From positions 1,302,001 through 1,366,000 of the forward strand of contig NZ_CP101989.1 of NCBI RefSeq assembly GCF_024508275.1: 64,000 nt of DNA, given 5' to 3'. Shown here one piece after another: positions 1 to 64,000 of the stretch. The notes beneath the pieces were generated by a model. It had not been told where the DNA came from. It saw only the letters and a list, made by a program, of their open reading frames with translations, and did not search any database. A program made the position numbers and the translations under genes. The DNA is from Cellulomonas wangsupingiae (GTDB lineage Bacteria > Actinomycetota > Actinomycetes > Actinomycetales > Cellulomonadaceae). Each line of letters opens with the position of its first letter. Positions within the stretch are counted from its first letter, which is position 1.

Positions 1-1
1 C

Positions 2-181
2 CGCGACGCCAAGGGCGGACTGTCGTTCGGCGTCCTGGGCGTCGGGGCCGACCTCGGCGTCGGCGGCTCACGCGAGACGACGACCGAGCTGACCGTCGAC
101 CTGAAGGTCGCCCAGCTGCCGGGGGCCGACGCCGCGCCACGGTCCGCCGTCTCGTTCTCGCCGCCCGTGTCCCGCTGGTGA
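2..181 (+). CDS. C-terminal end of a Trypco2-like protein (partial)
   Basis: The reading frame enters from outside the window and stops at TGA 179-181, leaving 59 residues. The visible part has a GGLSFGVLGVGADLGVGGSR stretch followed by ETTTELTVDLKV. A glycine-rich strand with a final run of alternating threonine and hydrophobic residues is typical of the C-terminal half of the trypsin-co-occurring domain 2 family. Those small proteins are usually about 100 residues long and sit beside trypsin-like proteases or conflict-system effectors. The neighbour that would settle the function lies upstream and is not visible. The family call rests on pattern resemblance only. Confidence 0.45.
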   Translation, partial: RDAKGGLSFGVLGVGADLGVGGSRETTTELTVDLKVAQLPGADAAPRSAVSFSPPVSRW

Positions 182-200
182 CCGGTCCCGCCGGGTGCGC

Positions 201-1106
201 CTACCCGCCGGCCGCGGGCGGGAGGACCGCGTCGCCCACCGCGACCAGGCGGGAGCGCAGCGCGTTCGACCGTGCGGCGGTGTCCCGCTGGCGGCGGACG
301 TACTCGGCCTTGCCCTCGGCGGTCTCGATCGCCACCGGTTCCAGCCCGTACGACGTGACGTCGTAAGGGCTGGCCTGCATGTCTGTCGTCCGGATCTCGC
401 GCGCGAGGTCGAAGCAGTCGAGCAGCAGGCCGCCGGGGACGAGGGGGCCGAGCTTGAGCGCCCACTTGTACAGGTCCATGTTCGCGTGCAGGCAGCCGGG
501 CTGCTCCATCGCCGCCTGCGTCGCGCGCGTCGGCGTCAGGGTGTTGCGCCCCACCGCCTCGGGGGTGAAGAACCGGAACGCGTCGACGTGCGTGCACCGG
601 ATGCGGTGGGACTCGACGACGGCGTCGGTGCCGGCCTCGCCCAGCCGCAGCGGCAGCGCGTGGCGGTGGTCGCCCGCGGGCTCGCGGTAGACCATCGCCC
701 ACTCGTGCAGCCCGAAGCAGCCGGTGGCCGCGGGCCGCGAGGCGGTCGCGGCGAGCAGCTCGACGACGAACCGCACGGCGTCCCCGCGTGCGGCCAGGAA
801 CGCGTCGACGTCGAGGCGCACGGTGCCGTCGCCGTCCGTGCGGTACCACCGCCAGGCCGCGTGCGGGGCCGGCCCGTCCGGGCCGGGGGCCAGCGCGACG
901 CCCGCACCCGGGTGCCAGCGGCGCAGCTGCGCGGGGGAGGCCGGGTAGTACTCGAACAGGAAGTCCTCGACGACGTGCTTCTCGTGCCGGGACCGCCGCG
1001 CGCGGTGCCCGGCGGTCGCCGCGTCGGCGCGCTCGGCGTGGGCGGCGGCACGCGCGGTCCACGTGGCCGCGTCGAGCACGGTCGAGGCGGAGGCGGTCGC
1101 GGTCAC
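201..1106 (-). CDS. Actinobacterial protein usually annotated 3-methyladenine DNA glycosylase
   Basis: This 301-residue soluble protein matches a conserved actinobacterial family generally labelled 3-methyladenine DNA glycosylase, although I see no helix-hairpin-helix glycosylase signature. Recognisable blocks are HEKHVVEDFLFEYYPASPAQLRRWHPG near residues 40-65, GCFGLHEWAMVY in the middle, HRIRCTHVDAFRFFTPEA, and LHANMDLYKWALKLGPLVPG. The frame is open further upstream, but GTG at 1106 is chosen because the residues before it are arginine- and proline-rich and the family-like sequence begins after it. It stands alone on the minus strand, convergent with the partial gene before it. The enzymatic label is inherited from family annotation and should be treated cautiously. 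Confidence 0.6.
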   Translation of the reverse strand: MTATASASTVLDAATWTARAAAHAERADAATAGHRARRSRHEKHVVEDFLFEYYPASPAQLRRWHPGAGVALAPGPDGPAPHAAWRWYRTDGDGTVRLDVDAFLAARGDAVRFVVELLAATASRPAATGCFGLHEWAMVYREPAGDHRHALPLRLGEAGTDAVVESHRIRCTHVDAFRFFTPEAVGRNTLTPTRATQAAMEQPGCLHANMDLYKWALKLGPLVPGGLLLDCFDLAREIRTTDMQASPYDVTSYGLEPVAIETAEGKAEYVRRQRDTAARSNALRSRLVAVGDAVLPPAAGG

Positions 1107-1374
1107 CGTTCCAGGGTAGGTCGCCGGTCGCCGCCCGGAACGCCATGCCCCGGCGGCCCGCGTCAGCGGGCGGCGCGGGTGCGGTTGCCGGGCCCCGCGG
1201 GCACGTCCCCGCTGTCGATCGCACCGCACGTGACGGGTCAGGCGCCTCATGCCTCCGCGGTGAGGCCGACCGGCCGCACCGACTCCACACCGGCGCGGTC
1301 ACGGTCGGGGTCGCTCACCCCCGGGGAGGTCGCCAGCGGTTGCCGGCTCGGCGCCCAGCCTGCAGGGTGGCGCC

Positions 1375-2022
1375 GTGCGTGAGCTGCTGCGGTCCCTGCC
1401 CGCCCTGTCCGGGACGGCGCCGGCGTTCGACCCGGACGCGGTGCCGGACGACCCGCTCGCGCTCTTCGCCGACTGGTTCACCACCGCCGTCGAGCGGGGA
1501 GTGCCCGAGCCGCACGCGGCCACGCTCGCGACCGCCGACGTCGCCGGGCAGCCGTCGGCCCGGGTCCTGCTGCTCAAGGACGTCGGCCCGCGGGGGTTCG
1601 CCTTCGCGACCGACGCCCGCAGCGCCAAGGTCGCCGACCTCGAGGTCAACCCGCAGGCGGCGCTGAACTTCTGGTGGCAGGGGGTGATCCGGCAGGTCCG
1701 CGTCACCGGCAGCGCCCGCTACCTGGGGGAGGAGGCGTCGGCGGTCGACTTCCTCGCGCGCTCGCCGGCGTCCCGCGCCGCCGCCGCTGCCGCGGTGCCC
1801 CCGGGGCAAGGGCTGGCCTCCGTGACCGACCTGCGCGACGCGATGACCCGCTCGCGCACCCGCGTCGAGGAGGACCCGGCGTTCGTGCTGCCGACGTGGC
1901 AGGCGTGGCTCGTCGTCCCGGACGTCGTCGAGTTCTGGCAGGGCTGCGCCGACCGCGCGCACGTCCGCCTCGTGTACCGCAGCACCGGCCAGGGCTGGGT
2001 GCACCGCCTGGTGGCGCCGTGA
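1375..2022 (+). CDS. pdxH: Pyridoxine/pyridoxamine 5'-phosphate oxidase family (PdxH-like)
   Basis: This 215-residue cytosolic flavoprotein should oxidise pyridoxamine or pyridoxine 5'-phosphate to pyridoxal 5'-phosphate with FMN and oxygen. The sequence shows the split-barrel flavin fold: PSARVLLLKDVGPRGFAFAT at about 60-80, SAKVADLEVNPQAALNFWW, and IRQVRVTGSARYL. The C-terminal block EFWQGCADRAHVRLVYR ends in a short HRLVAP tail of the kind that closes PdxH proteins. GTG at 1375 is the only start that gives the usual family length. The gene is a single unit with no partner close by. Some actinobacterial homologues use F420 or act on other substrates, so the exact substrate is inferred. Confidence 0.82.
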   Translation: MRELLRSLPALSGTAPAFDPDAVPDDPLALFADWFTTAVERGVPEPHAATLATADVAGQPSARVLLLKDVGPRGFAFATDARSAKVADLEVNPQAALNFWWQGVIRQVRVTGSARYLGEEASAVDFLARSPASRAAAAAAVPPGQGLASVTDLRDAMTRSRTRVEEDPAFVLPTWQAWLVVPDVVEFWQGCADRAHVRLVYRSTGQGWVHRLVAP

Positions 2023-2053
2023 CCGGACGCGCACCCGCGCGCCGGGCCGGTGC

Positions 2054-2059
2054 TAGGGT
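2054..2059 (+). promoter_or_regulatory. -10 box (TAGGGT) of the leaderless cystine-transport transcript
   Basis: TAGGGT ends seven bases before the ATG at 2067. In actinobacteria this spacing places the transcription start on the A of the start codon, so the leader peptide mRNA would be leaderless. Confidence 0.6.
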
Positions 2060-2066
2060 CGCCCGC

Positions 2067-2126
2067 ATGACCACGGCCCCGAGCACCGCGCTCGCTGCCG
2101 CGTGTCGTCGCTGTCGCTGTCGCTGA
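2067..2126 (+). CDS. Cysteine-rich leader peptide (19 residues) upstream of a cystine transporter
   Basis: The short frame encodes MTTAPSTALAAACRRCRCR and stops at TGA 2124-2126. Three cysteines fall within the last seven residues, and all three use TGT, an unfavourable codon in such GC-rich DNA. The following genes encode a cystine-type ABC importer. Cys-rich, leaderless upstream ORFs that attenuate cysteine/sulfur genes are known from mycobacteria. The natural reading is that ribosomes slow at the Cys codons when charged Cys-tRNA is scarce and so change downstream RNA folding. A -10 box is seven bases upstream. Translation of the peptide has not been shown. Confidence 0.65.
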   Translation: MTTAPSTALAAACRRCRCR

Positions 2127-2266
2127 GGACCACCTCGCCCAGCCGGACCCTCTCGGTCCCCCCCCGGCCGCACCGCGGTCGCCCCCGGCCGCTTCCCGCG
2201 TCGCCACCTCCCTCCGGTCCCGACCGTCGCGTCGACAGCCCCGGCGCACCCGCCCGAAAGGTCCTC
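2125..2266 (+). promoter_or_regulatory. Predicted attenuator linking the Cys leader to the binding-protein ribosome site
   Basis: GAGGACC at 2125-2131, overlapping the leader stop codon, is perfectly complementary to GGTCCTC at 2260-2266, which forms the ribosome-binding region just before the ATG at 2269. A ribosome stalled on the last Cys codons would cover the first element and free the second. Between them is a small local hairpin, GGACC-CTCTC-GGTCC. The pairing is seen directly; the regulatory consequence is inferred. Confidence 0.5.
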
Positions 2267-2268
2267 CC

Positions 2269-3054
2269 ATGCTCCGTACGTCCCGTCGCCTGCTCGTCCT
2301 GCCCGTCACCCTGGCCGTCGGTGCGCTCGCGGCGTGCTCCTCGGGCGGTTCCGCACCGGACGCCTCGGGCGGCGCGGAGGGCGGTGTGCTGCGCGTCGGC
2401 ACCGAGGGCACGTACTCGCCGTTCAGCTTCCACGACGCCGACGGTGACCTCACGGGCTACGACGTCGAGGTGGTCACCGCCGTCGCCGACGAGCTCGGGC
2501 TCGACGTCGAGTTCTCCGAGACCACGTGGGACTCGATCTTCGCGGGCCTGGAGGCGGAGCGGTACGACGTCATCGCCAACCAGGTCACGGTCAACGACGA
2601 GCGTCGCGCGAAGTACGACTTCAGCGAGCCGTACACCGTGTCGACCGGCGTCGCCGTCGTCGCGGCCGACAACGACGCCGTCACCTCGCTCGCCGACGTC
2701 GCGGGTCTCACGGCCGCGCAGTCCGCGACGTCCAACTGGTCGCAGATCGCGACGGACGCCGGTGCGAAGGTCGAGGGCGTCGAAGGGCTGACACAGGCGG
2801 TCGCGCTGCTGCAGCAGGGACGCGTCGACGTGACGTTCAACGACGACCTGGCCGTGCTCGACTACCTCCAGCAGTCCGGCGACGAGTCGGTGAGGATCGC
2901 CTTCGAGACCGGCGACACCGTCGAGCAGGCGTTCGCGCTGCGCAAGGACTCGGAGCTGACCGCGCAGGTCGACGAGGCGCTCGCGACGCTCCGCGCGGAC
3001 GGCACGCTCGCGCAGATCTCGGAGAAGTGGTTCGGCGAGGACGTCTCGCAGTGA
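2269..3054 (+). CDS. Cystine-type amino acid ABC transporter, substrate-binding lipoprotein
   Basis: This 261-residue lipoprotein should deliver cystine (or a related polar amino acid) to the permease encoded next. A signal peptide ends in a lipobox around LAACSS (residues 20-25). The mature part carries the solute-binding family 3 pattern GTEGTYSPFSFHDADGDLTG, then TTWDSIFAGLEAERYDVIANQ and NDERRAKYDFSEPYTVS, and closes with ISEKWFGEDVS. This set closely follows the E. coli cystine-binding protein TcyJ (FliY), including the KWFG-D-V ending. It is the first gene of a three-gene import operon with genes at 3080 and 3762, and the Cys leader peptide upstream supports cystine as substrate. Direct ligand data would be needed to exclude other amino acids. 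Confidence 0.85.
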   Translation: MLRTSRRLLVLPVTLAVGALAACSSGGSAPDASGGAEGGVLRVGTEGTYSPFSFHDADGDLTGYDVEVVTAVADELGLDVEFSETTWDSIFAGLEAERYDVIANQVTVNDERRAKYDFSEPYTVSTGVAVVAADNDAVTSLADVAGLTAAQSATSNWSQIATDAGAKVEGVEGLTQAVALLQQGRVDVTFNDDLAVLDYLQQSGDESVRIAFETGDTVEQAFALRKDSELTAQVDEALATLRADGTLAQISEKWFGEDVSQ

Positions 3055-3079
3055 GCACGTCGCGGCCGGTGGGGCCCGC

Positions 3080-3748
3080 GTGAACGGGGACACCTGGGAC
3101 CTCGTCGTCTCGTCGATCGGGCCGCTGCTGTCGGGCGCGATCCGCGGGACGATCCCGCTGACGCTGATCTCGTTCGTCCTGGGGCTGGCGCTGGCGCTGG
3201 TCGTCGCGCTGGCCCGGCTGTCGCGCCACCGCGTGGTGTCGGGGATCGCCCGGGTCTACATCTCCCTGATCCGCGGCACCCCGCTGCTGGTGCAGCTGTT
3301 CATCATCTTCTACGCGCTGCCCTCGCTCGGCCTGGTCATCGACCCGTTCCCGTCGGCGGTCGTCGCGTTCTCGCTGAACGTGGGCGGGTACGCGGCCGAG
3401 ACGATCCGCGCCGCCATCCTGTCCGTGCCCAAGGGGCAGTGGGAGGCGGCGGCGACCGTCGGGCTGGACCACCGGCTGACCCTGCAGCGCGTCGTCCTGC
3501 CGCAGGCGGTGCGCGTCGCGGTCCCGCCGCTGTCCAACACCTTCATCTCGCTGGTCAAGGACACCTCGCTGGCCTCGACGATCATGGTCACCGAGCTGCT
3601 GCGCAAGGCGCAGGAGATCGCGGCACCGACGTACGAGTTCATGACGCTGTACTCGCTGGCCGCGGTGATCTACTGGTTGATCTGCCTGGTGCTGTCCACG
3701 GCGCAGTCCCGGCTGGAGCGGCGCCTCGACCGGTTCGTGGCGCACTGA
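3080..3748 (+). CDS. Cystine-type amino acid ABC transporter permease
   Basis: This 222-residue integral membrane protein is the permease of the import operon. It has five or so hydrophobic segments and the classical polar amino acid permease signature: RVYISLIRGTPLLVQLF near residue 60, and the EAA loop at about 125-145 (EAAATVGLDHRLTLQRVVLPQAVRVAVPPL) that docks on the ATPase. GTG 3080 starts just before the first transmembrane helix and lies 25 bases after the binding-protein stop. Permeases of this family normally work as homo- or heterodimers. Only one is encoded here, so a homodimer is expected. Confidence 0.88.
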   Translation: MNGDTWDLVVSSIGPLLSGAIRGTIPLTLISFVLGLALALVVALARLSRHRVVSGIARVYISLIRGTPLLVQLFIIFYALPSLGLVIDPFPSAVVAFSLNVGGYAAETIRAAILSVPKGQWEAAATVGLDHRLTLQRVVLPQAVRVAVPPLSNTFISLVKDTSLASTIMVTELLRKAQEIAAPTYEFMTLYSLAAVIYWLICLVLSTAQSRLERRLDRFVAH

Positions 3749-3761
3749 CGTGGGAGACGCG

Positions 3762-4523
3762 ATGACGAGTGACGCCCGCCCACTGGTGGAGGTCCACGGG
3801 CTGACGAAGTCGTTCGGCGACCTGCACGTGCTGCGCGGCATCGACCTGGCCGTCGCGCGCGGCAGCGTGACGGTGCTTCTCGGCCCCTCCGGCTCCGGCA
3901 AGACGACCCTTCTGCGGTGCCTCAACTCGCTCGAGGTCCCCGAGGCCGGCACCGTGCGGATCGACGACGTCGAGGTCGAGTGCCCGCGACCCTCCCGCGC
4001 GGAGCTGCGCCGGCTGCGCGCCACGTCCGGCATGGTGTTCCAGTCGCACGAGCTGTTCCCGCACCGCACGGCGCTGGAGAACGTGACCGAGGGGCCGGTG
4101 TACGCGCAGCGCCGCCCGCGGGCCGAGGTCGTCGCCGAGGCGACCGCGCTGCTCACCAAGGTCGGGCTGGGTGACAAGGTCGGCGCCTACCCGCACGAGC
4201 TGTCCGGCGGGCAGCAGCAGCGCGTCGGCATCGCGCGTGCCCTCGCGCTGCGGCCGCGCCTGCTGCTGTTCGACGAGCCGACGTCCGCGCTCGACCCCGA
4301 GACGGGGGGGGAGGTGCTGTCCGTCATGCGGGACCTGGCGGCGGAGGGCTGGACGATGGTCGTCGTGACGCACGAGGTCCGTTTCGCACGGCAGGTCGCG
4401 GACCACGTCGTGTTCATGGACGACGGGGTCGTCGTCGAGGAGGGGCGTCCCGGCCAGGTCCTGGGCGACCCGAGCCACGAACGCACCCGGCGCTTCCTGC
4501 AGCGGATCCTCGACCCGCTCTGA
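3762..4523 (+). CDS. Cystine-type amino acid ABC transporter ATP-binding protein
   Basis: This 253-residue ATPase powers the importer encoded by the two preceding genes. It has Walker A GPSGSGKTT (about residues 38-46), the Q-loop FQSHELFPHRTALENV, the ABC signature LSGGQQQRVGIARALAL, Walker B LLLFDEPTSALDPE and the switch histidine in VVVTHEV. ATG 3762 is preferred over the in-frame GTG at 3750 because GGGAG lies a suitable distance before it. The gene begins 13 bases after the permease stop and ends four bases before a convergent gene, so it closes the operon. Confidence 0.9.
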   Translation: MTSDARPLVEVHGLTKSFGDLHVLRGIDLAVARGSVTVLLGPSGSGKTTLLRCLNSLEVPEAGTVRIDDVEVECPRPSRAELRRLRATSGMVFQSHELFPHRTALENVTEGPVYAQRRPRAEVVAEATALLTKVGLGDKVGAYPHELSGGQQQRVGIARALALRPRLLLFDEPTSALDPETGGEVLSVMRDLAAEGWTMVVVTHEVRFARQVADHVVFMDDGVVVEEGRPGQVLGDPSHERTRRFLQRILDPL

Positions 4524-4527
4524 CGCG

Positions 4528-5616
4528 TCAGGTCTCGGGTGCCTCGACGGGCGCGGCGGCCGGCGCGGCGGGGTCGCGTCGCGGCGGCAGGGTGTCCGGT
4601 GCGACGTCGGCGGCGCGGACGGACACGACGTGCAGCAGGCCCTCGAGCGGGCCGCGCCCGAGGGTCGCGTGCCACAACCAGCACGTCGCCACGGTGACCA
4701 GCAGGAACGCCACCCAGCCGGCCGTGGTCGGCTGCCACACGACCGTGTCGCCCAGCGCCGCGATCACCAGCAGCTGGCCGGTGTACGCGGTCAGCGCGAG
4801 CGCGCCGGTCGCCGACACCGGGGCCAGCGCGCGCGGCCACCGCACGCCGACCGCCAGGCACACCGCCAGCACCAGCAGGCACGTGCCGGTGTTGCCTGCG
4901 ACCTCGAAGAACGTCGAGGAGTGCGGCTCGGCCGTCGTGAGCTCGTCGACGCGGCCGAGCAGGAGCCGTGCGGCCCACGCGCCGCCGTGGCCGACGACGA
5001 CGAGCCCGGCGCCCCACGCCGCGAGCACGGCGTGCGTGCGGCCGGAGCGCAGGTCGCTGCGTCCGACGGCGAGCCCCACCAGCACGTACGCGAACCACAC
5101 GACGGCCGGGTAGTACTGGCCGACGAGCACAGCGAGCAGGTCGAGGGGCCGCTCGTCGACGACGTCGACGTGCGCCACCAGCTCCCGGCGCAGGACCGGG
5201 CCCAGGAGAGCGACGACCACGGCGGCGACGACGAGGGCCCACCGCGGCCAGCGCAGCACCGCGACCCCCGCCGCGAACAGCCCGGCGTAGACGACGAGGA
5301 TCACGACGACCGGTGTCCCCAGCAGGACGAGCAGCGTGCCCAGCACCACGAGAAGCACCGCGCGCACGAGGATCCGCAGCCGCGCCTGGACCAGGCGGGT
5401 GCCGTCCACGGGCCGGTCGCCGCCGGACAGCAGTGCGAGACCGACACCGGCGAGCAGCACGAAGAGCGCGGACGGGCGGCCGTCGGCGAGCTGGGACCAG
5501 CCGCCGGGCGGGAAGGTGCGCCAGGGGTCGCCCGGTCCGACGTGCGCGGTGACCATCCCGAGCACGGCCAGGCCCCGGGCGGTGTCCACCCCGACGATGC
5601 GTCGCACCCTGGGCAT
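4528..5616 (-). CDS. Multi-pass membrane protein of the DUF418/DUF1624 acyltransferase-like group
   Basis: This 362-residue membrane protein has around ten hydrophobic segments. The N-terminus, RRIVGVDTARGLAVLGMVTAH, is the signature of the DUF1624/DUF418 and heparan-alpha-glucosaminide acetyltransferase-like superfamily, whose members move acyl groups across or at the membrane. The C-terminal half contains LTAYTGQLLVIAAL and a final Pro/Ala-rich cytoplasmic tail. It is a single gene that converges on the cystine transport operon. The acceptor and donor cannot be read from sequence. Confidence 0.6.
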   Translation of the reverse strand: MPRVRRIVGVDTARGLAVLGMVTAHVGPGDPWRTFPPGGWSQLADGRPSALFVLLAGVGLALLSGGDRPVDGTRLVQARLRILVRAVLLVVLGTLLVLLGTPVVVILVVYAGLFAAGVAVLRWPRWALVVAAVVVALLGPVLRRELVAHVDVVDERPLDLLAVLVGQYYPAVVWFAYVLVGLAVGRSDLRSGRTHAVLAAWGAGLVVVGHGGAWAARLLLGRVDELTTAEPHSSTFFEVAGNTGTCLLVLAVCLAVGVRWPRALAPVSATGALALTAYTGQLLVIAALGDTVVWQPTTAGWVAFLLVTVATCWLWHATLGRGPLEGLLHVVSVRAADVAPDTLPPRRDPAAPAAAPVEAPET

Positions 5617-5709
5617 GCTAGACGGGCGGGCTGCGGCTCGCGCCCGCGGTGCTTCTCACCATGCGGTCCGCTTCGTCCCGGGTGTTGGTCGAATCGGTAC
5701 GACCCCCCC

Positions 5710-5715
5710 TACAGT
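5710..5715 (+). promoter_or_regulatory. -10 box (TACAGT) for the methyltransferase at 5722
   Basis: TACAGT ends six bases before the GTG start at 5722, implying a leaderless mRNA. Confidence 0.5.
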
Positions 5716-5721
5716 CGCCCT

Positions 5722-6540
5722 GTGAGCACGCGGACCCAGGACGTCTACACGCACGGACACCACGACAGCGTGCTGCGCTCGCACCGCTGGCGGACGGCCG
5801 AGAACTCGGCCGCGTACCTGCTCCCCGCGCTGACGCCGGGCAGCCGCCTCCTCGACGTGGGCTGCGGCCCCGGCACCGTGACGGTCGACCTGGCAGCCCG
5901 CGTCGCGCCCGGCGAGGTCGTCGGGATCGACCGGTCCGCCCGTGTGCTGGCGGTCGCGGCCGAGCACGCGGCCGAGAAGGGCGCCACCAACGTGCGCTTC
6001 GAGGTGGGGGACGCGTACGCCCTGGAGTTCGACGACGACACCTTCGACGTCGTGCACGCCCACCAGGTGCTGCAGCACCTCACGGATCCCGTGGCCGCCC
6101 TGCGCGAGATGCGTCGGGTGACCCGGCCCGGCGGCGTCGTCGCGGTGCGCGACGCGGACTACGCCGGGATGACCTGGTACCCCCCGCACCCCGGCCTGGA
6201 CGAGTGGCAGGAGCTCTACCACGAGGTCACGCAGGCCAACGGCGCGCAGGCGGACGCCGGCCGGCGGCTGCTGTCCTGGGTGCGGCAGGCCGGGTTCGAC
6301 CCCGCGGGCGTCGCGCCGGGCGCCGGCGTCTGGTGCTACGCCACCCCCGAGGACCGCACGTGGTGGGCCGGACTGTGGGCCGACCGGTGCGTGGCCTCCG
6401 ACTTCGCCGTCCAGGCGATGGGCCACCAGCTGGCCGACGAGGTCGCCCTCGAGCTGCTGGCCGACGCGTGGCGGGAGTGGGGCACGTCCCCCGACGGCTG
6501 GTTCCTGGTGCCGCACGGCGAGGTGCTGGCCCGCGCGTGA
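5722..6540 (+). CDS. Class I SAM-dependent methyltransferase
   Basis: This 272-residue soluble protein has a Rossmann methyltransferase core: motif I LLDVGCGPGTVTVDLA at about residues 46-61, the acidic end of strand 2 in VVGIDRS, motif II EVGDAYALEFDDDTFDVVHA and motif III REMRRVTRPGGVVAVRDADY. The C-terminal third has aromatic-rich helices likely to shape the substrate pocket. The layout resembles methyltransferases of the UbiE/type-11 group acting on small molecules, but nothing identifies the acceptor. GTG 5722 is supported by the -10 box six bases upstream. It is followed 30 bases later by an independently promoted hydrolase gene. Confidence 0.8.
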   Translation: MSTRTQDVYTHGHHDSVLRSHRWRTAENSAAYLLPALTPGSRLLDVGCGPGTVTVDLAARVAPGEVVGIDRSARVLAVAAEHAAEKGATNVRFEVGDAYALEFDDDTFDVVHAHQVLQHLTDPVAALREMRRVTRPGGVVAVRDADYAGMTWYPPHPGLDEWQELYHEVTQANGAQADAGRRLLSWVRQAGFDPAGVAPGAGVWCYATPEDRTWWAGLWADRCVASDFAVQAMGHQLADEVALELLADAWREWGTSPDGWFLVPHGEVLARA

Positions 6541-6558
6541 GCGCCGACGGTGACCGCC

Positions 6559-6564
6559 TAGGCT
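6559..6564 (+). promoter_or_regulatory. -10 box (TAGGCT) for the FAH-family gene
   Basis: TAGGCT ends six bases before GTG 6571, the leaderless arrangement seen repeatedly in this window. Confidence 0.5.
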
Positions 6565-6570
6565 GAGCCC

Positions 6571-7359
6571 GTGCGCATCGCCAGGTTCACCAACGGTTCC
6601 GACCCCCGCTACGCGCTCGTCGAGGGCGAGCCCGGCCACGAGGAGCTCGTCGTCATCACCGGCGACCCCATCTACACCCCCGTGCAGCCCACGGGGGAGC
6701 GGGTCCGCCTCGACGAGGACGGCGTGCGACTGCTCGCTCCCGTCATCCCGCGCTCGAAGATCGTCGGCGTCGGCCGCAACTACGCCGCGCACGCCGCCGA
6801 GCACGGCAACGACGTCCCGACGTCCCCGCTGCTGTTCCTCAAGCCGAACACCTCGGTGATCGGCCCGGACGACCCGATCGTCCTGCCGGACTGGACCGAG
6901 CACGTCGAGCACGAGGCCGAGCTGGCCGTCGTCATCGGCAAGGTCACCAAGGACGTGACCCCGGAGCGTGCGCTGCACCACGTGTTCGGCTACACGGTCG
7001 CCAACGACGTCACGGCGCGCGACATCCAGCGCTCCGACGACCAGTGGACGCGCGCCAAGGGCTTCGACACGTCGTGCCCGCTGGGCCCCTGGGTCGTGCC
7101 CGGCCTCGACGTCGACGACCTGGCCGTGACGGCCCGCGTCAACGGCGAGGCCCGCCAGGACGGCCGCACCTCGCAGATGGTGTTCGACGTGGCGTACCTC
7201 GTGTCGTACGTCTCCGAGGTGTTCACGCTGCTGCCCGGCGACGTCATCCTCACCGGCACGCCGGCCGGCGTCGGGCGGATCGAGCACCGCGACGTCGTCG
7301 AGGTCGAGGTCGAGGAGATCGGCGTGCTGCGCAACCCGGTGCTGCGTCGGACCCCGTAG
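6571..7359 (+). CDS. Fumarylacetoacetate hydrolase family protein
   Basis: This 262-residue metal-dependent enzyme hydrolyses or decarboxylates a beta-diketo or oxo acid. The family core is complete: KIVGVGRNYAAHAAEHG at about 66-82, the metal-binding acidic residues in EHVEHEAELAVVIGK, VFGYTVANDVTARDIQ, and the ending LLPGDVILTGTPAGVG. Members cover fumarylpyruvate hydrolase, oxaloacetate decarboxylase and others, and the sequence alone does not choose among them. In many actinobacteria this gene lies directly upstream of gltX. Here a protease-like gene and a RelA/SpoT gene, both on the opposite strand, separate the two. A strong hairpin follows the gene. Confidence 0.85.
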   Translation: MRIARFTNGSDPRYALVEGEPGHEELVVITGDPIYTPVQPTGERVRLDEDGVRLLAPVIPRSKIVGVGRNYAAHAAEHGNDVPTSPLLFLKPNTSVIGPDDPIVLPDWTEHVEHEAELAVVIGKVTKDVTPERALHHVFGYTVANDVTARDIQRSDDQWTRAKGFDTSCPLGPWVVPGLDVDDLAVTARVNGEARQDGRTSQMVFDVAYLVSYVSEVFTLLPGDVILTGTPAGVGRIEHRDVVEVEVEEIGVLRNPVLRRTP

Positions 7360-7402
7360 CCCGGAACGGAGGCCGTCCGCCGCTCGGTCCCGCGTGCTGC
7401 GC

Positions 7403-7437
7403 CCGCTGCGGGTGCGGGTCGACCGCACCCGCAGCGG
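7403..7437. terminator. Bidirectional hairpin terminator
   Basis: A perfect 15-base-pair stem (CCGCTGCGGGTGCGG and its complement) with a five-base GTCGA loop lies between the convergent FAH and protease-like genes. It lacks a clear T tract, as is common in GC-rich actinobacteria. Confidence 0.75.
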
Positions 7438-7451
7438 TCCAGCTGTTCCGA

Positions 7452-8380
7452 CTACCCGCTGAAGGTGCGGCACCCGAGCACGGTGTTGTCGCCCCGGCCG
7501 ATGTTGATCGCGTAGATGCAGGCGGTGTGGCTCCCGGGGCTTACCGCCCTGGTGTGCGAGTACCCGCGGGTGGGTGCAGTGCCGAAGGCGGCGGCGACGT
7601 CCGGGCGGTTCTGGTCCGCCCGCACGGCGACGCCGACTCCGTCGATGTAGATGTGCACGTCGGTGGGGGCAGACGTGTCGGGGTCCCACGCCCAGCCGCT
7701 GATGGACACCTGACCGTTGCGCACCGACACCCCGTCGACCGCGCCGACGGGCGGCCTGGTGTCGACGCTGAAGGTGCGGCACCCGAGCACGGTGTTGTCG
7801 CCCGGGCCGATGTTGATCGCGTAGACGCAGGCGGTGTGCTCGCCAGGGGCGAGTGCCCGGGTGTGTGAGTATCCCCTGGTGGGCGTCGTCCCGTGCGAGG
7901 CGGCGACGTCCGGGCGGTCGCGGTCGGCGCGCACGGCGACACCGACGCCGTCGATGTAGATGTGCACGTCGGTGGGTGCCGGGGTGTCGGGGTCCCAGGC
8001 CCAGCCGCTGATCGAGACCTGACCGGTCTCGTGGACGACCGCCTCGATCACGCCGATGGGCGCCTTCGTGTTGATGCTGAAGTCGTAGCACCCGAGCACC
8101 GGGTTCGAGCCCGTGCCGACGTTGATCCCGTAGACGCAGGCCGTGTGGTCGCCGTCGGCAAGTGTCCGCGTGTAGGTGAACCCCCGGGCCGGTGCGGTGC
8201 CCTGCGAGGCGCCGATGTCGGGGCGGTCCAGGTCGGCACGCACCGCGGCCCCCACGCCGTCGATGTAGATGTGCACGTTGATCGGTGCGGACGTGTCGGG
8301 GTCCCAGGCCCACCCGCGGATCGTGACCTGACCTCTGTCGGGCACGACCGCGTCGACGTGGCCGACCGGGGTCTTCTGCG
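7452..8380 (-). repeat. Three tandem ~309-base coding repeats (GWAWDPD module)
   Basis: The 3' half of the protease-like gene consists of three tandem units of about 309 bases, ending near 7762, 8070 and 8380. The two units nearest the stop codon are nearly identical over long stretches: the same block encoding NTVLGC(R)TFS starts near 7459 and again near 7768. This suggests recent duplication or gene conversion; the unit nearest the protease domain is more diverged. Confidence 0.8.
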
Positions 8381-9152
8381 TCAATGTTGCGTTCCAGGTG
8401 ATCCACGTGCGGATGTCGTCGACGCGGGTCTCGGTCGCGCCCTGCGCCGAGGCCGTCTGCCCGAGACAGCCACCCTGGTGAGCGGTGTGGTGGATCGCGA
8501 CCAGCTCGAGCGTGCCGGAGGCGCCTGTGCGCAGTGCCGGTCCGCCCCCGTCGCCCTTGCAGATGGTGGACCCGGGCTCGTCGGCCTGGATGTCGAGCGT
8601 CCCCGTACCGACGGTCTCGACGGTGAAGGTAGCGGCGTGGGCGGTGTCGGGGACCCATTGCGTCGACGTGCGACCGTAACCGGTCACCGTCAGCTTCTCC
8701 CCGGCGACGGGCGCGTCGGTTGCGACGGCGACGGCAGCCACGCCGGTGACCGGGGAGGCCAACCGCGCCAGCACGACGTCCCGTTCGGGGTGTACGACCA
8801 GCCGCTCCACGCGCAGCACGTGCCCGGCGCTGCCGCTCAGGTCGGCGCGACCGACCGTGGCGGTCGTGACCTGCTTCGGGGTGCCGTCCACGACGGCGGC
8901 GCCCGGCGTGTCCGCGAAGCACGCCTTGGCGGTGATCACCCAGGACTCGTTCAGCAGGGCCCCGGAGCACGCCCGGACCTCGCCGACGTTGATCTTGACG
9001 GTCGCCGCGGAAGCAGCGCCGGTCGCCGGGTCACCCTGCACCGCGTGGGCGACGGGGACCGAGCCCGCGACGAACCCCAGCGCGACCGCAGCGGCGCACG
9101 CTGCCCGCGACGTGAGCGTCAGGGGTGCGGCGGGCTCGCCGCCACCGCTCAC
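7452..9152 (-). CDS. Secreted trypsin-fold protein with degenerate catalytic triad and three C-terminal repeats
   Basis: This 566-residue protein has a signal peptide (about residues 12-38, ending VPVAHA), an S1-type protease domain to about residue 255, then three repeats of roughly 103 residues. The fold landmarks are present, but the expected TAAHC block reads ITAKACF (about 70-76), so the catalytic His is Ala. The expected GDSGGP reads GDGGGP (about 200), so the nucleophile Ser is Gly. An Asp remains in ERDVVLARL. Each repeat has GQV-I-GWAWDPDT and VHIYIDGVG motifs plus two Cys in TACVY-IN and VLGC, a module common on actinobacterial cell-wall enzymes. GTG 9152 is chosen because it begins just before the signal peptide. 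It is probably a non-catalytic surface or binding protein. Confidence 0.75.
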   Translation of the reverse strand: MSGGGEPAAPLTLTSRAACAAAVALGFVAGSVPVAHAVQGDPATGAASAATVKINVGEVRACSGALLNESWVITAKACFADTPGAAVVDGTPKQVTTATVGRADLSGSAGHVLRVERLVVHPERDVVLARLASPVTGVAAVAVATDAPVAGEKLTVTGYGRTSTQWVPDTAHAATFTVETVGTGTLDIQADEPGSTICKGDGGGPALRTGASGTLELVAIHHTAHQGGCLGQTASAQGATETRVDDIRTWITWNATLTQKTPVGHVDAVVPDRGQVTIRGWAWDPDTSAPINVHIYIDGVGAAVRADLDRPDIGASQGTAPARGFTYTRTLADGDHTACVYGINVGTGSNPVLGCYDFSINTKAPIGVIEAVVHETGQVSISGWAWDPDTPAPTDVHIYIDGVGVAVRADRDRPDVAASHGTTPTRGYSHTRALAPGEHTACVYAINIGPGDNTVLGCRTFSVDTRPPVGAVDGVSVRNGQVSISGWAWDPDTSAPTDVHIYIDGVGVAVRADQNRPDVAAAFGTAPTRGYSHTRAVSPGSHTACIYAINIGRGDNTVLGCRTFSG

Positions 9153-9583
9153 CTGGCGCCGGGTCGGCGCTCGAGCAGGATCGACGTCGATGCCTTCCGG
9201 GCAGCGAGGCCGATGTCGACCGGTGACCCCGGGCACGACCGCAACCAGATCATGAACGAGCGACCGCCACGCTGAGCGCACCACAGGGCCCCCTAGAGAC
9301 GCCACGCCGGACGACCACCAGCCGGCGGCGGCGGTCGTGAATCACTGCCCAGACGCACCACCACGGTCGGCCCGCGAGACACGTCGTCGGTCACGACAGG
9401 AGGGCCGCGAGCAGGGTGTGAGAGGGGGATGGGTCCGCATCGGGCAGCATGAATCGTCAGCGCGGCCCCTGCGCAAAAGGGACGCATCCCCTTCGGTCAG
9501 GGATGCTAGCGCCCCGGCGGGTGCTCACGGGCGCACTTCGGCCGGTGGGTGCCGCCGGGCGCCGTCGGAGGGCGGGGTGCTCG
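9153..9583. other. Intergenic region without a recognisable gene
   Basis: About 430 bases separate the protease-like gene from the RelA/SpoT gene. I see no convincing coding frame, RNA gene or terminator. It should hold the promoter of the minus-strand protease-like gene, but no clear -10 box could be assigned. Confidence 0.5.
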
Positions 9584-10288
9584 TCAGCGGGGCGACGGTG
9601 CGGGCGTCGCGGCACCGTCCTCGCCCAGGTCCCGCACCTCGCCGCGCAGCCGCCCCATGCGCGCGTCGAGCTCGGCCGCCGACGCGGCGGCGTCGAGCAG
9701 CTCGTCCCGCAGGTGCGGGGGCAGGGCGCCGCGGTACTTGTAGGACAGCTTGTGCTCGACGCTCGCCCAGAAGTCCATCGCGATCGTGCGGATCTGGATC
9801 TCCACGAACACGTGCTCGGTGCGGTCCGAGAGGAACACGGGGATCCGCACGATGAGGTGCAGCGACCGGTACCCGTTGGCCTTCGGGTGGGCGATGTAGT
9901 CCTTGCACTGCACGACCTCGACGTCCGGCTGCTGGGAGAGCATGTCCGCGACCCAGTAGGCGTCGGACTCGAAGCTGCACGTGATGCGGATGCCGGCGAT
10001 GTCGCGGATGCGCTCGCGGATCGTCGGCAGGTCGGTGCCGCAGCCGTACCGGACCGACTTCTCGAGGATCGAGTCCATGGACTTCAGGCGCGACGTCACG
10101 TGCTCGATCGGGTTGTGGTCGTGCGTCTGGCGGAACTCCGAGCGCAGGATCCGGACCTTCGTCAGCATCTCCTCGATGCCGAACTCGTACCCCATCCGGA
10201 ACCGCGCCAGCTCCCGCTGCGCATCGCGCATCCGGGCTGCGACCACCGTCGCGTCGGCGGGTCGTGGACGCACCTCGGTGGCAGCCAT
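9584..10288 (-). CDS. Small alarmone synthetase-like RelA/SpoT domain protein
   Basis: This 234-residue protein carries only the (p)ppGpp synthetase domain, without HD hydrolase or TGS/ACT regulatory domains. That is the size and layout of RelQ/YjbM-type small alarmone synthetases, which transfer pyrophosphate from ATP to GDP or GTP. Visible motifs are [31 protein letters not shown] with the catalytic acidic residue, [14 protein letters not shown], and [26 protein letters not shown] 10288 begins a typical N-terminus ([10 protein letters not shown]). It is divergent from gltX, so starvation signalling and tRNA charging genes share an upstream region. The C-terminal tail after RDELLD is low complexity. 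Confidence 0.85.
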
Positions 10289-10377
10289 GCCCTGATCAAC
10301 GCCGCGGCGGACCGGTCGGTTCCTCGTGCTCGGTAGGCTGGAGGCGATCCCCGCTCCTGCCACCACCGAGGTGTTCC

Positions 10378-11889
10378 GTGTCCGCCAGCAGCCCCGTGCG
10401 CGTCCGCTTCTGCCCGTCCCCGACGGGGACGCCCCACGTCGGACTCATCCGCACCGCGCTGTTCAACTGGGCGTACGCGCGCCACGTCGGCGGCACGTTC
10501 GTCTTCCGCATCGAGGACACGGACGCCGCGCGCGACTCCCAGGAGTCGTACCTGCAGCTGCTCGACGCGCTGCGCTGGCTCGGCCTCGACTGGGACGAGG
10601 GCGTCGAGGTGGGTGGCCCGCACGAGCCGTACCGCCAGTCCCAGCGCATGGACCTGTACCGCGACGTCGTCACGCGCCTGGTCGACGGCGGCTACGCCTA
10701 CGAGTCGTTCTCGACGCCCGAGGAGGTCGAGGCGCGGCACAAGGCGGCCGGGCGCGACCCCAAGCTCGGCTACGACGGCTTCGACCGCGACCTCACCGAG
10801 GAGCAGAAGGCCGCGTACCGCGCCGAGGGCCGCGAGGCCGTCATCCGCATGCGCATGCCCGACGAGGACGTGACCTTCACCGACCTCGTGCGCGGGGACA
10901 TCACGTTCAAGGCCGGCTCCGTGCCGGACTACGTCATCGTGCGCGGCAACGGCCAGCCGCTGTACACGCTGGTCAACCCGGTCGACGACGCTCTCATGGG
11001 CATCACGCACGTGCTGCGCGGCGAGGACCTGCTCTCGTCGACCCCGCGACAGGTCGTGCTGTACCGCGCGCTGCTGGACCTGGGCGTCGCGACCGTCATG
11101 CCGCACTTCGGCCACCTGCCGTACGTCATGGGCGAGGGCAACAAGAAGCTCTCGAAGCGGGACCCCGAGTCCAACCTGTTCCTGCACCGCGAGCGCGGCT
11201 TCACCCCCGAGGGCCTGCTCAACTACCTCGCGCTGCTCGGGTGGTCCATCGCGCCGGACCGCGACGTGTTCTCGGTGGACGAGATGGTCGCGGCGTTCGA
11301 CGTCGCCGACGTCAACCCGAACCCCGCGCGCTTCGACCTCAAGAAGGCCGAGGCGATCAACGCGGCGCACGTGCGCCTGCTGGCTCCCGACGACTTCCGG
11401 GACCGCCTCGTGCCGTACCTGCACGCCGCCGGTCTGGTGCCGGCCGACTCGTACGCGGACCTGTCGGCGGAGCACCGCGCGCTCCTCGACGCGGGCGCAC
11501 CCCTGGTGCAGGAGCGCATGACGCTGCTCGGCGAGGCGGTCGGCATGCTCGGCTTCCTGTTCGTCGACGACGACGCGCTCGAGATCGCCGAGGACGCCCG
11601 GGCAGGGCTGCGGCCCGAGTCGGCCGACGTGCTGGACCGTGCCGCGCAGGTGCTGGCCGACATCCCGGCCGACGGTTTCACCACCGACGCGACGCAGACC
11701 GCCCTGGCCGCCGCGCTCGTCGAGCCGGTCGAGGCCGGCGGGCTGGGCATCAAGCCGCGGTTCGCGTACACGCCCCTGCGGGTGGCGCTCACGGGCCGGC
11801 GCGTGTCCCCGCCGCTGTTCGAGTCGATGGAGATCCTCGGCAAGGACGCCACCCTCGCGCGGGTCGCCGCGCTGCGCGCGAGCCTGTGA
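10378..11889 (+). CDS. gltX: Glutamyl-tRNA synthetase
   Basis: This 503-residue class I synthetase charges tRNA-Glu with glutamate. The HIGH-type signature is in [21 protein letters not shown] (residues 11-31), and the KMSKS-like loop is [14 protein letters not shown]. The central [22 protein letters not shown] block and the C-terminal anticodon-binding helical domain are complete, ending [22 protein letters not shown] 10378 is preceded by GAGGTG; a TAGGCT box near 10333 gives a transcript with a leader of some 30 bases. As in most actinobacteria lacking glnS, it may also glutamylate tRNA-Gln, but that depends on gatCAB elsewhere. The next gene overlaps its stop by four bases. Confidence 0.95.
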
Positions 11890-12611
11890 GCCTCGTCGAC
11901 GGCGTCCTCTTCGACATCGACGACACGCTCGTCGAGACGCGCGCCGCGTTCCGGGTCGCGCTGGCCGCGGTGCTCGACCGGTACGTGCCGGGCGCCGACG
12001 TCGACGCGGCGCTGGCGCTGTGGCGCACCGACGCCGGGGGCCACTACCGGGCGTACACGCGCGGGGAGCAGACGTTCGGTCAGCAGCGCATGACGCGGGC
12101 CAACGAGCTGCACGCCGCCCTCGGCGGTCCCGTGCTCGACGACGACGCCTATGACGCGTGGGAAGCCCTGTTCGACGACGCCTTCGCCTCGGGCTGGACC
12201 GCGCACGCGGACGCCCACCCGGTCCTGGCACGCCTGCTCGACGCGGGGATCCGCATCGGCGCGCTGACCAACGCCCGGCACGAGTACCAGACGAGGAAGC
12301 TGGCGCGCGCGGGCCTCGGCGACCGCCTGGAGGTGCTCGTCGGCGTCGACACCCTCGGATTCGGCAAGCCCGACGCCCGGGTCTTCCTCGAGGCGTGCCG
12401 CCGCCTGGGCATCGCGCCCGCCCGCACCGCGTACGTGGGCGACGAGCTCGACGTCGACGCGGTCGCGGCACGCGAGGCCGGCCTGGTGGGCGTGTGGCTG
12501 GACCGGCCTGGCCCGCGGCGCGTGCCGGTGTCCGACGCGGAGGTCGCCGCGGCCGGTGTGACGGTCATCCGGTCGCTCGACGAGCTCCCCGCCGCGCTCG
12601 ACGTGCCCTGA
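11886..12611 (+). CDS. HAD-family hydrolase
   Basis: This 241-residue soluble phosphatase-like protein starts with the HAD nucleophile motif [17 protein letters not shown] (D10 and D12 by count). It continues with an alpha-helical cap, motif II in [10 protein letters not shown], the lysine of motif III in [13 protein letters not shown] and motif [19 protein letters not shown]. It belongs to the large subfamily I group (phosphoglycolate phosphatase or haloacid-type), and the substrate is unknown. GTG 11886 overlaps the gltX TGA as GTGA, so the two are translationally coupled. It ends a few bases before a convergent methyltransferase. Confidence 0.85.
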
Positions 12612-12624
12612 GGCCGCGGCGGGC

Positions 12625-13368
12625 TCAGCGGCGCCGGGCGGTGTAGACGCGCGTGGTGTACGGGACGGCCACGCGCTCCCGGCCGACGAGGTCCGGGTGG
12701 GTCGTGACGAGCGTGCGCACCCGCTCGAGCAGCGCCGCGCGCTCGTCCGCGGGCAGCACCAGCGCGTACGAGCGCGTGCCCGCCAGGCGCACCAGGTCCT
12801 CGGGGGACACGGCGTGCTCCCAGCGGACGTCCGTGCGCAGGACGTCGGTGAACGCGTCCCCGAGGGTCGGGTGCGTGCCGCGGGCGAGCTGCGGTCCCGC
12901 CACCTCGTGCAGCAGCGCGCCGTAGGCGCCGACCCACGGCACGTCCTCGTCGCGGTCGTTCCACACGATGCCCAGGGTGCCGCCCGGGCGCAGCACGCGC
13001 GCGACCTCGGCCGCGGCGGCCGGCTCGTCGAACCAGTGCCAGGCCTGGGCGACCGTCACGGCGTCGAGCGACGCGTCGGGCAGCGGGATCGCCTCGGCGG
13101 TCCCGGCGTGGACCTCGACCTGCGGCAGCAGCGCGACGAGCTGCTCGCGCATCCCGTCGGCAGGCTCGACGGCCACGACCCGGACCCCGCGCGCCACCAG
13201 CGCCTGCGTGAGCTTGCCGGTGCCGGCCGCGAGGTCCAGCACGTCGCGGGCGCCGTCCGGCAGGAGCAGGTCGACGGCCTCCTCGGGGTACCCGGGGCGG
13301 ACGGCGGCGTACTCGTCGGCGTTGTGCGTGAACGACGCGGCGTGCGCGGTCTGGCGGTCGTCGGTCAT
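12625..13368 (-). CDS. Class I SAM-dependent methyltransferase
   Basis: This 247-residue protein opens with ASFTHNADEYAAVRPGYPEEAVDLL, the start typical of type-11 methyltransferases. SAM motif I is DVLDLAAGTGKLTQALV (about 40-56), followed by VVAVEPADGMR, the motif II region DASLDAVTVAQAWHWFDEP and EVARVLRPGGTLGIVWNDRDED. It lies 13 bases after hisN on the minus strand, with GGAG before its ATG, so it is probably the last gene of the hisN transcript. The substrate is unknown. Confidence 0.8.
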   Translation of the reverse strand: MTDDRQTAHAASFTHNADEYAAVRPGYPEEAVDLLLPDGARDVLDLAAGTGKLTQALVARGVRVVAVEPADGMREQLVALLPQVEVHAGTAEAIPLPDASLDAVTVAQAWHWFDEPAAAAEVARVLRPGGTLGIVWNDRDEDVPWVGAYGALLHEVAGPQLARGTHPTLGDAFTDVLRTDVRWEHAVSPEDLVRLAGTRSYALVLPADERAALLERVRTLVTTHPDLVGRERVAVPYTTRVYTARRR

Positions 13369-13381
13369 GGCTCCTCGCGGG

Positions 13382-14161
13382 TCAGGCGGACAGGATCTCG
13401 AGCACCTCGTCGTGCAGGTGCCCGTTGGTCACCACGGCGCTGCCGCCGTGCGGGCCATCCACGCCGCGCAGCGACGTGAACCGGCCACCGGCCTCGGTGA
13501 CGACCGGCACCAGCGCGGCCATGTCGTAGAGCTCCAGCTCCGGCTCGGCGGCGACGTCGACCGCGCCCTCGGCGACCAGGACGTAGGACCAGAAGTCGCC
13601 GTACGCCCGCGTGCGCCACGCCCTGCGCTGCAGGTCGAGGAACTGGTCGAACCGGCCGTGCTCCTCCCACTCGCGCAGGTCGGAGTACGACAGCGAGGCG
13701 TCCTCGAGCCGCTCGACGTTCGAGACCCGCAGCCGCGACGCGGCCGCCAGCGACTTGCCCGTCCAGGCGCCCGTGCCCTTCGCGGCCCACCAGCGCCGGC
13801 CCAGGGCGGGCGCGCTCACGACGCCGAGCACCACCTCGTCGCCGTCCATGAGCGCCAGCAGCGTCGCCCACACCGGCACGCCGCGCACGAAGTTCTTGGT
13901 CCCGTCGATCGGGTCCACGATCCAGCGGCGCGGCCCGTGACCGGTGTCCGAGCGCTCCTCGCCGTGCACCGCGTCGCGCGGACGGGCGCGCCCGAGCTGG
14001 GAGCGCACCAGGTCCTCGGCCGCGCGGTCCGCGTCGGTGACCGGCGTCAGGTCCGGCTTGGTCTCGACCTTCAGGTCCTGCGCCTTGAAGCGCGACATCG
14101 TCAGCGAGTCGACCGTGTCGGCGACGACGTGCGCCAGCCGGAGGTCGTCGTCGTAGGCCAT
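13382..14161 (-). CDS. hisN: Histidinol-phosphatase / inositol-phosphatase family protein
   Basis: This 259-residue magnesium-dependent phosphatase belongs to the inositol monophosphatase family. Its actinobacterial HisN branch removes phosphate from L-histidinol phosphate in histidine synthesis. The metal-binding motif WIVDPIDGTKNFVRGVPVW is at about residues 78-96, with the upstream catalytic Glu in VHGEERSD. The second signature, YDMAALVPVVTEAGGRFT, is near 210-230. Position next to rsgA and aroA matches the usual actinobacterial neighbourhood. ATG 14161 has AGGAG nearby. Inositol-1-phosphatase activity cannot be excluded from sequence. Confidence 0.85.
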   Translation of the reverse strand: MAYDDDLRLAHVVADTVDSLTMSRFKAQDLKVETKPDLTPVTDADRAAEDLVRSQLGRARPRDAVHGEERSDTGHGPRRWIVDPIDGTKNFVRGVPVWATLLALMDGDEVVLGVVSAPALGRRWWAAKGTGAWTGKSLAAASRLRVSNVERLEDASLSYSDLREWEEHGRFDQFLDLQRRAWRTRAYGDFWSYVLVAEGAVDVAAEPELELYDMAALVPVVTEAGGRFTSLRGVDGPHGGSAVVTNGHLHDEVLEILSA

Positions 14162-14246
14162 GGGGCTCCTCTACTACGGGCGCGGTACCCGTCCGCCGTC
14201 GTCGGCGGGCGGTCCGCGGCGTCAACCTACCGAAACGCGGGCCACA

Positions 14247-15332
14247 TCACCGGCCGCGCGCGCCGTCCCCGTCGCTCTCGTCCTCGACGCCGAGGCGGCT
14301 GACCAGCAGCCTGCGGAACGAGTCGAGCCGCGCGGCGCGTGCCGCGCGGACGACGTCGTCCGGCGCGTCGGCCACCCACTCGTCGAGCGTGCAGTCGGGG
14401 GAGTCGGCCAGGTGCGTGCACCCGCGCGGGCACTCGCGCGCCACCTCGTCGAGGTCGCCGAACGCCCCCAGCAGGTGGCTCGGGTCGACGTGGGCGAGCC
14501 CGAACGAGCGCACGCCCGGGGTGTCGATGACCCACGTCGGGGCGTCCGTGCCGTGGACCTCGAGCGCGATCGCCGAGGACGACGTATGACGCCCGCGGCC
14601 CGTCACGTCGTTGACCACGCCCACGGCGCGCCGTGCGTCCGGGACGAGGGCGTTGACGAGCGTGGACTTGCCGACGCCCGAGTGGCCGACCAGCACGGAC
14701 ACGTCACCGGTGAGCACGTCGCGCAGCTTCTCGAGCCCGACGATCGTGCGCTCGCCCGTCACGGGGTCGGTGCCGCGGCTCGTCACGACGACGTCGACGC
14801 CGATCGGCGCGTACATCGCGATCAGCTCGGCGGGGTCCGCCAGGTCCCCCTTGGTCAGCGCGAGCAGCACCTCCATACCGGCGTCGTACGCGGCCGCGAC
14901 GCAGCGGTCGATCATCCGGGTGCGGGGCTCGGGGTCGGCCAGCGCGGTGACGACCACGAGCCGGTCGGCGTTCGCGACGATGACGCGCTCGACCGGGTCG
15001 GTGTCGTCCGCGGTGCGGCGCAGCACCGTGCGGCGCTCGCCGATCCGCACGATGCGCGCGAGCGACCCCTCGGCGCCCGACGTGTCGCCCACGACGTCGA
15101 CCCGGTCCCCGGGCACGACGCGGTCGCGCCCCAGCTCGCGGGCCTTCATGGCGAGGATGCGCGTCTCGTCGGGCCCGCCCGGGTCGACCAGGACGGTGTA
15201 CCGGCCGCGGTCGACCGCGACGACCATGGCCGTGCGGGCGTCCGCGTGCTCCGGCCGCAGCTTGGTGCGGGGGCGCGAACCGCGGCCCGGCCGGATCCGG
15301 ACGTCCCGCTCGTCGTAGCGCCGGGTGGGCAT
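14247..15332 (-). CDS. rsgA: Ribosome small subunit-dependent GTPase A
   Basis: This 361-residue circularly permuted GTPase works in late 30S subunit maturation. The N-terminal OB-fold covers about 45-115 (TRILAMKARELGRDRVVPGD). The GTPase motifs come in permuted order: G4 LALTKGDLAD, then G1 GHSGVGKSTLVNAL, G2 region TGRGRHTSS and G3 DTPGVRSFG. The C-terminal zinc knuckle is in ARECPRGCTHLADSPDC, followed by a helical tail. Its ATG shares one base with the aroA stop (TGATG), so aroA and rsgA are coupled on the minus strand. Confidence 0.93.
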   Translation of the reverse strand: MPTRRYDERDVRIRPGRGSRPRTKLRPEHADARTAMVVAVDRGRYTVLVDPGGPDETRILAMKARELGRDRVVPGDRVDVVGDTSGAEGSLARIVRIGERRTVLRRTADDTDPVERVIVANADRLVVVTALADPEPRTRMIDRCVAAAYDAGMEVLLALTKGDLADPAELIAMYAPIGVDVVVTSRGTDPVTGERTIVGLEKLRDVLTGDVSVLVGHSGVGKSTLVNALVPDARRAVGVVNDVTGRGRHTSSSAIALEVHGTDAPTWVIDTPGVRSFGLAHVDPSHLLGAFGDLDEVARECPRGCTHLADSPDCTLDEWVADAPDDVVRAARAARLDSFRRLLVSRLGVEDESDGDGARGR

Positions 15333-16666
15333 CAGGCCGTCGGTCCTGCGGCGAGGCCGTCACGCACGACGCGCCCGTCGCCCGCCGACGCGGCGAGCAT
15401 GCCGGACCACAGGTCGACGAAGCCCGGCAGGGTCTTGGCGGTCGTCGCGACGTCCTCGACCTCGACGCCGGGCACGCGCAGACCGACGAGCGCGCCGGCG
15501 GTCGCCATGCGGTGGTCCGCGTACGTGCGCCACACGCCGCCGTGCAGCGGGCGCGGGGTGATGACCAGGCCGTCGGACGTCTGCTCGGCCTGCCCGCCGA
15601 GCCGGGTGATCTCGGCGGCGAGCGCCGCGAGCCGGTCCGTCTCGTGCCCGCGCAGGTGCGCGATGCCGCGCAGCCGCGTGGGGGAGTCGGCCAGCGCGGC
15701 CAGCGCGGCGATGGTGGGGGCGAGCTCGCCCGCGGCACGCAGGTCGAGGTCGACGCCGCGGACCTCACCGGTGCCGGTCACGGTCAGGACGTCCCCGTCG
15801 AGCGACGTCGAGGCGCCCATGGACGTCAGGATGCCGGGGAGCAGGCCGCCGGGCTGCGTCGTGCGGGCCGGCCAGCCGGGCACCCGCACCGACCCCCCGG
15901 CGACCATCGCGGCGCACAGGAACGGGGCGGCGTTCGACAGGTCCGGCTCGACCTGCACGTCGCGGCCCGCGACGGCACCCGGCTCGACGTGCCAGATCTC
16001 CGGACGCGAGTCGTCGACGACGACCCCGGCGGCGCGCAGCACGTCGATCGTCATCTCGATGTGGGGCAGGCTCGGCAGGGTCGGGCCCGTGTGCCGCACG
16101 GTGAGGCCCTGGTCGAACCGTGCCCCCGCGAGCAGCAGGCCGGAGACGAACTGGCTGGAGCCCGACGCGTCGACGTCGACGTGCCCGCCGCGCACCGACC
16201 CCCGACCGTGCACCGTGAACGGCAGGTGGCCCGGCTCACCCTCCTCGTCGACCCGCACGCCGAGCGCCCGCAGCGCCCGCAGCAGCGGGCCCATCGGCCG
16301 CACGAGCGCCTCGACGTCACCCTTGAAGTGCACGGGACCGTCGGCGAGCGCCGCGACGGCCGGCAGGAAGCGCATGACGGTGCCGGCCAGCCCGCAGTCG
16401 ACGGTCACGTGGCCGCGCAGCGCGGCGGGCGTGACGCGCACGGCGTCGCCCGCCAGGTCGACCTGCACCCCGAGGGTCTCCAGCGCGCCGGCCATCAGGC
16501 GGGTGTCCCGCGAGAGGAGCAGCGAGCGCAGCGTGCTCGGCCCGTCGGCGAGCGCCGCCAGCACGAGGTAGCGGTTGCTCAGGGACTTCGAGCCGGGCAC
16601 GGCGACGGTCGCGTCCAGCGGCCCGTCGGCGACGGGGGCGGTCCACAGGTCGGCGTGCGTCGTCAT
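15332..16666 (-). CDS. aroA: 3-phosphoshikimate 1-carboxyvinyltransferase (EPSP synthase)
   Basis: This 444-residue enzyme joins shikimate 3-phosphate and phosphoenolpyruvate in the sixth step of the shikimate pathway. Substrate-binding signatures are complete: [20 protein letters not shown] at about 21-40, [17 protein letters not shown] near 98-115, [41 protein letters not shown] and [19 protein letters not shown] 16666 is supported by a TAGCCT box seven bases upstream on the minus strand, giving a leaderless mRNA. The frame remains open far upstream, but those residues are arginine-rich shadow sequence. rsgA follows with a one-base overlap. Confidence 0.95.
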
Positions 16667-16673
16667 GCGCCTC

Positions 16674-16679
16674 AGGCTA
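16674..16679 (-). promoter_or_regulatory. -10 box (TAGCCT, minus strand) for aroA
   Basis: Read on the minus strand the box is TAGCCT and ends seven bases before the aroA ATG, indicating a leaderless aroA-rsgA transcript. Confidence 0.55.
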
Positions 16680-16701
16680 TCGGCGCGGGGGTGAGCGGGC
16701 G

Positions 16702-17253
16702 TCAGCCGTCCACGTGCTTGGCGGCCTCGGTGGCGCGGGCCACCTTGAGCGCCGCACGGTCGGCGCGGGCGTGCTGCACGCGCCACGACACGCCCGGTCG
16801 GCCCTCGAGGTCGACGCCGGCGAGCACGGCACCGCCCGTGAACGACAGGGCCCGGACGAACCGCGCGCTGCGCGCCTTCTTCTCCTCGGCGGTCAGCGCG
16901 CCACGCCGCCCGACCGGCAGGTTCACCAGGACGATCGGCACCGTGAGCCCGGCGAGCGCGAGCGCCGCGGTGCGCGGTGCACGCCCGACCGCCAGCATGG
17001 CGCCCGCCACGAGCATCGCCGCGCCGTGGGCCTGCGCGAACGTCGCGAGCTGCTTGTCGCTCAGCCCGCCGTCCAGGACCCGGCCGACCGGCGCGGGTGC
17101 GGCGCTGCGGGCCGACGCGGGCACCCGGGACGTCAACCCGTCGAGGCCGTCGCGCACGATCTGCGCGTGCCCGGCGGGATGGCGCAGGGCGTCGAGGCCC
17201 TCGCTGACGAACCACGAGGCGAACAGGGGGCGGGCGATGCGACGCAGCAGCAC
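16702..17253 (-). CDS. DoxX-family membrane protein
   Basis: This 183-residue protein has the DoxX layout: an N-terminal [23 protein letters not shown], then [19 protein letters not shown], a hydrophobic helix [18 protein letters not shown] and a C-terminal helix [21 protein letters not shown]. About four membrane segments are expected. GTG 17253 is chosen because GGAGGAA lies seven bases before it. DoxX proteins are linked to redox and thiol homeostasis in actinobacteria (for example with superoxide dismutase in mycobacteria). The gene starts opposite a SigR-type promoter region, so oxidative control is plausible but unproven. Confidence 0.75.
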
Positions 17254-17338
17254 GGGTTCCTCCTGGGGATGGTCCACCGCCGGTGGGCGGCGCCTCCCAC
17301 GCTAGTGCCGCACACCGACGACGGCGCGCGCACCCGCC

Positions 17339-17366
17339 GGGAATGCACCCGGTCGCACCCGGTGTT
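17339..17366 (+). promoter_or_regulatory. SigR-type autoregulatory promoter (GGGAAT-N19-GTT)
   Basis: GGGAAT at 17339-17344 and GTT at 17364-17366 are separated by 19 bases, matching the SigR/SigH consensus (GGAAT, 18-19 bases, GTT). It lies upstream of sigR and would let the sigma factor amplify its own synthesis during thiol oxidation. The first in-frame ATG (17376) is nine bases after GTT. Confidence 0.75.
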
Positions 17367-17375
17367 GGACCGACC

Positions 17376-17507
17376 ATGAGCTGTGCCGTCGTGACCCCTG
17401 CGCCCCCGAGCGCCCCCGCGGTGCTCACCCCGGGCCCTCTCGCCCCGTGGGGCGTGCCCGCCCCGCGCTCAGGTGACGTCCAGGTGCGCGGGCTAGGCTC
17501 GTGGACG
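17376..17507 (+). other. In-frame 44-codon N-terminal extension of SigR (predicted long isoform)
   Basis: ATG 17376 opens a frame continuous with SigR and without stops, adding 44 Pro/Ala-rich residues beginning [14 protein letters not shown]. It sits just after the SigR-type promoter, so the induced transcript would start almost at this codon. In Streptomyces coelicolor, the SigR-dependent promoter drives a longer, unstable SigR isoform. The same architecture is seen here; stability of this product is inference. Confidence 0.55.
17494..17499 (+). promoter_or_regulatory. -10 box (TAGGCT) of the housekeeping sigR promoter
   Basis: TAGGCT ends eight bases before ATG 17508 and would give the short SigR form from a vegetative, leaderless transcript. 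Confidence 0.5.
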
Positions 17508-18161
17508 ATGAGCGAGCACTTCGAGGGCGTCGACGACGCCGAGGGCACCACGCGTGCACCGGCCGGCGAGGACGACGCCGCCCGCAGCGACCGGTTCGAG
17601 GCCGAGGCGCTGGTCTACCTGGACCAGCTGTACGGCGCTGCGCTGCGCATGACGCGCAACCCCGCCGACGCGGAGGACCTGGTCCAGGAGGCGTTCACCA
17701 AGGCGTTCGCCGCCTTCCACCAGTACCGGCCCGGCACGAACCTCAAGGCCTGGCTCTACCGCATCCTCACGAACACGTACATCAACACGTACCGCAAGAA
17801 GCAGCGTGAGCCGCAGCAGTCGCGGTCCGAGGAGATCGAGGACTGGCAGCTCGCCCGCGCGGAGTCGCACACGTCGCGGGGGCTGCGCTCGGCCGAGGCC
17901 GAGGCGCTGGACCACCTGCCGGACTCCGACGTGAAGGACGCGCTGCAGCAGATCCCCGAGGACTTCCGCATCGCGGTGTACCTGGCGGACGTCGAGGGCT
18001 TCGCGTACAAGGAGATCGCCGAGATCATGGGCACGCCGATCGGGACGGTGATGTCCCGCCTGCACCGTGGCCGCGCCCAGCTGCGCGAGCTGCTCTCGGA
18101 CTACGCCCGCGGCCGCGGCCTGGCCGGCGCGGCGCCGAGCACCCCGGACGGTGCCCGGTGA
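17508..18161 (+). CDS. sigR: ECF RNA polymerase sigma factor SigR (thiol-oxidative stress)
   Basis: This 217-residue ECF sigma factor should direct RNA polymerase to thioredoxin, protease and thiol genes under disulfide stress. Region 2 is [37 protein letters not shown] (about residues 34-70). Region 4 is [52 protein letters not shown] (about 145-195). Both are close to Streptomyces SigR and mycobacterial SigH. The next gene encodes its zinc anti-sigma factor and overlaps by four bases. Two promoters are visible, one SigR-dependent and one vegetative, giving the long and short starts at 17376 and 17508. Confidence 0.92.
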
Positions 18162-18475
18162 GCGGGGTCGAGGGGACGCCGCTGGACGACGAGGCGGCGC
18201 GCCGTCCGGCAGCCGGGGCCCCGTGCGGCTGCGACGAGGCCGTCGAGCGGCTGTGGGAGTACGTCGACTCCGAGCTCGAGGAGCTCGACCAGGAGCGGGT
18301 AGGCGCGCACCTGCACGAGTGCGCCAGCTGCCTGGAGGAGGAGCAGATCGAGCTCGTCATGAAGCAGCTCGTGCGTCGGTGCTGCCAGGAGGAGGCGCCC
18401 GCGACGCTGCGCGTGCGCATCCACGAGCAGATCACCGTGCTGCGGCTGCGCGCGGGGACGACCCCCGAGGGCTGA
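18158..18475 (+). CDS. rsrA: Zinc-binding redox-sensitive anti-sigma factor RsrA
   Basis: This 105-residue ZAS-family protein should hold SigR inactive in reduced cells and release it when its cysteines form disulfides. The zinc/redox ligands are visible: the upstream Cys pair in [17 protein letters not shown] (about 22-38) and the HxxxCxxC motif in [12 protein letters not shown] (about 51-62). A further RRCCQEE pair follows. Start GTG 18158 overlaps the sigR TGA (GTGA), so sigma and anti-sigma factor are translationally coupled, as in Streptomyces. A strong hairpin ends the operon. Confidence 0.9.
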
Positions 18476-18502
18476 GTCGCCCCGCACCGGCGGAGGAGAC
18501 GG

Positions 18503-18535
18503 CGACGGGCCCGGAGCGATGCTCCGGGCCCGTCG
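18503..18535. terminator. Bidirectional hairpin terminator
   Basis: A perfect 15-base-pair stem (CGACGGGCCCGGAGC) with a three-base GAT loop lies between rsrA and the convergent bL37 gene. Confidence 0.8.
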
Positions 18536-18556
18536 CGACGTCACGGCGTCGAACGC

Positions 18557-18631
18557 TCAGGCGTTGGGACGCTTGCCGTGGTTGGCGGCGTTCCCCTTGC
18601 GGGAGCGACGCTTGCGGCCACGCTTGCTCAT
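18557..18631 (-). CDS. 50S ribosomal protein bL37 (24 residues)
   Basis: A 25-codon frame encodes a very basic peptide that begins MSKRGRKRRSRKGN and ends ANHGKRPNA. The RGRK-R-R start and the ANHGKRPN ending are the hallmark of bL37, a tiny actinobacterial large-subunit protein seen in mycobacterial ribosome structures. ATG is at 18631 with the AGGAG of a ribosome site a few bases upstream on the minus strand. It is easily missed because of its length. The position beside sigR and the aroA region is conserved in actinobacteria. Confidence 0.85.
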   Translation of the reverse strand: MSKRGRKRRSRKGNAANHGKRPNA

Positions 18632-18781
18632 CGCTGGTTCTCCTCGGGTCGCGGCGCGCGCGCACAGGGCACACGCCGGGGATGTCGCTCCATCGTCCCA
18701 CATCCGGCGCACCCGCCGCGCCGCCCCGGCCGGGGCCCTCGGGCGCTCAAGTGCCGCGGCCCGGATCCCGATACCTCCGGG

Positions 18782-19870
18782 GTGACCTCGCAGCCCCAGT
18801 CCGTGATCCCGTTCCTGCACGCCCTGGCCAGCACCGGCGGCTCCGACCTGCACTGCAAGGTCGGCTCCGTCCCCCGGGTGCGGGTCGACGGGCGCCTGCG
18901 CAAGCTGCAGGCACCGGAGCTGCGCCCCGCCGACACCGAGCACATGCTCGAGGAGGTCCTGCCCGACGACCTGGTCGAGGCGTTCCGCGTCAGCAAGGAG
19001 GCCGACTTCGCGTACTCGTTGTCGGGGGTGGGCCGGTTCCGCGTCAACGCGTACCAGGCACGCGGCACGTTCGGCATGGTGTTCCGGCGCGTCGCGGTCG
19101 GCGCGCAGTCGCTGGCGGAGCTCGGCGTGCCGGAGGTCGTCGGCGAGCTCGCGCTCGAGCCGCGCGGCCTGGTGCTGGTGACGGGGCCGACGGGCTCGGG
19201 CAAGACGACGACGCTGGCCTCGATGGTCGATCTCATCAACTCGTACCGCGAGGTCAACATCGTCACGATCGAGGACCCGATCGAGATCCTGCACTCGGAC
19301 AAGAAGGCGATCGTCTCGCAGCGCGAGGTCCGCCAGGACACCGCGGACTTCACGGTCGCGCTGCGCGCCGCGATGCGGCAGGACCCGGACGTCATCCTGG
19401 TCGGGGAGATGCGCGACGTGGAGACGGTGCGCGCGGCGCTGTCCGCGGCCGAGACCGGCCACCTCGTCCTGTCGACGCTGCACACCATCGACGCCGCCGA
19501 GACGATCAACCGCATCGTCGACTTCTTCCCGCCGCACGAGCAGAAGCAGGTCCGCATCGCGCTCGCGCAGTCCCTGCGCGGCATCGTCTCGCAGCGCCTG
19601 GTGCGCAAGGCGGACGGCAGCGGCCGGCAGGCCGCGATCGAGGTGATGGTCAACACCGGCCGCACGGCCGAGGCGATCATCGAGCCGCAGGAGAACCCGC
19701 CCCTGACCGACCTCATCAAGGAGGGGGACTTCTACAAGATGCAGACCTTCGACCAGCACCTGTTCGCGCTCGTGCGGGACGCGGCGGTGACGTACGAGGA
19801 GGCGCTGTCGGTGGCGTCGAACCCGCACGACCTGACGGTGGAGCTGCGGGGCGCCGGCATCGTCATGTGA
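18782..19870 (+). CDS. pilT: PilT-like type IV pilus retraction ATPase
   Basis: This 362-residue secretion-type ATPase resembles PilT, which depolymerises type IV pili. The N-terminal domain reads SDLHCKVGSVPRVRVDGRL (about 19-37). Walker A is GPTGSGKTTT (about 137-146), followed by the Asp box in IEDPIEILH, Walker B DPDVILVGEMRD and the His box GHLVLSTLHT. The C-terminal domain contains LIKEGDFYKMQTFDQHLF. GTG 18782 is chosen as the start giving a normal PilT N-terminus. No pilin or pilus assembly gene is adjacent, and the Tad locus 20 kb away uses its own TadA ATPase, so the partner system is elsewhere or absent. Confidence 0.85.
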   Translation: MTSQPQSVIPFLHALASTGGSDLHCKVGSVPRVRVDGRLRKLQAPELRPADTEHMLEEVLPDDLVEAFRVSKEADFAYSLSGVGRFRVNAYQARGTFGMVFRRVAVGAQSLAELGVPEVVGELALEPRGLVLVTGPTGSGKTTTLASMVDLINSYREVNIVTIEDPIEILHSDKKAIVSQREVRQDTADFTVALRAAMRQDPDVILVGEMRDVETVRAALSAAETGHLVLSTLHTIDAAETINRIVDFFPPHEQKQVRIALAQSLRGIVSQRLVRKADGSGRQAAIEVMVNTGRTAEAIIEPQENPPLTDLIKEGDFYKMQTFDQHLFALVRDAAVTYEEALSVASNPHDLTVELRGAGIVM

Positions 19871-19925
19871 GCGTCCGCGCGGCGGGCCACCGGGCGCGGC
19901 TGCGGGCCTTGTGGCCGTCGCGATC

Positions 19926-19960
19926 GCGATATAGCGTGTTGGCAACACGCGACATATCGC
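19926..19960. promoter_or_regulatory. Palindromic operator, probably for the PadR regulator at 20834
   Basis: GCGTGTTG-G-CAACACGC (19934-19950) is a perfect palindrome around one central base. Outer arms GCGATAT and ATATCGC flank it with a small offset. It lies just before the ribosome site of the DUF4097-padR operon and fits autorepression by a dimeric PadR protein. It is also AT-richer than its surroundings. Confidence 0.6.
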
Positions 19961-19973
19961 GAGAGGAGACGAC

Positions 19974-20834
19974 ATGTCCACCGAGTCCTGGGTCGTGGCC
20001 GGCCCGCAGGTGATCGAGGTCGAGGACGTGCGTGCGCTGCGCGTCGGGCTGGTGGGCGGGCGTGTCGACGTCGTCGCCCACGAGGACCCGCAGGCGCGCG
20101 GCGCGCGCCTGGAGGTCCACCAGGTCGACGGGCGCCCGCTGGAGGTGACGCTGGCGGACGGCGAGCTGCGCGTCGGCTACAGCTTCACGCTCGGCGGCTG
20201 GGAGGGCTTCGTGGAGAAGTTCCGCAACTTCCAGGACAAGGACCGCGCCGACGTGCACGTCGCCGTGCCGCGCGACGTCCTGGCCAAGGTCGCCACGGTC
20301 AGCGCCGACGGCCTCGTCGCGGGCCTGCGCCAGGACGCGTCGGTGTCCACCGTGTCGGGGTCCGTCGTCGTCGACGACGTGCGCGGCAGGCTGTCCACCA
20401 ACTCCGTGTCGGGCGAGGTCGTGGTGCGTCGGCACGACGGCGACCTGCGCTTCAACACCGTCTCGGGCGACCTCGCGGCGTCCGGGGACCTGACCCTCGT
20501 GCAGGGCAACTCCGTGTCCGGGTCCGTCTCGCTCGACGTCGGCACGGGGACCTCGTCGCTCACCGTCACGACCGTGTCCGGGGACCTGACGGTGCGCCTG
20601 CCCGAGGGGGCGGGCCTGCAGGTGCGGGCGCAGTCGGTCTCGGGGCGGCTCGTCGTCGACGGCCGTGAGCACAAGGGCACCAGCCCGGGTCACCGCACGG
20701 TGAGCCTCGACGCGGGGGAGGGTGGTGCCTTCCTGTCCGCCACGACCGTCACGGGGCACGTCACGGTGCTGCGCGCGGCGGTCGAGGACGTCGTCGAGGA
20801 CGTCGTCGACGACGTCACGGACGCGTCCGCCTGA
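19974..20834 (+). CDS. DUF4097 beta-strand repeat protein
   Basis: This 286-residue protein shows the repeating pattern of the DUF4097 family: short strands ending in VSG or TVSGD, for example STVSGSVVV, NSVSGEVVV, NTVSGDLAA, NSVSGSVSL and TVSGDLTV. It is predicted to form a right-handed beta-solenoid-like sheet. No signal peptide or membrane helix is evident, so it is likely cytoplasmic. ATG 19974 is preceded by GAGAGGAG. Its stop overlaps the ATG of the padR gene by one base (TGATG), making a two-gene operon under the palindrome upstream. PadR-DUF4097 pairs occur widely in actinobacteria, but the role is unknown. Confidence 0.8.
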   Translation: MSTESWVVAGPQVIEVEDVRALRVGLVGGRVDVVAHEDPQARGARLEVHQVDGRPLEVTLADGELRVGYSFTLGGWEGFVEKFRNFQDKDRADVHVAVPRDVLAKVATVSADGLVAGLRQDASVSTVSGSVVVDDVRGRLSTNSVSGEVVVRRHDGDLRFNTVSGDLAASGDLTLVQGNSVSGSVSLDVGTGTSSLTVTTVSGDLTVRLPEGAGLQVRAQSVSGRLVVDGREHKGTSPGHRTVSLDAGEGGAFLSATTVTGHVTVLRAAVEDVVEDVVDDVTDASA

Positions 20835-21439
20835 TGGTCCAGGTGTTCGCGCACGGCCAGCTGCGGCTGTACCTGCTCGCGCTCCTCGAGGACGGCCCGC
20901 GCCACGGGTACGAGCTCATCACGGCGCTCAGCGACCGGTTCGGCGGCACGTACCGCCCGAGCGCCGGGACGGTCTACCCGCGGCTGGCGCGCCTGGAGGA
21001 GGAGGGCCTGGTGCGGCGCTCCGACGACGGACGCAAGGCCACCTACACGCTGACGGACGCCGGCCGTGCCGAGCTCGACGCGCGCCGGGGCGACCTGGCC
21101 CACCTGGAGGCCGAGATCGCCGAGACGGTGCGGGCGCAGGCGTCCCAGGTCCGGCAGGACGTGCAGGCGGCGATGAAGGGGCTGCGCGCGGACCTGGCCT
21201 CGGCCGCGCAGCAGGCCCGCGACGCCGCGCGGCCCGTGGCCGGCGCGCCGGATCCGCAGCGCACGGCGTCGCACCGTCGGCGGGTCGAGGCGGAGGCGAT
21301 CGTCCGGCGCTTCGGTGACGAGGTCCGCGCCGACCTGCGCCGCGCCGACGCGGGAGCCGGTGTGGACGAGCTCACGGTCGAGACGCTGCGGACGGTGCTC
21401 GACACGGCGCTGCGCACGATGCGGTCCACGCTGCGCTGA
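20834..21439 (+). CDS. PadR-family transcriptional regulator
   Basis: This 201-residue repressor has the PadR winged helix at its start: LRLYLLALLEDGPRHGYELITAL, RPSAGTVYPRLARLEEEGLVRR and GRKATYTLTDAGRAEL (about 10-85). A long helical C-terminal domain rich in Ala, Arg and Asp follows and should mediate dimerisation. It is coupled to the DUF4097 gene and most likely represses the operon through the palindrome at 19926-19960. The inducer is unknown. Confidence 0.88.
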   Translation: MVQVFAHGQLRLYLLALLEDGPRHGYELITALSDRFGGTYRPSAGTVYPRLARLEEEGLVRRSDDGRKATYTLTDAGRAELDARRGDLAHLEAEIAETVRAQASQVRQDVQAAMKGLRADLASAAQQARDAARPVAGAPDPQRTASHRRRVEAEAIVRRFGDEVRADLRRADAGAGVDELTVETLRTVLDTALRTMRSTLR

Positions 21440-21462
21440 GCGGGCGCGAGGGTCCGCAGCGC

Positions 21463-21942
21463 TCAGGAGGGTGTGCTGGGGTGGGTGGTGCGCAGCGCGG
21501 CGCGACGGCGACGCGCCCGGCCGGTCCAGGCGCGCGCGCCACCCGCCACGGCCGCGCCGACGGCGGCCCACACGAGGATCGCGATCCCTCCGCCCCACGC
21601 CGCCAGGACCGCGCCGCCGAGCACCGCGCCGGCGCCGGCGAACGCGACCACGTGCCGACGCTCGGACGTCTCGTGCCGCATGAGGTGAGCGGTCAGCAGG
21701 CCGCCGGGCCACCCGAGGACGGCCAGGGCCACGAGGTGGAGGCCGTACATGAGGACGACGACCATGACGGCCGCCTGAGCGTCGACGGCCGCGTCCGGGG
21801 AGCGGGAGGTCATCGCCAGCAGCACCGTGAGCAGGACGACGGCCATGACCAGCAGGACGACCGCGGCGCGCAGGCAGACCTCGAGCACGGCACGGGGACC
21901 GACGACGGGCGCTGGGTCCGGTGTCGGGTCAGGCGCCGTCAT
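21463..21942 (-). CDS. Four-helix membrane protein, function unknown
   Basis: This 159-residue protein begins MTAPDPTPDPAPVVGPR and has four hydrophobic stretches: AVVLLVMAVVLLTVLLAM, AAVMVVVLMYGLHLVALAVLG, VVAFAGAGAVLGGAVLAAW and ILVWAAVGAAVAGG. It ends in a basic tail (TGRARRRRAAL). Its start overlaps the 3' end of the SGNH-like gene by 14 bases, so it is the second gene of that minus-strand pair. I do not recognise a family. Confidence 0.6.
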   Translation of the reverse strand: MTAPDPTPDPAPVVGPRAVLEVCLRAAVVLLVMAVVLLTVLLAMTSRSPDAAVDAQAAVMVVVLMYGLHLVALAVLGWPGGLLTAHLMRHETSERRHVVAFAGAGAVLGGAVLAAWGGGIAILVWAAVGAAVAGGARAWTGRARRRRAALRTTHPSTPS

Positions 21943-22528
21943 CCGGCAGGCCCAGCCACGTGTGCCAGCCGGTGTGCAGCACGAGCCAGGCCATGAGCCC
22001 GTAGCCGGCCTGGCCGGGCAGGTGCTGCGGCGACTGGGCCATGTCGGCGAGCCACTGGTCGTGCGCCGCGAGCGGCGAGTACATGTCGACGTAGGGCACG
22101 CGGCGACGCGACGCGACGTCGCCCAGCGCCGCGGACAGCTCGGCGAGCCGGTCGCCATCGTGGGCGGCGCCCGGCGGAGGCCCGACGACGAACGCGGGGA
22201 TGCGGCGCTGGTCGGCGACGTCGAGGATGTTCGCGAGGTTCAGCCGGCTGCGGGCCAGGGACAGGCCCGCCGCGATGTCCGCCCGGCCCAGCGCGACGAC
22301 CAGGCGGTTGTCGGCGTGCGGGGACAGGCGACGGGAGACCTCCACGTCCCAGCGTGCGCCGAGGTCGGTGCTCGTCTCGCCCGGTACCGCGAGGGTCAGC
22401 ACGGTCAGCGGGTCGGGGGTGCGCGTGCGGGCGGACACGCGCCCGACCCAGCCGAGGCTCCTGGGGTCGCCCGCGCCGGCCACCAGCTCGTCCCCGACGA
22501 CCGCGAGGCGCACCGGCAGCTCACCCAC
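21929..22528 (-). CDS. SGNH/GDSL-like protein lacking the nucleophile serine
   Basis: This 199-residue protein has the SGNH hydrolase outline: block I LAVVGDELVAGAGD (residues 8-21), block II LAVPGETSTDL, block III VVALGRADIAAG, and a late His in SPQHLPGQAGYGLMAWLVL. In classical members block I reads GDS; here it is GDE, so the catalytic Ser is replaced by Glu. It may be a non-hydrolytic relative or use another nucleophile. GTG 22528 is chosen because AGGAG lies a few bases upstream. No signal peptide is evident. Confidence 0.65.
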   Translation of the reverse strand: MGELPVRLAVVGDELVAGAGDPRSLGWVGRVSARTRTPDPLTVLTLAVPGETSTDLGARWDVEVSRRLSPHADNRLVVALGRADIAAGLSLARSRLNLANILDVADQRRIPAFVVGPPPGAAHDGDRLAELSAALGDVASRRRVPYVDMYSPLAAHDQWLADMAQSPQHLPGQAGYGLMAWLVLHTGWHTWLGLPDDGA

Positions 22529-22671
22529 GCCATCACTCCTGCCTGTGACCGCGGCACCGGACCTCCCGGTACCTGCTCGGTCGACAGTCTCTCAGGCGCG
22601 GGGGCTGGGATCGTGCCGTTCGCCGCGCGCGTCGGGGCGACGTCGCGGCCACCGCGACCGCCCGCCTCCGC

Positions 22672-22827
22672 TCAGCGGGTGAAGACGCGCGTCCCGGGCA
22701 CCGAGTCCTCGGGGTGCGAGCGCGGCGGTTCGCGGTCGCCGAGGCCGTCGCCCCGCACGGCGTGGACGAGCGCGGCGAGCCACGCCGCGAGGACCAGGAG
22801 CGCGATCACCATCCAGACGATGTCCAT
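22672..22827 (-). CDS. Small single-pass membrane protein (51 residues)
   Basis: A 52-codon frame encodes one N-terminal membrane helix (MDIVWMVIALLVLAAWLAAL) followed by a hydrophilic tail ending TRVFTR. Codon use matches the host, with GC-rich third positions. It is divergent from the GlxA-type regulator, and the 92-base gap between the two starts holds an inverted repeat, so the regulator may control it. I know no function for it. Confidence 0.55.
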   Translation of the reverse strand: MDIVWMVIALLVLAAWLAALVHAVRGDGLGDREPPRSHPEDSVPGTRVFTR

Positions 22828-22864
22828 GGCAGGAAGTCTGTGCCCATCGAGATCGAGCCACGAG

Positions 22865-22899
22865 TGGCAGAACAGACGACCACCATTGAGTTTCTGCCA
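22865..22899. promoter_or_regulatory. Inverted repeat between the small membrane gene and the GlxA-type regulator
   Basis: TGGCAGAA (22865-22872) and TTCTGCCA (22892-22899) are perfect inverted repeats with a 19-base spacer, placed between divergent starts at 22827 and 22920. A further TGGCAGGA copy lies at the 22827 start. This is a plausible operator for the AraC-type regulator. Confidence 0.4.
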
Positions 22900-22919
22900 T
22901 CACCGTGGGACCGTGGGGC

Positions 22920-23912
22920 ATGCTCCGCAGCGTCGCCGTCGTCGCCCTGCCCCACGTCGCCGCCTTCGAGCTGGCCACGGCCTGCGAGGTGTTCGGCATC
23001 GACCGCTCCGAGACGGGCGGCCCCACCTTCGACTTCCGGGTCTGCGGGCCGTCGCCCGGCGTCGTCATGCCCACGAAGGGCGGGTTCTCGATCGTCGTGG
23101 ACCACGGCCTGGACGCCACGCGCGACGCCGACCTCGTCATCATGCCCGCCTACAGCATGCCGCCCGCGCGGGTGCCCCACGACGTCCTCGACGCGCTGCG
23201 GGACGCCCACGCCCGCGGCGCGTGGATCCTGTCCATCTGCAGCGGCGCGTTCGCACTGGGGGAGGCGGGGCTGCTCGACGGGCGCCGGTGCACCACCCAC
23301 TGGATGCACGCCGCCGCGCTGGCCGCCCGCTTCCCGGCGGCCACGGTCGACCCCGACGTCCTGTACGTCGAGGACGGTCGCATCATCACCGGGGCCGGCA
23401 CGGCCGCCGGCATCGACGCCTGCCTGCACCTCGTGCGTCGGGAGCTCGGCGCCGCGGCGGCGACCAACGTCGCGCGCCGCATGGTCGTCCCGCCCCAGCG
23501 CGACGGGGGGCAGGCGCAGTACGTCGACACGCCGCTGCCGCCGGTGGCGGACACCCTGGCGCCGCTGCTCGGGTGGATGCTGGAGCACCTCGACGAGGAC
23601 CTCGGTGTGCCCGCCCTCGCCGCGCGAGCGCTGATGTCCGAGCGCACGTTCGCGCGCAGGTTCCGCGCCGAGACCGGTGCCACGCCCGCCGCCTGGGTCG
23701 CACGGCAGCGCGTGGGGCGGGCCCAGGAGCTGCTGGAGCGCACCGACGTCCCCGTCGACGAGGTCGCCCGGCGCAGCGGCTTCGGCACCGCCGCACTCCT
23801 GCGCCACCACTTCGCCCGCACGCTCGGCACGACGCCGCTGGCGTACCGACGCCGGTTCGGCTGCGCGTCGGGCGCACCGCCCGACCTCGAGCAGGACGAG
23901 CAGGCATCCTGA
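22920..23912 (+). CDS. GlxA-family transcriptional regulator (DJ-1/PfpI + AraC domains)
   Basis: This 330-residue regulator fuses an N-terminal DJ-1/PfpI amidotransferase-like sensor to a C-terminal AraC-type double helix-turn-helix. The sensor contains VALPHVAAFELATACEVFGID and the nucleophile-elbow-like ILSICSGAFALGEAGLLDG with Cys retained (about 107-125). The DNA-binding part runs from about 220: LAARALMSERTFARRFRAETGATPAAWV and VARRSGFGTAALLRHHFARTLGTTPLAYRRRF. ATG 22920 removes five unlikely residues from the longer frame. Homologues control choline, arginine or aldehyde metabolism; the local target is unknown, with the divergent small membrane gene a candidate. Confidence 0.88.
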   Translation: MLRSVAVVALPHVAAFELATACEVFGIDRSETGGPTFDFRVCGPSPGVVMPTKGGFSIVVDHGLDATRDADLVIMPAYSMPPARVPHDVLDALRDAHARGAWILSICSGAFALGEAGLLDGRRCTTHWMHAAALAARFPAATVDPDVLYVEDGRIITGAGTAAGIDACLHLVRRELGAAAATNVARRMVVPPQRDGGQAQYVDTPLPPVADTLAPLLGWMLEHLDEDLGVPALAARALMSERTFARRFRAETGATPAAWVARQRVGRAQELLERTDVPVDEVARRSGFGTAALLRHHFARTLGTTPLAYRRRFGCASGAPPDLEQDEQAS

Positions 23913-23951
23913 CCGCCTGACGCGGCCGGCCGGCCGGCCACGGACGGCGAC

Positions 23952-23993
23952 GGGGCCGGACCGTCCTCCCACGTGAGAGGTCGATCCGGCCCC
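23952..23993. terminator. Hairpin between convergent GlxA-type gene and kgd
   Basis: GGGGCCGGA and its perfect complement TCCGGCCCC are separated by 24 bases that can pair further (CCTC with GAGG). It is the only inverted repeat in the convergent gap. Confidence 0.5.
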
Positions 23994-24004
23994 GCGGCCG
24001 TGGC

Positions 24005-27790
<3,786 letters not shown>

Positions 27791-28005
27791 TTCCGGTGCG
27801 GTGCAGCGACCGCGCCATCGCCAGTTCTGTTGACGACAACACTACGGGGTCGAACGGGTCCGGGGCCTCGTGCGGCGGGCAGGGCGCGGCGATCTGCGCA
27901 GCCTCTTCACCCCGCCGGGGGGTTGCGGTCAACACCCGGGAAAGCGCGCGTGCGCGGGGCCTCAAGCCCTGGTCGTGCGCAGGTCCGCGCCCCGGTTCCG
28001 TCCGG

Positions 28006-29118
28006 TCACCGCCCGCCCGCGGACGCGTGGTCCGACGCGGGTGGCGCGGTGGCGGGCAGCCGCACGCGCATGGTGCAGCCCGTCGGGGTGTCGGCCACCT
28101 GCACGGAGCCCCCGTGCAGCTCGACGGCCCACCGCACGATGGCCAGTCCGAGCCCCGTGCCGCCGGTCGACCCCTGGCCGGTGAGGGCGGGGGTGTTGCC
28201 CCGCACGAAGCGTTCGAAGACGTGGGCGCGCTGCTCGCGCGCGATCCCGGGGCCGTGGTCCACCACGTCGATCTGCACGTCCCGCCCGTTGCGCCGCGCG
28301 ACCACCTGGACCTCGTCGTCCGGCGGCGAGTGCCGTGCGGCGTTCTGCAGGAGGTTCGCCACGACCTGGTGCAGGCGCTCGGGGTCCGCGGGGACCGTGA
28401 GGTCGGTGGGCCGGACGTCGACCTCGAACCGCAGCCGCTTGTCCGCCCCGACGAGCGTGGCCTCGTCTGCCGCCTGCTGCAGGAGCTCGGACAGGTCCAC
28501 GTCCTGGATCCGCAGCGCGATCGCCCCGGCCTCCACCCGCGACAGGTCCAGCAGGGACGACACGAGCCGCGACAGCCGCTCGGTCTGCGCGAGGGCCGTG
28601 GCGAGCGTCGCGGGGTCCGGCTCGCTGACCCCGTCGACCATGTTCTCGAGCTGCGCCTGCAGCGCGGTGACCGGTGTGCGCAGCTCGTGCGACACGTTCG
28701 CCACGAGCTCGCGGCGGAACGTGTCGAGCTGCTGCAGGTCGTCGGCCATCGTGTTGAACGCCTCGGCGAGCTGACCGACCTCGTCGCGGCTCGTCGAGCG
28801 GACGCGCCGGCTGTAGTCGCCGCCCGCCATGGCGCGGGCCGCCTCGGTCATCTCCCGCAGCGGCGACGTCATGCCGCGCGCCAGGACCTGGGTGACGATC
28901 AGCGAGAGGACGATCGCCAGCGGCAGCGTCCGGCTGGGGCCGAGCGCGCGCCCGTAGCCGACCCAGATGACGAACGCGGCGAGCGTGACGGTCGCGGCGA
29001 CCAGCACGCCCAGCTTGATCTTGATGCTGCGCAGCGGGTCGAGCGGCCGCACGTCCGGCAGGTGCCAGCGCTCGCCGCTGCGGGCGTGGCGTGCCGGCGG
29101 CTCCGTGGGGGAGGTCAC
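28006..29118 (-). CDS. Two-component sensor histidine kinase
   Basis: This 370-residue membrane kinase has two transmembrane helices at about 45-65 and 76-95 with a very short external loop, so it probably senses within the membrane. A HAMP domain follows (TSPLREMTEAARAMAGGDYSRRV). Then come the phosphoacceptor helix with His in ANVSHELRTPVTAL (about 143) and the ATPase domain with the N box LLQNAARHSPPDD, G1 DHGPGI and G2 GTGLGLAIV. Its ATG overlaps the stop of the response regulator by four bases, so the pair is co-translated. The stimulus is unknown. Confidence 0.9.
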   Translation of the reverse strand: MTSPTEPPARHARSGERWHLPDVRPLDPLRSIKIKLGVLVAATVTLAAFVIWVGYGRALGPSRTLPLAIVLSLIVTQVLARGMTSPLREMTEAARAMAGGDYSRRVRSTSRDEVGQLAEAFNTMADDLQQLDTFRRELVANVSHELRTPVTALQAQLENMVDGVSEPDPATLATALAQTERLSRLVSSLLDLSRVEAGAIALRIQDVDLSELLQQAADEATLVGADKRLRFEVDVRPTDLTVPADPERLHQVVANLLQNAARHSPPDDEVQVVARRNGRDVQIDVVDHGPGIAREQRAHVFERFVRGNTPALTGQGSTGGTGLGLAIVRWAVELHGGSVQVADTPTGCTMRVRLPATAPPASDHASAGGR

Positions 29119-29879
29119 TGCTCGTCGTCCGCGCCGCCGTCGTCGTCCGAGGGCGCGTCCCCGGCGGGCTCGTAGGCGTAGCCGACGCCGTGCACGGTGC
29201 GGATGAGGTCGGGTCCGAGCTTGCGGCGCAGCGCCTTGATGTGGGAGTCGACGGTGCGGGTGCCGCTGGCGTCGACCCAGTCCCAGACGTCCGCCAGCAG
29301 CCGCTCGCGCGTCAGGACCGTGCGGGGCGACGACGCCAGCGTCAGCAGCAGGTCGAACTCGGTGGGCGTCAGGTGCACCTCGTTGCCCGCGCGCTGCACA
29401 CGGCGCTGCGCGCTGTCGATCGTCACGTCGCCGACGACCAGCGGGGGATCGGGCTGCTGCACCGTGGCCAGCTCGGCCGCCCGGGCGGCCCGCTCGGTGC
29501 GGCGCAGCAGCACCTTGGTGCGCGCGACGAGCTCGCGCATCGAGAACGGCTTGGTCATGTAGTCGTCCGCGCCGACGCCGAGCCCGACGAGCATGTCGGT
29601 CTCGTCGTCGCGCGCCGTGAGCATGAGGACCGGCACCGGGCGCGCGGCCTGGATCTGGCGGCAGACCTCGAGGCCGTCGATCCCCGGCAGCATGACGTCG
29701 AGCACGACGACGTCGGGTTGCAGCCGCGCGGCCGCGGCGACGCCGGCGTGGCCGTCACCGACGGCCTCGACGGTCCACCCCTCTGCCGAGAGCCGGTGCA
29801 CGATCGCCTGGGCGATGGCCGGCTCGTCCTCCACCACGAGCACGGTCGTGGCACCCGGGCGCGAGACGTTGGTGACCAT
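29115..29879 (-). CDS. OmpR-family two-component response regulator
   Basis: This 254-residue regulator has a receiver domain with the acidic pocket in VLVVEDEPAIA, phospho-acceptor Asp in PDVVVLDVMLPGIDGLE (about residue 60) and the switch Lys in DDYMTKPFSM. A PhoB-type winged helix follows (LTPTEFDLLLTLASSPRTVLTRERLL and TRTVDSHIKALRRKLG). The C-terminus is an acidic DDDGG tail. ATG 29879 gives the standard start; the frame stays open much further upstream as shadow sequence. It precedes and overlaps its kinase. Confidence 0.92.
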   Translation of the reverse strand: MVTNVSRPGATTVLVVEDEPAIAQAIVHRLSAEGWTVEAVGDGHAGVAAAARLQPDVVVLDVMLPGIDGLEVCRQIQAARPVPVLMLTARDDETDMLVGLGVGADDYMTKPFSMRELVARTKVLLRRTERAARAAELATVQQPDPPLVVGDVTIDSAQRRVQRAGNEVHLTPTEFDLLLTLASSPRTVLTRERLLADVWDWVDASGTRTVDSHIKALRRKLGPDLIRTVHGVGYAYEPAGDAPSDDDGGADDEQ

Positions 29880-29947
29880 GTGGCCAGGGTGGCACAGACC
29901 CGCCGGGCGGGGCCCGGTGAGCCCTCGGCAGGTCCGCCGCGTGTCCG

Positions 29948-30139
29948 TAGGATGTGACCACCATGAGCAGCTCAAGTCGCTGCCGGCACCGCGCTTCCTC
30001 CTCCGTCCGCGACCCCCGCCCCGTGCGTGCGGGCCGCGGCCAGGCCCAGGACCCCGCAGGACGCGCGACCGCCGGCCCACCCTCGCCCCGCTCCTCGTCC
30101 CGCGTGCGTGCCGCCTCACCCGAGGAGCCCGCGTGCTGA
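29948..30139 (+). promoter_or_regulatory. Promoter and 5' leader with a possible 58-codon upstream ORF
   Basis: TAGGAT (29948-29953) lies nine bases before ATG 29963. From this ATG a 58-codon frame rich in Ser, Arg and Pro (MSSSSRCRHRASSSVRDPRP) runs to TGA 30137-30139, overlapping the GTG start of the CNNM gene at 30133 by seven bases. It could be a translated leader that couples to the transporter-like gene, or simply an untranslated leader of about 170 bases. The composition is only weakly protein-like. Confidence 0.35.
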
Positions 30140-31452
30140 CCGACTGGCTGCTCGTCGGGCTCGGCGTGCTGCTCACGGCGGGCACCGCGGTCTTCGTCGC
30201 GGCCGAGTTCGCCCTCGTCACGCTCGACCCGGGCCTCGTCGAGCGGCAGACCGACCCCGCCGACGCGCGCGGCGGCTCGGTGCTCCGCGCGCTGCGCCGG
30301 CTGTCCACGCAGCTGTCGGGCGCCCAGGTCGGGATCACCGTGACGACAGTCCTGCTGGGGTACACCACGCAGCCGGCCGTCGTCCGGCTGCTCGGCGTGC
30401 CCCTGGGGTCGACGGGGGTGGACCGCGCCGTCGCCGGTGCGCTCGCCGCCGTGCTCGCGCTGGTGCTGGTCAACGGGTTCTCGATGCTCTTCGGCGAGCT
30501 GGTGCCCAAGAACTTCGCGATCGCGCGCCCGCTGGGCACCGCACGCGTCGTCGCGCCGCTGCAGCTCGGCTTCACCACCGCGCTGCGGCCGGTGATCGCC
30601 GTGACCAACGGCACCGCGAACGGGCTGCTGCGGCGCGTCGGCGTCGAGCCGCGCGAGGAGCTGTCGGGGGCCCGCTCGCCGGCCGAGCTGGCCTCCCTCG
30701 TGCGGCGCTCCGCCGAGCAGGGCACCCTCGACCAGGCGACGGCGACGCTGCTGACCAACTCCATCGACTTCTCGACGCTCACCGCGGTGGACGTCATGAC
30801 GGACCGCACCCGCCTGGTGGTCGTGCGGCGTGACGACTCCGCGGCCGACGTCATGTCGCTGGCCCGGCAGACCGGGCACTCGCGGTTCCCGGTGATCGGC
30901 GACTCCGTGGACGACGTGGTGGGGCTGGTGCACCTGCGCAAGGCCATGGCGGTCCCGTACGAACGGCGCAGCGAGGTGCCGGCCGCCGCGCTGATGGTCG
31001 AGGCGCCCCGGGTCCCCGAGACGGTGGGCCTCGGCCCGCTGCTGGTCGACCTGCGGGCGCAGGGCATGCAGATGGCCCTCGTCGTCGACGAGTACGGGGG
31101 CACGTCGGGTGCGGTGACGCTCGAGGACGTCGTCGAGGAGCTCGTCGGGGAGGTCGCGGACGAGCACGACCGCACGCGCGGCACGCTCGCGCGCCAGCTC
31201 GACGGCTCGTGGCTGCTGCCCGGCGTCCTGCGCCCGGACGAGCTGCACGAGGCCACCGCGCTGCGCCTGCCCGAGGACGGCCCGTGGGAGACCGTCGGCG
31301 GCCTGCTCATGGCCCGCCTCGGCCGCGTGCCCACCGAGGGTGACGTGGTCGTCGAGGGGCGGCTGCGGGTGCAGGTCGAGCGCATGGACGGTCGCCGGGT
31401 CGAGCGCGTGCGGGTCAGCGAGCTGCCCCACGACGAGGCGGGTGACGCCTGA
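30133..31452 (+). CDS. CNNM/CorC-type (hemolysin family) membrane protein with CBS domains
   Basis: This 439-residue protein has the DUF21/CNNM transmembrane domain (about 1-195: VLLTAGTAVFVAAEFALVTLD, GFSMLFGELVPKNFAIARP). A CBS pair follows (VDVMTDRTRLVVV; SRFPVIGDSVDDVVGLVHL; MALVVDEYGGTSGAVTLEDVVEELVG), then a C-terminal CorC/HlyC domain (about 345-430). Relatives export or sense magnesium and cobalt rather than lysing cells. GTG 30133 has GAGGAG upstream. Its stop shares a base with the ATG of the next, related gene, so the two paralogues probably act together as a heteromer. Confidence 0.88.
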   Translation: MLTDWLLVGLGVLLTAGTAVFVAAEFALVTLDPGLVERQTDPADARGGSVLRALRRLSTQLSGAQVGITVTTVLLGYTTQPAVVRLLGVPLGSTGVDRAVAGALAAVLALVLVNGFSMLFGELVPKNFAIARPLGTARVVAPLQLGFTTALRPVIAVTNGTANGLLRRVGVEPREELSGARSPAELASLVRRSAEQGTLDQATATLLTNSIDFSTLTAVDVMTDRTRLVVVRRDDSAADVMSLARQTGHSRFPVIGDSVDDVVGLVHLRKAMAVPYERRSEVPAAALMVEAPRVPETVGLGPLLVDLRAQGMQMALVVDEYGGTSGAVTLEDVVEELVGEVADEHDRTRGTLARQLDGSWLLPGVLRPDELHEATALRLPEDGPWETVGGLLMARLGRVPTEGDVVVEGRLRVQVERMDGRRVERVRVSELPHDEAGDA

Positions 31453-32495
31453 TGGACAGCACGCTCGCGCTCGTGCTCGCCGTGGTGCTGCTCGCGGCCA
31501 ACGCCTTCTTCGTCGGCGCGGAGTTCGCGCTGATGTCGGCGCGGCGCTCGTCGGTGGAGCCGCTGGCCGAGGCCGGGGACCGGCGGGCGGTCACCGTGCT
31601 GTGGGCGATGGAGCACGTGTCGCTCATGCTCGCGGCGGCCCAGCTCGGCATCACGGTCTGCTCGACCAGCCTCGGGCTCGTCGCCGAGCCCGCGATCGCC
31701 CACCTCATCGAGGCGCCCCTGCACGCGCTCGGCGTGCCGTCGGCGCTGACGCACCCGATCGCGTTCGTCGTCGCGCTGCTGATCGTGGTCTACCTGCACG
31801 TGGTGCTGGGGGAGATGGTCCCGAAGAACCTCGCCGTGGCCGGGCCCGACCGCGCGGTGCTGCTGTTCGGGCCGCCGCTGGTGTGGGTCGCGCGGGTGCT
31901 GCGGCCGGTGATCGTGGCCCTGAACTGGCTCGCGAACCACGTGCTGCGCGCCTTCCGGGTGGAGCCGCAGGACGAGGTGGCGTCGGCGTTCACGGCTCAG
32001 GAGGTGCAGTCCATCGTCGAGCGCTCGCAGGCGGAGGGGCTGCTGGCCGACGAGCAAGGGCTGCTGTCGGGTGCGATCGAGTTCTCCGACCGCACGGCGG
32101 CCGAGGTCATGGTCCCCGTCGACGACCTGGTCACCGTGGACGGCGAGAGCACGCCCGACGACATCGAGCACCTCGTGGCCCGCACGGGCTTCAGCCGGTT
32201 CGTCGTCGTGGACGGCGACGGCCGGCCGACCGGGTACCTGCACATCAAGGACGTGCTGTACGCCGACGACTCCTCGCGCCGGCTGCCGGTGCCGTCGTGG
32301 CGCGTGCGGACGCTGGCGGTCGTCACGCCGCAGGACGAGGTGGAGACCGCGCTCGAGGCGATGCAGCGCTCCGGGTCGCACCTGGCACGGGTGGACGAGG
32401 ACGGCCGGACCGCGGGCGTGGTGTTCCTGGAGGACATCCTGGAGGAGCTCGTCGGTGAGGTTCGCGACGCGATGCAGCGGGGCCAGCTGAGGTGA
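31452..32495 (+). CDS. Second CNNM/CorC-type membrane protein, without the CorC domain
   Basis: This 347-residue paralogue of the preceding gene has the DUF21 domain (AANAFFVGAEFALMSARRSS; VVLGEMVPKNLAVAGPDRAV) and a CBS pair (AEVMVPVDDLVTVDG; FSRFVVVDGDGRPTGYLHIKDVL; GVVFLEDILEELVGEV). It stops directly after the second CBS domain. The CorC/HlyC domain present in its neighbour is missing, a common division of labour in tandem actinobacterial pairs. ATG 31452 overlaps the upstream TGA. Confidence 0.88.
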   Translation: MDSTLALVLAVVLLAANAFFVGAEFALMSARRSSVEPLAEAGDRRAVTVLWAMEHVSLMLAAAQLGITVCSTSLGLVAEPAIAHLIEAPLHALGVPSALTHPIAFVVALLIVVYLHVVLGEMVPKNLAVAGPDRAVLLFGPPLVWVARVLRPVIVALNWLANHVLRAFRVEPQDEVASAFTAQEVQSIVERSQAEGLLADEQGLLSGAIEFSDRTAAEVMVPVDDLVTVDGESTPDDIEHLVARTGFSRFVVVDGDGRPTGYLHIKDVLYADDSSRRLPVPSWRVRTLAVVTPQDEVETALEAMQRSGSHLARVDEDGRTAGVVFLEDILEELVGEVRDAMQRGQLR

Positions 32496-32644
32496 CGGGC
32501 TCGGGGTGCAGTGCACCTCCCTGACGTCACCCGGCGGGCGCCACGTGGATGCGCGTGGGTGGAGAAGACGTGAAGGTACGGCGTGTCGTCCGGCGTGTCT
32601 CGCCCTGTGTCCGATTCGCAGCCCCTCTGTGACGTTCGTGGGTC

Positions 32645-32674
32645 TTGGAGAGGGTGGTCCGGTGCCGTTATGGT
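32645..32674 (+). promoter_or_regulatory. Sigma-70-like promoter for the VanY-like gene
   Basis: TTGGAG (32645-32650) and TATGGT (32669-32674) are spaced by 18 bases and lie about 50 bases before GTG 32732. Confidence 0.5.
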
Positions 32675-32731
32675 TTCGTGACCGCATCGGGGGGAGCCGA
32701 TGGACGAGCGGGACAAGTAAGCGGAGGCGTA

Positions 32732-33580
32732 GTGGGATCCCACCGAGCGGAGTCGACGACACGCGTGCGCCCGTCGCGCGCTGACTCGCCGTCCGCCCCC
32801 GCGGTCCCGCGCCCCGCACCCTCCCTTCCCGCCGGCCGGCTGCCCGCACGCCCGGAGCCCCGCCGCCGGCGCTCGACCACCGCGCTCGGCCGCGTCGGCG
32901 TCCTGGCCGCGCTCGTGGGCGTCACGGTGATCGTCCCCGTCGCCGAGGGCATGGCCGACGGCGACATCGTCGTGGGCCCGCTCCACGACCAGGCCGGTCT
33001 GCCGTCGACCGTCACCGCGCTGACCGCGCTTCCCCTGTCGGACCTGCCGCCCACGCCCCTGGTCGCCACCGACGGCAGCTCCCGGCTGCGCGCGCTGGCC
33101 GACGTCTCGCGTGACGCCGAGCGCTCGGCCCTGCCCGGATGCGACGGCTCGGTGCGCGCCGAGGGCGAGAACGGGCTGCTGGCCACCGAGGACCTGTGCA
33201 CGCTGTGGGACGGCCGCACCCAGATGCGCGCCGATGCTGCGGTCGCCCTGGCCGAGCTGAACGAGGTGCACGTCGCGCGCTTCGGCACCGACCTGTGCGT
33301 CGTGTCGGGCTACCGCACGCTGGCGCAGCAGAGGTCGGTGAAGGCGCAGAAGGGCGGGCTCGCCGCGACGCCGGGCAAGAGCAACCACGGCTGGGGCCTC
33401 GCCATGGACTTCTGCTCGATCGAGACGTCGGGCGCCCGCTGGCAGTGGCTGAACGACAACGGCCCGACGTTCGGCTGGGAGCAGCCGAACTGGGCCGTCA
33501 GGGGCGGCTCCGGGCCGTACGAGCCGTGGCACTGGGAGTACACCAAGGGCGTCAAGGCGGACGGCGAGTACTACGGCTGA
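32732..33580 (+). CDS. Membrane-anchored M15 (VanY-like) D-alanyl-D-alanine carboxypeptidase
   Basis: This 282-residue protein has a Pro/Arg-rich cytoplasmic start, one transmembrane helix (GRVGVLAALVGVTVIVPVAE, about 50-70) and an external zinc peptidase domain. Metal and catalytic residues are visible: VVSGYRTLAQQ, KSNHGWGLAMDFCS (His and Asp) and EPWHWEY (Glu and His). It should trim the terminal D-Ala from peptidoglycan stems. Four cysteines in the external part may form disulfides. GTG 32732 is chosen because GGAGG lies seven bases upstream. It is a single gene. Confidence 0.85.
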   Translation: MGSHRAESTTRVRPSRADSPSAPAVPRPAPSLPAGRLPARPEPRRRRSTTALGRVGVLAALVGVTVIVPVAEGMADGDIVVGPLHDQAGLPSTVTALTALPLSDLPPTPLVATDGSSRLRALADVSRDAERSALPGCDGSVRAEGENGLLATEDLCTLWDGRTQMRADAAVALAELNEVHVARFGTDLCVVSGYRTLAQQRSVKAQKGGLAATPGKSNHGWGLAMDFCSIETSGARWQWLNDNGPTFGWEQPNWAVRGGSGPYEPWHWEYTKGVKADGEYYG

Positions 33581-33676
33581 CGCGTCGGCGACGACCAGCA
33601 CCTGCCGGTGACCCCGGTCCTCACCCTGGCGTGACACGCGGCTGCCGCCACGTGCGGCGACGTCCGTGGACGCCGA

Positions 33677-33704
33677 CGGCGGGCCCGCCGCAGCGGACCC
33701 GCCG
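33677..33704. terminator. Hairpin terminator between convergent genes
   Basis: A 12-base-pair stem (CGGCGGGCCCGC against GCGGACCCGCCG, one mismatch) with a CGCA loop lies between the VanY-like gene and the convergent aldose epimerase gene. Confidence 0.6.
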
Positions 33705-33713
33705 GCTCGTCGC

Positions 33714-34622
33714 TCAGCGCAGGGACAGGCCCCAGCGGACCTCGTGCGTCGCCCCGGGGTCGAGCTCGACCAGCAGCTCGCCCGTGCGGAACGCGTCCGC
33801 GACGCAGGTCATCGGCTCGATCGCGACGCCGCGCCGCTCGATGCCCGGGATGCCGTCGCCCGTGCACACCTGCCACGCGGGCAGGGTCGCGTCGGCCCAC
33901 ACGGCGACCGTGCGGCCGTCGGCCCCCGTGAGCGTCGCCCACGTGAGCCCCTCGGCGTCGGGCGTCACGTCGACCCACGCGTCGTCGAGCGCGACACCCT
34001 CGAGCGGGCGCCCCGCGCGCAGGTCGAAGTCGCCGCTGACGGCCTGCGTGCCGACGGGCAGGAGCCGGTCGTCGACCGTGACACGGCGTGCCGCGTCGAG
34101 CTGCACCGTGCAGGCGTCGACGGGGCCGGGGCCGGGGGACAGCCAGGGGTGGAACCCGACGCCGTAGGGCGCCACGTCGGCACCCTGGTTCGTCGCCGCG
34201 ACCGACACGGTCAGGCCCTCGTCGCCGAGGCGGTAGGTCACGTCCAGGCGCAGGGGCCAGGGGTAGCCCGGCGTGGGCACCAGGTCGTGGCGCAGGGTCA
34301 CGGTGTCCTCGGCGACGGCGACGGGCGTGAACCGCTCGTACGCCACCAGGCCGTGCAGCGCGGTCAGGCGCGCGTGCTCGGTCAGCGGGACCTCGTACGT
34401 GACGCCGCGGAACCGGTAGGTCGCGTCGCGCAGCCGGTTGGGCCAGGGCGCCAGGACGGCACCCGAGAAGGCCGGGGCGATCGAGTCGACCGCGAAGGGC
34501 AGGACGACGTCGCGGTCGCCGACGCGGTACTCGCGCAGGCTGGCGGCGACGGAGGTGACGACGGCGACCTGCTCACCGTGCCGGAGCACGTGCTGGTCGC
34601 CCGTGGGCGGGGGCGTGTTCAC
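33714..34622 (-). CDS. Aldose 1-epimerase (galactose mutarotase-like)
   Basis: This 302-residue enzyme interconverts sugar anomers. The beta-sandwich family markers are VLAPWPNRLRDATYRFRG (about 55-72), ARLTALHGLVAYERF with the first His, YGVGFHPWLSPGPGPVDAC with the catalytic His and VAIEPMTCVADAFRTG with the catalytic Glu. Start ATG 34622 is the first in frame and gives a normal length. It is divergent from the first tadA copy, whose promoter lies about 60 bases away. The exact sugar is not apparent. Confidence 0.85.
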   Translation of the reverse strand: MNTPPPTGDQHVLRHGEQVAVVTSVAASLREYRVGDRDVVLPFAVDSIAPAFSGAVLAPWPNRLRDATYRFRGVTYEVPLTEHARLTALHGLVAYERFTPVAVAEDTVTLRHDLVPTPGYPWPLRLDVTYRLGDEGLTVSVAATNQGADVAPYGVGFHPWLSPGPGPVDACTVQLDAARRVTVDDRLLPVGTQAVSGDFDLRAGRPLEGVALDDAWVDVTPDAEGLTWATLTGADGRTVAVWADATLPAWQVCTGDGIPGIERRGVAIEPMTCVADAFRTGELLVELDPGATHEVRWGLSLR

Positions 34623-34685
34623 GTGAACAACTTAGCCGCGTGCGCCCGCGGGAGCCCTGGGACCGGCGCGTCGTGGCGCCCGGTC

Positions 34686-35168
34686 CTGTCCTGTGGACGA
34701 CCGCCCACGTGCCCGCCCGTGATGCCCTAGCGTGACGCCCGAAACGGACGAACCCGACATCCGGGAGCGGGAGGTGACGGTGGACGGCGTGGCGATCCTC
34801 GAGCGCGAGGTCCGCGAGCTCATCCGGCGCCGCGGCGTCGACCCCGTGCGGGACCGCGCGGGCGTCGTGGCGCTCGTCCACGCCGCGATGGCGGACTACG
34901 ACGAGCGCTCGCTCATCGGGTCGGTGCCCGCGCTGGCCGACACTGCGGCCGCCCACAAGGCCGTCGTCGACGCCGTCGCCGGGCTCGGGCCCCTGCAGCG
35001 GTACCTCGACGACGAGGAGGTCGAGGAGATCTGGATCAACTCCCCGTCGCAGGTCTTCGTGGCGCGCCGCGGTGAGCCGGAGCTGACCACGACCATCCTG
35101 TCCGACGCGCAGGTGCGCGACCTCGTCGAGCAGATGCTCAAGGTCTCCGGGCGGCGGCTCGACCTGTC
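34686..35168 (+). repeat. Left direct repeat: promoter and 5' part of tadA
   Basis: This segment repeats at 40829-41325. The two begin with the same CTGTCCTGTGGACGA, drift apart in the upstream and N-terminal part (point changes and a 14-base length difference), and are identical over the last 104 bases (35065-35168 against 41222-41325). Homology ends abruptly after GACCTGTC. Confidence 0.85.
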
Positions 35169-35184
35169 AAGTACGTGCAACTGA
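34780..35184 (+). pseudogene. tadA: Truncated 5' copy of tadA (left flank of the island)
   Basis: The frame encodes the first ~130 residues of a TadA/CpaF-type ATPase (VDGVAILEREVRELIRRR onward to VSGRRLDLS) and then runs into foreign sequence, STCN and stop. The residues match the complete tadA at 40937 almost exactly, with mainly synonymous differences. It lacks Walker A and all catalytic parts, so it is a remnant. GTG 34780 is taken as start from the GGGAG six bases upstream. It was probably the original 5' end of the locus before the island inserted. Confidence 0.85.
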
Positions 35185-35458
35185 CACTATGAACCCTCTA
35201 GACATCATCCGGGCTGCTGTTTCAGCGCTCTCCAGGCCCCTTGATCACGCACGTACACAGCATCGGTCGACCCACAATCATCGTCGACCACACCGCCGCC
35301 CTGTATCCGCTCCGTCCGGTGGCCGTATCAGACACCCGGTCAGACCAACGGAACCTGTACGGATCACCGCTTCTAGTTGCTGATCAGGATCGGTGCCGTG
35401 CGTCCGCGCGGAACGAGTGCCGTACTACCCAGGCTGGCGATGACCGCGACCTCCGAGC

Positions 35459-36025
35459 TCAGACTCGACCGATGGCCGCCGTGAGCCTGGCCGTGTTCTC
35501 GACCGGGAGTATCCGGGGCGTGCTTCTCTCGCTCGGCGGGGGGCTGCTTCGGGTCCGAGCAACCGCGAGCCTGACGCCGGAGATGCCGAGCCAGTTGACG
35601 AGGGCGTCCTCGGAACCGGCGTGATCGAACTGACGCGACTCCTTCAATCCTGACGCACGCCCGATCGCGGCGAGATCGGCGCCGGTGCTCGTGGCGCTCG
35701 GCTGCCCCCCGGTACTGCCGTAGGAGCCGTTGTCCAGGACGAGGATGGACAGGCGCTTCGGGCCGTAGCGAGCGACGGTCGTCAGGGCTCCAAGGTTCAT
35801 GAGGCAGCCGCCGTCGCCTTCGACGGCGACCACCTGTTTGCCGGTGCTCAAAGCCATGCCTAGCGCCACCGGAATCACCATGCCCATGGACCCGAGCAGA
35901 TACAGATTGCGAGGGTCGTCGGCTACTCGCCGGAGTTCCTCGGTGGCGTCGCCCAGCTGGCAGATGATCACCGCTTCTGGGTGCGCCCGACGGAGGGCCT
36001 CGAGGAGCCTCGCGCGATCAAGCAT
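35459..36025 (-). CDS. ComE/Ppd-like ThDP-dependent decarboxylase, catalytic (beta) half
   Basis: This 188-residue protein is the thiamin-diphosphate-binding half of a sulfopyruvate/phosphonopyruvate decarboxylase-type enzyme. The cofactor motif runs from VVAVEGDGGCLMNLGALTT to LVLDNGSYGSTGGQ (GDG at 70-72, N at 99), preceded by LYLLGSMGMVIPVALGMAL, as in ComE. It is the last gene of the island operon and overlaps the alpha-half gene by eight bases. No phosphoenolpyruvate mutase or sulfolactate gene is near, so the 3-substituted pyruvate it would decarboxylate is unknown. Confidence 0.8.
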   Translation of the reverse strand: MLDRARLLEALRRAHPEAVIICQLGDATEELRRVADDPRNLYLLGSMGMVIPVALGMALSTGKQVVAVEGDGGCLMNLGALTTVARYGPKRLSILVLDNGSYGSTGGQPSATSTGADLAAIGRASGLKESRQFDHAGSEDALVNWLGISGVRLAVARTRSSPPPSERSTPRILPVENTARLTAAIGRV

Positions 36026-36479
36026 CGACGACCTCTCTGTCGATCAGGACGGCGTGCGGCCGTCGATCTCTAGCGGCGGATCGCGCTGCGTCAGGCAGGA
36101 GCATCCACAGGTCCGCTGGGTGCTTGGCGGTCGAGTGAGGAACGTCAAGGCTGTCGAGGAGCGCTCGAGTGGCGCGTCCTACCGGTCGTTGCGCGGGGTT
36201 CGAGTCGGCTTCGTCACCACGGACAGAGACGAGGAGGCACACCCCGATCTGGTAGGCAACCGCCAATGACCCGAGGGTGTTGAGCGCGCTGGCCAGCCCG
36301 GAGTTCTGCATCGCCACCAGAGGTGCCCCGCCGCCGAGCACGAGTCCGCATCCGATGGCGATCGCTTCCTCTTCGCGGGCTGCGTGCACAGTGTCGACCG
36401 GGGCCTTCAGCACGTCCAGCGCCGCGAGCAACGAGCACGGCACAAGGACGTGGTGGCTGAAGGGCCAGCGTTCAGACAT
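36018..36479 (-). CDS. ComD/Ppd-like ThDP-dependent decarboxylase, alpha half
   Basis: This 153-residue protein matches the N-terminal (pyrimidine-binding) half of the same decarboxylase group. The activating Glu lies in AAREEEAIAIGCGLVLGG (about 33-50), followed by LVAMQNSGLASALNTLGSL, the QNSG motif shared by sulfopyruvate and phosphonopyruvate decarboxylases, and the RGDE loop. With the downstream gene it makes a two-subunit enzyme of ComDE layout. It overlaps both neighbours by eight bases, which implies tight stoichiometric coupling. Confidence 0.8.
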   Translation of the reverse strand: MSERWPFSHHVLVPCSLLAALDVLKAPVDTVHAAREEEAIAIGCGLVLGGGAPLVAMQNSGLASALNTLGSLAVAYQIGVCLLVSVRGDEADSNPAQRPVGRATRALLDSLDVPHSTAKHPADLWMLLPDAARSAARDRRPHAVLIDREVVDA

Positions 36480-37581
36480 CGCACTCCAGCCCGAGCTGCG
36501 TCGCCAGCGATCCCACGGCCTCTACCGCCTGCTGTCGGCACCAGCTCGCGTCCCGAGAGACCTCAGGGAACACCTGCTGCAGCGTCAGCGAATAACCTTG
36601 CCGGCTGATGTCAGCTCGCGCGACGAGGTCGTCGTCGACGAGAACGGCTAGCGCATAGGCGCCGTACTTCCTGCGTGCTGCGGGCTTGTACGCCTCGAAC
36701 ACGTAGTCGAACCCGAACAGGCGGCGGGTCCGTGCCCGGTCCCTGATGAGGTTGTCGAAGGGGCCGATCAGCCGGGGTCGAGGCTGCGAGGTGCTCGTCG
36801 TCACGGGTTCGGTCACCCAGGCCGCTTCTGGCCAGCCCTCGATTGCGGCTTGCAGGTGCCCACGCCCACGGAGCGTGGCAGCGACCTGATCGGCACGCAG
36901 GTGGTAGTACGTCGCCACCTCTTCGGTCGTGGCGACACCGAGCGCTGCTAGAGCACGTTCCGCCAGTGCCGTGAGGCACTCGTCAGGCGTGAGGGTCTGG
37001 TTCAGCTGCTCGGTCGGAACGGCGCGCTCGACGAGGTTCAGGACGCGCTCGCCCCGCCGGCGACTCGTGGACGCGAGCTCGCCTCGCCACACCATGTGCT
37101 CGGCTGCGCGCTTGGTGGCTGACCATCCCCAACCACCGCCAGTGCGGTCGTCTCGTTGCAGTTCGCGGATGGTCAACCCGTGCTCGCTGTCAGCGATCAG
37201 CTCGCGGACCCGCTGCCGCATTTCTGGTGGTGGCGTGTCCGCGCGGGCACGCGCGCGAGAACGGTGGATCTCGAACAGGGGCCAGTCGCCTATCGGCATG
37301 GCGCAGGCTGCGTGCGTGTAGGTCTCGAAGGTTGCGGCGCGCTCATCGGCCGGCCACAGATCTCGATCGACGCGGCTGATGTCCTGGACCGTCATTCGTG
37401 CTGCGCAGGTCAGCAGATGAGCGCGTGCGACGCGAGTGAGCGGGTCCATCTGCAGCAAGCCGATGCGCTGCAAGATCGGCAAGGTGCTCGACTCCTCTTC
37501 ACGCAGACCTTGCGCGGCCACCGCGAACCCGCGGGCCCGCGCGACCGGTATCCCGATGTCAGGTCGCATGCGACGCCGCAA
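36472..37581 (-). CDS. HTH_42 winged-helix DNA glycosylase (YcaQ/AlkZ-like, QMD motif)
   Basis: This 369-residue protein belongs to the winged-helix HTH_42 family that includes AlkZ (azinomycin resistance) and E. coli YcaQ, which remove bulky alkylated bases and unhook interstrand crosslinks. Near the N-terminus is RIGLLQMDPLTRVARAHLL with Q44-M45-D46, matching the Q-x-D catalytic pair of the YcaQ branch rather than the QxQ of AlkZ. Further blocks are TFETYTHAACAMPIGDWP, GWGWSATKRAAEHMVWRGEL, ALAALGVATTEEVATYYHL, and RLIGPFDNLIRDRARTRRLFGFDYVFEAYKPAARRKYG, all family-like. It overlaps the exporter gene by 23 bases. It is most likely a repair or self-resistance enzyme. Confidence 0.82.
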   Translation of the reverse strand: MRRRMRPDIGIPVARARGFAVAAQGLREEESSTLPILQRIGLLQMDPLTRVARAHLLTCAARMTVQDISRVDRDLWPADERAATFETYTHAACAMPIGDWPLFEIHRSRARARADTPPPEMRQRVRELIADSEHGLTIRELQRDDRTGGGWGWSATKRAAEHMVWRGELASTSRRRGERVLNLVERAVPTEQLNQTLTPDECLTALAERALAALGVATTEEVATYYHLRADQVAATLRGRGHLQAAIEGWPEAAWVTEPVTTSTSQPRPRLIGPFDNLIRDRARTRRLFGFDYVFEAYKPAARRKYGAYALAVLVDDDLVARADISRQGYSLTLQQVFPEVSRDASWCRQQAVEAVGSLATQLGLECDV

Positions 37582-38845
37582 TTTCCTCGGTACGCGGTGT
37601 GACCGAGCGGGCGGTGCGCAGCAACCAGCAGCCGATGAGCACCGTTCCGACTGCCAGAGCGGACTGTGCGACAGCGAGCGTCTGAGCGCCCGGGGCGACG
37701 GCGGTCAGCAACCCGGCTGCGGTGATCCCGATGGTGTAGCCGACGTTGTTGCCCACGGGAACCCAGGTATTCGCCTCGTGTCGCACTTCTTCGGGCAGGC
37801 CGTCGTCGATCATGAGGTAGCTGTTGATGTACAGGGGCGTCACCGCGAGTCCGCTCACCGCCAGGACAGCGCCGAGTGCCCAGGCGCTCGGCCACGTCAT
37901 GACAGCGGTCGTGAGCGGGGCCGCGAACGCCAGGAGCAGCACGGCGTGGCGCGTGCTCAGCGACGCTCGCCACCTGACCAGCGCGTACCCGAACCCTCCG
38001 ACCACGCCCCCCAGGCTGATCGCGGCCATGAGGTATCCGGTGCGATCAAGCCCACCGGCGGCCGCAGTCGCAACCTGCGGAACCAGGAGGCCGAGCCACC
38101 CCAAGCTCGCGCCCATCATGACCAGCGGCAGGACGATCTGCCGCAGCGACGGTTGAGCGATCGGTCCGACGACCGTGCGTAGGCGCGTGCGCCAGGTGCG
38201 CGGCATCCCCTGGGCTACGCGTGGCCTCGCCGCCGGTGGACGTCGCAGGGCGGTACGGAAGTGGCTCGATGCGAAGACGAGCAGGCTGCCGACGACCGCT
38301 GCGGCGGTCACGGCCCACAGACCCTGCTGCGGCGACATCGCGAGCAGCAACGTCGATGCCAACACCGGTCCGAGCAGGAATCCCGCCTCCTCGAGGAGCG
38401 AGTCGACGCTGTGAAGCAGCTTGACCTGGCGTTCAGTCCGCCCGATCTCGGCCCACGCAGACCTGATAACTGCGTCCACCGCCGCCGGCGTCACTGCTGC
38501 GAGTGCGCACGCGACGTAGATCAACGCGAGCGGCGCTCGGTCGTCACCCACGATCGCGACGAATATCACGAGTGTCACTGCTGCCACGATCGTCTGCGGC
38601 AGCACGACGCGAGACCGTCCGAACCGGTCGATGAGCCGCGCACGGAGCGGTGTGCTGAATGTCGCGACTGCGACCCGGACTGCTTGGACGCTCGCTGCGA
38701 TCACGAGCCCCCGGGCGTCGGCGACGGCGATGAGGAGAGCCACAGGGAACGCCGCACCTGCCACGCGACGCACAACGATGATCGCGAACAACCACAACGC
38801 TCGTGGATCGCCAAGAACCGCTCGCTCTGCACCGGGCAGTCTCAT
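37559..38845 (-). CDS. MFS transporter, probable exporter
   Basis: This 428-residue protein has about twelve hydrophobic segments in two halves, with the loop 2-3 signature ARLIDRFGRSRVVLPQT near residue 70-86. The second half begins near WRTRLRTVVGPIAQPSLRQIVLPLVMMG and includes LMAAISLGGVVGGFGYALVRW. Between the helices are the short loops of efflux-type MFS members. It overlaps the unknown gene upstream by four bases and the glycosylase gene downstream by 23. Coupling to a DNA repair enzyme suggests export of a DNA-damaging compound, but no substrate is evident. Confidence 0.82.
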   Translation of the reverse strand: MRLPGAERAVLGDPRALWLFAIIVVRRVAGAAFPVALLIAVADARGLVIAASVQAVRVAVATFSTPLRARLIDRFGRSRVVLPQTIVAAVTLVIFVAIVGDDRAPLALIYVACALAAVTPAAVDAVIRSAWAEIGRTERQVKLLHSVDSLLEEAGFLLGPVLASTLLLAMSPQQGLWAVTAAAVVGSLLVFASSHFRTALRRPPAARPRVAQGMPRTWRTRLRTVVGPIAQPSLRQIVLPLVMMGASLGWLGLLVPQVATAAAGGLDRTGYLMAAISLGGVVGGFGYALVRWRASLSTRHAVLLLAFAAPLTTAVMTWPSAWALGAVLAVSGLAVTPLYINSYLMIDDGLPEEVRHEANTWVPVGNNVGYTIGITAAGLLTAVAPGAQTLAVAQSALAVGTVLIGCWLLRTARSVTPRTEEIAASHAT

Positions 38846-39552
38846 CGCGCTGTTCCTTCAACGTCCGAGGGCTCATCCAGTTCGAGGCGCGCCTGGATCG
38901 ACGACCGGTGCAGCAGCACGAGCTTGGCGATCGGGTCGCCGCGCTGGATGGTGACGTCACCGGTAGGACGAAATGCCAGCGAGATGCCACCGGCGCCGAT
39001 GCTACGTCGTAGCTGTCGCGCTGTGAGAACGCCCGGCGGGACTTCGATCCCGGGTATGCCTATCGACTGCGTCAGCAGGAGGTACTCCTCCGGGATATTG
39101 GCTGAGAAGCCGAGGCGCCACTCCACGGAGCCGTCTCCGTTCGGAAGGAACATTGCTTCCCAGGCGCCCGAGGTGCCCCGGAACTGGTGCAGACGAAGCC
39201 ACGGAGAGCGCGGTGCGGTGATGAAGCCACCGCTGCGGCTCCAGAATTCGGACGTCCCGGCCAGCCGGGCGATCTCGTTCGGGTCGGCGCCGGCGTCCAC
39301 CTGGAGGTCGTGTACGGGCGAGACGGTGACGGTCAACGGGGACTTGATGACCCAGCCGAGCTCTTGACCTAGCACCCAGGGAGGGCGCGCTTCCGGGTAC
39401 CGCACCCGTCTGACGTACCGGAAGTGCTGGGCGAGCAGCGTGGCTTCGTCGTGCGCTGCCGTCCGGTCCGTGTGGTGCTTCGAGAGCTTGAGGTTAGGAC
39501 CCGTCGGTGCGGCTCGGGATGACGCTGCATCCATTTTCGTGCAGGTCGACAC
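38842..39552 (-). CDS. Unknown protein, first gene of the island operon
   Basis: This 236-residue soluble protein is not confidently recognised. It contains LGWVIKSPLTVTVSPVHDLQ, TAPRSPWLRLHQFRGTSGAW, GFSANIPEEYLLLTQS and a late strand-turn TIQRGDPIAKLVLLHR (about 203-218). The PEEYLLL ... RGDPIAKL pattern recalls all-beta proteins such as the dUTPase-like fold or the uncharacterised DUF6065 group, but I cannot decide. Start may be GTG 39552 or ATG 39534. It leads a chain of five overlapping genes, so its product should act with the exporter, glycosylase and decarboxylase. Confidence 0.6.
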   Translation of the reverse strand: MSTCTKMDAASSRAAPTGPNLKLSKHHTDRTAAHDEATLLAQHFRYVRRVRYPEARPPWVLGQELGWVIKSPLTVTVSPVHDLQVDAGADPNEIARLAGTSEFWSRSGGFITAPRSPWLRLHQFRGTSGAWEAMFLPNGDGSVEWRLGFSANIPEEYLLLTQSIGIPGIEVPPGVLTARQLRRSIGAGGISLAFRPTGDVTIQRGDPIAKLVLLHRSSIQARLELDEPSDVEGTAR

Positions 39553-39590
39553 GGCGCTAGGATCTGTCGGTCACCGAGCGACGCTCCCGA

Positions 39591-39596
39591 TACGGT
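39591..39596 (+). promoter_or_regulatory. -10 box (TACGGT) for the orphan gene at 39603
   Basis: TACGGT ends six bases before GTG 39603 and implies a leaderless transcript diverging from the island operon. Confidence 0.45.
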
Positions 39597-39602
39597 TCGT
39601 GG

Positions 39603-40319
39603 GTGGCGGATGAAATGGGTGCGCGAGAGGTGGTCACGGGTGCGCTTGTTGTCGCTGCCGATGCAGTGCTCGTCGCGCGCGGAATGCCACCTATCGGTGG
39701 GGCCGCGGTTCCGGCGCTGCAGCTCTTCGGCGCCAAGGCGAGCCAGGCCGCCCGCGAGCGGCTGGAAGTGTTCGCGCGAGCGCTTGAGCTGGCTGCGGGT
39801 GCGCCCGTCGACACCGTCGTCGAGCGGCTTGCCGAGCAGGACGACGGGCCTACGCTCTTGTACGCGGCCCTCGACGCTCTGATCACAGGGCCCGGTCGTG
39901 ATCGTGCCGCGCTCCTGGGCGCGGTTCTCGGGCGCCGAGTTGCCGACGAGGCCGCCGATGAGCAGGACGCCCTTGACCTCGTGCTCTCGGTGGCTCTCGG
40001 ACTTGAACCCGCCCATCTCTCTGTGCTCGCTCATCTCGACGACGCACGTGGACAGACCCGCGTAGATCCGGGCGACGCCTGGGTTGCGATCGGACAGCTG
40101 GAACAGGACCTCCCGGGCCTCCGACGGGTGCATCGAGGCGCCCTAGCCGCTCTCGTCGCCAACGGCACCGTGGCAGCGCGAGACGGCAGGGACGGCCTCT
40201 CCTTCGGGGATTCGGGCGTCACGAACGAGTGGTCAGTAACAGAGCTCGGCGCGACCGTCGTCGGCTTCTTGAAGACACATGGGCGCGAGTCGAGCGGCGC
40301 AGATGGAGATGGGCTGTAG
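39603..40319 (+). CDS. Unknown island protein divergent from the operon
   Basis: This 238-residue protein is Ala/Leu-rich with predicted helices in the first two thirds (AVPALQLFGAKASQAARERLEVFARALELAAG; LVLSVALGLEPAHLSVLAHLDD). The C-terminal part (GALAALVANGTVAARDGRDGLSF ... WSVTELGATVVGFLKTHG) resembles a winged-helix ending with a TELG motif, as found at the end of MarR/ArsR-like or defence-associated scaffold proteins. It may therefore be a regulator of the divergent operon. I do not recognise a family. Confidence 0.6.
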   Translation: MADEMGAREVVTGALVVAADAVLVARGMPPIGGAAVPALQLFGAKASQAARERLEVFARALELAAGAPVDTVVERLAEQDDGPTLLYAALDALITGPGRDRAALLGAVLGRRVADEAADEQDALDLVLSVALGLEPAHLSVLAHLDDARGQTRVDPGDAWVAIGQLEQDLPGLRRVHRGALAALVANGTVAARDGRDGLSFGDSGVTNEWSVTELGATVVGFLKTHGRESSGADGDGL

Positions 40320-40828
40320 CAAGGGTCCGCGGCCCTGACGCGATCGGACTGCATCACCAGGCGGCGCGACAACTCCCCGCCCTCAGGAGGCAAGGAGGGT
40401 GGCGACGACGGATGCGTCGAGGCCGAAGTGAAGTGAGGCTATTGGGACCGGAGCGGCAGCCGGGGCGCGGACTGCTGTGTTTGCGGTCGGCCCAGGTCAG
40501 CCTCCCGTCGCCGAGCGCGCAAATGCCGGTGTCGCCCACGACATCATGGACGGCGTCGTCGAGTTGTTCGCTTGAGGTGGATCCGCAGCCCTCGGTCGGC
40601 CTCGGGATCCGGAGTAGTGCCGATCGGCCTGCACGTCGACGAACTCCGACATGATCGGGTCGCCGGACTTGGGTAGGACTTGAGGGTTCTACTTGGCCCT
40701 CCCTGCCTGCGCCGAACACCTGTGCCAGGCGCTCGCGGACCCTGAAGTCGGGTCGAGCGGCCGTGCTCGCAACGTCCAGGCGTCGGACCTCGACGGCTCC
40801 GTTTCATGCGGCCCATCACAGGTCCGAT
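40320..40828. other. Island right end without a recognisable gene
   Basis: About 510 bases follow the orphan gene before the right tadA repeat. Short frames exist on both strands. One minus-strand stretch near 40500-40600 (EQLDDAVHDVVGDTGICALGD) looks like eroded coding sequence, but no family, integrase or RNA gene could be identified. Confidence 0.4.
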
Positions 40829-41325
40829 CTGTCCTGTGGACGAATCCTCACGCACGCAGCGCCGATGCCCTACCGTGACTCGCGAAACGGATGAACCAGA
40901 CATCGGCCGTTCTTGGGGCGCGGGAGCGAGGTGGGCGTGGACGGCGTGGCGATCCTCGAGAGCGAGGTCCGCGAGCTCATCCGGCGCCGCGGCGTCGACC
41001 CCGTGCGGGACCGTGCGGGCGTCGTGGCGCTCGTCCACGCCGCGATGGCGGACTACGACGAGCGCTCGCTCATCGGGTCGGTGCCTGCGCTGGCCGACAC
41101 GGCGGCCGCCCACAAGGCCGTCGTCGACGCCGTCGCCGGGCTCGGTCCCCTGCAGCGGTACCTCGACGACGACGAGGTCGAGGAGATCTGGATCAACTCG
41201 CCCTCCCAGGTCTTCGTCGCCCGCCGCGGTGAGCCGGAGCTGACCACGACCATCCTGTCCGACGCGCAGGTGCGCGACCTCGTCGAGCAGATGCTCAAGG
41301 TCTCCGGGCGGCGGCTCGACCTGTC
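40829..41325 (+). repeat. Right direct repeat: promoter and 5' part of tadA
   Basis: Partner of the repeat at 34686-35168; see that entry. This copy supplies the promoter region (CCCTACCGTGAC near 40870) and N-terminal codons of the intact tadA, so gene function is kept despite the insertion. Confidence 0.85.
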
Positions 41326-42160
41326 GAGCCCGTTCGTCGACGCGTCGCTGCCCGGCGGTGAGCGGCTGCACGCCGTGATCCCCGACGTCACGCGGCGGCA
41401 CTGGTCCGTCAACATCCGCAAGTACGTCGTGCGCGCGACGAGTCTCGAGGACATGGTCGCCCTGGGCTCGCTCACGGCCCAGGCCGCCGCGTTCCTCCAG
41501 GCCGCCGTCCGGGTCGGGCTGAACGTGCTCGTCTCGGGCGCCACGCAGGCGGGCAAGACGACGATGCTCAACGCGCTGACCGGTGCCGTGCCCCCGCGTG
41601 AGCGTGTCATCAGCTGCGAGGAGGTCTTCGAGCTGCGGCCCGCCGTGCGGGACTGGGTGGCGATGCAGACGCGACAGCCGAACCTCGAGGGCACGGGGGA
41701 GATCACGCTGCGGCGGCTGGTCAAGGAGGCCCTGCGCATGCGGCCCGACCGGCTGCTCGTCGGCGAGGTGCGCGAGGCGGAGGCGCTCGACCTGCTCATC
41801 GCGCTCAACAGCGGCGTGCCCGCCATGTGCACCATCCACGCCAGCTCGGCGCGCGAGGCGCTGACCAAGCTGTGCACGCTGCCGCTGCTCGCGGGCGCGA
41901 ACATCTCGGACCGGTTCGTCGTGCCCACCGTGGCGGCGTCGGTCGATCTGGTCGTCCACCTCGAGATCGACGCGCGCGGACGACGTCGCACCCGTGAGGT
42001 CGTGGCGGTGCCCGGACGCGTCGAGGCGGGCGTCGTGGAGACGGCGGACCTGTTCACGAGCCGCGGCGACGTCCTGGTGCGAGGTGACGGCTTCCCCCCG
42101 CACCCGGAGCGCTTCGCGCGTGCGGGCGTCGACGTCGTCGCGATGCTGCGGCGGGGCTGA
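40937..42160 (+). CDS. tadA: TadA/CpaF-type secretion ATPase of the Tad pilus
   Basis: This 407-residue hexameric ATPase drives Flp pilus assembly. It has the N-terminal coiled/helical part, then PSQVFVARRGEPELTTT, Walker A SGATQAGKTTMLNAL (about 195-208), the Asp box ISCEEVFELRP, Walker B MRPDRLLVGEVRE and the His box AMCTIHASSAREALTKL. The start is taken at GTG 40937 because GAGG lies five bases upstream and the same codon is conserved in the truncated copy; GTG 40931 or TTG 40913 are alternatives. It is the first gene of the operon with tadB and tadC. Its 5' third is the repeat copy, probably brought by the island. Confidence 0.92.
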   Translation: MDGVAILESEVRELIRRRGVDPVRDRAGVVALVHAAMADYDERSLIGSVPALADTAAAHKAVVDAVAGLGPLQRYLDDDEVEEIWINSPSQVFVARRGEPELTTTILSDAQVRDLVEQMLKVSGRRLDLSSPFVDASLPGGERLHAVIPDVTRRHWSVNIRKYVVRATSLEDMVALGSLTAQAAAFLQAAVRVGLNVLVSGATQAGKTTMLNALTGAVPPRERVISCEEVFELRPAVRDWVAMQTRQPNLEGTGEITLRRLVKEALRMRPDRLLVGEVREAEALDLLIALNSGVPAMCTIHASSAREALTKLCTLPLLAGANISDRFVVPTVAASVDLVVHLEIDARGRRRTREVVAVPGRVEAGVVETADLFTSRGDVLVRGDGFPPHPERFARAGVDVVAMLRRG

Positions 42161-42163
42161 GCG

Positions 42164-43024
42164 GTGGGCGTCGTCGTGGGGCTGCTGCTGGGAGCCGGTC
42201 TGGCGTGCGTGTGGTGGTCGTGGTGGCCCGTGGTCGCCGTCGGCGGCAGGCGACCCGACGGCTGGACGGCCCGCGTGCAGGACACCCTCACCCAGGCCGA
42301 GATCGCGGGCGTCACGCCGGGCGGCCTGGTCGCGGTCAGCGGGCTCGTCGGGCTCGTCGTCGCCGCCGTGTCGTTCCTCGTCGTGCCGGTCCCGGCCGTC
42401 AACGTGTGCTTCGGGGCCTTCGCCGTCACGGCGCCCCTGACGCTCGTGCGCGGCCGCGCCCGTCGCCGGCTCGCCGCCGCGCGCGAGCTGTGGCCCGACG
42501 TCGTCGACCACCTCGCGTCCGGGGTCCGCGCCGGCCTGTCCCTGCCCGAGGCCGTCGCCCAGCTCGGCGACCGCGGCCCTGCGGAGCTGCGGCCCCCGTT
42601 CCGCGCGTTCGCCGAGGACTACCGCGCGACCGGACGCTTCGCGGACAGCCTCGACACCCTCAAGGACCGGCTGGCCGACCCCGTCGCCGACCGCATCATC
42701 GAGGCGCTGCGGCTGACGCGCGACGTCGGGGGCACCGACCTCGGCCGGCTGCTGCGCACGTTGTCCTCCTTCCTGCGCGAGGACCTGCGCACCCGCGGCG
42801 AGATCGAGGCACGGCAGGGCTGGACCGTGTACGCGGCGCGGCTCGCCGTCGCGGCGCCGTGGGTGGTCCTGGCGATGCTGGCGACGCGACCCGAGGCGAT
42901 CCGCGCCTACGACTCGGCGGCGGGGGCAGCGGTGCTGCTCGTCGGTGCGGCGAGCACCGTCGTCGCCTACCGGCTCATGCTGCGCGTCGCGCGGCTGCCG
43001 GACGACCCGCGGGTGCTGCGGTGA
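42164..43024 (+). CDS. tadB: TadB-type inner-membrane platform protein
   Basis: This 286-residue membrane protein belongs to the type II secretion F domain family. It has an N-terminal hydrophobic pair, a cytoplasmic domain with ARELWPDVVDHLASGVRAGLSLPEAVAQL (about 107-135) and IIEALRLTRDVGGTDLGRLLRTLSSFLREDLRTRGEIEARQGW, then two C-terminal helices. It forms the membrane platform on which TadA acts. The start GTG lies three bases after the tadA stop, and the end overlaps tadC (GTGA). Confidence 0.88.
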   Translation: MGVVVGLLLGAGLACVWWSWWPVVAVGGRRPDGWTARVQDTLTQAEIAGVTPGGLVAVSGLVGLVVAAVSFLVVPVPAVNVCFGAFAVTAPLTLVRGRARRRLAAARELWPDVVDHLASGVRAGLSLPEAVAQLGDRGPAELRPPFRAFAEDYRATGRFADSLDTLKDRLADPVADRIIEALRLTRDVGGTDLGRLLRTLSSFLREDLRTRGEIEARQGWTVYAARLAVAAPWVVLAMLATRPEAIRAYDSAAGAAVLLVGAASTVVAYRLMLRVARLPDDPRVLR

Positions 43025-43950
43025 GCCCCGCCGTGGTGGGGGCGCTCGTCGGGCTGCTCGGCGGCTGCGGGCTCGTGCTCGTGGTGCTGCGCCTGCGCGC
43101 GCGCCGCATCACGCTCGACCAGCGTGTCGGGCCGTACCTGCGGACGCGCGGGACCTCCTCGCTGCTGCGCGCCGAGGCGGTGCGCGGTCCGTGGGGGACC
43201 GTCGAGAGGCTGGCCAGCCCGTTCGTCGCCGACGGCGTGCGGCTCGTGGCGCGGATCGGCTCGCCGACCGCCGAGCTGCGGGCCCGGCTCTCGCGCGCCG
43301 GGCGCGCGGAGACCGTGGAGCAGTTCCGCGCCCGGCAGGTGGTGTGCGGCGCGCTGGGGATCGCCGCGGGGCTGCTGCTCGCCGTCGTGCTGGCCGCCAC
43401 GCGAGGCGGGGCCCTGGTCCCGCTCGTGGCGCTGGTCGTGGTGGCGGGGTTCGCCGGTGCCCTCGCACCCGACTGGCTGCTCGGCCGGCAGGTCGCACAG
43501 CGTGAGGCGCGGCTGCTGGCACAGATGCCGACCGTCACCGAGCTGCTCGCCCTGGCCGTGAGTGCCGGTGAGGGAGCCACCGGTGCGCTCGAGCGGGTGG
43601 TGCGCCAGACGCGCGGTGAGCTCGCCGACGAGCTCGCCCGCACGCTCGCCGACGCCCGGGCCGGCGCACCCCTGACCACGGCCCTGCAGGCCCTCGCGGA
43701 CCGCACCGGGCTGGCCGCGCTCGCGCGCTTCGCCGAGGGCGTCGCGGTCGCGGTCGAGCGCGGGTCGCCCCTCGCGGACGTGCTGCGTGCGCAGGCGCAG
43801 GACGTCCGCGAGGAGGGCCGGCGGGCGCTCATGCAGACCGGTGGGCGCAAGGAGGTGCTCATGATGGTCCCGGTGGTGTTCCTCATCCTCCCGGTGACCG
43901 TCGTGTTCGCCGTCTTCCCCAGCGCGATGCTCCTGCGGGTGGGGCTGTGA
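43021..43950 (+). CDS. tadC: TadC-type inner-membrane platform protein
   Basis: This 309-residue protein is the partner of TadB with the same type II secretion F fold. It shows an N-terminal helix, two helices at about 118-160 (AAGLLLAVVLAATRGGALVPLVALVVVAGF), the domain ARLLAQMPTVTELLALAVSAGEGATGALERVVRQT, GSPLADVLRAQAQDVREEGRRALMQTGGRKEVLMM, and a final hydrophobic helix. GTG 43021 overlaps the tadB stop. Tad systems need both TadB and TadC. Confidence 0.88.
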   Translation: MSPAVVGALVGLLGGCGLVLVVLRLRARRITLDQRVGPYLRTRGTSSLLRAEAVRGPWGTVERLASPFVADGVRLVARIGSPTAELRARLSRAGRAETVEQFRARQVVCGALGIAAGLLLAVVLAATRGGALVPLVALVVVAGFAGALAPDWLLGRQVAQREARLLAQMPTVTELLALAVSAGEGATGALERVVRQTRGELADELARTLADARAGAPLTTALQALADRTGLAALARFAEGVAVAVERGSPLADVLRAQAQDVREEGRRALMQTGGRKEVLMMVPVVFLILPVTVVFAVFPSAMLLRVGL

Positions 43951-44013
43951 CCCCGGCCGCTCCCGACACGGGGGCGCCGACCGGCGCGCTCCGGACGACG
44001 ACGGAGGTCGACG

Positions 44014-44226
44014 ATGAGGTACCTGGCTCGGACCTGGAGCACCCTCGCGCAGCGCGTGACGGCGGCGGGCGGCGACGACGGCGAGCGTGGGGACGTGCCC
44101 GGCTGGGTGCTCGTGACGCTCATGACCGCGGGGCTCGTCGCGGTCCTGTGGTTCGCCGCGGAGGGCGTGCTGCAGAACCTGTTCGTCGACGCGGTCGAGG
44201 GCGTCGCGCCGCGACCCGGCGGCTGA
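44014..44226 (+). CDS. Small Flp pilin-like protein
   Basis: This 70-residue protein has a basic start, then GDVPGWVLVTLMTAGLVAVLWFAAEG (about 28-53) as one hydrophobic segment and a short polar tail ending APRPGG. Size, single helix after a Gly-containing leader, and position between tadC and tadE-like genes suggest the Flp pilin of the locus. The usual Glu five residues after the cleavage site is absent, so processing is uncertain. The ATG start lies 63 bases after the tadC stop. Confidence 0.6.
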   Translation: MRYLARTWSTLAQRVTAAGGDDGERGDVPGWVLVTLMTAGLVAVLWFAAEGVLQNLFVDAVEGVAPRPGG

Positions 44227-44609
44227 CGCCCGCGGGGGTCCGCGACCGCGGGTCGGCCGTCGTCGACTTCACCCTCGTCGGCGGGCTCGTGGTCGTCCTG
44301 TTCGCGTCCGTGCTGCAGCTCGCGCTCGTCCAGCACGTGCGCAACACGTGCGTCGACGCGGCGGCGGAGGGCGCGCGGTACGCGGCGCACGTGGGGCGGA
44401 CCCCCGCGGACGGCGCGGGGCGCACGGCCGACCTGCTGCGCGCGTCCCTCGCGGAGCGGTACGCGCAGGACGTCACCGCACGCCAGGTCCAGGTCGGTGG
44501 TCTCGACCTGGTCGAGGTCACCGTGCGCGTCCCGCTGCCCGTCGTCGGCCTGCTGGGCCCCGGCGGGGTCCTCGAGCTCGACGGGCACGCCCCGGTGGAG
44601 TGGCCGTGA
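44223..44609 (+). CDS. TadE-like minor pilin
   Basis: This protein of about 128 residues has the TadE pattern: DRGSAVVDFTLVGGLVVVLFASVLQLALVQHVRNTCVDAAAEGARYAAHVG, with the Glu/Asp-containing start of the helix and a following AAAEGARYAA motif, then a hydrophilic domain ending in DGHAPVEWP. No ATG/GTG lies at a sensible position. The CTG at 44223 overlaps the pilin stop by four bases (CTGA), in the same way as the GTGA overlaps elsewhere in the operon. It is the best candidate start; GTG 44148 within the pilin gene is the alternative. The start is unresolved, while the coding call is firm. Confidence 0.7.
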   Translation: MTPAGVRDRGSAVVDFTLVGGLVVVLFASVLQLALVQHVRNTCVDAAAEGARYAAHVGRTPADGAGRTADLLRASLAERYAQDVTARQVQVGGLDLVEVTVRVPLPVVGLLGPGGVLELDGHAPVEWP

Positions 44610-45106
44610 GGGGCGTCCGCCGGTGCGTCGTGCGCAGGTGGCGGGCCGTCGCCGGCGCGGGCCGCGACGGTGCCGGCCGCGACGACGCGGGCAGCGCGCT
44701 GGTGGAGTTCCTCGGCATCTCGCTGGTGCTGCTCGTCCCGACCGTCTACCTCGTGCTGGTGCTCGGGCGCATCCAGGCCGCGACGTTCGCCGCCGAGGGC
44801 GCCGCGCGGGAGGCAGCACGGGTGTACGTCGCCGCGGACGACACGGAGCAGGGCGGCGCCCGGGCGCTGACGTCCGTCGCCGTCGCGCTCGTCGACCAGG
44901 GGTTCGAGGACGACCCCGCCGCCGCGCTGGACGTCCGCTGCTCGGCGGACCCGTGCCTGACGCCGGGAGCGGAGGTGGCGGCCACGGTGCTCGTGCGCGT
45001 GCCGCTGCCGTTCGTCCCGACGTTCGTGCGGGACGTCCTCCCGCTCGAGATCCCGGTCAGCGCCGAGCGCGTCGCACCGGTCGACACGTACCGGGTGGCG
45101 CGGTGA
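44606..45106 (+). CDS. TadE/TadF-like pilus assembly protein
   Basis: This 166-residue protein has the same architecture as the gene before it: an arginine-rich start, DDAGSALVEFLGISLVLLVPTVYLVLVLGRIQAATFAAEGAAREAARVYVAADD (helix from about 30) and an external domain with two Cys in RCSADPCLTPG. It matches the TadE/F family of pseudopilins. GTG 44606 overlaps the previous stop (GTGA). It likely forms part of the pilus tip or assembly site. Confidence 0.8.
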   Translation: MRGVRRCVVRRWRAVAGAGRDGAGRDDAGSALVEFLGISLVLLVPTVYLVLVLGRIQAATFAAEGAAREAARVYVAADDTEQGGARALTSVAVALVDQGFEDDPAAALDVRCSADPCLTPGAEVAATVLVRVPLPFVPTFVRDVLPLEIPVSAERVAPVDTYRVAR

Positions 45107-45597
45107 GCGGCCGGGCACGGCGCGCGGCGCGGCGGGCACCTGCGTGCGTGGCCCGGCGCCGCGACGACGACGGCCAGGTGATGATCCTGTCGCTGGGCTT
45201 CGCCGTGCTGGCGATCCTCCTGGTCCTGGTCGTCACGGCCGCGACCGGTGTGCACCTGGACCGCAAGCGCCTGCTGGCGCTGGCGGACCTGGCGGCGCTG
45301 TCCGCGGCGGACGAGGTGAGCACCCGGTACTTCGCCGGGCCCCAGGAGCGCGGCCCGGGCGGGGTCCCGCTGACCGACGAGACGGTCCGCGCGGCGGTCG
45401 AGAAGTACGTGCGTGACCACCCCGAGCCGGCGGCCGCGTGGGACGGCGTGCGGGTGCTCGAGGCCACGACACCCGACGGACGCTCGGCGGTCGTGCGGCT
45501 GGGAGCCATGACGCGGCCTCCCGTGATGACGTGGGTCCTGGCGCCGTGGACGGACGGGGTCCTGCTGGAGGTCGAGGCGAGCGCACGTGCGTCGTGA
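45103..45597 (+). CDS. TadG-like / Rv3660c-region pilus-associated protein
   Basis: This 164-residue protein begins with an arginine-rich stretch and a helix DDDGQVMILSLGFAVLAILLVLVVTAATGVHLDRKRLLALADLAALSAADEVS (about 22-72), typical of the TadG N-terminal (TadE-related, Flp secretion) family. An external domain of about 90 residues follows. GTG 45103 overlaps the previous stop. It is the last gene of the tad operon. Confidence 0.75.
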   Translation: MSGRARRAARRAPACVARRRDDDGQVMILSLGFAVLAILLVLVVTAATGVHLDRKRLLALADLAALSAADEVSTRYFAGPQERGPGGVPLTDETVRAAVEKYVRDHPEPAAAWDGVRVLEATTPDGRSAVVRLGAMTRPPVMTWVLAPWTDGVLLEVEASARAS

Positions 45598-45714
45598 GGT
45601 CCGCACGCTCACGGACCCGGCGTCGACGGGTGAGTGCGGCTTCACCCGGCCGCGGCCGCGGGAAGGGGCCCGAAACGGGTTCGCGACGGCTCATCGCCTG
45701 GCATGGTATGGCGC

Positions 45715-46569
45715 ATGTCACGCACCGGGTTCTTCTCTCGACTCAGCGCCGTCGGGCTCGTCGTTCTCACCACCGTGCTCGGAGCTGTCACGCCCGCGTC
45801 CGGTGCGACGGGCTGCCAGGTGGACGCCAACGTGGGTCGAGACCCCTCGAAGCCGGCGATCGCGGTGTTCCGTAGCGGGACCTGGTACGTCCGGGGCTCG
45901 TTGACGTCGGGCGCGGCCGACCTCTGCTTCGTGTTCGGCCAGGCCGGGGACCAACCGGTGGTCGGGGACTGGGACGGCGACGGGCAGCCCACCCCTGGAG
46001 TGTTCCGGCCGAGCACGGGTACGTGGTACCTGAGCAACTCCACCTTCGCGCAGAGCGGAGCGGACATCGTGCTGGGATACGGGTCGCCCGGGGATGTGGC
46101 GTTCACGGGCGACTGGGACAACAACGGCACTGACACCGTCGGGATCTACCGCCCGAGCAACCGCGGCTTCTACCTACGCAATGCCAACACCTCGGGCAAG
46201 GCTGACGGCACGTTCTATTGGGGGCTGCCCGGGGATGTGCCGCAGTATCAGGGTCCGGGCGTGTTGACGCTCTTCCGACCGTCGAGCTCGACGTGGTACT
46301 TCCTGGAACCGCTCGACGTGAACAACCCGGGCGCGGTCAGGACCCAGGTCTGGGGACAACCCGGCGACGTTCCGCTGGCCGGGCCCTGGGGCATGGGCTC
46401 GTGCGGCGTTATGCACTGCTTCATCGGGTCTCCCTCCGCAGGCATCTACCGACCCTCCACCGGGGAGTGGCACCTCGCCTGGTACGAGGCCGGCGAGACG
46501 AACTGGGTTCTGCAGTTCGGCGACCCCACCGATGTTCGGGTCGGCTTTCCCGCCTGGGAAGGCCGCTGA
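45715..46569 (+). CDS. Secreted FG-GAP/propeller-like repeat protein
   Basis: This 284-residue protein has a signal peptide (cleavage near SGATGC, about 33) and five or six repeats built around GDWDGDGQPTPGVFRPSTGTWYL, VGIYRPSNRGFYLRN, LTLFRPSSSTWYFLE and AGIYRPSTGEWHLAWY. Such GDWDGDG-VFRP-WYL repeats are common in secreted proteins and form beta-propeller blades. GC is visibly lower than in its neighbours (a sampled line is 63%), suggesting transfer or different selection. It follows the tad operon by about 120 bases and might be an adhesin used with the pili, which is speculation. Confidence 0.7.
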   Translation: MSRTGFFSRLSAVGLVVLTTVLGAVTPASGATGCQVDANVGRDPSKPAIAVFRSGTWYVRGSLTSGAADLCFVFGQAGDQPVVGDWDGDGQPTPGVFRPSTGTWYLSNSTFAQSGADIVLGYGSPGDVAFTGDWDNNGTDTVGIYRPSNRGFYLRNANTSGKADGTFYWGLPGDVPQYQGPGVLTLFRPSSSTWYFLEPLDVNNPGAVRTQVWGQPGDVPLAGPWGMGSCGVMHCFIGSPSAGIYRPSTGEWHLAWYEAGETNWVLQFGDPTDVRVGFPAWEGR

Positions 46570-46908
46570 CCGACTCTCCCGGGTAGGTGAGCATCAGGCC
46601 AGGGGCCCGGACGCGGGGTACCCGAGCTCGAACCAGGCACCGTCCCCGTCGCGTGCGCGGCCGGGACTCAGCGCCGCGCGAGCTGCGCCGGCGCCGTGGA
46701 CGGACGCCGGTGCCGTCGACGAGCTCCTGGCGTGGCGCTGGACTCAGGGGCACCGTCGATGCGTGGTGCGCCCGACGCCGGCGGCAGTGGTGCGACGGTA
46801 GGGAGACCGATTCCCGACGAGCTGCGCGTCGCCACTGCCGGTTGCCGTAGTTGTGCCCGGCCGCGTGGGGGGCCACGATCGACGTGTCGTCGGACGTCGG
46901 GGGGCGCG
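46570..46908. other. Intergenic region without a recognisable gene
   Basis: About 340 bases before the universal stress protein gene hold no convincing coding frame or RNA. The last few bases, GGGGGGCG, act as the ribosome site of the next gene. Confidence 0.45.
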
Positions 46909-47820
46909 ATGGGCACGCATGTCGTGGTGGGGTACGACGGATCGGCGGAGGGGGTCGCCGCGGTCCGCTGGGCAGCGCGGGAGGCGGCGCGGCTGGACGC
47001 ACCGCTGCAGGTCGTCCACGTGTGGGGGCTCTCGGGGCAGCTCGACCTGCCGCCGCTGGGCACGGCCTCGGCGTACGTGCGCGCCGGTGCGCAGGAGGTC
47101 GCCGACGAGGGCGGCACCGTCGCGCTCGAGGCCGCGCCGGGGCTCGACGTGAGCGTGGTCCTCGCCGACGGCCCGCCCGCCCAGGCGCTCGTCGACCGCG
47201 CGGCGGGCGCGACCTACCTGGTCGTCGGTCGCCAGGGCGCGGGCCGGCTGTCGGGGATCCTCATGGGCTCGGTCGCGCTGGGCACCGTGCAGCACGCGGG
47301 CTGTCCCGTGGTGGTCGTGCCGCGCACCCAGGTGGAGCCGCTGAGCACGGGACGGGTCGTGGTCGGGGTCGACGGGTCGTCCGCAGCTCTCGGTGCCGTG
47401 GTCGCCGCCGCGCGGCACGCCGTCGTCACGGGCGACCGGCTGGTCGTCGTCACCGCCTGGCGCAGCCCCGTGCACGGCCGCGCCCTGGCCTCGTGGCTGC
47501 GGGAGCAGCCCGACGTGGCGCCCGACGACCTGGCACGTGACGCGGCGCGCCGCGCGCAGGAGCCGGCGGTCGCCCTCCTCGCCGAGCAGTTCCCCGGGCT
47601 CGAGGTGGAGCCCGTCGTGGAGGAGGGGCCGGCCGCGCACGTGCTGGCGCAGCACGCCGAACGGGCGGACCTGCTGGTCGTGGGCACGCGTGGCCGCGGC
47701 GGGATCGCGGGTCTCGTCCTCGGCTCCGTGAGCCAGTGGCTCGTCGCGCGGGCGGCGTGCCCGGTGCTGGTGTCGCGCGTGGGGGTCGACACCGGACCGG
47801 GGGAGCGGGCCCGGTCCTGA
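46909..47820 (+). CDS. Tandem universal stress protein
   Basis: This 303-residue protein consists of two UspA domains. Each starts with a short strand and Asp (VVVGYDGSAEGVAAVRWAAREA; VVVGVDGSSAALGAVVAAARHA) and ends with the ATP-binding glycine motif (GRQGAGRLSGILMGSVALGTVQHAGCPVVVVP; GTRGRGGIAGLVLGSVSQWLVARAACPVLVS). Two-domain Usps are frequent in actinobacteria and are often induced in hypoxia or stasis. ATG 46909 is chosen for the standard start with GGGGGG upstream. It is convergent with the LacI gene, six bases away. Confidence 0.9.
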   Translation: MGTHVVVGYDGSAEGVAAVRWAAREAARLDAPLQVVHVWGLSGQLDLPPLGTASAYVRAGAQEVADEGGTVALEAAPGLDVSVVLADGPPAQALVDRAAGATYLVVGRQGAGRLSGILMGSVALGTVQHAGCPVVVVPRTQVEPLSTGRVVVGVDGSSAALGAVVAAARHAVVTGDRLVVVTAWRSPVHGRALASWLREQPDVAPDDLARDAARRAQEPAVALLAEQFPGLEVEPVVEEGPAAHVLAQHAERADLLVVGTRGRGGIAGLVLGSVSQWLVARAACPVLVSRVGVDTGPGERARS

Positions 47821-47826
47821 TCGCGG

Positions 47827-48891
47827 TCAGCGCGGGGCGGGCCCGGTGCTGCCACGCACGACGAGCTCGACCGGGATCATGACCGTGCGTGGCCGGCCGG
47901 CGTCGTCCTCACCGCGCGCCCGCGCCATGGCGTCCGCCAGCGCGCGCGCCGCGGCGTGCCCCTTCGCGACGAAGTCCTGACGCATAGTCGTCAGCGCCGG
48001 CGTGACGGAACCGGCCAGGAACGAGTCGTCGAAGCCGACGACGGACAGGTCGTCGGGCACGGTGCGGCCCGTCGCCTGGGCCGCCCGCACGAGCGAGGCG
48101 CCCATGAGGTCGGAGAAGCAGACGACGCCGGTCGGCGCGTCGGACCCACCGAGGAGGTCGCGCACACCGGGGTCGACGTCCTGCGGGTGGTTGTCGACGA
48201 CGTCGTACACGCGCGCGGTCAGGCCGGCTGCCTCGACCGCGGCGACGGCACCGCGGGCGCGCTCGCGCGCGACGTGGTTCGGGTTGTCGGACAGCGGCGC
48301 CGTGCGCCACCCGGGGGCGGTGCGGGTCGGGTCCATCGTGAGGACCGCGATGTCGCGGTGCCCCAGGGCGAGCAGGTGCTCGACCGCGAGGCGGCCGCCG
48401 CCCGCGTCGTCGAGGACCACGCCGGGGCTGCCCGGCAACGGTGCCTGGTCGACGAACACGAGCGGCAGCCGGCGACGCGCCAACCAGTCCACGGCCTCCG
48501 TCTCACCGGCGCAGCCGTACACGACGGCCGCGTCTACCGGCAGGTCGCGTGCGTGGAGGTGCCCGCCCACGCTCTGGGCCGGGATGAGGGAGACGGTGAG
48601 TCCGGCGGGTGCGAGCTCCTCGGCCAGTGCCCCGAAGAACGCCGACGCGGCCGGGTCACGGAACGCCTCGCCGAGGGAGTCGGTCAGCACGACGCCGACG
48701 GCCCCGGTGCTGCGGCGCGCGAGGGCGCGGGCGGTCGGGTCCGGCCCGACGTAGCCGAGGTCCGCGGCGGCGTCGAGGATGCGTGCGCGCAGCGCCGCCG
48801 AGAGCTGGTCGGGTCGCGAGAACGCGTTGGACACCGTCATCCGGCTGACGCCCACCGCGTCGGCCACGGTCTGCAGCGTCACGCGGCCCAC
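47827..48891 (-). CDS. LacI-family transcriptional regulator
   Basis: This 354-residue repressor has the LacI helix-turn-helix and hinge at its start: VTLQTVADAVGVSRMTVSNAFSRPDQLSAALRARILDAAADLGYVGPDPTARAL (about 4-57). A periplasmic-binding-like sensor follows (VGVVLTDSL, VDQAPLPGSPGVVLDDAGGGRLAVEHLLALGHRDIAVLT, VVCFSDLMGASLVRAAQ, VVGFDDSFLAGSVTPALTT). GTG 48891 is the start giving the usual N-terminus. Its own promoter region upstream of 49280 carries two palindromes with an ACCGGT core, a LacI-type operator feature. The sugar ligand is unknown. Confidence 0.9.
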   Translation of the reverse strand: MGRVTLQTVADAVGVSRMTVSNAFSRPDQLSAALRARILDAAADLGYVGPDPTARALARRSTGAVGVVLTDSLGEAFRDPAASAFFGALAEELAPAGLTVSLIPAQSVGGHLHARDLPVDAAVVYGCAGETEAVDWLARRRLPLVFVDQAPLPGSPGVVLDDAGGGRLAVEHLLALGHRDIAVLTMDPTRTAPGWRTAPLSDNPNHVARERARGAVAAVEAAGLTARVYDVVDNHPQDVDPGVRDLLGGSDAPTGVVCFSDLMGASLVRAAQATGRTVPDDLSVVGFDDSFLAGSVTPALTTMRQDFVAKGHAAARALADAMARARGEDDAGRPRTVMIPVELVVRGSTGPAPR

Positions 48892-49010
48892 GTCGGCCCC
48901 GTCCTCGTCCGTGCCCCGGGCTGCCTCACGCCCCCCAGCGTAGGGCGGGTGCGGTGTGACGGGTGGCCCGTGCAGCGCCGCCCACGTCGCGGCGGGCGTC
49001 GGGAGCAGGC

Positions 49011-49280
49011 TCACGACCGGGTCTGGCCGTGCGGGGCGGCGAGATCGCCGCCGCCGGGGGCGAGGGTGTCCGCGAGCCGACGCAGGGTGCCGGCCGCCGC
49101 CAGCCGCGTGCGCGGTGGGCGGTGGGCCCGCGTGCGCCGGGCGTGGGCGCGACGCTCGGCGCGCAGCTCGGCGCTCGTGGGCTCGACGGTGGGCGCGTCC
49201 GCCCACGCGCTCGTCGCGCGCAGCCGGGCGGCGCGGACGCTGATGAACGCGGTGCCGATGTTCTGCATGTCGTTCCTCAT
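49011..49280 (-). CDS. Small unknown protein (89 residues)
   Basis: The frame begins MRNDMQNIGTAFISVRAARL and becomes Ala/Arg-rich without a recognisable domain. It lies between the promoter with two palindromes and the lacI gene, on the same strand, so it would be the first gene of that transcript. A -10 box and -35 box are well placed in front of it. The second half looks like generic GC-rich sequence, so coding is probable but not certain. Confidence 0.45.
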   Translation of the reverse strand: MRNDMQNIGTAFISVRAARLRATSAWADAPTVEPTSAELRAERRAHARRTRAHRPPRTRLAAAGTLRRLADTLAPGGGDLAAPHGQTRS

Positions 49281-49292
49281 CTCTGTCCAGGG

Positions 49293-49306
49293 CTGTACCG
49301 GTACAG
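49293..49306. promoter_or_regulatory. Perfect 14-base palindrome at the lacI-side promoter
   Basis: CTGTACCGGTACAG overlaps the start-point side of the minus-strand -10 box TACTGT (49303-49308). The central CCGG inside ACCGGT is typical of LacI/GalR operators. Confidence 0.6.
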
Positions 49307-49307
49307 T

Positions 49308-49335
49308 AGAACGGCACCTCTTGACCGGTCAAGAG
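49308..49335 (-). promoter_or_regulatory. Minus-strand promoter embedded in a perfect 18-base palindrome
   Basis: CTCTTGACCGGTCAAGAG (49318-49335) is a perfect palindrome and contains, on the minus strand, a -35 box TTGACC. The -10 box TACTGT follows after 18 bases. Binding of the LacI protein here and at 49293-49306 would block the promoter, giving autoregulation of the unknown small gene and lacI. Confidence 0.6.
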
Positions 49336-49367
49336 ATCGGCATGACGAGTGCCGGGCGCCGGAGCGG

Positions 49368-49373
49368 TAGCCT
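49368..49373 (+). promoter_or_regulatory. -10 box (TAGCCT) for prfB
   Basis: TAGCCT ends eight bases before GTG 49382, suggesting leaderless prfB mRNA. The palindromic region lies 33-75 bases upstream. Confidence 0.45.
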
Positions 49374-49381
49374 CGTGGGTC

Positions 49382-50497
49382 GTGGCCACCACCGACTTCC
49401 TTGCCGAGATCCGCGAGCTGCGCTCCACGCTGAGGTCGATCCAGGCCGTGAGCGACCCCACCGCGCTCGAGGCCCGGATCGCACTGCTGTCCGAGCAGGC
49501 GTCCGTCCCCAACCTTTGGGACGACCCCGACGCCGCCCAGAAGGTGACGAGCGCCCTGTCGCAGACGCAGGCCGAGCTCGACCGCGTCAACCGTCTCGGG
49601 GCGCGCATCGACGACCTCGAGACGCTCGTCGAGATGGCCGCCGAGGAGGACGACGAGGAGACCCTGGCCGAGGCCGAGGCCGAGCTCGTCGGCATCCGCA
49701 GGGACCTGGGCGAGCTCGAGGTGCGCACGCTCCTGGCCGGTCCGTACGACCAGCGTGACGCGGTCGTCACGATCCGCGCCGGCGCCGGCGGCGTGGACGC
49801 CGCCGACTTCGCCGAGATGCTGCTGCGGATGTACCTGCGCTGGGCCGAGCGCCACGGCTACCCCACGACGGTGCTCGACACCTCCTACGCGGAGGAGGCC
49901 GGGCTCAAGAGCGCGACGTTCGAGGTCAAGACGCCCTACGCGTTCGGGCACCTGTCGGTCGAGGCCGGCACGCACCGTCTCGTGCGGATCTCGCCCTTCG
50001 ACAACCAGGGCCGCCGCCAGACGTCGTTCGCGGCCGTCGAGGTGATCCCCCTCATCGAGCAGACGGACTCCGTGGAGATCCCCGAGTCGGAGATCAAGGT
50101 CGACGTGTTCCGCTCGTCGGGGCCCGGCGGGCAGTCGGTCAACACCACGGACTCCGCCGTGCGCATGACGCACATCCCGACCGGGATCGTCGTGTCGATG
50201 CAGAACGAGAAGTCCCAGATCCAGAACCGTGCCGCCGCGCTGCGCGTCCTGCAGTCGCGCCTCCTGCTGCGACGCCAGGAGGAGGAGCGGGCCGCGAAGA
50301 AGGAGATGGCCGGCGACGTCAAGGCCAGCTGGGGCGACCAGATGCGCTCGTACGTGCTGCAGCCGTACCAGATGGTCAAGGACCTGCGCACCGAGCACGA
50401 GGTGGGCAACCCGGCGGCCGTCTTCGACGGCGACATCGACGACTTCATCGAGGCCGGCATCCGCTGGCGGCGCGCGCAGCAGGGGTCGGACGCCTGA
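49382..50497 (+). CDS. prfB: Peptide chain release factor 2
   Basis: This 371-residue class I release factor recognises UGA and UAA stops. The codon-recognition motif SPF is in [18 protein letters not shown] (about 201-218) and the GGQ loop in [23 protein letters not shown] (about 244-266), the region that triggers peptide release. The frame is continuous; no in-frame TGA or programmed frameshift site is present near codon 25, unlike E. coli. It lies 200 bases upstream of ftsE in the conserved prfB-ftsE-ftsX-smpB order. Confidence 0.96.
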
Positions 50498-50624
50498 CGG
50501 TCGCGCCGTCCCGCGGCGCCGGAGGTCCGGACGGACCGGGACGGACCGGGCGCCCGGGCGCCGGACCCGTCGATTCACAGCGGGCGGGCGGCGTGTCCTG
50601 CACCCGCGCGGGTGACGTCCTTCC

Positions 50625-50630
50625 TACGCT
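50625..50630 (+). promoter_or_regulatory. -10 box (TACGCT) upstream of ftsE
   Basis: TACGCT lies about 67 bases before GTG 50697 in the gap after prfB and would serve the ftsE-ftsX-M23 operon. Confidence 0.45.
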
Positions 50631-50696
50631 CGATGAGGCTCGCGGCCCGCGGGCGGACGCAGGGGATCCCTGCGGCAGGACGAGGCGAGGTCGGTC

Positions 50697-51386
50697 GTGA
50701 TCCGGTTCGAGAACGTGACCAAGGTCTACGCGCGCGGCGCACGGCCCGCGCTGGACCGGGTGTCCCTCGACGTCGAGCGCGGGGAGTTCGTCTTCCTGGT
50801 CGGCGCGTCCGGGTCCGGCAAGTCCACCTTCCTGCGGCTCGTGCTGCGTGAGGAGCGCGCGTCGGCCGGCAAGGTGTTCGTCGCCGGCAAGGAGCTCGGC
50901 ACGCTGTCGAGCTGGAAGGTGCCCCACCTGCGCCGGCAGATCGGTGCGGTGTTCCAGGACTTCCGCCTGCTGCCGAACAAGTCGGTGTTCGAGAACGTCG
51001 CCTTCGCGCTGCAGGTCATCGGCAAGCCGCGCCACCACATCCTGACCACGGTGCCCGACGTGCTCGACATGGTCGGCCTGGCCGGCAAGGAGAAGCGGCG
51101 CCCGCACGAGCTGTCGGGCGGGGAGCAGCAGCGCGTCGCCATCGCCCGCGCCTTCGTCAACCGCCCGTCGATCCTGCTGGCCGACGAGCCCACCGGCAAC
51201 CTCGACCCGACGACGTCCCTGGGGATCATGCGCCTGCTCGACCGCATCAACCGGACCGGCACCACCGTGGTGATGGCGACGCACGACGACGAGATCGTCG
51301 ACCAGATGCGCAAGCGCGTCATCGAGCTGAGCACGGGCGAGATGGTGCGCGACCAGTCGCGCGGCGTCTACGGCTCGGACCGCTGA
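50697..51386 (+). CDS. ftsE: Cell division ATP-binding protein FtsE
   Basis: This 229-residue ABC ATPase partners with FtsX to control septal peptidoglycan hydrolases. Walker A is [13 protein letters not shown] (about 36-48), followed by [20 protein letters not shown], signature [16 protein letters not shown], Walker [14 protein letters not shown] and the switch His in [13 protein letters not shown] 50697 gives the standard [11 protein letters not shown] start. ftsX follows after 12 bases. Confidence 0.95.
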
Positions 51387-51398
51387 GGGGGCCGGCAG

Positions 51399-52313
51399 AT
51401 GCGCGCCCAGTTCATCCTCTCCGAGATCGGCATCGGCCTGCGCCGGAACCTGTCGATGACGATCTCGGTCGTCCTCGTCACGTTCGTGTGCCTCACCTTC
51501 CTCGGCGCCGCGGCGCTGCTGCAGGCGCAGATCGACAAGATGAAGGACGACTGGTACGACAAGGTCGAGGTCTCCGTCTTCCTGTGCCCGGCCAACTCCG
51601 CGGCGCCCACGTGCGCGGCGGGCGAGGTCTCCGAGGCGCAGCGGGACGACATCGTGTCGGCCCTCGAGGCGCCCGAGGTCGACCGGTACGTCCAGGAGAT
51701 CTACCCGGAGTCCAAGGAGCAGGCCTACGAGGCCTTCCAGCGGCAGTTCGGCGACCAGTTCTGGGCGTCCGCCGCCACGGCCGAGGACATGAACGCCTCG
51801 CTGCGCATCAAGCTCACCGACCCCGAGCAGTACCAGGTGGTCGCCGACGTGGTCTCGGGGCGGCCCGGCGTGGAGTCGGTCGAGGACCAACGACGGCTCT
51901 TCGACAACCTCTTCCTCGTGCTCGACCGGGCGACGTGGGCGGCGGGCGGGCTCGCGGCCATCATGCTGCTCGCGGCCGTGCTGCTCATCACGACCACCAT
52001 CCGGCTGTCGGCCATGAGCCGACGGCGTGAGACGGGCATCATGCGGCTGGTCGGGGCGTCGACGCTGTTCATCCAGCTGCCCTTCATGCTCGAGGGCGCC
52101 ATCGCGGCCACCCTCGGCGCGGCGCTCGCGATCGGCGGGCTGTGGGTCGGCGTCGAGTACCTCGTGACCGACTGGCTGGGGCAGTCCGTGACGTGGATCC
52201 CGTACGTCGGGACGTCGGACGTGCTGGCGATCGCCCCGCTGCTCGTCGTCGTGGCGTTCGTGCTCGCCGCGATCTCCTCCCTGGTCACCCTGAGCCGATA
52301 CACGAAGGTATGA
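51399..52313 (+). CDS. ftsX: Cell division permease-like protein FtsX
   Basis: This 304-residue protein has four membrane helices: one at about 21-43 after the cytoplasmic start RAQFILSEIGIGLRRNLSM, and three in the C-terminal half with AIMLLAAVLLITTTIRLSAMSRRRETGIMRLVGAST. Between helix 1 and 2 is a large external loop with a Cys pair (FLCPANSAAPTCAAGE). In homologues this loop contacts the hydrolase partner. It forms a mechanical transmission complex with FtsE. The stop overlaps the ATG of the hydrolase gene, matching the FtsEX-hydrolase pairing. Confidence 0.95.
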   Translation: MRAQFILSEIGIGLRRNLSMTISVVLVTFVCLTFLGAAALLQAQIDKMKDDWYDKVEVSVFLCPANSAAPTCAAGEVSEAQRDDIVSALEAPEVDRYVQEIYPESKEQAYEAFQRQFGDQFWASAATAEDMNASLRIKLTDPEQYQVVADVVSGRPGVESVEDQRRLFDNLFLVLDRATWAAGGLAAIMLLAAVLLITTTIRLSAMSRRRETGIMRLVGASTLFIQLPFMLEGAIAATLGAALAIGGLWVGVEYLVTDWLGQSVTWIPYVGTSDVLAIAPLLVVVAFVLAAISSLVTLSRYTKV

Positions 52314-53719
52314 CCATGCGCCGAGCCGACCGCACGCCCCCGACCCCCGCGCGGCGGCGGCCCCTGCAGGCCGTCGTCGCGCTGCTCGCCGCCCTCGCGG
52401 TCGCGCTTCCCGCGCTGCTCGTCGGGCCCACCGCGGCGCACGCCGACGAGCTGTCGAACAAGCGGGCGGCCGCCCAGGAGCGCGCGGCCGCCGCCGAGCA
52501 GCGCGCGGCGGACCTGGCGGAGGCCATCGAGGAGCTCAGCGGTGAGCTCGCCGACGCGCTCACCAGGCTCGCCGAGGTCGAGGCCCAGCTGCCCGTGGCG
52601 CAGGCACGCCTCGACGAGGCGGTCGCCGCCGCGCAGGCCGCGCAGCGCGAGGCCGAGATCCTCGCCGCACGCCTGCAGGCCGCGCGCGACGAGGAGGCGG
52701 CGATCACCGAGCAGATCGCCGTCGACGACACGCGCGAGGCGGAGATCCGCAGCGCCATCGGGCAGATGGCCCGCGAGGCGTACAAGGGTGGGCGCGACGT
52801 CTCCGGCATGAGCGTGATGCTCGACGCCGAGAGCTCGCAGGACTTCGTCGAGAAGTACGGGCTGGTGTCGACCGCGCTGCGCACGCAGACGCAGGTGCTC
52901 GACGAGCTGACCGAGCTGGCCGCGAAGAACAAGAACGCGCAGGCCCGTCAGACCGCGGTCCGCGAGAAGGTCGACGAGCTCAAGGTCGCCGCCGACCAGA
53001 AGCTCGAGGAGGCGCGTCAGGCGCAGGCCGCGGCCGAGGTGGCGAAGGCCGAGGTGGAGCGCCTCGTCGCCGAGCAGCAGCAGCGCAAGGCCGACATCGA
53101 GTCGCGCAAGTCCGAGGCCCAGGCGCAGGTCGCCGCGAACGACGCCGAGCGCGCGCAGGTGGGCCAGGAGCTCGCGGCGATCATCGAGCAGCAGCGCGTG
53201 CAGCGGGCCCAGGAGGAGGCGGCACGCGCGGCGGCCGGCAAGAACAACGGCGGCGGGGGAGGTGGCGGCGGTGGCGGTGGCAGCGCGCCGCCGAACGGCG
53301 CCAGGCCGGGTGCGTTGTTCGCCAACCCGACGGCGCACAACCCGATGGTCGTCACGTCGGAGTACGGCAACCGCTTGCATCCCGTGCTCGGGTACTGGCG
53401 CCTGCACGCCGGCATCGACCTGCGGGACAGGTGCGGCGAGCCGGTGTACGCCGCACGCGCCGGCACGGTGCAGTGGGCCAAGTTCCGCAGCGGCTACGGC
53501 GGGCAGGTGATGATCGACCACGGCTGGGTCAACGGGTCGTCGCTGATGTCGAGCTACAACCACATGTCGTCGTTCGCGGTCGGGTCCGGTGCGCAGGTCG
53601 GTGCCGGCCAGGTGATCGGCTACGCCGGGAACACCGGTACGTCGGCGGCGTGCCACCTGCACTTCGAGGTGTACATCAACGGCGGCACGGTGAACCCGCG
53701 GCCCCACCTCGGGCTGTGA
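52310..53719 (+). CDS. FtsEX-linked M23 peptidoglycan hydrolase with coiled coil
   Basis: This 469-residue secreted protein has a signal peptide (to about 45, AHADELS), a long coiled coil of Ala/Glu/Arg heptads (about 46-300), a Gly-rich linker and a LytM/M23 metallopeptidase domain. Zinc and catalytic residues are visible: RLHAGIDLRDRCGEPVYAARAGTV, then SYNHMSSF and SAACHLHFEVYING. The arrangement matches EnvC/PcsB-type proteins activated by FtsEX, but unlike E. coli EnvC the HxxxD and HxH residues are all kept, so it may be active itself. ATG 52310 overlaps the ftsX stop. Confidence 0.9.
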   Translation: MTMRRADRTPPTPARRRPLQAVVALLAALAVALPALLVGPTAAHADELSNKRAAAQERAAAAEQRAADLAEAIEELSGELADALTRLAEVEAQLPVAQARLDEAVAAAQAAQREAEILAARLQAARDEEAAITEQIAVDDTREAEIRSAIGQMAREAYKGGRDVSGMSVMLDAESSQDFVEKYGLVSTALRTQTQVLDELTELAAKNKNAQARQTAVREKVDELKVAADQKLEEARQAQAAAEVAKAEVERLVAEQQQRKADIESRKSEAQAQVAANDAERAQVGQELAAIIEQQRVQRAQEEAARAAAGKNNGGGGGGGGGGGSAPPNGARPGALFANPTAHNPMVVTSEYGNRLHPVLGYWRLHAGIDLRDRCGEPVYAARAGTVQWAKFRSGYGGQVMIDHGWVNGSSLMSSYNHMSSFAVGSGAQVGAGQVIGYAGNTGTSAACHLHFEVYINGGTVNPRPHLGL

Positions 53720-53763
53720 GCGCCCCGCAGCGCAATGGCGTGGGGCTCCTGCCGGGTCGCCGG

Positions 53764-53769
53764 TAGGCT
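53764..53769 (+). promoter_or_regulatory. -10 box (TAGGCT) upstream of smpB
   Basis: TAGGCT in the 160-base gap after the M23 gene gives smpB its own transcript with a leader of about 100 bases. Confidence 0.5.
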
Positions 53770-53880
53770 CGGACCCCGGCACGGCGCACGTCGTGCCATG
53801 TCCGCGCGGTCCGACCGCGGGGGCGCCGCACCCCGGCAGCCGCACGGCGCCGGACGAGCACCAGGACGGAGGGCTGTGCC

Positions 53881-54357
53881 GTGGCGAAGGCGAAGGTCGA
53901 CGGCCGCACGATGGTCGCCGCCAACCGCAAGGCCCGGCACGACTACCTCATCCAGGACGTCTTCGAGGCGGGTCTGGTGCTGACGGGGACCGAGGTCAAG
54001 GCGCTGCGTGCCGGCCGCGCGTCGCTCATCGACGGCTGGGGTGAGATCGAGGGCGGCGAGGCGTGGCTGCACGGCGTCCACATCCCCGAGTACACGCAGG
54101 GCACGTGGACCAACCACGCGCCGCGGCGCAAGCGCAAGATGCTGCTGCACCGCGAGGAGATCGAGCGGCTCGAGGCCCGCACCCGCGAGAAGGGGCACAC
54201 GATCGTGCCGCTCGCGCTGTACTTCCTCAACGGGCGCGCGAAGGTCGAGATTGCGCTCGCGATGGGCAAGAAGGACTGGGACAAGCGCCAGGCGCTGCGT
54301 GAGCGGCAGGACAACCTCGAGGCGCAGCGAGCGATCAGGGAGCGACGCGACCGGTGA
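53881..54357 (+). CDS. smpB: SsrA-binding protein SmpB
   Basis: This 158-residue protein carries tmRNA to stalled ribosomes for trans-translation. Family blocks are [37 protein letters not shown] (about 12-48), [44 protein letters not shown] and the basic C-terminal tail [16 protein letters not shown] 53881 gives the usual MAKAKVDGR start. Its RNA partner ssrA lies 7 kb downstream in this window. The next gene overlaps the stop by four bases. Confidence 0.96.
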
Positions 54358-56270
54358 CGAACGCACGACCAGCCGGACCCGACCCTGTCCTCTCGCGCGC
54401 GGTACGACGGCTGGTCGTGCTGGCCCTCGTCGTGGTCGTCGCGCTCGGCGTGATGCTGCTGGCGCCGCCCGTCGCGTTCGCCGCCGGCGCTCCCGGCGAC
54501 CTCACCGGCGGCCGGGAGATCACGCGCTACGACGTCACGGTCGAGGCAGCCGCCGACGGGACGGTGGCCGTCGCGATCGACCTGGACTTCGACTACGGCG
54601 ACGACCCCGGGCACGGCCCGTACCTGACGTTCCCCACGCGCGTGTCGTACGACGACGAGCAGGACCGCGTCTTCGAGTTCAGCGACGTGCGCGCGACGAG
54701 CCCCACGGGCGCCCCGGCCGACGTGAACCGCGAGGACGAGACGTCCGCGATGATCCTGCGGATCGGCGACGAGGACGTCGACGACGTCTCCGGCGTGCAG
54801 ACGTACCGGGTGGAGTTCACCGTCGACGGCTGGATCAACCCCGCCAACGCCCAGCACTCGGGCGACGAGCTGTACTGGAACGTCATCGGCCCGGGCTGGG
54901 AGATCCCCCTGTCGGACCTGTCCGTCACCGTCACGGGGCCGGCCACCGTCGAGGGCGTCGCGTGCTTCGTCGGCCCCGAGGGGTCGACGACGCCGTGCGG
55001 TTCCGCCACGTCCGCGGGTGACTCCGCGACGTTCACGCAGGACGTCGTCCCGGTCGGTGACCAGCTCACGACGGTCACGGGGTGGCCGGGCGGCACGTTC
55101 CCCGGCGTGCAGCCGATCCTGCGCGACAAGCCGGACCCGCTGCTGCCGCTGCGCCCCGCGAGCGTGGGCGGTGCGATCGCCGCCGCGATCGCGCTGCTGG
55201 GCGGCGGGCTGGCGGTGAGCAAGGTCCGCCGGACCGGCCGGGACCGCGCGTACCTGGGCCTGACCCCGGGCCTGCGACCGGCCGCGGGCATGGAGGTGCC
55301 GACCGGGCACCGCGACCGCCGCACGCCCGTGAGCGTGGAGTTCCAGCCGCCCGAGGGGACGCGGCCGGGCGAGATCGGCACGCTCGTCGACGAGAAGGCC
55401 GACCCCGTCGACGTGACCGCCACGATCATCGACCTGGCCGTGCGCGGCTGGTTGCGCATCGAGGAGGTGCCGCGCTCGAAGCCCGGGAAGAAGCCGAAGG
55501 ACTGGACGCTGGTGCGTCTGCGCTCCGGTGCCGAGGGCCTGCTGCCGTTCGAGGCGGCACTGCTCGACGACCTCTTCCGGAAGGGGGACGAGGTCCGGCT
55601 CTCGGAGCTGCGGACCACCTTCGCGACGTCCCTCGCCAAGGTGCAGAACATGATGTACGACCACGTGACCGGCGTGGGGTGGTTCCGGGCCAACCCCAAG
55701 AGCGTGCGCACCGCGTGGATCGTGGTCGGCATCCTCCTCCTCGTCGTCGGCGGGCTCGGCCTCATGGTCGGCATGGCGGTCGGCAGCGTGCCGGGGCTCG
55801 CACTCGTCGGCGTCGCGCTGCTGCTGGTCGGCGTCCTGGTCCTCGTGCTCAGCGGATCCGCACCGGCCCGCACGGCGGACGGGACCGCCGTCCTCGCCCA
55901 GGCACTCGGCTTCCGCCGCTACCTGGCGACGGCCGAGGCGAACCAGATCCGGTTCGAGGAGGGGCAGGACATCTTCAGCCGGTACCTGCCCTACGCGATC
56001 GTGTTCGGGCTCGCGGACCGCTGGTCGCGCGTGTTCGCGGAGCTCGCGGCCCAGGGCGTGGTGGTCGACGCCCCCACGTGGTACGTCGGTGCCTACTCGT
56101 ACAACGCCGGCTTCTGGGGTGCCGGGTTCATCGGTGCGATCGACCGGTTCGAGTCGATCACCACGGCGGCGATCACCGCGCCCACGCCCGGGACGTCGGG
56201 CGGCTCCGGGCTCGGCGGCGGTGGGTTCTCCGGCGGGGGCGTCGGCGGCGGGGGTGGCGGCGGCTGGTGA
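54354..56270 (+). CDS. DUF2207 predicted membrane protein
   Basis: This 638-residue protein has a signal-like N-terminal helix (about 22-45), an external beta-rich domain with the [17 protein letters not shown] start and two Cys, a transmembrane helix near 265-285, a cytoplasmic winged-helix-like part ([10 protein letters not shown]) and two close helices near 455-500 ([19 protein letters not shown]). The end is a [14 protein letters not shown] tail. This is the layout of DUF2207 proteins, with unknown function. GTG 54354 overlaps the smpB TGA. Confidence 0.85.
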
Positions 56271-56375
56271 GCCGCCGGCCCGGCCCGGGCCACCACCTGC
56301 TGCCAGGTCGACGCGCGAGGTCGGTCTGCGACCGGTAGACATCACCCCGACGCGACGCGACGGGAGGACGGTGGT

Positions 56376-57989
56376 GTGACGGTGACGAGCGAACGCCGGC
56401 TCGAGGAGGCGGTGCACCGCGTGCTGGGAGAGGGCACGGCGCTGCGGCAGGCGCAGCGCGACGCCCTGGCCGGGCTGGACGGGCACGACACGCTCCTCGT
56501 CGCACGCACGGGGGCCGGCAAGACCGCGGTGTACGCGATCGCGACGCTCGTCGCGGCCCGGCTCACCGTCGTCGTCTCACCGCTGATCGCGCTGCAGCGC
56601 GACCAGGAGCGCGCGCTGCGGGAGTCGGGCCTGCGGGTCGCCTCCGTGAGCTCGGCCCGCACCGCCCGCCAGCAGCGCGAGGCGATCACGGCGGCCGCGT
56701 CCGGGCGGCTCGACGTGCTCCTGCTGGGGCCGGAGCAGCTGCAGCGGGAGGTCGTGCTCACGGCGCTGACGGACGCGGACGTCGGCCTCGTCGTCGTCGA
56801 CGAGGCGCACTGCGTCGCCGAGTGGGGTCACGACTTCCGCCCGGACTACCTGCTCGTCGGAGCCGCGACCCGACGGCTCGGTGCGCCGCGCATCCTCGCC
56901 CTGACGGCGACGGCGTCGACGCACGTGCGGGACGAGATCGTCCGCCGCCTCGGCATGCGCGAGCCCCGCGTCCTCGTGCACGACGCGGACCGTCCCAACA
57001 TCTGGCTCGGCGCGCGGCCCGCCGCGTCCGACGACGAGCGCGACGCCACCGTCCGTGCGCTCGTGGCCGAGGAGCCCGGAGCCGTCATCGTCTACGCCCG
57101 CACCCGGGCGCACTGCGAGCGCCTCGCGGAGCGGCTCGCCGACGTGCGGCCCGCGACGGTCTACCACGCGGGGCTGCCCGCGGACGAGCGCGCCGCGACC
57201 CAGGACCGGTTCCTGTCCGGCAGGACCGACCTCGTCGTCGCGACGTCGGCCTTCGGCATGGGGATCGACCGTCCCGACGTCCGGCTCGTCGTGCACGCCG
57301 GTGCCCCGACGACCCTCGACCAGTACTACCAGGAGGTCGGCCGGGCGGGTCGCGACGGGGAGCCGGCGCGCGCGCTCGTCGTCCACCGCGCCGAGGACCA
57401 CGCGCTCGCCCGCTACCAGCGAGCGGGCGGCGGACCGCGGCCGAGCACGCTGACGCGCGTCCTGGAGGCCCTCGCGGAGGGTCCGGGCGACCAGGCGGTG
57501 CTCGCACGGCGCGCCGGTCTGGCGCGGCGCACGGTCGCACGTGCGGTCGCCGCGCTCGAGCGCGTGGGGGCCGTGCGTCTCGTCGACGGGCGCACGGCGC
57601 TCGTCGAGGGCGCGGACCCTCATGCCGCCCTCGTCGCGGTGCACGACGAGGCCGCGCGGCGGGCGCGGCTCGAGGCGTCGCGCGTCGAGCTGGTGCGGTC
57701 CTACACCGACACGACGGACTGCCGGCGGCGGCTGCTGCTGGAGCTGCTGGGCGAGGAGCGGACCGAGCCGTGCGGTCGGTGCGACAGCTGCGACGCGGGC
57801 ACGTCGCTCGCCGTCGCGCCGCAGCGCGTGCGGCCCGGCCAGGAGGTGCGCCACCGCGAGTTCGGCCCGGGCACCGTGAGCGTGGTGGAGCCGGAGCGGG
57901 TCACCGTCCTCTTCGAGGAGCGCGGCTACGTGACGCTCGACACGCAGATCGCGCTGGACTCCGAGCTGCTGTCGCTGACGAGCCGCTGA
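56376..57989 (+). CDS. RecQ-family ATP-dependent DNA helicase (short form)
   Basis: This 537-residue superfamily 2 helicase unwinds DNA in 3'-5' direction. Motifs: LVARTGAGKTAVYAIATLV (I), VVSPLIALQRDQ (Ia), VVVDEAHCVAEWGHDFRPDYL (II, DEAH), ALTATAS (III), ATSAFGMGIDRPDVRLVVH (V) and QYYQEVGRAGRDG (VI). A zinc-binding subdomain ends in TEPCGRCDSCDAG (about 460-475), followed by a C-terminal beta domain. The HRDC domain of full-length RecQ is missing. GTG 56376 has GGGAGGA upstream. It is a single gene. Confidence 0.88.
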   Translation: MTVTSERRLEEAVHRVLGEGTALRQAQRDALAGLDGHDTLLVARTGAGKTAVYAIATLVAARLTVVVSPLIALQRDQERALRESGLRVASVSSARTARQQREAITAAASGRLDVLLLGPEQLQREVVLTALTDADVGLVVVDEAHCVAEWGHDFRPDYLLVGAATRRLGAPRILALTATASTHVRDEIVRRLGMREPRVLVHDADRPNIWLGARPAASDDERDATVRALVAEEPGAVIVYARTRAHCERLAERLADVRPATVYHAGLPADERAATQDRFLSGRTDLVVATSAFGMGIDRPDVRLVVHAGAPTTLDQYYQEVGRAGRDGEPARALVVHRAEDHALARYQRAGGGPRPSTLTRVLEALAEGPGDQAVLARRAGLARRTVARAVAALERVGAVRLVDGRTALVEGADPHAALVAVHDEAARRARLEASRVELVRSYTDTTDCRRRLLLELLGEERTEPCGRCDSCDAGTSLAVAPQRVRPGQEVRHREFGPGTVSVVEPERVTVLFEERGYVTLDTQIALDSELLSLTSR

Positions 57990-58070
57990 GCGCGTCGCGC
58001 CCGCGCCAGCGGTTGCCGTGCCACGACCGGTCCCGCACCGTGGATCCAGACGTGACGAGGAGGCGCCCGC

Positions 58071-58307
58071 ATGAGCACACCCACGAGTCCTGACCCCGAC
58101 CCCGCGAACACGCCGGGGCTCGAGCCCGGAGGGTCCGTGACCCCCGGCGACACGCCGCCGGGGGAGTCGTCGACATCAGGCGCCGTGCCGCAGCAGCCGG
58201 ACACCGGCTCGCGCGGCGCGAGCTGGGCCGCGTACATCGTCATCGGGGTGGTCGTGGTGTTCGTCGCCCTCTTCTTCGTCGGGTACGCCATCGGGCTCGC
58301 GGACTGA
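58071..58307 (+). CDS. DUF6480-like small membrane protein
   Basis: This 78-residue protein starts with a Pro-rich stretch (PDPDPANTPGLEPGGSVTPGDTPPGESSTSG) that is characteristic of the actinobacterial DUF6480 group, then one C-terminal helix (AAYIVIGVVVVFVALFFVGYAIG). It has GAGGAGG a few bases before its ATG. Function is unknown. Confidence 0.7.
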   Translation: MSTPTSPDPDPANTPGLEPGGSVTPGDTPPGESSTSGAVPQQPDTGSRGASWAAYIVIGVVVVFVALFFVGYAIGLAD

Positions 58308-58352
58308 CACCGTCCGGACCTTCGGCCCAGGTCCCGGCGCCGGCGGTCGCCC

Positions 58353-58358
58353 TACGCT
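58353..58358 (+). promoter_or_regulatory. -10 box (TACGCT) for the YwiC-like gene
   Basis: TACGCT ends six bases before ATG 58365, the leaderless pattern. Confidence 0.5.
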
Positions 58359-58364
58359 GCCGGG

Positions 58365-59138
58365 ATGAGCACCCGGTCGGCCCCCGTGCGCACGCCCCGG
58401 CCGACCCGGCGTCGCCTCGGCCCGGGGTGGGTGCCGCGGCAGCACGGGGCGTGGGCGATGCTCGTCGTCCCGCCGGTCGTCGGCGGCGTGGTCGGCGGGT
58501 GGTCCTGGCGGCACGTGCTGCTGCTCTTCGCCTGGCTCGTCGGGTACCTCGCGTACCACGCCGCCGGGCTGTGGCTGCGGTCGGGACGCAAGGCCCGGTA
58601 CCGGGCGCCCCTCGTCGCGTACGGCGCGTCGGCCCTCGTCCTGCTCGCGGTGCTGCTGGCGGTCGCGCCCGGCCTCCTGGTCTGGGCGCCGGTGTTCGCG
58701 CCGCTGCTCGCCGTCAGTCTCGTGGCGTCGCTGCGCCGTGCCGACCGGTCGTGGTGGAACGACGGGGTGACGGTCGTGGCGGCGGCCCTGCTCACCCCGG
58801 TCGCGGCCGGTCTGGGCACCGGCGACCCGGCGCCGGCGACGGTGTGGACGGCCACGGCCGTGCTCGGCGTCTACTTCCTCGGCACCGTCCCGTACGTGAA
58901 GTCGCTGATCCGTGAGCGGGACGACCCCCGGGTGCGGCACGCCTCGATCGGCTACCACCTCGGCGCCGCCGTGGCCGGGCTGCTCGTCGACCCGCTGCTG
59001 GGTGTGGTCGGCGCGCTGCTGGCCCTGCGCGCGTGGCTGGTGCCGCGCCGCTGGCCGCACGCGCGGCCGGCCGCCATCGGCGCCGGCGAGGTCGTCGCCA
59101 CGCTTCTCGTCACCGTGGCGCTGCTCGTGACCGTCTGA
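58365..59138 (+). CDS. YwiC-like membrane protein
   Basis: This 257-residue protein has about eight hydrophobic segments and the family signature GPGWVPRQHGAWAMLVVPPVVGG near residues 21-43, followed by YHAAGLWLRSGRKARYRAP and VPYVKSLIRERDDPRVR. YwiC-like proteins are found in Bacillus and actinobacteria, in some cases beside nitrate or anaerobic genes, with unknown function. The ending LVTVALLVTV is an uninterrupted hydrophobic tail. It is convergent with the ligase gene. Confidence 0.78.
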   Translation: MSTRSAPVRTPRPTRRRLGPGWVPRQHGAWAMLVVPPVVGGVVGGWSWRHVLLLFAWLVGYLAYHAAGLWLRSGRKARYRAPLVAYGASALVLLAVLLAVAPGLLVWAPVFAPLLAVSLVASLRRADRSWWNDGVTVVAAALLTPVAAGLGTGDPAPATVWTATAVLGVYFLGTVPYVKSLIRERDDPRVRHASIGYHLGAAVAGLLVDPLLGVVGALLALRAWLVPRRWPHARPAAIGAGEVVATLLVTVALLVTV

Positions 59139-59157
59139 CGCCGGCCACCACGACCCG

Positions 59158-60219
59158 TCAGGGGCGGAGCACCTGCGCGAGGTCGTACCCGACCGGCTCG
59201 TCGAGCTGCGCGTACGTGCACGACCGCGGGTCGCGGTCCGGGCGCCACCGGCGGAACTGCGCGGTGTGCCGGAACCGGTCGCCCTCCATGTGGTCGTACG
59301 CGACCTCGACGACCAGGTCGGGGCGCAGCGGCACGAACGACAGGTCCTTGCCGCCGCTCCACCGGCTCACGCCGCCGGGCATGCGACGGTCGGCGTGGGC
59401 GGACTGGTCGGCCCACGCCCCCCAGGGGTGGTCCGCCAGGTCGACGTCCCGGTAGGGCGCGAGGTCGTCGAGCAGCGTGCGGCGGCGGGCCATCGGGAAC
59501 GACGCGCTGACGCCGACGTGCTGCAGGTGGCCCTCGTCGTTCCACAGGCCCAGCAGCAGCGAGCCGACGACGTCGCCGGACTTGTGCCACCGGAACCCGG
59601 CGACCACGCAGTCGGCCGTCCGCTCGTGCTTGATCTTGAACATCGCCCGCTTGTCCGGCTGGTACGGCGCGTCCAAGGGCTTGGCGACGACGCCGTCGAG
59701 GCCCGCGCCCTCGAACTGGGTGAACCAGCGCTGCGCCTCGGCCATGTCACCGGTGGCGCGCGTCACGTGCACGGGTGGGCTCGCGTCGGCCAGGGCCTCG
59801 ACGAGACGGGCCCGGCGCTCGCGGAACGGGCGGCGCGTCAGGTCCTCGTCACCGACGGCGAGCAGGTCGAACGCGACGAACGACGTCGGCGTCTGCTCCG
59901 CCAGGAGCTTGACGCGGCTGGCCGCCGGGTGGATGCGCTGCTGGAGCGCGTCGAAGTCGAGACGGTCGCCCGTCACCAGGACGATCTCGCCGTCGACGAC
60001 GCAGCGGTCCGGCAGGTTCGCCTTGAGCTGCTCGACCAGCTCGGGGAAGTACCGCGTCATCGGCTTCTCGTTGCGGCTGCCGAGCTCCACGTCGTCGCCG
60101 TCGCGGAACACGATGGTGCGGAACCCGTCCCACTTCGGCTCGACGTGTCCGGTGTCGGGGATCTCCTTCACCGACTTGGCGAGCATCGGCGCGACGGGCG
60201 GCATCACCGGCAGGTCCAT
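59158..60219 (-). CDS. ATP-dependent DNA ligase (LigC type)
   Basis: This 353-residue ligase seals DNA nicks with ATP. The adenylation motif is EPKWDGFRTIVFRDGD with the active Lys (about 28), then ELGSRNEKPMTRYFPEL, VVDGEIVLV, FVAFDLLAV and EGLDGVVAKPL-type DGVVAKPLDAPYQPDKRAMFKIKH. An OB domain follows (ADCVVAGFRWHKSGDVVGSLLLGLW). Length and domain set match mycobacterial LigC, used in repair rather than replication. ATG 60219 is chosen. No ku gene is adjacent, so it is not an obvious end-joining pair. Confidence 0.9.
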   Translation of the reverse strand: MDLPVMPPVAPMLAKSVKEIPDTGHVEPKWDGFRTIVFRDGDDVELGSRNEKPMTRYFPELVEQLKANLPDRCVVDGEIVLVTGDRLDFDALQQRIHPAASRVKLLAEQTPTSFVAFDLLAVGDEDLTRRPFRERRARLVEALADASPPVHVTRATGDMAEAQRWFTQFEGAGLDGVVAKPLDAPYQPDKRAMFKIKHERTADCVVAGFRWHKSGDVVGSLLLGLWNDEGHLQHVGVSASFPMARRRTLLDDLAPYRDVDLADHPWGAWADQSAHADRRMPGGVSRWSGGKDLSFVPLRPDLVVEVAYDHMEGDRFRHTAQFRRWRPDRDPRSCTYAQLDEPVGYDLAQVLRP

Positions 60220-60352
60220 GAGGCCATCGTGGAGCAGAGCACCGACACCTGCACAGGTGGGACCTAGGTCGATCTCAGTGCCCTCCAGGATCGGGGAGGT
60301 GTCATGGCATGCATGAGGCGCCGTCGGGGCGCCGACGGGAAGGAGCAGCAGC

Positions 60353-60901
60353 ATGGAGGACACGAGCAAGAAGCGCCCGGCCGGTGCCGCGGCGACCCCC
60401 GGGACGACGCCCGCGGCGACCGAGCAGCCGACGGTCGCGCAGCCGACGGTGCCCGTCACGGAGTCGGCTCCGGCAGGGCACCCCGTCGAGCCCACGGTGA
60501 AGGAGCGCAAGGGGCGCAGCCTCAGCGTGCTGGCGACGTCGCTGATCGGGGGCGGCGCACTGGTGCTGGGTCTGGCCCTCGGTGGTGGTGCGGTGGCGCT
60601 CGCCACGCACGACGGCCACGGCGACGGGCACGGCATGCACCAGGAGGGCCCGCGTGGTGGGGCCCCGCAGGACGAGTTCGGCGGTCAGCGGCCGGGCGGC
60701 CCCGGCGACCGCGGCCCGTCCGGCGGCCTCGACGAGGGCGGCTCGGAGGGCAGGACGCACACGCGCCCCGACGAGCGCTCGGACGCTCCCGCCGAGGAGC
60801 GGTCCGGCCGGTCCTCGCGTGAGCGCGGACCGCAGGACGGGCCCTCCGACGGCTCGTCGCAGGAGGCCACGCCGGAGCAGGAGCCGTCCGGGCAGGCGTG
60901 A
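60353..60901 (+). CDS. Low-complexity single-pass membrane protein
   Basis: This 182-residue protein has a Thr/Pro-rich cytoplasmic start, one helix (SVLATSLIGGGALVLGLALGGGAVALATH, about 60-88), a short histidine-rich stretch (DGHGDGHGMH) and a Gly/Arg/Glu-rich tail of low complexity. The His cluster after the helix might bind metal. GGAGCAGCAGC precedes ATG 60353. No family recognised. Confidence 0.6.
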   Translation: MEDTSKKRPAGAAATPGTTPAATEQPTVAQPTVPVTESAPAGHPVEPTVKERKGRSLSVLATSLIGGGALVLGLALGGGAVALATHDGHGDGHGMHQEGPRGGAPQDEFGGQRPGGPGDRGPSGGLDEGGSEGRTHTRPDERSDAPAEERSGRSSRERGPQDGPSDGSSQEATPEQEPSGQA

Positions 60902-60941
60902 CGCGCCCGTCCGCGGCCGGTGCACGGGAGGGGGAATGGCC

Positions 60942-60971
60942 GTGACGGTGCCCGGCGTTGTGACGTACGCT
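60942..60971 (+). promoter_or_regulatory. Candidate ssrA promoter
   Basis: GTGACG (60942-60947) and TACGCT (60966-60971) are spaced by 18 bases and would start a precursor about 50 bases before the mature tmRNA end. Confidence 0.45.
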
Positions 60972-61030
60972 GGGCCACGCCGGCCGCCCTGCCAGGGTGG
61001 ACGGCGATCTTGACAAGTGCATACACCCAT

Positions 61031-61395
61031 GGGGGTGATCGGTTTCGACGGTGATCGTCGAGCCAGGTGAAGCGGGTCGAGGATGCACGGTTATCTCGTA
61101 AACGCTCCGTGCAACTCATAGGTGCCGATTCCAAGCGCACCGACTTCGCCCTCGCCGCCTGAGCGAGGCTTCGAAGTCCGTCGGCCTAGACACGCTCTCG
61201 GTCTAGTTCCCGGCGTCATCTAGAGAGCCACTGCTGTCCGTCCTCGTCGGTGGGGCGGGCGGGACTCTTAGCCGACTGAGCCCGTCCACGTCTTGTCCGC
61301 GTGATCGTGGGGGCTGAGAAAATCTACTGCGGACTGCACCCGGAGAAGCCCTGGTCCCACGTCATCGGACGCGGGTTCGATTCCCGCCACCTCCA
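61031..61395 (+). ncRNA. ssrA: Transfer-messenger RNA (tmRNA)
   Basis: The RNA starts GGGGGTGATCGGTTTCGACG and ends GGGTTCGATTCCCGCCACC plus TCC-A. The ends pair as an acceptor stem (GGGGGTG with CACCTCC) and the T-arm sequence GGGTTCGATTCCC is canonical. The tag frame at 61124-61162 encodes ADSKRTDFALAA followed by TGA, a typical actinobacterial tag ending in ALAA for proteolysis. The terminal CCA is not encoded (the next bases are CGT) and must be added by nucleotidyltransferase. SmpB is encoded at 53881. It acts in rescuing stalled ribosomes. Confidence 0.95.
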
Positions 61396-61400
61396 CGTCA

Positions 61401-61434
61401 GAAGGCCGTCGTCCTGTTCGGGACGGCGGCCTTC
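61401..61434 (+). terminator. ssrA terminator hairpin
   Basis: A 14-base-pair stem (GAAGGCCGTCGTCC with one U-G pair) and TGTTCG loop begins six bases after the tmRNA end. Confidence 0.75.
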
Positions 61435-61566
61435 GTCGTGCTGCGCCCGTCCAGCCGGTCCGACGTACGGCCGGATCGCCGCCCGTATCCGCGCCGGTCC
61501 TGCATCGACGCGCTCACCGACCCCATGCCCGCGGCGCCAGGGACGGGCACGGCGGCGGCGAGCAGG

Positions 61567-62328
61567 TCACACGCCGCCCGGCACCAGGTCCTGCTCCCCG
61601 CCCGCCAGCCGGTACACGGACACGTGCGATCGCGACTCGGCCGTGAAGGGCTCGCCCGTCCAGTCGGCGTGCCGGCTCTCGAGCGCGAAGCCGGCGAGCT
61701 GCGCCATGAGGTCGAGCTCGGCCGGCCAGACGTAGCGGTGCGAGGTCCTGGTCACGCGGGCCGAGCGGTCCTCGTCGAAGTGGACGTGGTGGGACACGAT
61801 GCGCTGCTGCAGCACGTCGTACGTGTCGATGCCGAGGTACCCCGGCTCGTCGTGCCAGACGTCCGCGGTCGAACCGGGCGGCAGGGAGCGCAGCCGGGGC
61901 ACCCACAGCTCGATGACGAAGCGTCCCCCCGGTGCCAGGTGCCGGGCCGCGTTCCGGAAGCACGCGACCTGCTCGGCCTGGGTGAGCAGGTTCGAGATCG
62001 TGTTGAAGACGAGGTACGCCAGGGTGAAGCGGCCGGGAGCACGCACGGTCGCCATGTCGCCCACCACGACCGGGATCGCCGCCTCGTCGACCTTCGTGCG
62101 CAGCTGCTCGACCATGGCCGGGGACAGCTCGATGCCGGTGACCGGGACGCCGCGCTGTGCCAGCGGCACGGCGACGCGGCCGGTGCCGATCGCCAGCTCC
62201 AGCGCCGGGCCGTCACCGGCGAGCTCGGCGAGCCGCTCGACGGTCGGCCCGAGCACCTCGGGAGCGAACATGCCGGTGCCCGGGTTGTCGTACGAGCGGG
62301 CCATCTCCTCGTCCCACGCGTGTGCCAT
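61567..62328 (-). CDS. Class I SAM-dependent methyltransferase
   Basis: This 253-residue methyltransferase starts AHAWDEEMARSYD and has SAM motif I ALELAIGTGRVAVPLAQRG (about 42-60), GIELSPAMVEQL, VVGDMATVRAPGRFTLAYLVFNTISNLLTQ and the motif III region RHLAPGGRFVIELWVP. These features follow a common actinobacterial type-11/25 group of unknown substrate. ATG 62328 is chosen over GTG 62337, which would be covered by the ribosome site. It is a single gene. Confidence 0.82.
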   Translation of the reverse strand: MAHAWDEEMARSYDNPGTGMFAPEVLGPTVERLAELAGDGPALELAIGTGRVAVPLAQRGVPVTGIELSPAMVEQLRTKVDEAAIPVVVGDMATVRAPGRFTLAYLVFNTISNLLTQAEQVACFRNAARHLAPGGRFVIELWVPRLRSLPPGSTADVWHDEPGYLGIDTYDVLQQRIVSHHVHFDEDRSARVTRTSHRYVWPAELDLMAQLAGFALESRHADWTGEPFTAESRSHVSVYRLAGGEQDLVPGGV

Positions 62329-62463
62329 GGCTCCCACCGTGGCCCCGGGCGGCGGCCGTCACCAGCGATTAAGCGTCGCCAGTCGGACGGCCCAGAAGGC
62401 CCACGTCCGCGTCGAGCCCCCGCCGTGCGCAGCCGGGGTGACAGCCGTCGTCCGCCGGTGGGC

Positions 62464-62469
62464 TAGGTT
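62464..62469 (+). promoter_or_regulatory. -10 box (TAGGTT) for the uORF-flavoprotein transcript
   Basis: TAGGTT ends six bases before GTG 62476, so transcription should start at this codon. Confidence 0.5.
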
Positions 62470-62475
62470 CGCCCG

Positions 62476-62514
62476 GTGCCGACACACCACCCGCGCGGAC
62501 GGTCCCGCCGTTGA
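62476..62514 (+). CDS. 12-codon upstream ORF overlapping the flavoprotein start
   Basis: GTG 62476 opens the peptide MPTHHPRGRSRR and its TGA (62512-62514) overlaps the TTG start of the flavoprotein at 62511 (TTGA). As the mRNA appears leaderless and no ribosome site precedes the TTG, the uORF may deliver ribosomes by termination-reinitiation. A regulatory role for the His/Arg codons is possible but untested. Confidence 0.4.
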   Translation: MPTHHPRGRSRR

Positions 62515-63758
62515 GCACCGCGACCGTCGTCGGCGGCGGACCGGCAGGGCTCATCGCCGCCGAGGTGCTGGCGCGTGCCGGCGTGGACGTCACGGTGCAC
62601 GACCGCATGCCGTCGGTGGGGCGCAAGTTCCTGCTGGCCGGCCACGGTGGCCTGAACATCACGCACACCGAGGGGCGGGACGCCTTCCTCGCCCGGTACG
62701 GCGCCTCGGCGGACCGGCTGCGGCCGATGCTCGACGTGTTCGGCCCGGAGGACCTGCGCGCATGGTGCGCAGGGCTGGGGGAGCCGACGGTCGTCGGGAC
62801 GAGCGGGCGGGTCTTCCCGCGCTCGTTCCGCGCGACGCCCCTGATGCGGGCGTGGCTCGCGCGGTTGACCGGCCTCGGGGTGCGGATCGAGAAGCGGCAG
62901 CGGTGGGACGGGTGGTCGTCCGACGGCGCGTCGCGGTTCACGGGTGCCGACGGCACGACGACCGAGGTCGGCGGTGACGTGACGGTGCTCGCGCTGGGTG
63001 GCGCGTCCTGGCCGCGGCTGGGCGCCGACGGTGGCTGGGCCGGCCCGTTCACGGAGCGCGGGATCGCGGTCACGTCGCTGCGCGCGGCCAACGTCGGCGT
63101 CAGGGTGGGATGGACCGAGGTGTTCGCGCAGCGGTTCGCCGGCACGCCGCTGAAGAACGTCGCGCTGACGGTCCGCGGGCGTCCGGCACCCGTCCGTGGC
63201 GACGCGATGCTCACCCGCACGGGCCTCGAAGGTGGCCCGGTGTATGCCATCGGTGCCGCGATCCGGCAGGCGCTCGACGCGGACGGCCGCTGCGTCGTCG
63301 AGATCGACCTGCGCCCCGACCTCACCGTCGCCCAGCTCGACGAACGGCTCCGGCGGCGCCGCCCGAAGGACTCGGGCTCGTCCTGGCTGCGCCGAACGGT
63401 GGGCCTGGACCCTGCGGCGATCGGGCTGCTGCGCGAGGCCGACGCGGGCACCCTGCCGTCCTCCGGGGTCGCGGAGCGGATCAAGGCCGTGCCCGTCGTG
63501 GTGACGGGCACCATGCCGATCGAGAAGGCGATCTCGACCGCGGGCGGCATCGCGTGGTCGCAGGTCGACGAGTCGCTGATGCTGCGCGCGCTGCCGGGCA
63601 CGTTCGTCGCCGGGGAGATGCTCGACTGGGAGGCGCCGACCGGCGGCTACCTGCTGCAGGCGTCGTTCAGCACGGGCGTCGTCGCGGCCCGCGGTGCGTT
63701 GGCGCGGCTCGGGGTGGCACCGTCGGGTCACGGCCTCGAAGGTCCCGCGCACGCCTGA
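62511..63758 (+). CDS. FAD-dependent oxidoreductase (TIGR03862 / YhiN-like)
   Basis: This 415-residue flavoprotein has the Rossmann start ATVVGGGPAGLIAAEVLARAGVDVTVHDRM (residues 3-32) and SVGRKFLLAGHGGLNITHTE, the family-specific block. GTSGRVFPRSFRATPLMRAWL and VLALGGASWPRLGADGGW follow. The end GTFVAGEMLDWEAPTGGYLLQASFSTGVVAARGA closes the FAD site. This is the TIGR03862/HI0933 group of aminoacetone oxidase-like proteins with unknown substrate. TTG 62511 is used as start because no ATG/GTG precedes the FAD motif in frame. Confidence 0.88.
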   Translation: MSTATVVGGGPAGLIAAEVLARAGVDVTVHDRMPSVGRKFLLAGHGGLNITHTEGRDAFLARYGASADRLRPMLDVFGPEDLRAWCAGLGEPTVVGTSGRVFPRSFRATPLMRAWLARLTGLGVRIEKRQRWDGWSSDGASRFTGADGTTTEVGGDVTVLALGGASWPRLGADGGWAGPFTERGIAVTSLRAANVGVRVGWTEVFAQRFAGTPLKNVALTVRGRPAPVRGDAMLTRTGLEGGPVYAIGAAIRQALDADGRCVVEIDLRPDLTVAQLDERLRRRRPKDSGSSWLRRTVGLDPAAIGLLREADAGTLPSSGVAERIKAVPVVVTGTMPIEKAISTAGGIAWSQVDESLMLRALPGTFVAGEMLDWEAPTGGYLLQASFSTGVVAARGALARLGVAPSGHGLEGPAHA

Positions 63759-63773
63759 CGGCGGTCGGCGCCG

Positions 63774-64000
63774 TCAGGCCGACGGGCCGGGGTCGATGGC
63801 CGCCTGCAGCACGCCGACCAGCGCGGGGACGACGACGTCGGCGGGCAGCGCCTCGAGCGTCGCCATGACGCCCGCCAGCTCGTCGGGCAGGCCGTGGGTG
63901 AGCACACGCTCGACCAGGGACGGGTCGACCGCCGCGGGGGTGACCCCACGGACCTCGTCGGCGGAGCGCACGAGGTCGGCGGCGAGGGCGTCGACGACGT
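63774..64000 (-). CDS. C-terminal part of an unknown protein (partial)
   Basis: The frame enters from the right edge and stops at 63774-63776. The visible residues (DEVRGVTPAAVDPSLVERVLTHGLPDELAGVMATLEALPADVVVPALVGVLQAA) are helical and lack a known motif. It is convergent with the flavoprotein gene. The start lies outside the window, so no function can be given. Confidence 0.5.
   Translation of the reverse strand, partial: VVDALAADLVRSADEVRGVTPAAVDPSLVERVLTHGLPDELAGVMATLEALPADVVVPALVGVLQAAIDPGPSA

Follow-up and report, generated by a model that had tools for sequence, protein, structure and literature searches.

A mobile glycosylase-exporter cassette, possibly for genotoxin handling, and its apparently decayed copy in a Cellulomonas genome

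Described glycosylases and the Cellulomonas locus

The closest described relatives of the DNA glycosylase studied here are the AlkX/YcaQ (YQL) crosslink glycosylases, which carry a QxD motif, and the AZL proteins AlkZ, HedH4 and TxnU, which carry (Q/H)xQ and belong to larger clusters. In the accessible passages of PMC9040887 and PMC13303869, YQLs are described outside biosynthetic clusters and with near-invariant neighbours in Streptomyces; in those of PMC9040887, the hed cluster has transporter genes near its AZL glycosylase HedH4, and self-resistance is the proposed logic. The locus described here resembles the YQL systems in its glycosylase, which is of the HTH_42 family, has QxD and finds its closest solved chain in T. 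fusca AlkX (9zd6), but differs from the published ones in that the glycosylase and exporter genes overlap as parts of one operon. With the AZL systems it shares the nearness of glycosylase and transporter genes and the proposed logic of self-resistance; however, its motif is QxD and no scaffold enzyme was recognised.

The window, i.e. the whole stretch of 64,000 nucleotides that was analysed, holds five minus-strand ORFs at 35459-39552, all of them where an earlier note on this DNA had placed them. Recomputed from their coordinates, they overlap by the 4, 23, 8 and 8 bases that had been reported. These ORFs and their surroundings are as follows.

34686..35171, plus strand: left cpaF/tadA copy, a truncated duplicate of the 5' part, forming direct repeats with the right copy
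35172..40828: island of 5.7 kb and lower GC between the two cpaF copies
35459..36025, minus strand: beta subunit of a ThDP decarboxylase, accessory (TIGR03846, below cut-off; closest PDB chain 9iz3_B, RhiEF)
36018..36479, minus strand: alpha subunit of the ThDP decarboxylase, accessory (TIGR03845, below cut-off; closest PDB chain 9iz3_A, RhiEF)
36472..37581, minus strand: GLY, HTH_42/AlkZ-like DNA glycosylase of the AlkX/YcaQ (QxD) branch (PF06224, E 3.8e-42)
37559..38845, minus strand: MFS exporter (PF07690, MFS_1, E 1.5e-14)
38842..39552, minus strand: U, a protein without assigned function whose relatives have a predicted dUTPase (beta-clip) fold; here with replaced N-terminus and C52R, and probably defective
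39603..40319, plus strand: divergent ORF of 238 aa on the island, outside the conserved cassette
40913..42160, plus strand: complete right copy of the cpaF/tadA ATPase gene (PF00437, E 7.4e-38)

The AlkZ-like domain of GLY scores 145.5 bits against PF06224 (cut-off 25.9). Its motif is Q44-M45-D46, with Q44 and D46 invariant in an alignment of 17, and the (Q/H)xQ motif of the AZL type is absent; Q-x-D was found in 26/26 cassette glycosylases. In trees, the latter grouped with YcaQ/AlkX-type rows apart from AZL (support 100/100, nine AZL-side rows), and further trees with three AZL-side rows gave the same YQL/AZL split (support 100/99). Motif and trees thus bear out the placement in the YcaQ branch, which had been drawn from the QMD motif. 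The cassette glycosylases form two clades beside ordinary Streptomyces-type YQLs, and the glycosylases of two further loci, L096 and L097, nest among them; for L097 and for the glycosylase of Priestia, both on long branches, the position is uncertain. The glycosylase at L094, next to an ectABC-like cluster, was considered as a cluster member and dropped, as it groups with Streptomyces-type glycosylases. A first tree had hinted at exporter linkage throughout the cassette clade. This idea was rejected, because at 22/28 sampled genome loci the glycosylase is closely related to those of the cassettes and falls within the larger clade that contains them, and none of these loci has an MFS gene in its 1.5-kb flanks. 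Therefore, the type of glycosylase alone implies neither a genotoxin nor an exporter.

A recurring and mobile unit around U

Gene order was compared at 31 loci, comprising the window, a second Cellulomonas locus (L035), 6 plasmid regions and 23 genome loci. GLY and MFS lie near U at 26/31 of them (the window, L035, 6/6 plasmid regions and 18/23 genome loci), and YNC, encoding a YncE-like beta-propeller, is found within the usual unit at 26/31 as well. The recurring unit is YNC-U-GLY-MFS, a mobile cassette that recurs in several kinds of bacteria and is carried by plasmids and an island. YNC resembles the YncE/YVTN beta-propellers in its matches to PF21783 and PF10282, but differs in its linkage to U, GLY and MFS; it has no match in the genome of the window (G000). 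Optional genes of the cassette encode a 2OG-Fe oxygenase, a VOC protein or the split ThDP decarboxylase, and many Streptomyces copies have a VOC and an HTH gene alongside. The earlier note had treated the five ORFs as one tightly coupled unit. As a conserved unit they did not hold together, since the ThDP pair occurs at 3/31 loci and the widespread YNC is absent here; what proved both conserved and mobile is the association of U with the exporter and the glycosylase.

GLY adjoins U on 18/18 U-bearing plasmids. On those of Streptomyces the two are separated by 1.32-1.50 kb and share a strand in 17/17 cases, and on the Priestia plasmid the two are likewise close and on the same strand, with MFS between them. 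U itself is found in 2/396 Actinomycetota genomes and in 2/81 genomes of the genus (own genome counted in both), so rarely that chance linkage is implausible. As background, the cassette MFS family was present in 2/11 plasmid regions that have a related glycosylase but not U, and at 1/28 other Actinomycetota glycosylase loci, there upstream and on the opposite strand. Across 24 loci, the protein distances of U, YNC, GLY and MFS correlate with r 0.88-0.95, which 0/2000 permutations reached for each of the six pairs; such correlations may also mirror shared host history. In Cohnella and Phycisphaerales, U stands apart from the rest of the cassette genes, which would suit an ordinary catabolic or housekeeping operon with the glycosylase as a bystander, as would the other QxD glycosylase (L052) that the genome already carries. 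The gene overlaps, the rarity, the carriage by plasmids and the constant company of GLY and MFS speak against such an operon, which we regard as quite unlikely.

At 5/23 genome loci, U stands without GLY and MFS (L011, L024, L029, L030 and L031, with L030 cut at U by the contig end), and therefore this family also serves some function beyond the cassette. The GLY-MFS pair in turn was found without U on the Streptomyces plasmid L096 and on the Burkholderia glumae conjugative plasmid L097, where transposase genes flank it, suggesting that this presumed resistance pair moves without the rest of the cassette. The check for co-occurrence, asked for in the earlier note, did not refute its reading, as U, MFS and GLY do keep company, but GLY-MFS also occurs with other neighbours. 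Exporter-linked QxD glycosylases on Streptomyces linear plasmids, the Priestia plasmid and the Burkholderia conjugative plasmid qualify the statement, printed in two papers, that QxD proteins are not in biosynthetic clusters.

The U protein and the state of the Cellulomonas copy

U and ThDP alpha had no Pfam match at E 0.1. For U relatives, represented by the intact P0001, a dUTPase (beta-clip) fold is predicted with confidence, the structure alignment covering the candidates supplied by Foldseek. The profile alignment of U to dUTPase is weak (67 columns, probability 30%): a stretch resembling what we take to be motif IV aligns, and other residues stand at the aspartate of the presumed motif III. 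Pfam dUTPase matched 1/35 U members (E 0.016), and DUF6065 (PF19541) gave weak, not confident matches in 5/35 (E up to 1, best 0.032). U resembles dUTPase in predicted fold and DUF6065 by these weak matches, but differs in having no curated-level match and no visible motif III aspartate in the weak alignment. Were U a cleaner of the nucleotide pool, which hydrolyses alkylated or modified nucleotides before they reach DNA, then cleaner, glycosylase and exporter would form a three-layer defence; the poor profile alignment, with its other residues at motif III, and the single Pfam match argue against this, and we consider it unlikely. A glycosylase and a dUTPase-fold protein on a mobile cassette could also suit an attack on phage DNA or nucleotides. 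However, PADLOC at E 0.01 returned nothing for U, GLY, MFS, YNC and the ThDP proteins and 2OG models only for the oxygenase, 0/26 pattern matches were confirmed in a viral-contig scan with U, and an anti-phage defence operon, very improbable in our view, would leave the MFS exporter unexplained.

The left and right cpaF copies agree at 94% over 300 nt and at 78% over 76 nt upstream, thus forming direct repeats, and the homology of the left copy to relatives stops at 35168-35171. Between 35001 and 40000, the four 2-kb windows reach 66.6-68.2% GC, versus 70.4-77.4% in island-free ones, in agreement with the lower GC reported earlier around the five genes. Among the titles and abstract starts listed from the open-licence literature, none evidently treated cpaF as a hotspot of insertion. 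The 238-aa ORF had no match in Pfam, NCBIfam or PADLOC at the limits applied.

DNA homology of U with L035 stops at 39481, and the start of the U ORF in the window is not ancestral. Arginine replaces C52, which is a cysteine in 123/123 relatives with a letter at this position; within the foreign N-terminus, the P19 column holds L (relatives P in 121/121) and the W15 column P (relatives W in 110/121). Because YNC is absent and U is missing both its conserved N-terminal part and a cysteine that is constant elsewhere, the copy looks decayed. What is left here would therefore be mainly the protective half, MFS and GLY, plus the decarboxylase. dN/dS between the window and L035, both Cellulomonas, is 0.20-0.31 in the five genes (U over the shared 212 codons), well below 1, a value that does not show continued selection on GLY and MFS after the decay of U.

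ThDP beta matches Pfam TPP_enzyme_C (E 8.1e-18) and contains a GDG...N stretch with GDG at residue 70. The closest NCBIfam models are sulfopyruvate decarboxylase alpha and beta, with 106.4 vs 147.95 and 129.5 vs 221.5 bits, both under the curated cut-offs. The pair is like RhiEF and ComDE in its two small subunits, its ThDP motif and its best matches by profile and solved structure, but it falls under both cut-offs, is optional in the cassette and sits in a genome with no match to PEP mutase or ComA at E 0.001. Since these supply genes were not found, phosphonopyruvate and sulfopyruvate were rejected as substrates, and the ComDE-type substrates named in the earlier note are unlikely.

Possible functions of the cassette

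We see about an even chance that the five genes represent what decay has left of a mobile cassette, YNC-U-GLY-MFS, for handling a genotoxin. YNC, U and the optional enzymes would make or alter a small compound that alkylates DNA, or keep hold of it, and the MFS protein would pump this compound out. Compound reaching the DNA would give rise to N7-alkyl or crosslink adducts; GLY would hydrolyse their N-glycosidic bond, leaving an abasic site for base excision repair by the host. The substrate, we infer, is a genotoxin on which YNC and U act and against which GLY and MFS protect. Here, YNC would have been lost and U damaged, with MFS, GLY and the decarboxylase remaining. The self-resistance and tailoring cassette that the earlier note had suggested is supported in part, namely in the conserved association of U with exporter and glycosylase; a working one at this locus is doubtful, because U is damaged and the propeller absent.

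Nothing need be made by the cassette if it serves resistance only. YNC and U, with the VOC protein and the 2OG oxygenase, would then bind or detoxify a genotoxin of neighbouring organisms, MFS would export it and GLY repair the remainder. Such a role, possible though not probable, would agree with the absence of any recognised scaffold-making enzyme and of a conserved precursor peptide around the loci read, which also weighs against the first reading, with carriage on plasmids and an island, with the lone GLY-MFS pair amid transposase genes on a conjugative plasmid, and with the VOC and HTH genes of many Streptomyces copies. However, 2OG oxygenases and ThDP decarboxylases belong more typically to synthesis or tailoring pathways, and the divergence of YNC and U closely follows that of GLY and MFS, though either reading expects the latter.

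Titles, abstract starts and some passages of the open-licence literature yielded nothing that describes U, YNC, GLY and MFS as a unit. Two of its four members are uncharacterised, one of them with a predicted dUTPase fold, and this genotoxin-handling candidate could lead to a new genotoxin through resistance-guided mining.

More tentatively, and with some doubt, YNC and U, together with the 2OG oxygenase or the ThDP decarboxylase, may be the synthetic half of a very small cluster for a DNA-alkylating metabolite that works without PKS, NRPS or precursor peptide, with the QxD glycosylase and the MFS pump as self-resistance; this Cellulomonas and the Burkholderia plasmid would have kept the resistance half only. 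A RiPP was considered and discarded, as the conserved small ORFs (18-90 aa), to judge by their positions, seem mostly to be alternate frames of known genes. One family of 33-aa ORFs lies upstream of the oxygenase at only three closely related loci, and in the optional oxygenase itself the histidines and the arginine are kept in 16/16.

A conserved U cassette

ORF calls and coordinates confirmed the earlier claim that five minus-strand genes overlap by 4, 23, 8 and 8 bases. One of them encodes U, a protein of unknown function (38842-39552, minus strand), whose closest relative by identity is P0001 of Cellulomonas sp. C5510 (locus L035, genome G063), a member of the same genus. A plasmid search with U returned 18 records, 17 from Streptomyces and one from Priestia megaterium. 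All six opened plasmid regions show the same order, i.e. a propeller annotated as YncE or lactonase-like (YNC), U, an MFS transporter (MFS) and a YcaQ-family glycosylase (GLY), and in 5/5 opened Streptomyces plasmid regions the propeller is preceded by a gene for a TIGR02466 protein; both such proteins that were scanned have PF13759. GLY lies beside U on all 18 U-bearing plasmids, Priestia included; on the 17 Streptomyces plasmids the two genes share a strand and lie 1.32-1.50 kb apart.

Scanning genome contigs with U yielded 23 further loci, which together with the window, L035 and the six plasmid regions gave a set of 31. Profiles seeded on the plasmid-region genes detected GLY and MFS in 26 of the 31 loci and YNC likewise in 26, in either of two gene orders, U-MFS-GLY or U-GLY-MFS. 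A 2OG-Fe oxygenase is present in 16/31 loci, VOC-profile matches in 13/31 and the split ThDP decarboxylase pair in three (window, L035 and Kocuria salsicia L023). GLY and MFS are missing from L011 (YNC and U only), L024, L029, L030 (contig end at U) and L031. Since the U relatives of L024 and L029, from a Phycisphaerales MAG and Cohnella, stand without GLY, MFS or YNC, the U family also exists independently of the cassette. L004, L006, L008, L009 and similar Streptomyces loci carry a second YncE-like propeller, a short one in L006, upstream of the oxygenase and a divergent VOC gene farther out; a short HTH/ArsR-like gene family occurs upstream of the oxygenase in 11 loci.

U was detected in 2/396 Actinomycetota genomes and in 2/81 genomes of the genus, own genome included in both counts; the other Actinomycetota case, G468, is not independent of locus L021. 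As controls, the cassette MFS family was found in 2/11 plasmid regions that have a related glycosylase and lack U, and in 1/28 other Actinomycetota glycosylase loci (flanks up to 1.5 kb), there upstream and on the opposite strand. Protein distances of U, YNC, GLY and MFS over 24 loci correlate with r of 0.88-0.95, and for each pair none of 2000 permutations gave so high a value; part of the correlation may stem from common host ancestry.

With an exporter and an alkyl-adduct glycosylase as the common logic, the gene content points to a DNA-reactive small molecule as the concern of the cassette. We are evenly divided on a loose reading, in which YNC and U would make, modify or trap a small molecule, with protection; that YNC and U would instead blunt it, in a cassette of pure resistance, appears rather unlikely.

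Exporter-linked QxD glycosylases

The window glycosylase has a PF06224 domain with a QMD motif, and its only match to a solved structure at E 1 is 9zd6 (E 2.9e-31), the T. fusca AlkX-DNA structure according to the part of PMC13303869 that describes it. The Q-x-D motif is present in 26/26 cassette glycosylases; a second QxD glycosylase of the own genome (L052) reads QVD. Applied to 16 PF06224 loci (L036-L051), the cassette profile picked out four QID glycosylases, all with an E-value of at most 6.7e-71; at 1e-5 it matched no further ORF.

Three trees place the cassette glycosylases with the YcaQ/AlkX type, split at 100 UFBoot from AlkZ-like (AZL-type) rows. The widest tree resolves two cassette clades of 12 rows each, one including the window (99/96) and one including both GLY-MFS pairs described below (100/100). 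A third clade (98/99) unites L094 with 22 genome glycosylases that have no MFS neighbour. All three clades lie inside one larger group (90/89), whose inner order is not fixed by the tree, and 18 of the 22 genome glycosylases come from one genus (f12 g17), taken as Streptomyces. The exporter-linked glycosylases are thus closely related to ordinary Streptomyces-type YcaQ-like proteins (YQLs), no single origin of the linkage being implied. Passages of PMC9040887 and PMC13303869 state that no YQLs are found in biosynthetic gene clusters. The cassette is at most a candidate for such a cluster, and hence qualifies this published view without contradicting it.

The L094 glycosylase (Streptomyces sp. 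NBC_00111 plasmid) groups with the Streptomyces-type enzymes; its gene adjoins a cluster of ectA/ectB/ectoine-synthase-like, P450, adenylating-enzyme and carrier-protein genes. On a Sphingomonas sp. R1 plasmid (L101), a QxD glycosylase gene lies directly 3' of an annotated Pycsar effector gene.

In two plasmids GLY is directly followed by an MFS of the cassette family, namely in Streptomyces sp. NBC_01334 (L096; E 8e-95) and in Burkholderia glumae BGR1 bglu_3p (L097; E 4.6e-77), the latter typed as conjugative and with the pair flanked by transposase genes, IS6 ahead of it and ISNCY behind it. Neither U nor YNC was matched in the 15-kb region of either locus. The two glycosylases nest among the cassette ones, L097 on a long branch. 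Such pairs would look like cassettes that lost the other half and retained protection; alternatively, YNC-U may have been gained by the remaining cassette carriers.

ThDP decarboxylase and apparent decay of the window copy

ComDE-type models matched the alpha and beta subunits of the ThDP decarboxylase with scores under cut-off, and the best solved-structure match of both is 9iz3, RhiEF according to the relevant part of PMC12141560. PEP mutase and ComA gave no match at E 0.001 in the own genome and in G063. In the Kocuria genome, PEP mutase was matched once (128 bits, cut-off 320) and ComA not at all; PEP mutase matches occurred in 6/14 control genomes, none above cut-off. The substrate is more likely some 2-oxo acid other than those of ComDE-type enzymes.

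DNA homology to L035 extends from 35454 to 39481 (87%) and ends within U, which indicates that the first codons of the window U are foreign. In this stretch, where the alignment is arbitrary, L stands at the P19 column (P in 121/121 relatives) and P at the W15 column (W in 110/121). Moreover, C52 is replaced by R, while C is found in 123/123 relatives with a letter there (126 aligned). YNC had no match in the own genome, and in the sister genome G063 the match is confined to residues 3-253 of a 347-residue relative (1-260 in a second search). Hence, the window copy looks decayed. dN/dS against L035 (NG86; U over the shared 212 codons) is 0.20-0.31 in the five genes, indicating selection for much of the divergence and saying nothing on selection on U today. 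In Saccharothrix obliqua L028, GLY is open, both U and MFS are fragmented and YNC had no match, which makes this locus another decaying copy.

The island and its cpaF/tadA flanks

The window sits in a single 4.12-Mb contig. The five ORFs are carried by a ~5.7-kb island of lower GC, flanked as follows:

34686-35171, truncated cpaF/tadA ATPase copy (5' part only), left of the island
40913-42160, complete cpaF/tadA copy, right of the island

Within the coding sequence the copies share 94% identity over 300 nt; upstream of it they share 78% over 76 nt. Matches to relatives are at 82-88%. The two coding parts are thus closer to each other than to relatives, as would suit a duplication or recombination in the fairly recent past. 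The left copy loses its homology to genomes G045 and G010 at 35171, and to G029 at 35168. A Pfam scan of the six island ORFs between 35459 and 40319 found no recombinase. A 238-aa ORF without family match (39603-40319) is divergent from U, its first base 51 bases past that of U. Farther away, a tmRNA gene occupies 61031-61396 (tag ADSKRTDFALAA).

cpaF/tadA is broken or partly duplicated in three of 19 genomes compared and may be an insertion hotspot: the break lies near codon 140-148 in the window, about 33 kb are inserted near codon 164 with about 11-bp overlap in G029 (L085/L086), and about 11 kb near codon 306 in G010 (L087). G081 has a 63%-identical cpaF piece about 3.5 kb from a complete copy. 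The G010 insert carries a terminal 499-aa ORF (L087:12835-14334), which we take, from a motif recognized by eye, to be large serine recombinase-like.
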